A DNA stretch of 34,871 nucleotides from assembly GCA_026986785.1 (NCBI GenBank), contig JALSNW010000030.1:1-34871 (forward strand), written 5' to 3'. The notes beneath the pieces are model-generated. The model had not been told where the DNA came from and did no database searches. It saw only the letters and a list, made by a program, of their open reading frames with translations. Below are positions 1 to 34,871 of this stretch, in pieces (positions within the stretch are counted from its first letter, which is position 1; each line of letters begins with the position of its first letter). Position numbers and translations under genes: made by a program. This DNA is from Deltaproteobacteria bacterium (GTDB lineage: Bacteria; Desulfobacterota; Dissulfuribacteria; Dissulfuribacterales; QOAL01).

Positions 1-2
1 TA

Positions 3-104
3 GAGGCACAATCGCCACCTGAAGAAGGCCGATTTGCAGAGGCAGGCATGGAGACTGTCATGATAATCCATCTGCCGGTCAAACATGAAAAAGCCAATGA
101 CTGA
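3..104 (+). CDS. possible 3' end of an upstream gene (partial)
   Basis: An open frame enters from the left edge and stops at 102-104. Its last residues read METVMIIHLPVKHEKAND. It overlaps the start of the next gene by 20 bases, as coupled genes often do. Only about 33 residues are visible and no family can be recognised. The cob genes that follow make a cobalamin-related gene plausible, but that is a guess. It could also be a chance open frame. Confidence 0.3.
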   Translation, partial: EAQSPPEEGRFAEAGMETVMIIHLPVKHEKAND

Positions 105-342
105 AGAAAAAAGAGATCAAGACGGGCCCCGTAATTTCACCAAGGATCACCCCAAAAAACGGGCACGATGGGGGAGAAAAACCACTTATAAGTGCCACTG
201 CTGTGGGGCTGAATTGCCTTTTTGCTGGAATTGTCCCTGTGGTTTCCAGATCTGCGACAAGTGCCTGAAGGAAAACATGTGGGGGATCAGCAATGGCCCC
301 ACTTGGGTCTGCCCAGACTGTGGACGTGTGAGGATGTTCTGA
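85..342 (+). CDS. small cysteine-rich (zinc-ribbon-like) protein
   Basis: An 85-residue protein with a basic N-terminal third (about residues 1-33) and a compact cysteine-rich C-terminal part. Ten cysteines are visible, at residues 37, 39, 40, 47, 50, 52, 57, 60, 76 and 79, in CxCC, CxxCxC, CxxC and CxxC arrangements. This is enough to bind two zinc ions, or less likely an iron-sulfur cluster. There is no signal peptide or membrane segment, so it is probably cytoplasmic. It ends 24 bases before cobU and is on the same strand, so the two are probably co-transcribed. I do not recognise the family. A role in cobalamin synthesis or its regulation is suggested only by position. A second in-frame ATG at 97 is an alternative start. 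Confidence 0.7.
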   Translation: MKKPMTEEKRDQDGPRNFTKDHPKKRARWGRKTTYKCHCCGAELPFCWNCPCGFQICDKCLKENMWGISNGPTWVCPDCGRVRMF

Positions 343-366
343 GGGAAGTCAGATTTTCAAGATAAG

Positions 367-912
367 ATGAGATCCCACCATTTCCTTGTCCTTGGAGGAG
401 CCAGAAGTGGCAAGAGCTCTTATGCAATGGCCCTTGCGGAGGACACCTTTCTATGTGAACGAAAGACAGGGGCAAAAGGCCTGTTCATTGCCACGGCAGA
501 GGCCCTCGATGATGAGATGAGGGAGAGGATAGAAATCCATAAAGCACAAAGAGGGGACAGATGGCATTGTATCGAGGAACCTATCTCTATATGTGATGCC
601 ATGAGAAATGCGAGAGGCAACACCCCGGTCATCCTCATAGATTGCCTTACCATGTGGCTATCGAACATGTTATTTTCAGACATGGACATAGACAAGGAGA
701 TAGATGCACTGAAAAGGGCCCTGGCAGCCTGTCATACACCAGTAATAATGGTCTCGAACGAGGTGGGAATGGGGCTCGTACCTGAAAATCCATTGGCTCG
801 AAGATTCCGGGACCTTCAAGGCATACTCAATCAATCCCTGGCCAAGGTCTGCCACAATGTCATATTCGTGGCTGCTGGGCTTGGCATCATATTGAAAGGC
901 TCCATGACATAG
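367..912 (+). CDS. cobU: bifunctional adenosylcobinamide kinase / guanylyltransferase
   Basis: CobU phosphorylates adenosylcobinamide and then transfers GMP to it, giving adenosyl-GDP-cobinamide, an intermediate of nucleotide-loop assembly in cobalamin synthesis. The protein has 181 residues, the usual size. The P-loop GGARSGKS lies at residues 10-17. The conserved segment with Asp-Glu-Met and then His-58, the position of the guanylylated histidine in the Salmonella enzyme, is present, followed by Trp-66 and Glu-70/71. The family signature NEVGMGLVPE is at 131-140, followed by RRFRDLQG. It is 37 bases upstream of cobT, so the pair covers activation of the corrinoid and of the lower ligand. 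No strong ribosome binding site is visible before the ATG. The identification is firm. Confidence 0.95.
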   Translation: MRSHHFLVLGGARSGKSSYAMALAEDTFLCERKTGAKGLFIATAEALDDEMRERIEIHKAQRGDRWHCIEEPISICDAMRNARGNTPVILIDCLTMWLSNMLFSDMDIDKEIDALKRALAACHTPVIMVSNEVGMGLVPENPLARRFRDLQGILNQSLAKVCHNVIFVAAGLGIILKGSMT

Positions 913-949
913 CCTGGACATACCAGAAGAGACAAAAGGACATATCATT

Positions 950-2020
950 ATGAATGAAGACTTAAAAAGGCTTGTTGAATCTGTTGAACCGGTAAGTTTT
1001 GACAATATGGATGAGATCCAGGCACACCTTGACAACCTTACTAAACCCAAAGGTAGCCTGGGACGCCTGGAGGAACTGGCAGCAAGATACTGCTCCATTA
1101 CTGGTCAGATGCGTCCTCGTCTTCCCCACAAGAGTGTGCTGGTATTTGCTGGAGATCATGGCGTAACAGAAGAGGGTGTTAGTGCATTTCCAAAGGATGT
1201 CACGTTTCAGATGGTCAAAAACTTCCTGGAAGGTGGTGCTGGTATAAACGTGCTCGCCCGCCATGTCGGAGCAGATGTAAAGGTTATAGACATTGGAGTT
1301 GACCATGACTTCCAAGGCCTACCTGGCCTCATTCACATGAAAGTGGCCAGGGGCACAAAAAACATGGCAAAGGGCCCGGCCATGACTGTCCAGGAGGCGG
1401 AAGAGGCTATATTAAATGGTGCAAAGGCAGCAGATATGGCTATTGACCAGGGGGCACGGCTCTTGGCAACTGGCGAGATGGGCATAGGAAATACCACCCC
1501 TGCCAGCGCGGTGACCGCCCTTGTCTGCCATAGAGAGCCAGACGAGGTCACTGGTAGGGGCACAGGCATTGATACCGATTCCTTTCATCGTAAGATCCAG
1601 TTGATAAAAAATGCTATAGAGATAAATGCACCTGACACCCAAGATCCCCTGGATTGTCTCTCCAGGGTCGGAGGCTTTGAGATAGCAGCTATTTCTGGAA
1701 TGATACTACGGGCCTGTGGGAGAAAAGTGCCAGTGGTGGTGGATGGATTCATCTCTGGCGCTGGCGCAGTGGTAGCCAAGGCCCTCTGCCCTGCAGTAAG
1801 TGACTATCTCTTTGCAGGACACCAGTCTGTCGAAATTGGGCATAGGGTTCAGATGGAATATCTTGGCCTCAGGCCCATACTCGATCTCGACATGAGGCTC
1901 GGAGAGGGTACTGGTGCAGTCCTGGCAATGGGCATAATAGAGGCAGGTCTAAAGATCTATCTCGAGATGGCCACTTTCGATGGTGCCCAGGTAAGCCCTG
2001 GAAATGAAGCTGACATATAA
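950..2020 (+). CDS. cobT: nicotinate-nucleotide--dimethylbenzimidazole phosphoribosyltransferase
   Basis: CobT transfers phosphoribose from nicotinate mononucleotide to a base such as 5,6-dimethylbenzimidazole, giving the alpha-ribazole phosphate that becomes the lower ligand of cobalamin. At 356 residues it is full length. Visible marks are the N-terminal LDNLTKPKGSLGRLEELA segment, the FAGDHGV motif, the GEMGIGNTTPASA motif, and RLGEGTGA near the end. In the last, Glu-319 matches the catalytic Glu-317 of the Salmonella enzyme. The C-terminal 20 residues or so run past the usual core. It follows cobU on the same strand. Which base is attached cannot be read from the sequence. Confidence 0.96.
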   Translation: MNEDLKRLVESVEPVSFDNMDEIQAHLDNLTKPKGSLGRLEELAARYCSITGQMRPRLPHKSVLVFAGDHGVTEEGVSAFPKDVTFQMVKNFLEGGAGINVLARHVGADVKVIDIGVDHDFQGLPGLIHMKVARGTKNMAKGPAMTVQEAEEAILNGAKAADMAIDQGARLLATGEMGIGNTTPASAVTALVCHREPDEVTGRGTGIDTDSFHRKIQLIKNAIEINAPDTQDPLDCLSRVGGFEIAAISGMILRACGRKVPVVVDGFISGAGAVVAKALCPAVSDYLFAGHQSVEIGHRVQMEYLGLRPILDLDMRLGEGTGAVLAMGIIEAGLKIYLEMATFDGAQVSPGNEADI

Positions 2021-2185
2021 ATCCGGATCATGCACACCAAACGCCTAAGGATCTTATCACAGATTTGCACTTCTCTTGTAGGAGAAGACAAAATAGGATC
2101 AGATGTACGCTAACCATACAATAATTCAAAAAAATATTTATTAGCCACTTTGAAGCATAGTCCAGTATAAAGAGGGGGGGACAAG

Positions 2186-3169
2186 ATGATAGCCATGGTT
2201 CTTGAGGCCCCTGGAGAGCCTCTAAAAAAAATAGATCTACCCATACCCACCCCTGGCCCTGGCCAGGTACTGCTGAGGGTGGAGGCATGTGGGGTCTGTC
2301 GAACCGACCTTCATGTGGTCGATGGGGAACTCGCCCACCCTAAATTGCCTCTTGTTCCAGGCCACGAGATCGTGGGTAGTATCGTGGAAAGAGGTGAAGG
2401 GGCAGAAAAATTCGACATCGGCACCAGGGTAGGTGTGCCGTGGCTGGCCCATACCTGTGGCAGTTGCAGATTCTGCCTGAAAGGACTCGAGAACCTCTGC
2501 GACAATGCCCTGTTTACCGGTTACACGGTTGATGGTGGCTATGCCAAGTACACCGTTGCTTGGCAGGATTTTATCTATGAGATACCAGAGCACTATTCTT
2601 CTCAAGAGGCAGCCCCCCTTCTCTGCGCTGGACTCATAGGCTATAGATCGTACAAGATGGCATCTCCCTGTAACAAGATAGGTCTTTACGGATTTGGGGC
2701 AGCAGCACACATCATTTGCCAGGTGGCGGTCCACGATGGAAAGAAGGTTTTTGCCTTTACCAGGGAAGGGGACCAAGAAAAACAAAACTTTGCCCGAGGC
2801 CTTGGGGCAGTCTGGGCCTCAGGCTCCAACTCATCACCACCCGAGCCCCTGGATTCCGCCATCATCTTCGCCCCTGTGGGCCATCTCGTTCCAAAGGCCC
2901 TGTCTGTCATTGACAAGGCTGGAGCCGTAATCTGTGCAGGCATCTACATGTCGGACATCCCCCCTTTGCCTTACGATATCCTCTGGTGGGAGAAAAAAAT
3001 CAAGTCCGTTGCCAATCTTACAAGACAAGATGGCCACGAGTTCATGAAGGTGGCAACAAGATGTCCCATCAGGCTCCATGTAACCACCTATCCCCTTGAA
3101 GAAGCAAACAGGGCACTGCAAGACCTGAAAGAAGGAAAGATAAAGGGTGCTGCAGTATTAGTGCCGTGA
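2186..3169 (+). CDS. zinc-dependent alcohol dehydrogenase (MDR family)
   Basis: A medium-chain dehydrogenase/reductase that probably interconverts an alcohol and an aldehyde with NAD(P)(H). Catalytic-zinc ligands are visible at Cys-38 (GVCRTDLH), His-60 in PGHE, and Cys-147 (APLLCAG). Structural-zinc cysteines lie at 91, 94, 97 and 105. The Rossmann fold begins near residue 165 with YGFGAAAH in place of the standard GxGxxG; the Gly-Phe-Gly-Ala form is typical of one zinc-ADH subgroup. The length of 327 residues is usual for that subgroup. A purine-rich AGAGGGGGG lies before the ATG. It is 27 bases upstream of the symporter gene and probably in one operon with it. The substrate cannot be told. 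Confidence 0.9.
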   Translation: MIAMVLEAPGEPLKKIDLPIPTPGPGQVLLRVEACGVCRTDLHVVDGELAHPKLPLVPGHEIVGSIVERGEGAEKFDIGTRVGVPWLAHTCGSCRFCLKGLENLCDNALFTGYTVDGGYAKYTVAWQDFIYEIPEHYSSQEAAPLLCAGLIGYRSYKMASPCNKIGLYGFGAAAHIICQVAVHDGKKVFAFTREGDQEKQNFARGLGAVWASGSNSSPPEPLDSAIIFAPVGHLVPKALSVIDKAGAVICAGIYMSDIPPLPYDILWWEKKIKSVANLTRQDGHEFMKVATRCPIRLHVTTYPLEEANRALQDLKEGKIKGAAVLVP

Positions 3170-3196
3170 CATATCTGCGGTGAAAGGCCACTTATC

Positions 3197-4528
3197 ATGG
3201 ATATAGGCAGACTTATCTCCATCATAAATTCCTACGTCTGGGGGCCCTATATGCTCCTCCTCCTTGTGGGCACTGGTGTTTACCTGTCCATAAGGTTGAA
3301 ATTCATCCAATTCACCAAACTACCCTATGCCCTGGGGCTATTGATAAGACATGGCAGAAAAGAAGAAGGCACTGGCGATATACCACCTGTCCAGGCCCTG
3401 ACCACCGCCCTTTCCGCCACGATTGGCACTGGAAACATAGCTGGAGTGGCCACGGCCATATTCCTGGGAGGCCCAGGTGCAGTATTCTGGATGTGGGTAT
3501 GTGCTGTCTTTGGCATGGCAACGAAATTTGCCGAGGCTGTTTTAGCCGTTAAATACAGGCATGTATTGCCCGACGGAACCATGCAGGGTGGTCCCATGAG
3601 GTATATATCAGAAGGCCTTGGACAAAAATGGTTAGGGTGGCTTTTTGCCCTGATGGGATCCATTGCAGCCTTTGGCATAGGAAGCATGGTTCAATCGAAC
3701 TCTGTAGCTGTGGTCTTGAAAGAGCATTGGCAAGTACCGGAAACATTGACAGGCATAACACTTGCTCTCATGACAGGCGTGGTGATAATAGGCGGGATCA
3801 AGAGGATTGGAAAGGTGACCGAAAAGATCGTGCCTTTCATGGGGATCTTTTACATTGCTGGTGCACTTGCAATACTATGTGTCCATATACATCAGATACC
3901 CGAGGCCCTTTCTCTCATATTGAAGCACGCCTTTGTACCTGCATCTGCTACAGGTGGCTTTGCAGGGGCTGCGGTCTCTCAGGCTATACGTTTTGGCGTG
4001 GCAAGGGGGGTATTTTCCAACGAGGCTGGCCTCGGTAGTGCGCCCATAGCCCACGCTGCTGCCAAGACCACCAATGCAGTAAGACAAGGCCTGATAGCCA
4101 TGACAGGTGTATTCTTTGACACCATCATCATTTGCTCCATGACTGCCCTTGCCATCCTGACTACAGGCGCATGGAAGAGCGGTCTAACCTCGAGTGCCCT
4201 CACCTACCAGGCATTCGAGACAGCCCTTCCTGGTACAGGGGGCATGGTGGTCACAGTCGGCCTTGCCATATTCGCCTATTCCACCATGTTAGGATGGGCC
4301 TATTACGGTGAAGAGTGCGTAGAATACATCTTTGGTATAGGGGCGAGAATGCCCTACAGGTTCATATTTTGCCTTGCCATTGCATTTGGTGCATTTCAAA
4401 AGGTGAATCTGGTTTGGAATTTTTCAGATACCATGAATGGAGCCATGGCCATACCCAACCTCATTGGCCTGTTAGGGCTGTCTGGAATACTGGTAAGAGA
4501 GACCAAAAAATCCTTAAGGGCAACATAG
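3197..4528 (+). CDS. sodium:alanine symporter family (AGCS) transporter
   Basis: An inner-membrane amino acid:cation symporter of the AGCS family, which takes up alanine or glycine with Na+ (or H+). The 443-residue length and roughly ten hydrophobic helices fit. The family signature TTALSATIGTGNIAGVATAI lies around residues 70-89, and the later conserved segment GLGSAPIAHAAAKT around 278-291. It follows the alcohol dehydrogenase by 27 bases and converges on thrC, with only 37 bases between the two stop codons. Family assignment is firm; the exact amino acid is not. Confidence 0.92.
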   Translation: MDIGRLISIINSYVWGPYMLLLLVGTGVYLSIRLKFIQFTKLPYALGLLIRHGRKEEGTGDIPPVQALTTALSATIGTGNIAGVATAIFLGGPGAVFWMWVCAVFGMATKFAEAVLAVKYRHVLPDGTMQGGPMRYISEGLGQKWLGWLFALMGSIAAFGIGSMVQSNSVAVVLKEHWQVPETLTGITLALMTGVVIIGGIKRIGKVTEKIVPFMGIFYIAGALAILCVHIHQIPEALSLILKHAFVPASATGGFAGAAVSQAIRFGVARGVFSNEAGLGSAPIAHAAAKTTNAVRQGLIAMTGVFFDTIIICSMTALAILTTGAWKSGLTSSALTYQAFETALPGTGGMVVTVGLAIFAYSTMLGWAYYGEECVEYIFGIGARMPYRFIFCLAIAFGAFQKVNLVWNFSDTMNGAMAIPNLIGLLGLSGILVRETKKSLRAT

Positions 4529-4565
4529 GTTGTCGCCTACACTTGCCAACATCCCAGAGATGGGA

Positions 4566-5960
4566 TCATAGGGCATTTTGCATCACATAATCCTTGACCC
4601 TTGAGACAGATGCAGGCAATACCACAAGCCTCTGTTGCCTATCCTCTATACCCTTCATCTTTTCAGGCCGTTTAGGCTCCTTTCCTATGGCCCGTGCCAC
4701 AGCCTCGGGAAACTTGCATGGATGGGCAGTGGCCAGGCATATCACTGGATTGCCATCCAATTGGTCCTTCAGCCTCTTATAGGCAGCAACCCCTACAGCA
4801 GTATGGGGATCTATCACATAGCCACTGTCTTCATATAGTGCCCTGATGGTATCCACTGTCTCTTCCTGGTCAATGGAGGCTGAGAGAAAATCCTTGTGAG
4901 CAGCGAGTTTTTCCTTCTCGGAGAAGGATATTCGCCCGGTCCTTTCGAACTCCTTCATTGCCTTTACCACCCTGCCGGGTTCCTGTCCATAGAGGTAATA
5001 GAGATAACGTTCGAAATTGCTGGCAATCTGGATATCCATTGAAGGACTGATGGTGGAGACGACCTTTCCCCTTTCATAGATGCCCTCCATTACAAATCTC
5101 GTTAGGATATTGTTTTCATTCGTGGCCAGGATAAGCCTCCCAATAACTGGTTTGATAAGTCTCTTGGCCACATAACCGGCAAAGATATCCCCGAAATTAC
5201 CCGTCGGCACTGAAAAATGTACTTGTTCCGCCCCCTCTTTTCTCAGTTTCAAGGCCGCATATACATAATAGACCACCTGGGCCAATACCCTGGCCCAATT
5301 TATGGAATTGATTGCACCAAGACGATATCTTTCCTTGAATGACAGATCGTTGAAGATGGCCTTCACGATTGCCTGGCAGTCGTCAAAAGTCCCCTCTACT
5401 GCGATATTGAAGACATTCCTGTCTGGGACAGTAGTCATCTGAAGGGCCTGAACCTCACTGACACGCCCCTTGGGGTGAAGGATGAAGATATTTATGTTCT
5501 CCTTTCCCTTTACACCATATATGGCAGCGCTACCCGTGTCTCCTGAAGTGGCCCCGAGGATATTCATATGATCATGCCTCGTCTCCAGGAGCCAGGAGAA
5601 GAAATTGCCCAAGAATTGAAGGGCGACATCCTTGAATGCCAAGGTGGGGCCATGAAAGAGCTCGAGGATGAGATATTCCCCTGGCGATGCTATAGGAGTG
5701 ATCTCTGGCGTATCGAAGGAGGAATAAGATCTCGTTATGAGCCCTTTCAATATCTGACCAGGGACATCAGGGGCAAAAAGTTTCATGACATCGAGGGCCA
5801 GTTCCTGATATTCCATATCCTGCCACTCGTCGAGGACACTGGCATTAACCCGAGGCAGATTCTCAGGCAGAAGTAGTCCTCCATCTGTGGCAAGGCCCAT
5901 CATTACTGCATTGCTGAACTCGACAGGTTCTATCTTCCCCCTTGTGCTTATATATCTCAT
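4566..5960 (-). CDS. thrC: threonine synthase
   Basis: A PLP enzyme that converts O-phosphohomoserine to threonine, the last step of threonine synthesis. The 464-residue length matches the longer class of threonine synthases with an extended N-terminus. The N-terminal block YISTRGKIEPVEFSNAVM and TDGGLLLPENLP is typical. The PLP lysine is Lys-110 in HGPTLAFKD. The phosphate-binding motif GATSGDTGSAA follows, and SVPTGNFGDIFAGY lies in the second domain. The ATG is preceded by a GGGGAAG ribosome binding site. The start is 11 bases after the cooT stop, so cooT-thrC form an operon. A 6-bp hairpin (4551-4566) overlaps the stop codon but lacks a U run. Confidence 0.95.
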   Translation of the reverse strand: MRYISTRGKIEPVEFSNAVMMGLATDGGLLLPENLPRVNASVLDEWQDMEYQELALDVMKLFAPDVPGQILKGLITRSYSSFDTPEITPIASPGEYLILELFHGPTLAFKDVALQFLGNFFSWLLETRHDHMNILGATSGDTGSAAIYGVKGKENINIFILHPKGRVSEVQALQMTTVPDRNVFNIAVEGTFDDCQAIVKAIFNDLSFKERYRLGAINSINWARVLAQVVYYVYAALKLRKEGAEQVHFSVPTGNFGDIFAGYVAKRLIKPVIGRLILATNENNILTRFVMEGIYERGKVVSTISPSMDIQIASNFERYLYYLYGQEPGRVVKAMKEFERTGRISFSEKEKLAAHKDFLSASIDQEETVDTIRALYEDSGYVIDPHTAVGVAAYKRLKDQLDGNPVICLATAHPCKFPEAVARAIGKEPKRPEKMKGIEDRQQRLVVLPASVSRVKDYVMQNAL

Positions 5961-5971
5961 TTCTTCCCCAT

Positions 5972-6187
5972 CTATTTCTTCACCGTTGATACGGCCTTTT
6001 TCAAAGGTTCAAGCACAATTCTGTGCTTCAACAGATCGATCCTCAATATCCTTGCTGGGATCACGGTTGGAGATTCGAAAAAACCCTGGATCTTGGTCCC
6101 CTGATCAACTGACTCCACAAGGACCACGTCCTTCTTGAGCTCTTTCTCCTGGCCATCTTCCAATATATAGACTGCTGATTGACACAT
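5972..6187 (-). CDS. CooT-family nickel-binding protein
   Basis: A 71-residue protein beginning Met-Cys, with the short beta-rich pattern of CooT, a small dimeric protein first known as a nickel-binding accessory of carbon monoxide dehydrogenase. In CooT the single N-terminal cysteine (Cys-2) is the metal ligand; it is present here and is the only cysteine. An AAGGAG ribosome binding site sits 7 bases before the ATG. No CODH gene is in the window. The gene is first in an operon with thrC and is divergent from eno. It probably handles nickel, but the partner enzyme is unknown. The family includes many members not linked to CODH, so no symbol is given. Confidence 0.8.
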   Translation of the reverse strand: MCQSAVYILEDGQEKELKKDVVLVESVDQGTKIQGFFESPTVIPARILRIDLLKHRIVLEPLKKAVSTVKK

Positions 6188-6221
6188 GTCCTTACTCCTT
6201 TTGGTCCAAAAAGCAAATTTC

Positions 6222-6249
6222 TTGACTTGTATATTGGCACAATTATAAA
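6222..6249 (+). promoter_or_regulatory. sigma-70-type promoter for eno
   Basis: TTGACT at 6222-6227 and TATAAA at 6244-6249 with a 16-base spacer, pointing at eno and leaving a leader of about 90 bases. On the other strand 6242-6247 reads TATAAT, so the cooT-thrC promoter may overlap it; no good -35 for that direction is visible. Confidence 0.6.
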
Positions 6250-6314
6250 TAACTTAACACTTAGAAGGTCTCAGACACAGAAGATTGATGCATGAGACAG
6301 GTGTTTAAGGATAA

Positions 6315-7625
<1,311 letters not shown>

Positions 7626-7700
7626 CACAGACACAACCGCGTTAGAAGCCCAAGCCCCCCATAGAAGGTGGGACAGTGGTCCAAGGATAACGCTCTCTTG

Positions 7701-7730
7701 TTGACAAAAAGGCCTCTTAGGGAATATCCT
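7701..7730 (+). promoter_or_regulatory. promoter for the tRNA-Pro gene
   Basis: Consensus TTGACA at 7701-7706 and TATCCT at 7725-7730 with an 18-base spacer. Initiation would fall about 10 bases upstream of the tRNA 5' end, as expected for a single tRNA unit with a short leader. Confidence 0.65.
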
Positions 7731-7746
7731 TTGTGGCCTATGCAGT

Positions 7747-7823
7747 CGGGACGTGGCTCAGTCTGGTAGAGCACAGCGTTCGGGACGCTGGGGTCGGAGG
7801 TTCAAATCCTCTCGTCCCGACCA
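7747..7823 (+). tRNA. tRNA-Pro (anticodon CGG)
   Basis: A complete 77-base cloverleaf can be folded by eye. The acceptor stem CGGGACG (7747-7753) pairs with CGTCCCG (7813-7819), followed by discriminator A and an encoded CCA. The anticodon stem CAGCG/CGCTG closes the loop TTCGGGA, giving anticodon CGG for the proline codon CCG. The T loop is TTCAAAT between GGAGG and CCTCT. It stands alone between eno and typA with its own promoter and terminator. Confidence 0.96.
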
Positions 7824-7839
7824 TTTATGACAAGAAATC

Positions 7840-7870
7840 AGGCCCTCTATCCGAGGGCCTTCTGCCTTTT
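7840..7870 (+). terminator. intrinsic terminator after tRNA-Pro
   Basis: An 8-bp perfect stem, AGGCCCTC (7840-7847) with GAGGGCCT (7853-7860) and a 5-base loop, followed by TCTGCCTTTT. It lies 16 bases past the tRNA and 13 bases before the end of the convergent typA gene. The T run is imperfect, so efficiency is uncertain. Confidence 0.6.
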
Positions 7871-7883
7871 CAATAAAGCTATC

Positions 7884-9683
7884 CTATGCCCTTATCCTGG
7901 CGTCCTGGTGTTTTCTTAGCCGAACTGCTTTGGGAGTGACTTCCACCAACTCGTCATCATTCACATAGGAGATACAGTCTTCCAGGCTCATTTCATGATG
8001 GGGCGAAAGGACTACAGCCTCATCAGAGCCAGAGGCCCTCATATTGGTCAATTTCTTCCCCTTGGCAGGGTTGACAACCAGGTCTGATGCCCTGCAATGC
8101 TCACCAATGATCTGGCCCTTGTAAAGCTCCTGGCCAGGCTTTATGAAAAGCCTGCCCCGCTCCTGGAGGTTGAAAAGGGCATAGGCCACACTGGTACAAT
8201 CTTCCTTGACAATCATCACACCACTGGATCTGTTCTGGATACGTCCAGCATATGGCCCCCAGTGAGAAAAAACGTAATTCATGATCCCCATGCCCCTGGT
8301 ATCTGTAAGGAACTGGGAACGATAACCAAGAAGGCCCCTGGTGGGTATTTCAAACTTCATCCTTATCATGCCTTTTTCCACCTGCATGTCTTTCATTACC
8401 CCTTTGAGCCTACCGAGTTTTTCTATAACAGCCCCTTGGAACCTCTCATCTACATCGACTGTCAACTCCTCATAGGGCTCCAAGGTCTGTCCATTTTCTT
8501 CCTTCATGATGACCTTGGGCCTGGTGACCTGAAACTCATAGCCCTCTCTTCTCATCTTTTCTATGAGGATCGACAGATGCAACTCTCCCCTGCCAGAGAC
8601 CCGAAAGCCCACTGCCTCATCCAAGGGTTCCACCTGTAAGGCTACGTCTGCAAGAGTCTCCCTTGCAAGACGTTCTTCCAGATGCCTGGACGTGACAAAC
8701 CTTCCTTCCTTGCCTGCAAAAGGCGCATCATTTGGGATGAAATTCATAGATATGGTCGGTGGATCTATCTCAATAAGGGGCAGGGGCCGCGGATCTTCAG
8801 GATCTGTAAAAGTCACACCCACTGTTACATCCTCCATGCCAGCCACTGCTACGATATCCCCTGTACAGGCCTTTTCAATAGGGATCTGGCGATTTCCCTC
8901 AAAACCAAATATCTTTGTTATCCTCACTGGACTTATACTACCATCCCGTCTGGCAACTACCACAGAGTCGTTTATGTTGATGGTACCGTTTGCCAATCTA
9001 CCGATGCCAAGCCTGCCCAGATAGGGAGAATAATCAATGGTTGTAATCTGGAGCTGGAGCGGGTTTCGAGGATCCCCTTGAGGAGCAGGCACGTGCTCGA
9101 TTATCATGTCGGAGATAAGCTCCATTCCCTTACCAGGCACCGGTGTCTCATCGGGTTCCGAAAGCATGTAACCCTCTTTTGCAGAGCCATAGACAACAGG
9201 AAAATCCAGTATCTCATCTGGTGCGTCAAGCCTTACCAATAGATCAAATATCTGGTCTACACACCAGTTACACCTTGCAGCATCCTTGTCGATCTTGTTG
9301 ACAACAACGAGTATAGGAAGATTGGCGGCCAGGGCCTTTTTTACAACGAAAAAGGTCTGAGGCATAGGGCCCTCCTGGGCGTCCACCAGGAGCAGGGCTC
9401 CATCGGCCATACGCAAGACCCGCTCTACCTGCCCACCGAAATCGGCATGACCTGGAGTATCTATTATGTTGATCTTATATTGTCCATATGTGTATGAGCC
9501 ATTTTTAGAGGCAATGGTTATGCCCCTCTCCCTTTCCAGATCCATGGAGTCCATGAGACGTTCTGCCACTTTTTGATTCTGCCTGAACATTCCACTCTGG
9601 TGGAAGAGTTGATCTACAAGGGTGGTCTTTCCATGGTCAACATGGGCAATGATGGCCACATTTCTCAAATTTTCCTGTTTCAC
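7884..9683 (-). CDS. typA: translational GTPase TypA/BipA
   Basis: A ribosome-associated GTPase related to EF-G/LepA, needed for growth under stress and at low temperature and linked to 50S assembly. G motifs are clear: AHVDHGKT (13-20), RGITI, DTPGHADF and NKID. The middle and C-terminal domains include RGELHLSILIEKMRREGYE and the BipA-specific LTNMRASGSDEAV. I place the start at a GTG at 9683 because AGGAGG lies 4 bases before it and the protein then begins MKQENLRNVAIIAHVDHG, as the family does. An upstream in-frame TTG at 9710 has no ribosome binding site. The product is 599 residues, the usual length. Confidence 0.95.
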   Translation of the reverse strand: MKQENLRNVAIIAHVDHGKTTLVDQLFHQSGMFRQNQKVAERLMDSMDLERERGITIASKNGSYTYGQYKINIIDTPGHADFGGQVERVLRMADGALLLVDAQEGPMPQTFFVVKKALAANLPILVVVNKIDKDAARCNWCVDQIFDLLVRLDAPDEILDFPVVYGSAKEGYMLSEPDETPVPGKGMELISDMIIEHVPAPQGDPRNPLQLQITTIDYSPYLGRLGIGRLANGTININDSVVVARRDGSISPVRITKIFGFEGNRQIPIEKACTGDIVAVAGMEDVTVGVTFTDPEDPRPLPLIEIDPPTISMNFIPNDAPFAGKEGRFVTSRHLEERLARETLADVALQVEPLDEAVGFRVSGRGELHLSILIEKMRREGYEFQVTRPKVIMKEENGQTLEPYEELTVDVDERFQGAVIEKLGRLKGVMKDMQVEKGMIRMKFEIPTRGLLGYRSQFLTDTRGMGIMNYVFSHWGPYAGRIQNRSSGVMIVKEDCTSVAYALFNLQERGRLFIKPGQELYKGQIIGEHCRASDLVVNPAKGKKLTNMRASGSDEAVVLSPHHEMSLEDCISYVNDDELVEVTPKAVRLRKHQDARIRA

Positions 9684-9710
9684 TATTCCTCCTGAAAAAT
9701 AGAAGTACAA

Positions 9711-10039
9711 TCAAAGACACAGAGGGGCCTACTCCCCCTCTTAAAGCCTTTCTTCAGGTGTATCAGGGTATCTTTTGCTCAAAAGGGAGAACAAGGCCCC
9801 AAGCGCCACCAGTCCTGGCGTGCCCTGATAAGAGCTTTCTTCTCTATAGGATTTGAAAATGGATATCTCAGATTAAACCCGAACTTGCTACTTTGATTGT
9901 CTGCTACAATAGCCCATAGCTTATGAAAATCAAGGAGGATCTTTCCCAACCACATATAAAAACAGGCCACACCCAAGCAATCTTCAAAATACCCCAGGGG
10001 GCGACTATACTGTTTCAAACAGCAAATTGACCCACTTCG
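9711..10039. other. intergenic region without a clear gene
   Basis: This 329-base stretch between typA and the universal stress protein gene (both minus strand) should carry the typA promoter. A 79-codon open frame (9779-10018, minus) starts only with TTG, has no ribosome binding site and resembles nothing I know, so it is not called. A short inverted repeat (CGCCA/TGGCG, 7-base loop) lies near 9800-9820. No convincing RNA gene is seen. Confidence 0.4.
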
Positions 10040-10486
10040 CTATTTCCTGCAGACAAGAACAGGGATGCCTGGACTTTTCATCTCGAGTCTTGTGGGCAGA
10101 TTCCAGGATGTTATCCTCTTTATCCCTGACAATACCTTGCCTCCAGTTATCAAGAGGTCATAACTGCCTGAATGGAGGTGCCTGATTATCTCCTTTTCAG
10201 GATCCCCATAGGCCCTTATGAAAGAAAAGGAGGGCAGCTCTTGAAAGATGTCCACAAGACTACTCTCCAGTTCGTCTGCACAGCTCACCAGACAGGCATC
10301 CACATATCTAAGGTATTCCCTTCGGCCCTGGGCATATATCTCGTTATAGAATTGCTTCAGATATGGATCCAATACATGGATCGCTGTGACTGAAGAACCA
10401 AACTCCCTGGCAATCTTCAGGCACAGTTCGATTGCCAGGAGGCTGTGATCCTCACCGTCTGCGGCGAGAAGGATATGCCTGAACAT
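10040..10486 (-). CDS. universal stress protein (UspA family)
   Basis: A 148-residue single Usp domain, an alpha/beta cytoplasmic protein. The N-terminus MFRHILLAADGEDHS is the usual first strand with an acidic residue after it, then AIELCLKIAREFGSSVTAIHVLDP, and a C-terminal strand PGIPVLVCRK. The nucleotide-binding motif of ATP-binding Usps (Gly-x2-Gly-x9-Gly-Ser/Thr) is not present in standard form: the segment reads ITGGKVLSGIKRITSW. It is therefore more likely of the non-ATP-binding type, although this is uncertain. An AAAGGG lies 8 bases before the ATG. It lies 75 bases downstream of the YeiH-type exporter and is probably co-transcribed with it. Confidence 0.88.
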   Translation of the reverse strand: MFRHILLAADGEDHSLLAIELCLKIAREFGSSVTAIHVLDPYLKQFYNEIYAQGRREYLRYVDACLVSCADELESSLVDIFQELPSFSFIRAYGDPEKEIIRHLHSGSYDLLITGGKVLSGIKRITSWNLPTRLEMKSPGIPVLVCRK

Positions 10487-10561
10487 GGCCTTAACCCTTT
10501 ACATAATAAACATAATAAAATGGCTTTGTAGACCCATATCTGTGACAATTCCAAGGAACGA

Positions 10562-11830
10562 TCAATGACCTCCCGTTACCTTCAAAAGCTCCGTCCCTAT
10601 GATCATGACCGCGATCAAGCCCAAAAGCATCTTTGCAGTTGCAGCACCAGAGCCAATCAGAAAAGCCAGTCCGCCACTCTTCTTCATGTCATCGATACTG
10701 ATGGAAAGACCGATCCCAGCGAATCCCAAGGCGAAGAACCATTTGTAGACTGCATTCATGGCCCAAAACGGGGTGCCAGCTTCCCTTGGGCCTCCAAAGG
10801 CCGAGATATCTAAACTATTCAAGAGCACCAAGGCAAAAAAACCAAGGATGAATACAGGAAATTTGTTTCTTATCGTGTTCCAGACACCTGTGGATTCCTT
10901 CCCCACATCCTTGAGTCCATAAAACCATACCGTATACATTACGATAAATGGAATGAGCATTATCCTGGCGGCATTTATGAGGACTGCTGTATTCCTGGCC
11001 TCGTCTCCATACCATTCTGCAGCAGCTATCAGCTGAGCGGTATTGAGGATAGCAATGGCTGCCCACGCCCCAAACTGGGGCTGGGACACGTGGAGCCACT
11101 GTCCAAGATAAGGCATGACAAAAAGCATGAGTGTCCCGAACAATAGAATTGTCCCAATGGCATAGGCCATCTCAAGGGGTTTGGCCTTTACCACAGGGGC
11201 AGTAGCAATTATTGCACTGACACCACAAACTCCCGTCCCCGCGCCCATTATTCCCCCAAGACCATCTGATACACCTTTTCTCTTGGCAACATACATGACA
11301 GTCAGGGCTGTACCGAATATGAAAAATGCTGTAAGCACCAATCCTGTGCCACCTACCTTCACAACATCAGACCACACATAATGTACACCCAAGATTATGA
11401 TACCTGGTTTGATTAGGGGTCTGGCTATTCCTATGCCAGGCAAAAAGACCTTGGGGATCCCTATCGTGTTTCTGATTATTATTCCGCCAATCAATAGCAT
11501 GGCCACATACTTGAACTGGCAAGTCTCATACAAGAATGTAGCCCATTTCCAACGTTGGCCCACTCTTCCATGAACTGCCGCAAGGGCCTTGTTCAATTTT
11601 CCTAAGTTTTCCTGGAGAAGGACTAGCTTTTCTTGCGATGCCCCTTGTTTTTGTAGCTCGGCTATCCTCTGCTCTATCTTTGGAATCTTCACAGAGGCTA
11701 CATCCGCCTTTTGATAAGTTGCCAATAGATGATGGATGTTCATGACAACAAAGGCAAACAATGCACAAAGGATGAGCCCTGGTATAAATTTTTTCCAGTC
11801 AGGTGTAATCATGGAATTGATGAATGACAT
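10562..11830 (-). CDS. YeiH-family (UPF0324) putative anion/sulfate exporter with inserted coiled coil
   Basis: A multi-helix inner-membrane protein of the YeiH/UPF0324 family, annotated as putative sulfate exporters; the true substrate is not settled. Typical segments are GIMGAGTGVCGVSAIIATAPV, the middle block IAILNTAQLIAAAEWYGDEA and the last helices FALGFAGIGLSISIDDMKKSG. Start chosen at ATG 11830, with GGAGG 8 bases before it; the upstream TTG at 11848 lies inside that ribosome binding site. After the first helix (about 16-34) comes a charged heptad-like stretch (about 45-90, PKIEQRIAELQKQ and QEKLVLLQENLGKLNK) that the short YeiH proteins lack. The gene is 21 bases after a 48-residue membrane protein gene and followed by a Usp gene. 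Confidence 0.88.
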   Translation of the reverse strand: MSFINSMITPDWKKFIPGLILCALFAFVVMNIHHLLATYQKADVASVKIPKIEQRIAELQKQGASQEKLVLLQENLGKLNKALAAVHGRVGQRWKWATFLYETCQFKYVAMLLIGGIIIRNTIGIPKVFLPGIGIARPLIKPGIIILGVHYVWSDVVKVGGTGLVLTAFFIFGTALTVMYVAKRKGVSDGLGGIMGAGTGVCGVSAIIATAPVVKAKPLEMAYAIGTILLFGTLMLFVMPYLGQWLHVSQPQFGAWAAIAILNTAQLIAAAEWYGDEARNTAVLINAARIMLIPFIVMYTVWFYGLKDVGKESTGVWNTIRNKFPVFILGFFALVLLNSLDISAFGGPREAGTPFWAMNAVYKWFFALGFAGIGLSISIDDMKKSGGLAFLIGSGAATAKMLLGLIAVMIIGTELLKVTGGH

Positions 11831-11851
11831 CTGGCGATCCTCCAACAAGTG

Positions 11852-11998
11852 TTAAATTATGAAAAGGTACTTCTTGAAGATATCATGCACCAGATCAGGG
11901 GCGAAAACAGAAAAGAGCAATACCAATAATGCCAGTATTATCGCCCAAATATCCTCCCTTTTTTCAGATGAAAGACATCCAGCAGTATTTTCTTTCAT
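11852..11998 (-). CDS. small single-helix membrane protein upstream of the YeiH-type exporter
   Basis: A 48-residue protein. An ATG at 11998 is preceded at 5 bases by a strong GGGAGG, and the frame ends with TAA at 11852. Residues 1-17 are polar (start MKENTAGCLSSEKRED), residues 18-34 form one hydrophobic helix (IWAIILALLVLLFSVFA), and a short charged tail with a DIFKKY segment follows. The gene lies 21 bases before the exporter on the same strand. This layout suggests a small subunit or regulator of the transporter. I do not recognise the sequence; the strong ribosome binding site, coding helix and spacing are the reasons to believe it is real. Confidence 0.7.
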   Translation of the reverse strand: MKENTAGCLSSEKREDIWAIILALLVLLFSVFAPDLVHDIFKKYLFII

Positions 11999-12120
11999 GG
12001 AGACCTCCCTCAATTTATGGGTGTATTTTATGGCTATACATCAAGGTATCTGTTTAAAAATGAAACATATTTAACAAAAATATCCCCTTTTTTAAAGGCC
12101 TCACCTTCTGTTTTTTTGTA

Positions 12121-12146
12121 ATAAAAAAGGCCCCAAAAAGGGGCCT
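12121..12146 (-). terminator. intrinsic terminator after the secreted-protein pair
   Basis: On the minus strand a perfect 7-bp stem AGGCCCC/GGGGCCT with a TTTTT loop is followed directly by a run of Ts. It sits about 29 bases after the stop at 12175 and ends that operon before the exporter group begins. Confidence 0.85.
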
Positions 12147-12174
12147 AACTTGTGAAAAATACTATGCAATCTTT

Positions 12175-13059
12175 TCAGAACCTGAATCTTTGGAGATGGA
12201 ATGTATTGCCAGACCAGTCCAGATTGGCCGTGCCATCTATATTCAGGGTAAAAGAGGCAGAACCAACTGCCGAGGCGGTAGGGCGATGATATTCAGAGGC
12301 ACCGATACTAGAGCCCCCTTGCCACTCCATCAAATCACATGAAAAATGATTATCCGAAGAATCCATGTCTGCCGAACAGGTCCACCACCATGGCAGCTTG
12401 TCTGAACGGTAATGGTACCAAGTCATGAAGACGGTTCCGCCCCTTGCTTCCATGAAAAAACCCATACCATTATAGTTCGAGTCATACCACCAGCCGTTTA
12501 TGTCCCGAGGGTCAAGGGCTCCGGGAGAGGCATCTTGCATGAACTTGGTAAGATGTTCTTTGAACACTTGCTGATCTTTCTCCTTTTTCTTCTTCCCACC
12601 TTGGGCAGAAGTAAAACCCTCTACTGTATAGGTGAGATCCGCATCATCCGAGGAATGAAAAACTATTGTCATTGTCCCCATCCTATAGCTCCTCGGGGCA
12701 TCATAGGCCGTGCCGAGAGGCCATCCAGTCCAATAATAGAGGGTCCCGGTGAATACATCTTCCTGGCTCTGCCGATCCTGGACGCTTGTCTCCACAGGTC
12801 CGTAGGCTGTGATCCAAAAGGGGAGCCTTGAATCATCATAGTATGTAAACATGGCAACAAATGCATTGTTTCCTTGGATCTCAACAGATACCCCTGTACC
12901 ATCCTTACCCTTAGTATACCACCAGCCAGATTTTCCATCAAAAGACAGGGCCTGATTAGGGGTAAAAAGAATGCCAACCACAACCAATGACAAGAAAAAA
13001 AGTAAGACTCTATCTCGTGTTTTCATATCTCGCACCATCCCTCCAGCATAACTCTTCAT
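12175..13059 (-). CDS. secreted protein with two Trp-rich modules, function unknown
   Basis: A 294-residue protein with an N-terminal signal (hydrophobic core LLFFLSLVVVGILF, about 18-31), so exported. Two similar modules follow. Module 1 (about 45-149) begins GWWYTKGKDGTGVSVEIQGN and module 2 (about 189-294) begins GWWYDSNYNGMGFFMEARGG. In both, Gly-Trp-Trp-Tyr leads to a strand, an aromatic run (FTYYDDSRLPFWITAYG or WYHYRSDKLPWWWTCSADM) and a late beta-rich segment. The pattern resembles Trp-rich repeats seen in exported proteins of unknown role. A lysine-rich linker (KKKKEK, 156-161) joins the modules. Start: ATG 13059 has GGAGG 6 bases before it and lies 16 bases after the preceding stop; ATG 13026 is the alternative. 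Confidence 0.75.
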   Translation of the reverse strand: MKSYAGGMVRDMKTRDRVLLFFLSLVVVGILFTPNQALSFDGKSGWWYTKGKDGTGVSVEIQGNNAFVAMFTYYDDSRLPFWITAYGPVETSVQDRQSQEDVFTGTLYYWTGWPLGTAYDAPRSYRMGTMTIVFHSSDDADLTYTVEGFTSAQGGKKKKEKDQQVFKEHLTKFMQDASPGALDPRDINGWWYDSNYNGMGFFMEARGGTVFMTWYHYRSDKLPWWWTCSADMDSSDNHFSCDLMEWQGGSSIGASEYHRPTASAVGSASFTLNIDGTANLDWSGNTFHLQRFRF

Positions 13060-13075
13060 ACAGATCCTCCATGTC

Positions 13076-13678
13076 CTATAGAACATAATCGCAATCCCCG
13101 CCTTCGTAATTAAACTGGGGACAATCAAGATTGACGTTGACCAATCCAGACTCACACCAGCCATTACTCATCATGCCAATCACATCTCCGACACTCACAC
13201 AGCGATTATTACAATCATAGACCCCATCCACACCACAGGAATTTCCTGGATAAACAGAGAGGGCACCACCCCCACCAGAGTAACAGTCACCATAGTCGTA
13301 ATTATACTGGGGACAGTTCAATACAAGACCATAGGTTCCATCGTCGCAGTAACCATCACCCAACCAGGCCTGGATCTGGGCCAGGGATGTGATATTCCCA
13401 ACACAATCCATTGCCGTAGCCTGTACACCACCTCCAGCGCAGTCGCCATTATCGTAGTTGTAGGTAGCACAGTTGAAATTTGGCCCATAGGTACCATCAT
13501 CGCAATAACCATCACCCAACCAAGACTGGGCCACATCTCCTGAAGTTATGTTCCCTGCACAATCCACAATGGTCATATAGATGGTAGCCGCTTGCAAATC
13601 CGCATTAGGGAAAAACAAAAAAATGACTCCAAAAATCCAAGAGCACAACCACCCTATCCGAATCGTCACTGTCCGCAT
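13076..13678 (-). CDS. secreted protein with three Lin-Notch-like (LNR-like) repeats
   Basis: A 200-residue protein. The signal peptide is about residues 1-30 (hydrophobic core LCSWIFGVIFLFF, then ADLQA before the likely cut). Three repeats of about 42 residues lie at 39-80, 91-132 and 155-196. Each begins Asp-Cys and ends Asn-Tyr-(Asp/Glu)-x-Gly-Asp-Cys, with GDGYCDDGTYG or SNGWCESG between. Each has four cysteines; classical LNR repeats have six. Repeats 1 and 2 are very alike; repeat 3 is diverged. The acidic pattern suggests calcium binding and the cysteines suggest disulfides. AGGAGG lies 7 bases before the ATG. It is the first gene of a two-gene operon with the Trp-rich secreted protein. 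Role unknown. Confidence 0.8.
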   Translation of the reverse strand: MRTVTIRIGWLCSWIFGVIFLFFPNADLQAATIYMTIVDCAGNITSGDVAQSWLGDGYCDDGTYGPNFNCATYNYDNGDCAGGGVQATAMDCVGNITSLAQIQAWLGDGYCDDGTYGLVLNCPQYNYDYGDCYSGGGGALSVYPGNSCGVDGVYDCNNRCVSVGDVIGMMSNGWCESGLVNVNLDCPQFNYEGGDCDYVL

Positions 13679-14202
13679 GATAAAACCTCCTATTAAGAAT
13701 CTTCGGCCACACTACAAAGGGGCGTTAACATTTTTCAGATATGTCAATAAAGCCCCTCACCAATAAAAACACTCTTCCAGATTGACCTCTTGAGCCAGAC
13801 AATCTGGTACCCTATCCCTGTCTAATGAAAAGGCCCTTGAGCCTGCCTTTTTGAAGACCCAAAGGCCCTGAAGATCTCTTTATAAAGTTATAAAGGGGGA
13901 ACTTGCCTCACAAGAGGCTAGTCCCAAAATTGATATGTATCCTTACAGGTGGCAATTCTACAACCTTATCTCATAAACAATAGCATGACTAATGACAGGG
14001 CTGGATAAGGCGAACACGAAATTGCCGAAAGTGCCGATTCTATCAAACAAGAAACAATCTGGCATTTCCCAGATCGTGAAAAAAATATTAATCGAAATGC
14101 CAATCTCACTGATTTTAAATAATATATCTACACTACTATCTACTACTATTTGTAGCTTCTTTCAATAAAGGGACTACTGATTGTTTGTACTTAATGTCTT
14201 GT
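13679..14202. other. 524-base A+T-rich intergenic region
   Basis: No gene is seen here. The stretch lies after lon and before the secreted-protein operon (both minus strand) and must hold the promoter of the latter. A TTGACA on the minus strand near 13743 lacks a good -10. Other items are a 9-bp inverted repeat at 14060-14102, a CTA-rich stretch at 14128-14155 and the direct repeat TATAAAGTTATAAAG near 13881-13895. Confidence 0.5.
14060..14102. repeat. 9-bp perfect inverted repeat downstream of lon
   Basis: TGGCATTTC at 14060-14068 and GAAATGCCA at 14094-14102 are exact reverse complements separated by 25 A/T-rich bases. It could be a weak terminator of lon (on the minus strand GATTGTTTCTTGTTT follows) or a protein-binding site. 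The long spacer argues against a standard terminator. Confidence 0.4.
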
Positions 14203-16608
14203 TCATTTACATCTAACCTCGCCCTTCTTTTTCCTCTTCTTCATCTTGCGAAATACTATTTTCACAGCATCGTCAAGCCTTGAAACCAAATGGAACTTGA
14301 GGGCTTGTCTAATCTGCTCTGGTAGTTCGTCCAGGTCATTGGAGTTCCTTTTTGGCAGAATGACCTCCTTGATCCTGGCACGATGAGCAGCAAGAACCTT
14401 CTCTTTGATACCTCCAACAGGCAGGATAAGTCCACGAAGGGTTATCTCCCCAGTCATGGCCACATCTGGCCTGACAGGCCTGTCTGTAAACAGGGAGATC
14501 AAGGCAATTGCTATGGTTATCCCTGCAGAAGGGCCATCTTTGGGTACGGCACCTGCCGGTACATGGATATGTACATCCTCTGTTTTGAAGACCTCCTCGG
14601 GTATATTGAATTCACAGGCCTTTGAACGTATGTAACTCAGGGCCGTCTGGGCAGATTCCTTCATGACGTCTCCAAGCTGGCCTGTAAGGGTAAGCTTGCC
14701 AGATCCAGCCATCCTCGTAGCCTCTATAAACAGGATGTCTCCACCTGAAGGCGTCCAGGCAAGCCCTGTTGCAACACCAGGAACAGAGGTCCTTTCTGCA
14801 ACGTCTGAGAGGTATTTGGGTTTACCAAGATATTCCTCCAGATTCCTGACCTTGATTACTATCTTACCTTCATGACCAGTTGCAACCTGCCTGGCCACCC
14901 CCCTGCATATTGCACCGATCTGTCTTTCCAGGTTTCTAACACCTGCCTCCCTGGTATACTCGCTTATTATCTTGACCAATGCCCTTTTTTCAATTGCGAG
15001 ATCCTTCTTTGTCAGTCCATGTGCCTCGAGCTGCCGGGGCACCAGGTACCGTCTAGCTATCTCCACCTTTTCTTCCAAGGTGTAACCAGACAACTCCAAC
15101 ACCTCCATCCTGTCCAATAAAGGTGCCGGTACGGTATCGAGCACATTTGCAGTGGCGATGAATATCACGTTAGACAGATCGAACTCCACACCGAGATAAT
15201 GGTCTGTAAACCTCGAATTCTGTTCTGGATCCAAGACCTCGAGGAGTGCAGAGGCCGGATCCCCCCGAAAATCAGAGCCAATCTTATCCACTTCATCGAG
15301 CATCATCACCGGGTTGTTAACACCGACCTTTCTGAGTCCCTGAATGATCCTACCAGGCATGGCCCCTACATACGTACGCCTGTGTCCCCTTATCTCCGCC
15401 TCGTCACGGACACCACCAAGGGCAATTCTATGAAATTTCCTACCCATGGCCCTTGCTATACTCTTGCCGAGAGAGGTCTTTCCAGTACCCGGGGGACCTG
15501 CAAAACACAATATGGTCCCCTTGGCATCCGGCTTGAGCTTTCTTACTGCCAAGAACTCGATGATGCGTTTTTTTATCTTTTCCAAATCGTAATGATCCTC
15601 GTCGAGGATCCTCTGGGCATCGTCGAGGTCTAAATGATCCCTTGTAGACTCATTCCAAGGCAGCTCCAAGATCCAGTCGAGATATGTCCTGGCCACTGTA
15701 TATTCTGAGGAGGAAGGGTGCATACGGGACAACCTTTCCAGTTCCCTTTCTGCCTCTTTTCTGGCTTCATCTGGCAGGTCTTTTCCCTTGAGTTTTTCTC
15801 TCAATTCCTCCACTTCATCTGGATGTTCCTCGCCTTCACCCAGTTCTTTTTTTATGGCCTTGAGCTGTTCTCTGAGAAAATACTCTCGCTGGCTCTTATC
15901 CACCTGGTCCCTGACCTGGCTCTGTATCTTGTGACCAAGTTCCAGGATCTCCAACTGCTCGGAAAGCAATTTGAGGGCCTTATTGAGCCTGGCCATCACG
16001 TCGAGTTCGTCAAGGATCTCCTGTTTCTGAGAAGGGGGTATATTGAGATGACTTATGACAATATCCGCCAACACGCCTGGATCGTCTATATTCATGATGA
16101 CGGCCTTGAGTTCCCCTGGCAGATTGGGAGACAGATCGAGCACCTTTGAAAATGCCTGTCTTACATTGACCATCATGGCCTCCAAGGCCACACTATGTGT
16201 CACCTGATCCTGTACGGACTCCACCTTTGCCTTGATATACGGGGAGGTGGAGGTTATCTCCTTGATTCTGACCCTGGTAATACCTTGGACAACAAGACGG
16301 GCATGTCCCTCTTCATTCTTGGCCATCCTCAGTATCAGGCCCATGGTACCCATCTTGTGTAATCTTTTCGGAAGCTCTTCCTCGTTTTCGACTGGCCCGT
16401 CCACAGAGACGACAGCGATGGTCCTGTCTGCAGCCAGTGCATCGTCTATCATCTTTACAAGCTGTGGTGGTTCCACAATCCATGGGACAACCATGTGAGG
16501 GAAAAGCACCACGTCCTTGCTTGGAAGCACTGGAAGCTCCCTTATGGTATTTGGCTGGCTGACCTGGGCAGCCTGATCTTTTATATCTATTCCGTTTTTG
16601 ATATCCAT
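14203..16608 (-). CDS. lon: ATP-dependent protease Lon
   Basis: A cytoplasmic AAA+ serine protease that degrades misfolded and regulatory proteins. The 801 residues contain the N-terminal substrate-binding domain (about 22-215), a coiled-coil linker, the AAA+ module with Walker A GPPGTGKT (371-378) and Walker B MMLDEVDK (435-442), and the C-terminal protease domain. The Ser-Lys dyad is Ser-694 in DGPSAG and Lys-737 in GGIKEK. The tail is very basic ([10 protein letters not shown]). AGGAG precedes the ATG. It lies 44 bases after hsp20 on the same strand, so chaperone and protease are probably made together from a stress promoter upstream of hsp20. Confidence 0.97.
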
Positions 16609-16652
16609 AATTACTCCTGAATCCTAATGAAAATCTTTCCTTTAGCCCTTTT

Positions 16653-17087
16653 TCATTTCACTTCTATTGTCACCTTATCCGACCTTTTCTTGCCGAGTCG
16701 AACCAAGAGCAGGCCATTTTCAAGCCGTGCTTCAACCTGGTCTGGTGCCACTGAAAGAGGGATCCTGATCACCCTCTCAAAGGGCCCATACTCCACTTCC
16801 ATCTGAAAAAATCTCTTGCTCCTCGTAGCAACCGGGGGCTTCCGATTGCCAGCAACCCTCAAAAATTGACCCTCCATTGCAAGTTCCAGGCTATCTGCCT
16901 CAACTCCAGCCACATCTGCGACCACATAAATGAATCTATTGTCCTCATATATATCCATGGCTGGCATCCAGGCTATGGAAGCCATCAAAGAGGCATGTGG
17001 CATCCTGAAGATCTCATCTATCATCTGGTGGAAATCCCGCCTCAAGCTGTTCAAATCCTTCGCTACCGATATCTTGATTACTGGCAT
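16653..17087 (-). CDS. small heat shock protein (Hsp20/alpha-crystallin family)
   Basis: An ATP-independent holdase chaperone that binds unfolding proteins as an oligomer. The 144 residues comprise a short N-terminal arm (LRRDFHQMIDEIFRMP), then the alpha-crystallin domain (about 42-135) with MPAMDIYEDNRFIYVVADVAG, YGPFERVIRIP and the late segment ARLENGLLLVRLGK. The C-terminal tail is short. AGGAAGG lies before the ATG. It is first in an operon with lon. No CIRCE element was found upstream; CCCATATA lies about 30 bases before the start, resembling a sigma-32 -10, but without a matching -35. Confidence 0.93.
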   Translation of the reverse strand: MPVIKISVAKDLNSLRRDFHQMIDEIFRMPHASLMASIAWMPAMDIYEDNRFIYVVADVAGVEADSLELAMEGQFLRVAGNRKPPVATRSKRFFQMEVEYGPFERVIRIPLSVAPDQVEARLENGLLLVRLGKKRSDKVTIEVK

Positions 17088-17457
17088 AATATTCCTTCCT
17101 CGAAAATATATGGGATCGGCCTTTAAAATATAACGAGTGCCGACAGAAAATTCCTTGAAACACTAACGAACAATTGCAAGTTTTTCCCCTCCTCTGGCAG
17201 CCATCCCTTTTCTAAGGAAAAATAGGCACCATGGCAGGCTGTGACAAGGGGGTGAAAAGAGACGGTCCTCAAGAACCCAGGGATTAGACGAAATCTCCAC
17301 AAACACTTACTGACAGCAGACGAGAGGGGATTTCAACCAAACTCGATTCCACCTTGATACTGAGATATGAACCAAATATGTGCAATAACCATCTAATAAC
17401 TCATAAGAATTATGTTTTTCAGACACTTGGAGTACATGATTGGCTTGTATATTTCCC
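17088..17457. other. divergent intergenic region between hsp20 and rpsF
   Basis: It holds the hsp20-lon promoter (minus) and leads to the rpsF promoter (plus). No open frame with a ribosome binding site is seen, and no RNA gene is recognised. A CIRCE operator was looked for and not found. Confidence 0.45.
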
Positions 17458-17486
17458 TTGACTCGATACGGATCTTTGAGTTAAAA
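17458..17486 (+). promoter_or_regulatory. candidate promoter of the rpsF operon
   Basis: TTGACT at 17458-17463 and TTAAAA at 17481-17486, spacer 17 bases. The -35 is good and the -10 weak. An overlapping alternative is TTGGCT at 17440-17445 with TCGATA at 17463-17468. Either gives a leader of roughly 65-85 bases before rpsF. Confidence 0.45.
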
Positions 17487-17505
17487 AAGCGTTTCCAATA
17501 CCTCC

Positions 17506-17559
17506 TTGCCCTGGTTTCGGAACGCCAGGGCCAGAGAAAAGACCGAAAGGGGGCAACCG
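17506..17559 (+). promoter_or_regulatory. structured rpsF leader, possible S6:S18 autoregulatory element
   Basis: GCCCTGG (17508-17514) pairs with CCAGGGC (17525-17531) around a 10-base loop. In competition, TTGCCC (17506-17511) can pair with GGGCAA (17551-17556), part of the ribosome binding region just before the ATG. A CCG lies between (ACCGAAAGG). Known rpsF leaders bind the S6:S18 complex through a hairpin with a CCG bulge, so this is a candidate for such feedback. The fold is by eye only. Confidence 0.35.
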
Positions 17560-17958
17560 ATGAAATTGCGCCATTATGAAACCATGTTCCTTCTTCATCC
17601 TGAGCTCAACAGTGAGGATCGGGATGAGGCCGTTGAAAAATTCTCTAACATCATCACAGAAGACGGTGGCCAGATAGTAAATATCGACAAGTGGCCACTA
17701 AAAAAACTGGCCTATAAGGTCCAGAAACAGACCCATGGATATTACGTGGTAATTGACTTTGGGGCAAAGGGGGCCACTATCCATGAGCTGACCAGGAATT
17801 TCAGGCTGGATGAACGGGTAATGAAGTTTATTACCACGAAATTGGACGATGAATTCGATCCCGAAGAGGCCGCCAAGAAATATGAGCAGAAAGAGCAAAA
17901 AGAGGATGTTCAGACAACCGAGACCTCATCAGACAGCAGCGAGGAGAAGGAGGAATAA
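17560..17958 (+). CDS. rpsF: 30S ribosomal protein S6
   Basis: A ribosomal protein that binds S18 and the central domain of 16S rRNA. The 132 residues start [16 protein letters not shown], the usual S6 N-terminus, followed by [20 protein letters not shown] and [16 protein letters not shown]. The start is the ATG at 17560 behind AAAGGGGG; a frame opening earlier at 17506 would add residues unlike S6 and overlap the leader hairpin. The C-terminal 30 residues or so are acidic and low in complexity, as in many S6 proteins. The stop is 2 bases before rpsR. Confidence 0.97.
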
Positions 17959-17960
17959 AT

Positions 17961-18224
17961 ATGCAGCGCCCACAAAATAGATATAGACGTCGCAGAATAT
18001 ATGTGAGGAGAAAAATTTGTCGTTTTTGTGCGGATAAATCCATTGTACTCGATTTCAAAGACGCAGATCTTTTGAAACATTTTATAACAGAGAGGGGCAA
18101 GATCCTCCCAAGAAGGGTTACTGGCACCTGTGCCAAACATCAACGAAGGCTTACAAATGCCGTTAAAAAGGCCAGGATCATGGCCTTGATTCCCTTTACT
18201 TCAGGTCATGCCCTGAAGGATTAG
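17961..18224 (+). CDS. rpsR: 30S ribosomal protein S18
   Basis: The S6 partner in the 30S platform. The 87 residues have the typical [17 protein letters not shown] start after a basic arm, then [18 protein letters not shown] and the family C-terminus ARIMALIPF. Cysteines in CRFC, a later cysteine and a nearby histidine (TCAKH) make it the zinc-binding (C+) form of S18. AGGAGG lies before the ATG, overlapping the end of rpsF. Confidence 0.97.
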
Positions 18225-18240
18225 CACATAAAGTAATGGA

Positions 18241-19227
18241 GTGAATAACGAGCTGCAAAAGGGCCACCCTGATGGCCTCGACAAGTCCGAAGCGACAAAA
18301 ACTGCGTTTATTGGGGCAGCGGCCCTTATGCTGCCTAGTCTTTTGCCAGGTCTGAGTTCCGGACTCCAGTTCCTCGCCCCAGGAGTAGCTGCTTGTTTCC
18401 TGGATTATCTTGAGGACTTCAGAGTCAAGGCATCCCTACTTGGGGGTGTCTTCCTCCTCGGTGGTGTTATACTGTTGCTCCTTGGCAAGCCAGAGGCCAT
18501 GTTGCTCCTTGCGCAGAGCTTTGCCATAGCAGCCATATTGCTGATAGCCTCATGGGCCGGTAGGCCTGCTCCGGAGACATTGCTTTCATGTTCCCTTTGC
18601 CTGGCAGTACTCTCTGGGACCATCCTTTTTCTGGCCACGGGTGGCAGACCACATAAAGCCTATGACACAGTGATACAGGAGGTTGCCACAGAATTCGACC
18701 AGGGAGTTGAAATTTACAAGAAGAACGCTGGAGAACAGGTTCCTCCTCAGCTGAATGAGATCATGGGACAGGTGAAAGAGACCATGATCACCTATTTCCC
18801 AGCTATAATTGGTTTGATTTTCATATTTCTTAGTTTGACCAATATATATGCCTTTACCATGTGTGCCAAGGTAAGGAGAAACCAGCATGTCATAGGTCCG
18901 GAATTTCAAAGATGGAAAATGCCTCCCTGGCTCATATGGGCATTTATCGTTTCGGGTTTCATGGCCATCTATCCTGAGGACAAGATGGCAATCCTTGGGA
19001 AAAATGCAGTCACGGTGGTAAGCGTGTTCTATCTCATCCAGGGTTTTGCAGTAATGAAATTCTTTTTTCAGACCATGAAGACCCCTGCCTTTGTAAGATG
19101 GCTGGTTTACTTATTGATAGGCATTCAGTGGTATGGTCTACTTATGATAATTTTTACCGGGCTCATGGACAATTGGTTTGATTTCCGTCAGAGACTCGAA
19201 AAAAACAGAAAAGGCCTTGAGGAATAG
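18241..19227 (+). CDS. DUF2232 (YybS-like) membrane protein
   Basis: A 328-residue inner-membrane protein with about eight hydrophobic helices, arranged as a block of helices (about 22-130), a soluble loop (about 137-180, TVIQEVATEFDQGVEIYKK) and further helices (about 183-312). The position between rpsR and rplI is typical of DUF2232 proteins in Desulfobacterota and Bacillota. Molecular function is not known. It starts at a GTG (18241), 16 bases after rpsR; no strong ribosome binding site is visible, so the start is less certain than the family. Confidence 0.8.
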   Translation: MNNELQKGHPDGLDKSEATKTAFIGAAALMLPSLLPGLSSGLQFLAPGVAACFLDYLEDFRVKASLLGGVFLLGGVILLLLGKPEAMLLLAQSFAIAAILLIASWAGRPAPETLLSCSLCLAVLSGTILFLATGGRPHKAYDTVIQEVATEFDQGVEIYKKNAGEQVPPQLNEIMGQVKETMITYFPAIIGLIFIFLSLTNIYAFTMCAKVRRNQHVIGPEFQRWKMPPWLIWAFIVSGFMAIYPEDKMAILGKNAVTVVSVFYLIQGFAVMKFFFQTMKTPAFVRWLVYLLIGIQWYGLLMIIFTGLMDNWFDFRQRLEKNRKGLEE

Positions 19228-19305
19228 GGCTGATTCCTGTTCTCTATGAAAAGGTAAAATTCACAGAATAATATTGAGTGACAATTCTTGGAGGTTTTTC
19301 AAAAA

Positions 19306-19752
19306 ATGGAAGTTATCTTGAATGAAAGCATAGAAAACCTTGGAAAGGCTGGAGATATTGTAAAAGTGGCAAATGGATACGCCAGAAACTATCTTCTGCC
19401 TAAGGGTATTGCCATAATTGCAGACAAGAAAAATTTGTCAAAGATCGAAAAACAAAGGGAAGCCATACTCAAACGGGCTGCCAAGATGAAAGAGGAATAC
19501 GAAGCATTGGCTGCCCAGCTTGCTTCTATCGATCTTGAAATCCCTGTAAAGGTTGGTGAAGAGGAAAAGCTCTATGGCTCGGTTACCAACCTCGATATCG
19601 CAAGGGTCATTGGAGAGAAGGGCTATGAAATAGACAGGAAAAAGATTATATTGGAGGAACCCATCAAGGCCCTTGGTGAATATGAGATACCTGTCAAATT
19701 GAGCCCCGATGTTACGGCAACTATAAAAGTAAAGGTGGTGGCCAGTAATTAG
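19306..19752 (+). CDS. rplI: 50S ribosomal protein L9
   Basis: A two-domain protein of the 50S subunit joined by a long helix. The 148 residues start MEVILNESIENLGKAGDIVKV and continue ANGYARNYLLPKG, the N-terminal rRNA-binding domain. A charged central helix (about 42-75) leads to the C-terminal domain, ending VTATIKVKVVAS. The start is ATG 19306 behind TTGGAGG (11-base spacing); the earlier TTG at 19288 overlaps that site. dnaB follows 2 bases after the stop. Confidence 0.97.
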   Translation: MEVILNESIENLGKAGDIVKVANGYARNYLLPKGIAIIADKKNLSKIEKQREAILKRAAKMKEEYEALAAQLASIDLEIPVKVGEEEKLYGSVTNLDIARVIGEKGYEIDRKKIILEEPIKALGEYEIPVKLSPDVTATIKVKVVASN

Positions 19753-19754
19753 CA

Positions 19755-21137
19755 GTGGCTATTCGTCAATTCAAAGTCAAAAATCTCCATAGGGACGACT
19801 TCAGGATACCTCCCCAGAATATAGATGCTGAACAATGTGTACTGGGAAGCATCCTGATAGAAGACGGTGCTCTTCTAAAGGTCATAGGGATACTAAGGCC
19901 AGATGATTTCTATAGAGACAGTCATGGAATCATCTATGGTGCAATGGTGGATCTCTTTGACAGGAATGAGCCCCAAGATCTCGTAACTGTCCACAACGAA
20001 CTGGCCAAAAATGGAAAGCTGGAGGCTATAGGAGGTGCAGTCTATCTGGCAGAGCTCACAGAGACAGTACCTGTTGCCTCCAATATCGACTATTACGCCA
20101 GGATAGTCAGGGACAAGGCTGTACTGAGAAAGCTCATCCAGAAGAGTTCAGATATTGCCACCATGTGCTACGAAGAGGCAGGAGACATAGACGACATATT
20201 GGAGAGTGCCGAGAGCGCAATATTTGAGCTGAGCCAGTCAAAGATCAAACAGGCATTCAACCCCCTCAAGGATGTATTGAAAAACAGCATAAAGCGGGTC
20301 GAAGAGCTCTATGAAAAGAAAGAGCTGATAACTGGCATCCCCTCTGGTTTCACTGAATTGGACAAGCTCACTGCTGGATTTCAGCCATCTGACCTCATCA
20401 TAATAGCTGGCCGTCCATCCATGGGGAAGACAGCTTTTGCACTGAACATAGCCCAGCATGCAGCGGTAGAACACGGGGTCCCCACTGCCATATTTTCACT
20501 TGAGATGTCCAAGGAACAACTGGCCTTGAGGATGTTGTGCTCAGAGGCAATGGTGGATGCCCACAAGGTGCGCACAGGCTTCCTGGGAAAAGAGGATTGG
20601 CCAAGACTCATAAATGCTGCGGGCAATCTCTCCCAAGCCCCAATCTTCATAGATGACACCCCAGCCCTTACTGTTTTGGAAATGAGGGCCAAGGCAAGAC
20701 GGTTGAAAAGTGACCAGGACATCGGTCTCGTCATCGTTGACTATCTTCAACTGATGCAGGGAAGGGCTGGCTCAGAACGCCGAGAGCAGGAGATCTCTGA
20801 GATATCCAGATCTTTGAAGGCCATGGCCAAGGAATTGGATGTACCCGTATTGGCCCTCTCACAGCTCAACAGGAAGGTGGAAGACCGCCCAAACAAACGG
20901 CCGCAGATGTCAGATCTCAGGGAATCCGGTGCCATAGAGCAAGATGCAGACGTTATTGCCTTCATCTATAGGGATGAGGTCTATAACAGGTCCGAAGACA
21001 ATCCCAAGAGGGGCAAGGCTGAGATAATCGTTGCAAAACAGAGAAACGGCCCAACGGGTACGGTGCTTCTGGCATTTGTTGGGAAATATTCATCATTTGG
21101 TAACCTTGCAAACGAACCCTATCCAGATCCTGAGTGA
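19755..21137 (+). CDS. dnaB: replicative DNA helicase DnaB
   Basis: A hexameric helicase that unwinds DNA at the replication fork. The 460 residues have the N-terminal DnaB domain (about 18-120, PPQNIDAEQCVLGSILIED), a linker, and the RecA-like C-terminal domain from about 193 (ITGIPSGFTELDKLTAGFQ). Walker A is GRPSMGKT at 219-226, followed by FSLEMSKEQLALRM, VIVDYLQLMQG (Walker B) and the arginine-rich segment MSDLRESGAIEQDADV. It starts at GTG 19755, 2 bases after rplI, with little ribosome binding site of its own, so translation is probably coupled. No intein is present. Confidence 0.97.
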   Translation: MAIRQFKVKNLHRDDFRIPPQNIDAEQCVLGSILIEDGALLKVIGILRPDDFYRDSHGIIYGAMVDLFDRNEPQDLVTVHNELAKNGKLEAIGGAVYLAELTETVPVASNIDYYARIVRDKAVLRKLIQKSSDIATMCYEEAGDIDDILESAESAIFELSQSKIKQAFNPLKDVLKNSIKRVEELYEKKELITGIPSGFTELDKLTAGFQPSDLIIIAGRPSMGKTAFALNIAQHAAVEHGVPTAIFSLEMSKEQLALRMLCSEAMVDAHKVRTGFLGKEDWPRLINAAGNLSQAPIFIDDTPALTVLEMRAKARRLKSDQDIGLVIVDYLQLMQGRAGSERREQEISEISRSLKAMAKELDVPVLALSQLNRKVEDRPNKRPQMSDLRESGAIEQDADVIAFIYRDEVYNRSEDNPKRGKAEIIVAKQRNGPTGTVLLAFVGKYSSFGNLANEPYPDPE

Positions 21138-21147
21138 TAGTATAGAC

Positions 21148-21789
21148 TTGGTTAGCAACCATTCTGGACTCTACATCGATGCCGAGGTGAGACAGGATTT
21201 GCTGTTCTATTTCACTGAACTCCACACGTGGAACAAGACTACCAATCTGACTGGGATCAAGGATCCAAGAGACCTTGTGTTCAAACATCTTGGAGACACC
21301 AATCTACTTTTGAAAATCGTTCCAGAAACAGTGAAGACAGTCCTGGATATTGGCACAGGGGCAGGTGTACCAGGCCTTGTCATGAAGATGATCCGTCCCG
21401 AGTTGAAGATGGTCCTGGCAGAGGCTGCTAAAAAAAAATGTTCTTTCCTGAGATTCGTATCAGCAGACCTCAATCTCAAAGGGATCTATATTGAAGAGGG
21501 AATGCTAAAGCCGACCAAGGCCCCATCCCATATGCCAGAAGGAGGATTCGATCTCATAATAACCCAGGCTACGGGCTCGATAAGATGGTTTGCCCAAACT
21601 GGCTCTGGCTTTTTGGCTCCTTCTGGCCGTATGATCATTCTAAAAGGCCCTTCAGTGCAAAAAGAGATGGAAGAAGCGTTGAATTTCTTGGATGAAAAAG
21701 GCTTTTGCTTCCATGTACACAGGGCACGTTTGCCAGTATTGGAGCATCCTCGTTCACTGATAGAGCTTTGGCCAAAGGCCGTTGAGTAA
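21148..21789 (+). CDS. rsmG: RsmG-like 16S rRNA methyltransferase (divergent)
   Basis: RsmG makes m7G527 in 16S rRNA using S-adenosylmethionine. The body has the family order WNKTTNLTGIKDPRDLVFKHL, then the SAM motif DIGTGAGVPGLVMKMIRPEL and a late LKGPS. It departs from the family in places: the usual Asp after strand 2 is Glu in LAEAAKKKCSFLRFV, and where RsmG proteins have a Ser-Arg-Ala-(Phe/Val)-Ala type motif this reads ITQATGSIRWF. The start is uncertain: no ATG precedes the conserved part, TTG 21148 gives 213 residues, and CTG 21130 would overlap dnaB by 8 bases. Last gene of the rpsF-dnaB run. Confidence 0.75.
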   Translation: MVSNHSGLYIDAEVRQDLLFYFTELHTWNKTTNLTGIKDPRDLVFKHLGDTNLLLKIVPETVKTVLDIGTGAGVPGLVMKMIRPELKMVLAEAAKKKCSFLRFVSADLNLKGIYIEEGMLKPTKAPSHMPEGGFDLIITQATGSIRWFAQTGSGFLAPSGRMIILKGPSVQKEMEEALNFLDEKGFCFHVHRARLPVLEHPRSLIELWPKAVE

Positions 21790-22101
21790 CGGATCTTCCC
21801 CAATCTCGTCCAGGATTGTTCGTGAAAATCTCCCCTGATCCGATAAAGCCAGATTATAGGAATTCGCAAGCCTGCCCGAGGTGCAAGGCATCAAGGATGT
21901 AGGCATATTCAGGCGTCCCAAGGGCTTGACAACACATAGATTTCACTGAAATTACAAACCCTTTACGGCCTCAACTGCTGGACATCTCTTACAGCCTGCC
22001 AAGGCATTTCTCAGGTGCATTGAGGGGACAATAGCCTATGTAATAGTAACACTTCGTTGTTAGGCAGGTGAAGGATATAACTGGGATAAAAGGCTTGAGA
22101 C

Positions 22102-22130
22102 TTTACACCCCTTGGGTCCTATATTATGTT
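22102..22130 (+). promoter_or_regulatory. promoter at the head of the polysaccharide cluster
   Basis: TTTACA at 22102-22107 (5 of 6 to consensus) and TATGTT at 22125-22130, spacer exactly 17. Its -10 is overlapped by the palindrome at 22127-22145. A second candidate is TTGACA at 21926-21931 with AAATTA at 21949-21954. The 278-base gap after rsmG also holds nested inverted repeats (CGGATC/GATCCG, 21790-21842) without a T run. Confidence 0.5.
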
Positions 22131-22145
22131 CTAAAATTTAGAACA
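22127..22145. promoter_or_regulatory. perfect 19-bp palindrome, candidate operator
   Basis: TGTTCTAAAATTTAGAACA: two perfect 9-base arms around a single central A. It covers the last four bases of the proposed -10 and the expected transcription start, and lies 21 bases before the start I prefer for the wHTH regulator. Symmetry and position are those of an operator for a dimeric winged-helix protein; the encoded regulator is the obvious candidate. Confidence 0.6.
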
Positions 22146-22166
22146 AAACAGCAAGGTACCCAGAAA

Positions 22167-22721
22167 TTGACCAGTATATTCGAAGGCATAATCACATCGA
22201 AAACCCGAATAAACATCCTTATGCGCCTATTTCTCAACCCTGACCAGGAGGCATATCTCAGAGAGCTTTCCAAGGAATTTTCCACTCCTCCCAGTGTGAT
22301 CAAGGAAGAGCTAAAAAACCTTTCAAAAGTAGGCCTTTTGTCTCAGAAGAAAAATGGCAGGCAGATCTTTTATAGGGCCAACACAACCCATCCCCTCTTC
22401 CCAGAATTACACTCGATGGTGAAAAAAGCCCTTGGAATGGACAAGATCTTAGACAGTATCGTGTCCAGACTTGGCATGGTCAAGATAGCCTTTTTAATGG
22501 ATGACTACGCCAAAGGTAGGGATACAGGCATCATCGACCTGGTACTGGTGGGGGACATAGACCAGAAGAATCTTCAGGATTTGGTCAGAAAAACCGAACG
22601 TTATATAAAGAGAAAGATCAGGCCCCTTGTCCTTACAGAAAACGAATACGAACACATGAAAACAATATTCGATGAGAGACCTATATTGACACTGTGGACA
22701 TCTCTGCCAAACTCACAATAA
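22167..22721 (+). CDS. winged-helix regulator with a nucleotidyltransferase-like C-terminal domain
   Basis: A probable DNA-binding regulator of the polysaccharide genes. The N-terminal half is a winged helix (SKTRINILMRLFLNP, then AYLRELSKEFSTPPSVIKEELKNL and GRQIFYRANTTHPLFPEL). The C-terminal half (about 100-170) resembles a nucleotidyltransferase core, with DDYAKGRDTGIIDLVLVGD where active enzymes have Gly-Ser and Asp-x-Asp, so it is probably inactive and may sense a ligand. Proteins of this make-up often stand next to surface-polysaccharide genes. The frame is open back to GTG 22068 (217 residues). I prefer TTG 22167 (184 residues) because the family begins close to the SKTR segment, AAGG lies upstream, and the palindrome and promoter would otherwise lie inside the gene. 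The 3' end overlaps the flippase gene. Confidence 0.75.
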   Translation: MTSIFEGIITSKTRINILMRLFLNPDQEAYLRELSKEFSTPPSVIKEELKNLSKVGLLSQKKNGRQIFYRANTTHPLFPELHSMVKKALGMDKILDSIVSRLGMVKIAFLMDDYAKGRDTGIIDLVLVGDIDQKNLQDLVRKTERYIKRKIRPLVLTENEYEHMKTIFDERPILTLWTSLPNSQ

Positions 22722-24061
22722 AGAAACTCTGGGGCCATGAAACGTTCCGGCACTATTTCGCCAATACTTCCTGGCTCATGGGGGACCAATTTTTCAGGAT
22801 GGGCATCTCCTTTGTGGTCGGTGTTTATGTGGCCCGTTATCTCGGTCCGGAAAGGCTGGGCATATTGAACTATGCCATCAGCTTTACAGGTCTTTTCAAG
22901 GAGATCGCTACCCTTGGGCTTGACAGGATAGCAGTAAGGGAATTGGTCCTTAAAGAAAACAAAAAAGAGCAGCTGATGGGGACTATCTTTTGGCTTAAAC
23001 TAAGTGGGGCCATCCTGGCCTTTTCTCTGATAGCCATCACAATTTCTTTCATGAATGACGATGCCCTTTCCAAGTTGATCGTCATAATAGTTGCCTGTAG
23101 CCTTCTCTTTCAGACCTTCATGGTCATAGATTTTTATTTCCAGTCAAAGGTGTTATCCAAGTACGCAGCCATTGCCCAGAGCACCCAGGCCATAATATCT
23201 GCACTGATAAAGGTCTTTTTGGTGCTGATCCAGGCCCCTGTCCTATATTTTGCCATGGTTTTACTATTGGACAATGCGATCCTTGCAATAGGGCTCCTTT
23301 TTTTCTACACAAGGACCAAGGGAAACAACTTCCGTTTTTTTACATTCAGGAACTTCGACTGGTTCCTGGCAAAAGACCTTATGAAAGATGCATGGCCCCT
23401 CATTCTTTCAGGCCTTGCAGTCTTGATATACATGAGGATAGACCAGGTAATGCTGAAACAGATGATCGACAGCCAGGCAGTTGGACAATATGCCGTTGCT
23501 GTTCGTCTAAGCGAGACCTGGTACTTCATTCCTGCCCTCATCCTGCAATCGGTTTTTCCTGCCATAGTGCTTCTGAAAAAGGAGAATGCGGCCACCTATC
23601 AGGTGAGGCTTCAACAGCTCCATGACATCCTCTCACTTATGGCCTTTACAATAGCCATAATAACAACATTCTTTGCCAAGGACATTGTGGGATTCCTTTT
23701 CGGCCCTAAATTCTTGGAGGCCGCCTCCATACTCACTGTACATATCTGGGCAGGTATATTTGTATTTCCTGGCAATATAAGGGCCAACCTGATAATCGTA
23801 GAACACAAACAGATGGTTGCCCTGGTCTTTAGGGTCATTGGTGCCATATTGAATGTGGGCCTAAACCTATTGTTGATCCCACGCTATGGACCTGTGGGAG
23901 CTGCTTGGGCCACCCTGGCATCTTATACCGTACCAGTCTGTCTAATCTCTTTTTTTGATCCCTTGATAAAGACTACAATGATAATGACATTCAAGGCCTA
24001 CTTTTTACCCATTCGATTACTGCTGTACCGAAAAGCAATCTATGAAGTAGCAAGGATATGA
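22694..24061 (+). CDS. Wzx-type polysaccharide flippase (MOP superfamily)
   Basis: An inner-membrane protein of 455 residues with about 12-14 hydrophobic helices, expected to move lipid-linked oligosaccharide units from the cytoplasmic to the periplasmic face. The first part, WLMGDQFFRMGISFVVGVYVARYLGPERLGILNYA, is the typical Wzx/RfbX beginning; a second family block with ILTVHIWAGIFVFPGN and GPVGAAWATLASY lies in the last third. It starts at GTG 22694, overlapping the regulator by 28 bases; no nearby in-frame ATG exists. It overlaps the lyase gene by 4 bases. The transported glycan cannot be read from the sequence. Confidence 0.88.
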   Translation: MDISAKLTIKKLWGHETFRHYFANTSWLMGDQFFRMGISFVVGVYVARYLGPERLGILNYAISFTGLFKEIATLGLDRIAVRELVLKENKKEQLMGTIFWLKLSGAILAFSLIAITISFMNDDALSKLIVIIVACSLLFQTFMVIDFYFQSKVLSKYAAIAQSTQAIISALIKVFLVLIQAPVLYFAMVLLLDNAILAIGLLFFYTRTKGNNFRFFTFRNFDWFLAKDLMKDAWPLILSGLAVLIYMRIDQVMLKQMIDSQAVGQYAVAVRLSETWYFIPALILQSVFPAIVLLKKENAATYQVRLQQLHDILSLMAFTIAIITTFFAKDIVGFLFGPKFLEAASILTVHIWAGIFVFPGNIRANLIIVEHKQMVALVFRVIGAILNVGLNLLLIPRYGPVGAAWATLASYTVPVCLISFFDPLIKTTMIMTFKAYFLPIRLLLYRKAIYEVARI

Positions 24062-26502
24062 ACTATCTTAACCCTCTCAAAAACAGACTTAGAAGGCTTG
24101 CCAGCACAAGGCCGGACTGGGCTCTGTCCGTTTACAGTAAACTACCACCAGGATTAAAGAATGCGCTGAGACAAACCCTTGACCTGCCATCTCATCAAAA
24201 TGACATCGAGACATTGGAGCGGTTACAGCTTCTTCCCCTCGATTCTGCCTGGTCTGAGGCCATATTCGCACCATTCCACGACCCAGCCATATCCCATAGC
24301 CTCCCCATAGAATTCTATTCCATAGGTGCCAAAGGATGCAGGGTAGAATTTTTTTGGTGCTGGACCCTGCTGTGCTGGGAAACCTGTTGCAAGGGAGAAG
24401 ACGCAGCAGTTCTTAAGCTGCAAGCAAACCTCGATTGCTCTGGATTTGACACATTGCTTCTTTGTCTGACCATGCCGCACGACACCCTTTTAAGGGTTGA
24501 ATTTAAACAAGATGGCAAGCATCACTGTTCAAAACAAACCTATAGGGGAGAGGGCACAAGGATGGAAATCGAACTGCCTTTAGGAAAGGGCAGGTTAGAG
24601 GAGATAAGGCTTATCTTCCAGTCGGAATCTCCAGATCCTAAAAAGATATTTCTTTCCTGGTTTGGCCTAAAAAATAGCCTCCTTTCAGAGGCAATACTCT
24701 GCCACGAGGCACACTTTGCAGCGGATTGGCCTGGCCTAATAAGGCATCCTTCCCTATGGAATGAGCCACGTTTTGCCATTGGTCTTTTATTTGATCCCAA
24801 GGATCTTGGTTGGCTTGCAGAGAAAAGGCTCCTGCCTGGTTGGGACAAACACTTCTCCTTCCTCCTCAAAAAGGCCAATGAATACATGAAACGCAATCCA
24901 GAAGATGACCTTGGAGACTATCTACCCAGCAACGACAGCCGTTTTTTAAGGGCAAGACAAAGGGGAAAGACTCCTTATTATTTTGAGGCATTAGTCTTGG
25001 GATTTGTTGGCCTCGTGAACAATGATCAGGCGATGATCATCCATGCATTGAGATACCTGATGTGCATGCTCCACACCCGCCACTGGACCCAATCCGCTGA
25101 AAGCAGGCTTACCGGAAGCACCTGGGACCAACGCTGCTTTCTGGAAGAATTGACTGCCACCAGTGTCAGTCTACTTGCGGACTGGTTTTACTTTGCCCTT
25201 ACCAAAAGGGCCATGCAACTCGTACATCAATCTCTATGGGACAAAGGACTTTCCGTAATAGAACGAGACCTGATGAAATATTCGTATCTTCAGAGGATCA
25301 ACCAGGGCTCAGTATTTTGCAGGGCGCGTATACTTGCTGGCCTACACCTGGAAAGGGCATGGCCAAACATGGGGGATTATGTGGAACGTGCATTTTCGGA
25401 CATGAGAAGAAACCTCCGCAACTATATGGAACCAGATGGTGGTACCCATGAGGGTATCGGCTATTTTTGCCAGACACTTCATGCAGTTCTTCCTGCCATG
25501 ATAGCTTACTCAAGGGCTAGAGATAAGGGCCTGGGGCAAATGATAAGATCCCACTTTTCAAATTGCGAAAATTATATCACTGCCATGTCGAGCATCACAC
25601 CTGGCAAGGCGATTCCAGAGGGGGATTGCCGTACGAATCGCTTCTGTGGAGATGCCATTTCGGTGCTTGCAAGGTTCTTCCCAGGCAGCCCATATGAAAA
25701 ACTACTGATGCCCGCAATCGACTCTGGTAGTCTATTCCAGGTTACCGGCACCCTTACGGATAGTGGCGGAATAACAGGATTCATCTATGGTCCCGACCAT
25801 ATTGGCGAACCAGGCTGTATCGTGCCCACCTTTACTATACTGAAAAAGACAGGCCACATGACAAGTATGAGGGAGAAACAAGGCCACAAGATAGGGCTAC
25901 ACATGGTGGGTTCAAAGCCTTATCCAAGTCATTCCCACTATGACAAGGGTGCAATCGTATTAGAAATAGACTCTACTCCTGTCTTTATTGACAGAGGTAT
26001 GGTGGAATATTATTTCGCTGACTCTCAGGAGCTAAAACGCTCCTACATGCACAATGTTATCACACCGGTAGGGGATCAAATGACCTATCCAGACCAAAGC
26101 CCACCCACCAGGGCCATAATACCCAAAGGTAAGGGAGATGCCCTATCTGTTCATGTAGAAATAGATCTTACCAATGTCTGGCAAGGGCAGATGCATCATT
26201 GTAAGAGGCGTGTAGATTCCGAGGATCCAGACGAATTGATCATCACTGACTCGGGCAGATTGCTGCAAAAAGGCCGGATTGCCTTTCATCTCCATTCTCT
26301 CTTCCCCTTTGAAATCCAGACAAAAGACAAAATTTTCCTTCAGGCCAGAGATTCCACTCTTTCCATAGAAGCAGATTGGGCCCAAGAGGTCCTGGCCCGT
26401 AGTCGTTCTATAGATCTAAAGCACAGAGGTTGCTATCACCTTGCGATTATTTCCTGCCAGATCAAAGAATTCCATCTTGTAACCAGGATAAAAAGGATAT
26501 GA
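24058..26502 (+). CDS. heparinase II/III-family polysaccharide lyase-like protein
   Basis: An 814-residue protein. The N-terminal part (about 75-230) looks beta-rich. A helical domain (about 280-560) carries DGGTHEGIGY with His-464, Glu-465 and Tyr-469, and a C-terminal beta-sandwich (about 590-814) carries SHSHYDKGAIVLEID with His-625 and His-627. In family lyases, which cut uronic-acid glycans by beta-elimination, a Tyr and His residues at these positions serve catalysis and metal binding. No signal peptide is visible, which is unusual for a lyase meant to act outside; it may act in the cytoplasm or at the membrane. Such genes are common in bacterial polysaccharide clusters. It overlaps the flippase by 4 bases (ATGA). 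Confidence 0.82.
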   Translation: MNYLNPLKNRLRRLASTRPDWALSVYSKLPPGLKNALRQTLDLPSHQNDIETLERLQLLPLDSAWSEAIFAPFHDPAISHSLPIEFYSIGAKGCRVEFFWCWTLLCWETCCKGEDAAVLKLQANLDCSGFDTLLLCLTMPHDTLLRVEFKQDGKHHCSKQTYRGEGTRMEIELPLGKGRLEEIRLIFQSESPDPKKIFLSWFGLKNSLLSEAILCHEAHFAADWPGLIRHPSLWNEPRFAIGLLFDPKDLGWLAEKRLLPGWDKHFSFLLKKANEYMKRNPEDDLGDYLPSNDSRFLRARQRGKTPYYFEALVLGFVGLVNNDQAMIIHALRYLMCMLHTRHWTQSAESRLTGSTWDQRCFLEELTATSVSLLADWFYFALTKRAMQLVHQSLWDKGLSVIERDLMKYSYLQRINQGSVFCRARILAGLHLERAWPNMGDYVERAFSDMRRNLRNYMEPDGGTHEGIGYFCQTLHAVLPAMIAYSRARDKGLGQMIRSHFSNCENYITAMSSITPGKAIPEGDCRTNRFCGDAISVLARFFPGSPYEKLLMPAIDSGSLFQVTGTLTDSGGITGFIYGPDHIGEPGCIVPTFTILKKTGHMTSMREKQGHKIGLHMVGSKPYPSHSHYDKGAIVLEIDSTPVFIDRGMVEYYFADSQELKRSYMHNVITPVGDQMTYPDQSPPTRAIIPKGKGDALSVHVEIDLTNVWQGQMHHCKRRVDSEDPDELIITDSGRLLQKGRIAFHLHSLFPFEIQTKDKIFLQARDSTLSIEADWAQEVLARSRSIDLKHRGCYHLAIISCQIKEFHLVTRIKRI

Positions 26503-26529
26503 ACAAAGGGACAAGAGGGAGATAGACTC

Positions 26530-28401
26530 ATGTGCGGTATCTTTGGATTTATTGGCAACATCGATGCTCACAAGGCACAATACTGTATTGATCTCCTTGC
26601 CCATAGAGGGCCAGATGGCTCCGGGCTCGTCCAACTAAGAGGGGCAACCCTTGCCCACAGAAGACTTGCCATACTGGATTTATCCGAACGGGCTGGCCAA
26701 CCCATGTCCTTTGGGCATGACCGCTATTGGATCACCTACAATGGTGAGATCTACAATTTCCTCGAATTACGCCAACAATTGGAGGGAAGAGGTTACGAGT
26801 TCAAGACAGATTCTGATACCGAGGTCGTACTTGCCTCCTTTGTAGAATGGCGGGAAGATTGCCTGTATAGGTTCAATGGCATGTGGGCATTTGCAATCTG
26901 GGACTGCAGAGAACAAACTCTTTTTCTCAGCAGGGACAGGTTTGGCAAAAAACCCCTGTTTTACCTGGAATTGCCAGGTAGGGGATTTGCTTTTGCCTCT
27001 GAGATGAAGGCCCTATTCCCCTTGATGGACCAAGTAGTGGCAAATATGGCCTTGGTTGGTCAAGTCCGGCTGGTATTCCAGTATGAATCTACGGAACAAT
27101 GTGTAATAAAGGGAATAAAACGCTTACGACCAGGTCATTTTGCTTGGCTGCAAAACGGCAGGCTGAAATCCTCAAGATATTGGTGCACCCTGGACCATCT
27201 TGTAAAGGTACCCACAAGCTATGATGAACAGGTTGATCAACTCAGGGAACTCTTCCTCGACGCATGCAGGTTGAGAATGAGAAGTGATGTATCCATAGGC
27301 ACTGCCTTGAGTGGAGGTCTTGATTCAAGCTCTACGATTTCGGCAGTTGCACACCTGGCAAAAGAAAAGACCGAACACCGAATGAGCACAGATTGGCAAC
27401 ATGCCTACATTGCCTCATTTCCAGATAGTCCATTGGATGAAGCAAGATATGCCAAAATGGTGACAGACCACCTCCAAATACCCGCTACATTCCTAAAGAT
27501 AAATCCAATCGATGCCTTGGACAGATTGGATGATTTCTTCTATCTCTTCGAAGAGATATACATAACATTACCCATACCCTTCATGTTGCTCTATAGTGCC
27601 ATGAGAGAAGACGGGACAAAGGTGACCTTGGATGGCCATGGTGCAGACGAATGTTTTGCTGGATATGATTTCGACTACCTCTATGCACTCTTGGATGCTG
27701 GTCTAAAACCAAGGGCCGTGGCCTCGGTGCTGGACACAAAATATGCCTCTGCACCCAAGGACTTTCAAGGACCTACCATGCCACCAAAACCAATATTTTG
27801 GTTGAAATGGCGTCTTAATGAAGCATTGGAAGGGTGGCTAGGCAAGGAAACCCACCCCAGAGACAGCAGCCATCCTGCGTGGGAGAATCTGGACCATTTG
27901 ACAAGAAGGCTTTATGTCTCCACCCACGAAACCATACTCCCCACCCTTCTCAGAAACTATGACCGTTATGCCATGGCCAACAGTGTAGAGATCCGCATGC
28001 CCTTTATGGACTATAGAATCATTCAGTTTGCATTCTCCCTGCCCTGGACATCTAAGATACGTAGAGGCCTGTCAAAGGCCATAGTCCGTGATGCCATGGC
28101 CTGCTTCATGCCTCGTCAAGTTGCATTCAGGCGTGACAAGATAGGTTTTAATTCCCCCGTGGTCGACTGGATGAAAGGCCCCTTGAAGGGCTTCTTCCTC
28201 GACATCATCTCTTCCTCTTCCTTCAAGGAATGCCAATTGATAGATGCCAACAAGGTTGAACAAAAAATTTTACAGGTAATTAGGGCAGAGAATCCGTCCT
28301 TCAAAGAGGCTGAGGAGGCATGGACCATGTTGAGCCCCTATTTATGGGAAAGGGCAGTACTAAAAAAAGCGAGACGCATAGCGCACGGCAAAGGGCAATG
28401 A
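26530..28401 (+). CDS. asnB: asparagine synthase (glutamine-hydrolysing)-type amidotransferase
   Basis: AsnB-type enzymes use glutamine-derived ammonia and ATP to amidate a carboxylate, classically aspartate. Cys-2 (MCGIFGF) is the glutaminase nucleophile; LAHRGPDGSG and NGEIYN belong to the N-terminal glutaminase domain (1-200). The ATP pyrophosphatase loop SGGLDSS lies at 261-267, and HGADECFAGYDF follows. The 623-residue length is typical of AsnB proteins in polysaccharide clusters. A GAGGGAGA ribosome binding site precedes the ATG. Given its neighbours it may amidate a sugar acid rather than aspartate, as proposed for similar proteins in O-antigen loci; this is inference. It overlaps the next gene by 4 bases. 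Confidence 0.88.
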   Translation: MCGIFGFIGNIDAHKAQYCIDLLAHRGPDGSGLVQLRGATLAHRRLAILDLSERAGQPMSFGHDRYWITYNGEIYNFLELRQQLEGRGYEFKTDSDTEVVLASFVEWREDCLYRFNGMWAFAIWDCREQTLFLSRDRFGKKPLFYLELPGRGFAFASEMKALFPLMDQVVANMALVGQVRLVFQYESTEQCVIKGIKRLRPGHFAWLQNGRLKSSRYWCTLDHLVKVPTSYDEQVDQLRELFLDACRLRMRSDVSIGTALSGGLDSSSTISAVAHLAKEKTEHRMSTDWQHAYIASFPDSPLDEARYAKMVTDHLQIPATFLKINPIDALDRLDDFFYLFEEIYITLPIPFMLLYSAMREDGTKVTLDGHGADECFAGYDFDYLYALLDAGLKPRAVASVLDTKYASAPKDFQGPTMPPKPIFWLKWRLNEALEGWLGKETHPRDSSHPAWENLDHLTRRLYVSTHETILPTLLRNYDRYAMANSVEIRMPFMDYRIIQFAFSLPWTSKIRRGLSKAIVRDAMACFMPRQVAFRRDKIGFNSPVVDWMKGPLKGFFLDIISSSSFKECQLIDANKVEQKILQVIRAENPSFKEAEEAWTMLSPYLWERAVLKKARRIAHGKGQ

Positions 28402-29327
28402 ACTGTCTGAAACCAGTCGCCCCAGTGGTACTTTTCACTTATAACCGTATTGATCATACAATGCAGACCATTCATGCCCTATCGGAGAATCTGTTGGCCC
28501 CTTACACTGACCTCATTGTCTATTCAGATGGGCCAAGAAAAGATAGCGACACCAAGAAAATCCAAGACGTTCGAACCTTTTTGAAAGAAATCAATGGGTT
28601 CAAATCGGTAAGAATCATCGAACAGGAACGAAATAGGGGCCTGGCCAGATCCATTATCAGTGGTATCAGTGCCACTTTCAAGTCCTACGACAGGGTCATT
28701 GTCATGGAAGACGATATAGTCACAAGTCCCCTGTTCCTCTCTTTCATGAATGACGCCCTCAACCTATACGAGGATGAAAAGAAGGCCTGGCATATAAGTG
28801 GATGGAATTATCCCATTGACACAGATAACCTTCCCTGTGCTTTTTTTTGGCGGGTGATGAACTGCTGGGGCTGGGCGACATGGGCAAACCGCTGGTGTCA
28901 TTTCAGAAAAGAACCAGCCAGGCTTGTTCGGCAATGGAATAAGCGACGTATCAAGAGGTTCAATCTTGACGGGGTCCACGATTTTTGGTCCCAAGTAGTC
29001 TCCAACTTCCATGGCCGCATGGATACCTGGGCCGTATTCTGGTATGCCACTATATTTGAGAACCAAGGTCTATGTCTGAATCCCACCAAGAGCTATGTTC
29101 GGAATATAGGCCTAGATGGAACTGGCATCCACTGTAAAAGATGTAGCCCTTTAGAAAAACAATCACTGAACATGAAGCCTTGCAAGGACTTCCCAGTGAG
29201 GATAGAGGAGGATTGCAACGCAGTGGAAAGGATAAAAAGATATCATGAAAGGCTCAAAAGACCGCTTTATTCAAGAATAAAGAACAAAATAATGGAACTC
29301 TTTTCCCCAAAACCAGCCGTGAGATGA
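28398..29327 (+). CDS. glycosyltransferase (GT-A fold)
   Basis: A 309-residue cytoplasmic or membrane-associated sugar transferase. The first strand is PVVLFTYNRIDHTMQTIHAL, then YSDGPRKDSD, the ERNRGLARSIISGI segment, and the metal-binding acidic triplet in VMEDDIVTSPLFLSFMNDAL. Later come ISGWNYP and WGWATWANRW, typical of this group of nucleotide-sugar transferases in polysaccharide clusters. The start is ATG 28398, which overlaps the asnB stop as ATGA and follows AAAGGG; an earlier in-frame start at 28320 would add 26 residues inside asnB. The donor and acceptor are unknown. Confidence 0.85.
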   Translation: MNCLKPVAPVVLFTYNRIDHTMQTIHALSENLLAPYTDLIVYSDGPRKDSDTKKIQDVRTFLKEINGFKSVRIIEQERNRGLARSIISGISATFKSYDRVIVMEDDIVTSPLFLSFMNDALNLYEDEKKAWHISGWNYPIDTDNLPCAFFWRVMNCWGWATWANRWCHFRKEPARLVRQWNKRRIKRFNLDGVHDFWSQVVSNFHGRMDTWAVFWYATIFENQGLCLNPTKSYVRNIGLDGTGIHCKRCSPLEKQSLNMKPCKDFPVRIEEDCNAVERIKRYHERLKRPLYSRIKNKIMELFSPKPAVR

Positions 29328-30571
29328 AGGTCGTACATCTCAATTACAGTGACTCCTTGGGAGGGGCCTCTTTGGCAGCCTTCCGTATTCACATGGCACT
29401 TCGTGCCCATGGAGTCTATTCCAGAATGTTTGTAAACAGCGCATGTTCTGGAGATGGCTCAGTGACAGGCCCTGAAAGGCGTATTGAAAGATTGACCACC
29501 CTGCTTCGGCCCTTGCCCGCAAACCTTGTCATGAAGTGTCTCAAGACCGACAACAAGAATCTTCACTCACCTGCAATCATACCTTCTTTCTGGCATAGAC
29601 GCCTCAATAGATCGGACTTTGATATAGTGCACCTCCACTGGATCAACAATGAAATGATGTCCATACCGGACATTGGCAGAATAAGAAAACCCATTGTATG
29701 GACCCTCCACGACATGTGGGCCTTTTGCGGTGCAGAACACTACACGGAAGACAACCGATGGAAATACGGCTACTTTCGTGATGATCGGCCCAAATATGAA
29801 TCTGGCCCCGACCTCAACAGATGGGTATGGAACAGAAAGGTACGGCACTGGGATAGGCCAATGCATATTGTTACGCCAAGCCGGTGGCTTGCCCATTGCG
29901 TAAAACAAAGTGCCCTCATGCATAATTGGCCAGTGGAGGTGATTCCAAACTGTATCGATATACATAGATGGATTCCTGTGGAGAAATCGTTGGCCAAGAC
30001 CCTCCTGGGCCTGGCCGAAGATATACCAGTTATACTCTTTGGCGCCCAAGGCGGATCGAGGGACAGAAGAAAAGGCCATGATCTGCTCCAAAAAGCCGTG
30101 GCCAGACTGAAAGACCGGATGAAGAGATTACAGATCGTGATATTTGGAGAATCAACGCCTGAACATCCACAAGAGATGGGCTATCCAACATGGTATGCAG
30201 GACACCTTTATGATGAGATCAGCCTACGCATCCTCTATAGCGCAGCAGATGTAATGATTATCCCATCGCGCCAAGACAATCTTCCCAATACCGGCATCGA
30301 GGCCCATGCATGTGGCACCCCTATAGTAGGCTTTGATATCGGTGGCCTTTCTGATATTGTGGGTCATGAAAAGACAGGTTACCTTGCAAAACCCTTTGAT
30401 CCATCTGAACTGGCCCACGGGATCGAGTGGGTCGTAATAGATGACAACCGCCACAAGAGCATGTGCAAAGAGGCCCGAAGCCGTGCTGTCTCCCTGTGGA
30501 CAAACGACAAAATCGCCACGCAGTATAAGTGCCTCTATGAAAAGATAATACAGCACAAATATGATGATTGA
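29324..30571 (+). CDS. glycosyltransferase family 4
   Basis: A GT-B retaining glycosyltransferase of 415 residues. The N-terminal domain begins KVVHLNYSDSLGGASLAAFR, with HLHWINNE and the PIVWTLHDMWAFCGAEHY segment. The C-terminal nucleotide-sugar-binding domain has GHDLLQKAVARLK, then EAHACGTPIVGFDIGGLSD, where the glutamate at the start is the usual EX7E-type position. The long insert with HYTEDNRWKYG resembles WcaC-like transferases of colanic-acid type clusters. The ATG overlaps the previous stop (ATGA). The sugar is not determinable. Confidence 0.88.
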   Translation: MKVVHLNYSDSLGGASLAAFRIHMALRAHGVYSRMFVNSACSGDGSVTGPERRIERLTTLLRPLPANLVMKCLKTDNKNLHSPAIIPSFWHRRLNRSDFDIVHLHWINNEMMSIPDIGRIRKPIVWTLHDMWAFCGAEHYTEDNRWKYGYFRDDRPKYESGPDLNRWVWNRKVRHWDRPMHIVTPSRWLAHCVKQSALMHNWPVEVIPNCIDIHRWIPVEKSLAKTLLGLAEDIPVILFGAQGGSRDRRKGHDLLQKAVARLKDRMKRLQIVIFGESTPEHPQEMGYPTWYAGHLYDEISLRILYSAADVMIIPSRQDNLPNTGIEAHACGTPIVGFDIGGLSDIVGHEKTGYLAKPFDPSELAHGIEWVVIDDNRHKSMCKEARSRAVSLWTNDKIATQYKCLYEKIIQHKYDD

Positions 30572-30601
30572 AATGAGATGAGACCAAGAAGACAAACAGA
30601 A

Positions 30602-31753
30602 ATGAAAACCAACATGGACGATAAAAAAGTAGCGTTGATAACAGGCATAACTGGACAAGATGGGGCATATCTCGCAGAATTACTCCTCAACAAGGGATAT
30701 ATAGTACACGGCATAAAAAGGAGGGCCTCACTTTTCAACACCGACAGGGTGGATCACCTCTACCAGGATCCCCATGCACCGGATAGACGATTCATCCTCC
30801 ACTATGGCGACCTGACCGACTCCACCAATCTGATCCGCATACTCCAAGAGGTTCAGCCAGATGAACTATATAACCTGGCTGCCCAAAGCCATGTGGCCGT
30901 ATCCTTTGAAAGTCCAGAATATACCGCAAATGCCGACGGTCTGGGGACACTGAGACTCCTCGAGGCCATACGCATACTGGGCCTGAAAGAGAAGACGAGA
31001 TTTTATCAGGCCTCCACGTCTGAACTCTTTGGCAAGGTCAGCCAAACGCCACAGGATGAGAACACGCCTTTTTACCCCCGCTCTCCATATGGGGTTGCAA
31101 AGCTCTACGGCTATTGGATAACCGTAAACTACAGGGAGGCCTATGGCCTCTATGCCTGCAATGGCATCCTCTTCAACCATGAATCGCCCCTCAGGGGTGA
31201 AACATTTGTTACCCGCAAGATCACAAGGGCAGTGGCCAGGATTTGTCTTGGCCTCCAGGACTGCCTCTATCTTGGCAATCTGGATGCCAAGCGTGACTGG
31301 GGCCATGCAAGGGATTTCGTGGAGGCACAGTGGAAGATCTTGCAACAACCAGCACCAGACGACTTTGTCATTGCCACAGGACGCCAGCATTCTGTTAGAG
31401 AATTTTGTGAAACAGCCTTCGGGATGGCAGGCATTGAGATCGAATGGAAGGGTACGGGCATAGATGAACAAGGTTTTGCCTCCTCCATATCCGAGACCCA
31501 GATTACATCTGGACTCAAGATAAAGGTCAGACCTGGTGCCAAAATCATAGCGATTGACAGACGTTATTTCAGGCCGGCTGAAGTGGATACCCTTGTAGGA
31601 GATGCCTCAAAGGCCAAAAAGAAACTTGGATGGTCGGCCAAGATAGGTTTTGAAGAGATGGTAGAAGAAATGATCCGCTTCGATTTCGACCTAGCCCGCC
31701 GGGACTCTTTGTGCCAGAAAGCGGGTTTCAGGGTGTATAACCACAATGAATAA
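30602..31753 (+). CDS. gmd: GDP-mannose 4,6-dehydratase
   Basis: Converts GDP-D-mannose to GDP-4-keto-6-deoxy-D-mannose, the first step to GDP-L-fucose and some other deoxysugars. It is an SDR enzyme with the cofactor motif GITGQDG at 15-21 and the family block [19 protein letters not shown]. The active-site STSELFGKV segment follows, as does Tyr-x3-Lys in [25 protein letters not shown] and the [18 protein letters not shown] segment are also typical. I place the start at ATG 30602 (383 residues); ATGs at 30578 and 30614 are possible and no ribosome binding site decides. It overlaps fcl by 8 bases, so the product can pass directly to the next enzyme. Confidence 0.95.
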
Positions 31754-32702
31754 GGATGCCAAGATATTTGTAGCAGGGCACACCGGCCTTGTGGGTTCAG
31801 CTATTGTCAGGGCCCTTGATGCGGCTGGTTATGGAAACCTCCTTCTTAAGAGACACAAAGAGCTGGACTTGACATGCCAAGCGGATGTCTCGGCCTTTTT
31901 CAAAAAAGAAAATCCAGAATATGTATTCTTGGCAGCTGCCAAGGTGGGAGGCATAGTTGCAAACAATACATATCCTGCCGATTTCATATATGACAACGTC
32001 ATGATAGAGGCCAATGTCATAAGGGCATCACACAGCACTGGGGTCAAGCGGCTGCTGTTTCTCGGAAGCTCGTGCATATATCCCAAGCTTGCACCTCAAC
32101 CAATCAGGGAAGAGGCCCTTTTGACCGGCCCCTTGGAACCAACCAACGAACCCTATGCCATCGCAAAGATAGCAGGCATCAAGCTGTGTGAAGCGTTCAA
32201 TCGTCAGTTTGGCACGGATTTTCGTTCTGTCATGCCCACTAATCTCTATGGCCCTGGAGACAACTTTCACCCTGTCAATAGCCATGTCATCCCAGGTATG
32301 CTAAGGAGGTTCCACGAGGCGAGGACAAAGGGGAAGGACCAGGTGGAGGTCTGGGGTACTGGAAATGTTAGGAGGGAATTCCTCTTTGTAGACGACCTTG
32401 CCAATGCATGCCTATTTGTAATGCAATTGGACAAGGCCGTTTACCAGGACCAGACCTCAGCCATGTGCTCACATATCAATATTGGCTATGGAGAGGATAT
32501 CTCCATACGGGAGCTTGCGGCTATAATTTCCCAGGTGACAGGTTTCAGGGGACGGATAGTCTTTGATACCTCCAAGCCAGATGGGACCCCGAGGAAACTC
32601 CTGGACATCTCAAAGATCCAGAAACTTGGCTGGAGCCCGTCAGTGGATTTGAAACAAGGCCTTGAGATCACCTATAGGTGGTTCTTAAATAATGTGCTCT
32701 AA
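31746..32702 (+). CDS. fcl: GDP-L-fucose synthase
   Basis: Epimerises and reduces GDP-4-keto-6-deoxymannose to GDP-L-fucose with NADPH. The 318-residue SDR protein has [14 protein letters not shown] at 11-24 for the cofactor, [19 protein letters not shown], the catalytic-region [10 protein letters not shown] and Tyr-x3-Lys in [30 protein letters not shown], a strong family signature, follows, then [16 protein letters not shown]. With gmd it completes the GDP-fucose route, so a fucosyltransferase is expected among the neighbouring glycosyltransferases. It overlaps the next gene by 11 bases. Confidence 0.96.
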
Positions 32703-33546
32703 TCCCTTTCCCCAAATCTCCATAGTAATAGCAGTAAAAAATGCCCATAATAGCCTGCAAAAATGTATAGACAGCATCCGATGCCAGACATATCAGGACA
32801 TGGAACTCTTGATCATGGATGGAGGCTCTGAAGATGGCACAGTGGAGATCATCAATAAAAACAGCCAATACATAGCCTACTGGGAATCCAGGCAAGACAG
32901 GGGGATTGCCCACGCATGGAACAAGGCCCTAAGGCATACCAAGGGCCAATGGATACTCTTTATAGGGGCAGACGACACACTCAGAGATAAACTGGTCCTG
33001 GAAAAGGCAGCCACATCACTCATTCAGGCATCGAGGCTGGGGAAGAGGCTTGCCTATGGAAAGGTGGAATTGAAGGATCAAAAGGGCAATCACTTACAGG
33101 TGCTGGGCCAGGACTGGGGAAAAATAAAAGAGAGGTTTTTTACTGAAAGAGACGAGATTCCTCATCCAGCTTGCTTTCATCACTCAAGTCTATTCGAGGA
33201 CTATGGTCCCTTTGACCAGGAATTTCTCATTGCAATGGACTATGAATTTCTAATAAGGGTCCTGTTAAGAGAGGAACCCTTTTTTATGGACGAAATCATA
33301 ACTACTATGGCCTTTGGCGGCCTCAGTCACCATCCTGCCACGCTCTTACAAACGCACAATGAGGCCCATATGGCCTTGTTAAGACATGGTCTGACCTGTA
33401 GGAATGTGAAGTTTACAATCAACCATCTCGCCTATAAGATCCTTGGAGCCTTGCTTTTCTTTGTAGGTGAAAAGGCAGCCAGATGGTATCTGGACACACT
33501 ACGTATCGTGTCGGGGAAATCACGCGTCTGGACCATTGATGGTTAG
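32692..33546 (+). CDS. family 2 glycosyltransferase
   Basis: A GT-A transferase of 284 residues. It opens [22 protein letters not shown], then [15 protein letters not shown], the [15 protein letters not shown] segment and the metal-binding acidic motif in [12 protein letters not shown]. The later [18 protein letters not shown] corresponds to the acceptor/catalytic region. A group of similar enzymes lies next to fucose genes and in colanic-acid type clusters, but the sugar cannot be named. The ATG overlaps fcl by 11 bases. The last 30 residues or so include a hydrophobic stretch ([16 protein letters not shown]) that may touch the membrane. Confidence 0.88.
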
Positions 33547-34438
33547 TGTTATAGTACCTACATACAACAGGCCTCATCTCATAGGCGACTCCATTGAAAG
33601 CATTCTTGCCCAGTCGATCCAGGATATTGAGATCATAGTGATCGATGGCTCAACTAACGATTCCACCAGAGATACCATAGACAATATAAGTGATCCAAGG
33701 ATAAGATATAAAAGGATAGAGAACAGATCTGCTGCATCTTCCAGAAATGTGGGATTGAGCATGGCACAAGGGGAATTCATCGCCTTCAATGACGACGATG
33801 ACATCTGGTTGCCAGAAAAGCTCGAGCATCAGATCAAATTGATCGATGCTCACCTGGATTGCCCCATCTGCTTCTGCGCCTTTGAGAAAAAGAGGGGGAA
33901 CAGGACCCAGATCATCCCTGACAAAATGGAGACAGGATGCGCCCTTTTATTCAGCAAACTACTCTTCAGGAACTTTATAGGACTGCCAACACTATTGATC
34001 AGGAAACAGCTCCTTGAAAAGATCCACTTTGACGAGCAATTGACATGTCTGGAAGACTGGGATTTTTCCTTGTCATTGGCCAGGGAAAACCAAATAGCCT
34101 ATCTCGACCAGGTAATGGTCCACGTGAGAGATACGCCGAACAGCGTGAACAAGGCATCCCATGCGAAAAAGGCCGAAAGCTATAAGAGAATATATACAAA
34201 ATTCCGATCGGAAATAGAGAAATATCCGCATATAGAGGCCAAGCACCAGTTGAGTATCGGCTCCAATCTCTGCCTGTCCGGCCAGCTCCTTGAGGGACGG
34301 AGATACTTGACAAAGGCTGCCCGCCTCTCACCCCTGTCTCCTATCGTATGGATGGCCCTCATTGCCACCTATCTTGGAGAAAGAGGTTATAGAGAACTAT
34401 TCAAATTTTTTGAAAAAATAACCAGCCGTGAACCATAA
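33539..34438 (+). CDS. family 2 glycosyltransferase
   Basis: A 299-residue GT-A enzyme starting [20 protein letters not shown], then IVIDGSTNDSTRDTI, SAASSRNVGLSMAQGEFIAF and the acidic NDDDDIWLPEKLEHQ. A CLEDWDFSLSLARE segment follows. The C-terminal 60 residues are helical. The start is ATG 33539, which overlaps the stop of the previous gene by 8 bases; an earlier frame opening at 33467 lies wholly inside that gene. Substrate unknown. Confidence 0.88.
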   Translation: MVSVIVPTYNRPHLIGDSIESILAQSIQDIEIIVIDGSTNDSTRDTIDNISDPRIRYKRIENRSAASSRNVGLSMAQGEFIAFNDDDDIWLPEKLEHQIKLIDAHLDCPICFCAFEKKRGNRTQIIPDKMETGCALLFSKLLFRNFIGLPTLLIRKQLLEKIHFDEQLTCLEDWDFSLSLARENQIAYLDQVMVHVRDTPNSVNKASHAKKAESYKRIYTKFRSEIEKYPHIEAKHQLSIGSNLCLSGQLLEGRRYLTKAARLSPLSPIVWMALIATYLGERGYRELFKFFEKITSREP

Positions 34439-34871
34439 AAGACCCATCTGTTCCGTATGCATAGCCAATTTCAATGGCGAAAGTACCATCCTGGACTGCT
34501 TGAGATCCGTTAGCCAGCAGGCCACCGACGTAGACATAGAAATCATCGTCCACGATGATGCCTCCACCGATGGATCTGTAGAACTGATCAAGAACTTCCC
34601 TGGGATCATTCTCTTGAGAAGCAAGGACAATTGCGGCTTCTGTGGAAGCAACAACAAAATGGCCTCTGTGGCAACAGGGGATTTTCTGCTCTTCTTGAAC
34701 AACGATGCGTACCTGGAAAAACACTCCATCCAATCTATGTATGAAAGATCGATACAAAAAAGACACCGATCAATAATCAGCATACCCCAATATGACGCCA
34801 ATAACCAAAGGCTCCTGGACCTCGGCTACCGCCTGGACCTATTTTTGAACCCCATCTGGAACAGGGCACGG
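34428..34871 (+). CDS. family 2 glycosyltransferase (partial, runs off the right edge)
   Basis: An open frame from GTG 34428 with no stop before the end of the window, 148 codons visible. It begins NHKRPICSVCIANFNGESTI, then IIVHDDASTDGSVELI, LRSKDNCGFCGSNNKMASVA and the acidic LLFLNNDAYLE, the standard order of a GT2 catalytic domain. The GTG overlaps the previous gene by 11 bases, like the other junctions in this cluster. The NNDAYLE form of the metal motif is common in rhamnosyltransferase-like GT2 enzymes, but the sugar is not known. The cluster clearly continues to the right. Confidence 0.85.
   Translation, partial: MNHKRPICSVCIANFNGESTILDCLRSVSQQATDVDIEIIVHDDASTDGSVELIKNFPGIILLRSKDNCGFCGSNNKMASVATGDFLLFLNNDAYLEKHSIQSMYERSIQKRHRSIISIPQYDANNQRLLDLGYRLDLFLNPIWNRAR

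Follow-up and report, generated by a model that had tools for sequence, protein, structure and literature searches.

The window analyzed here, a stretch of 34,871 nucleotides, carries on its minus strand between positions 12175 and 13678 a two-gene unit encoding a protein with LNR-like repeats and a protein made of two tryptophan-rich modules, referred to below as the LNR and GWWY proteins (Table 1). Several elements of this unit had been recognized in a preliminary description made from the letters alone, and they hold on closer analysis: both genes have the good ribosome binding sites claimed for them, and the strong terminator appears as a hairpin-like AGGCCCC-TTTTT-GGGGCCT followed by TTTTT, at 12146–12128 on the minus strand and approximately 28 nt past the GWWY stop. 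The 16 bases reported between the genes are correct as the distance from the LNR stop to the GWWY start if the latter is the ATG at 13059; another possible start, the ATG at 13026, gives a protein of 283 aa (P0002). Both proteins are probably exported, as had also been proposed, judging from signal peptides that were called by eye from a hydrophobic core and an A-x-A-like site. In the LNR protein the signal peptide, by eye, covers about residues 1–30, and the mature part is acidic with a net charge of −20. Further along the window, at 22694–34438 on the plus strand, there is a probable polysaccharide biosynthesis cluster including a flippase-like Polysacc_synt protein, an asparagine synthase with GATase, and glycosyltransferases.

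Table 1. Features of the LNR–GWWY unit (window positions) and loci at which two types of GWWY protein adjoin.
Feature	Position	Strand	Basis or remark
LNR-like repeat protein gene (P0001, 200 aa)	13076..13678	(-)	ORF reading; orthologues G304, G306, G302, G305
GWWY protein gene, two modules, 294 aa	12175..13059	(-)	start ATG 13059; relatives family-wide
RBS AGGAGG, LNR gene	13686..13691	(-)	7 nt upstream of ATG; sequence read directly
RBS GGAGG, GWWY gene	13066..13070	(-)	6 nt upstream of ATG 13059; sequence read directly
Intrinsic terminator of the unit	12118..12146	(-)	hairpin and T-run
LNR-like repeat 1, 4 Cys	13439..13564	(-)	repeat alignment
LNR-like repeat 2, 4 Cys	13283..13408	(-)	repeat alignment
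LNR-like repeat 3, 6 Cys, residues 148-196	13091..13237	(-)	form present in the G270 fusion with GWWY
GWWY module 1 with linker	12538..12930	(-)	internal repeat alignment
GWWY module 2, ending in C-terminal RFxF	12178..12498	(-)	internal repeat alignment
Five type-B/type-A adjacent loci	L054:6260-9487; L063:8247-10791; L065:6731-9341; L120:4949-8202; L051:4082-7426	same strand within locus	

That the LNR and GWWY reading frames are real genes follows from conservation of the proteins at saturated synonymous distance. Between genomes dN was 0.15–0.43 for both proteins and dS was saturated or greater than 2, so that dN/dS was mostly not computable owing to saturation; from this sequence comparison both proteins look to be under constraint. 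The preliminary description had called the proteins unfamiliar, and Pfam, NCBIfam, PHROGs, and PDB give them no assignment: P0001 and P0002 returned chance-level matches only against these collections (for PDB, its sequences), even at E 10, and profiles of their relatives did no better against PDB than the single proteins. No relatives of either protein were found by tblastn in plasmids and phages, and a scan of viral contigs with the GWWY alignment was likewise empty. The GWWY modules may have a wider kinship with proteobacterial repeats of the WW-NPAESG type, but a consensus of these repeats gave no match either. Structure prediction had been suggested as a check, and models were made, but AlphaFold run without deep alignments reached a mean pLDDT of only 49.7 for the GWWY protein and 34.9 for the LNR protein. 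The low-confidence GWWY model shows each module as approximately seven antiparallel strands. Fold comparison of this model gave a best Z of 6.6 and weak matches to bradavidin (Z 5.5), nitrophorin, and TbpB barrels (Z 5–6.5). With Z below 7 and model confidence low, this resemblance is not taken to indicate kinship with avidin-like or TbpB barrels.

Three four-cysteine repeats had been ascribed to the LNR protein, which is right for repeats 1 and 2, but the third has six cysteines. The core motif [DN]Gx-C-[DES]..C..[DE]xGDC is present in three copies, with at least one copy arising in 2 of 100,000 shuffles. P0001 gave no match to the Pfam Notch model PF00066 even at E 10, and thus did not reach the family cut-off, against 126 bits for the LNRs of Notch1 as a control. 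A lipoprotein from another family of the phylum (L091:1411-1863 on G399:C115), in which a Thr/Ser-rich linker comes after one LNR-like repeat, forms a sequence bridge to Pfam Notch: it was found at E 2e-7 by the profile of the window repeats and scored 15.4 bits to PF00066, under the cut-off. Aligned directly by hhalign, the window repeat profile matched Notch LNRs at E 5e-5 with a probability of 67.6%, the Notch1 letters having been confirmed by PF00066. Because of this sub-cut-off bridge and the hhalign result, the repeats are regarded as LNR-like, divergent, and formally outside PF00066. Set against the six cysteines and three disulfides that define that family, repeats 1 and 2 fall short with four cysteines each, and repeat 3 has six but at other spacings.

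All three repeats have D or N at −3 relative to the GxC cysteine; relative to the last cysteine, they have D or E at −4 and D at −1. In the literature on Notch LNRs these positions are Ca2+ ligands. From conservation of these positions the repeats are putative Ca2+-binding elements. Four cysteines per repeat are no obstacle to such binding, since the LNRs of PAPP-A, resolved by cryo-EM, form one or two disulfides only and still bind Ca2+ (PMC9579167); the two-disulfide repeats among them, LNR1 and LNR3, are paired 1-3/2-4 (PMC9579167). The LNR proteins of the intact pairs discussed below, from the window's own assembly (G000) and from G304, G306, and G302, contain 3, 4, 5, and 5 repeats, respectively, a variation in line with copy-number change in a repeat protein. 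No publication on LNR proteins of bacteria, or on the LNR and GWWY motifs, came up in literature searches. The LNR profile also found an 828-aa protein on a viral contig (L087:4830-7316; IMG/VR 3300030329_001933), in which one LNR-like repeat (WVGDGYCDDG...FNYDGGDC) is followed by many GCTDPxAFNY..SC repeats and then by an apparent T9SS-type C-terminal end; close relatives of its LNR repeat occur on six other viral contigs.

The two GWWY modules seen in the preliminary description are true internal repeats, with a Smith-Waterman score of 108 between them against a shuffled mean of 29.7 (sd 4.9, maximum 52) and a BLAST E of 4e-9. Together they constitute a domain of approximately 230–255 aa, which was present in 12 of the 19 genomes surveyed from the bacterial family. 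When the profile survey was extended to one phylum (approximately 395 genomes), matches came from 5 of 395 sampled genomes, all from two genera of the window's family. In the complete type-A proteins examined (about 28), the domain was always C-terminal with 0–5 residues beyond it and commonly an RFxF ending. What precedes it varies: a subtilase (Pfam E 2e-27 and 9e-30), FN3 domains after a repeat region that is beta-propeller-like by eye, several families without a Pfam match, one LNR repeat, or a signal peptide alone. In the domain tree, the GWWY clades track these N-terminal architectures. By its sequence distribution, GWWY is a lineage-specific, uncatalogued C-terminal module on many predicted secreted proteins, of which P0002 represents a free-standing copy. 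There is also a more distant stand-alone type, type B, which adjoins a type-A protein on the same strand at five loci (G000:C48, G270:C63, G290:C51, G305:C17, and G270:C35), an arrangement that suggests module–module partnering.

One explanation for such a module could be binding to carbohydrate or cell wall, in which case the LNR–GWWY pair would be an adhesin with exposed Trp and Tyr residues acting on polysaccharide and the LNR protein on proteins or Ca2+. The modules are indeed very aromatic (13 Trp, 14 Tyr, and 20 Phe in the 283 aa of P0002), they accompany a subtilase and further extracellular proteins, which is frequent for binding modules, and tandem duplication is common among the latter. 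Yet binding modules usually vary in position, while every complete type-A protein has GWWY at its very C-terminal end, and no carbohydrate-binding family matched, so that this explanation appears unlikely.

Alternatively, GWWY could be a C-terminal export or sorting signal in the role of a T9SS CTD or PEP-CTERM, read and possibly processed by some machine of which the stand-alone copies would be a part or docking unit. This would be consistent with the strictly C-terminal position, the shared RFxF ending, and the diversity of N-terminal cargo, as well as with the 5–12 matches per genome found in most carriers, in two genera only, and with the second stand-alone type beside type-A carriers at five loci. 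However, two full modules with a total of about 230 aa would make a long signal, the stand-alone copies would have no cargo to direct, and no machine was found to co-occur. GspD, the T2SS secretin, was matched in 16 of the 19 family genomes, both with and without GWWY, and gave no match above cut-off in G000, a 99% complete assembly, which reflects either missing sequence or a type II secretion system that has been lost. Exosortase (TIGR02602) had no match in the GWWY carriers G000, G270, G205, and G302. A search of the 19 genomes for SprA/Sov also gave no match, but neither did its positive control. Co-occurrence of T2SS, T9SS, and exosortase with GWWY thus singled out no exporter. A role as a sorting signal is considered rather unlikely.

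Whether the LNR and GWWY genes belong together is best judged from their neighborhoods in the 19 family genomes. Significant LNR relatives occurred in six of these. Intact, adjacent, same-strand pairs were found in G000, G304, G306, and G302, with gaps of 16–46 nt; three of the four come from a single genus, where plain inheritance could account for them, and the G302 pair is from a second genus. The G270 genome has a single 356-aa frame without stops that combines one six-cysteine LNR repeat with a GWWY domain; in the domain tree this GWWY domain clusters with the orthologues of P0002 (81/84), on a long branch and with moderate placement. Linkage of LNR and GWWY is thus well supported, and the co-occurrence that the preliminary description proposed to look for is borne out by four adjacent pairs and one fusion. 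Rather than homologues dispersed without a shared neighborhood or falling into known families, the outcomes that would have counted against the pair, there was adjacency, fusion, and no library assignment. The idea of a pair does need amendment: the two are adjacent or fused in relatives, but the GWWY domain is also widespread on other secreted proteins, often without LNR. The calcium-dependent adhesion or matrix role put forward in that description is at this stage conjecture.

The G302 pair is informative for the history of the unit. Its LNR and GWWY proteins have their closest relatives in G306, from the window's genus (74% and 78%, respectively), whereas the flanking DnaK-related gene is of the kind usual in its own genus (64–73% within it, 59–61% to the window's genus), and a clade uniting the G302 GWWY with its own genus was rejected (p-AU 0.02). 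For these reasons the pair most likely passed between genera, into G302, as one unit. In G305, a member of the window's genus, the LNR gene reaches the contig end, and the locus may be broken, possibly by a mobile element. G305:C66 (L116:1722-2385) carries a truncated GWWY orthologue (residues 200–283) near a Mu-type transposase C-terminal domain. In G205, G297, and G301 a GWWY orthologue occurs with no LNR, so that LNR is optional and the pair is not obligatory. Such orthologues without LNR might indicate that the two are unrelated secreted proteins sharing a transcript by chance, and small exported proteins do often cluster, but the fusion in G270 and the joint transfer into G302 make this highly improbable.

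The reading we prefer, tentatively and at slightly less than even expectation, is that of a linked extracellular pair in which GWWY serves as a module for display or assembly and holds the LNR protein, a Ca2+-stabilized repeat protein. The GWWY protein would consist only of the two-module, probably all-beta, aromatic-rich domain, and that domain would keep secreted proteins on the cell surface or within an assembly outside the cell, whether by sorting, anchoring, or module–module docking. The LNR protein would be a chain of three to five small, disulfide-bonded, Ca2+-stabilized repeats with Gly-rich linkers, forming the displayed and interacting part, and held by GWWY as a separate chain or, in G270, as the same chain. 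Gene structure, repeats, adjacency, joint occurrence, fusion, and C-terminal reuse of GWWY were observed directly; export, Ca2+ binding, physical contact between the two proteins, and surface display are inferred. Fusion and joint transfer lead to the prediction that the LNR and GWWY proteins bind each other. It is doubtful that this extends to an undescribed display system in two genera, in which type-A domains would dock with stand-alone GWWY and the LNR protein would be a Ca2+-dependent cargo shown in trans by a dedicated GWWY partner.

What is new here is the combination of divergent LNR repeats with an uncatalogued, lineage-specific C-terminal module, with known kinds behind both; it provides a bacterial form of a Ca-binding repeat familiar chiefly from Notch and PAPP-A, linked to a domain outside the catalogues. 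Elsewhere in bacteria, shared C-terminal domains have led to whole secretion and display systems, T9SS and PEP-CTERM among them. The GWWY domain may similarly offer a handle on how the bacteria that carry it build their surface.

Comparison with known systems shows both likeness and difference. To avidin- or lipocalin-like up-and-down barrels the GWWY modules are similar in their seven or so predicted antiparallel strands, but there is no sequence match and the Z scores are beneath the range that means relationship. Like T9SS C-terminal domains, GWWY is conserved at the C-terminus of many secreted proteins that are otherwise unrelated, proteases among them. There is again no sequence match, and GWWY also stands alone and always has two modules. 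With Notch PF00066 and PAPP-A LNRs the window repeats share the form of short tandem cysteine repeats with [DN]GxC...C...[DE]xGDC, in which the Ca-ligand positions are kept. They differ from Notch LNRs in a longer spacing (C-x10-C-x9-C), in having only four cysteines in repeats 1 and 2 and a differently placed extra cysteine pair in repeat 3, and in that the protein is bacterial and a stand-alone chain with Gly-rich linkers. Their four cysteines would fit the 1-3/2-4 pairing of LNR1 and LNR3 in PAPP-A (PMC9579167).
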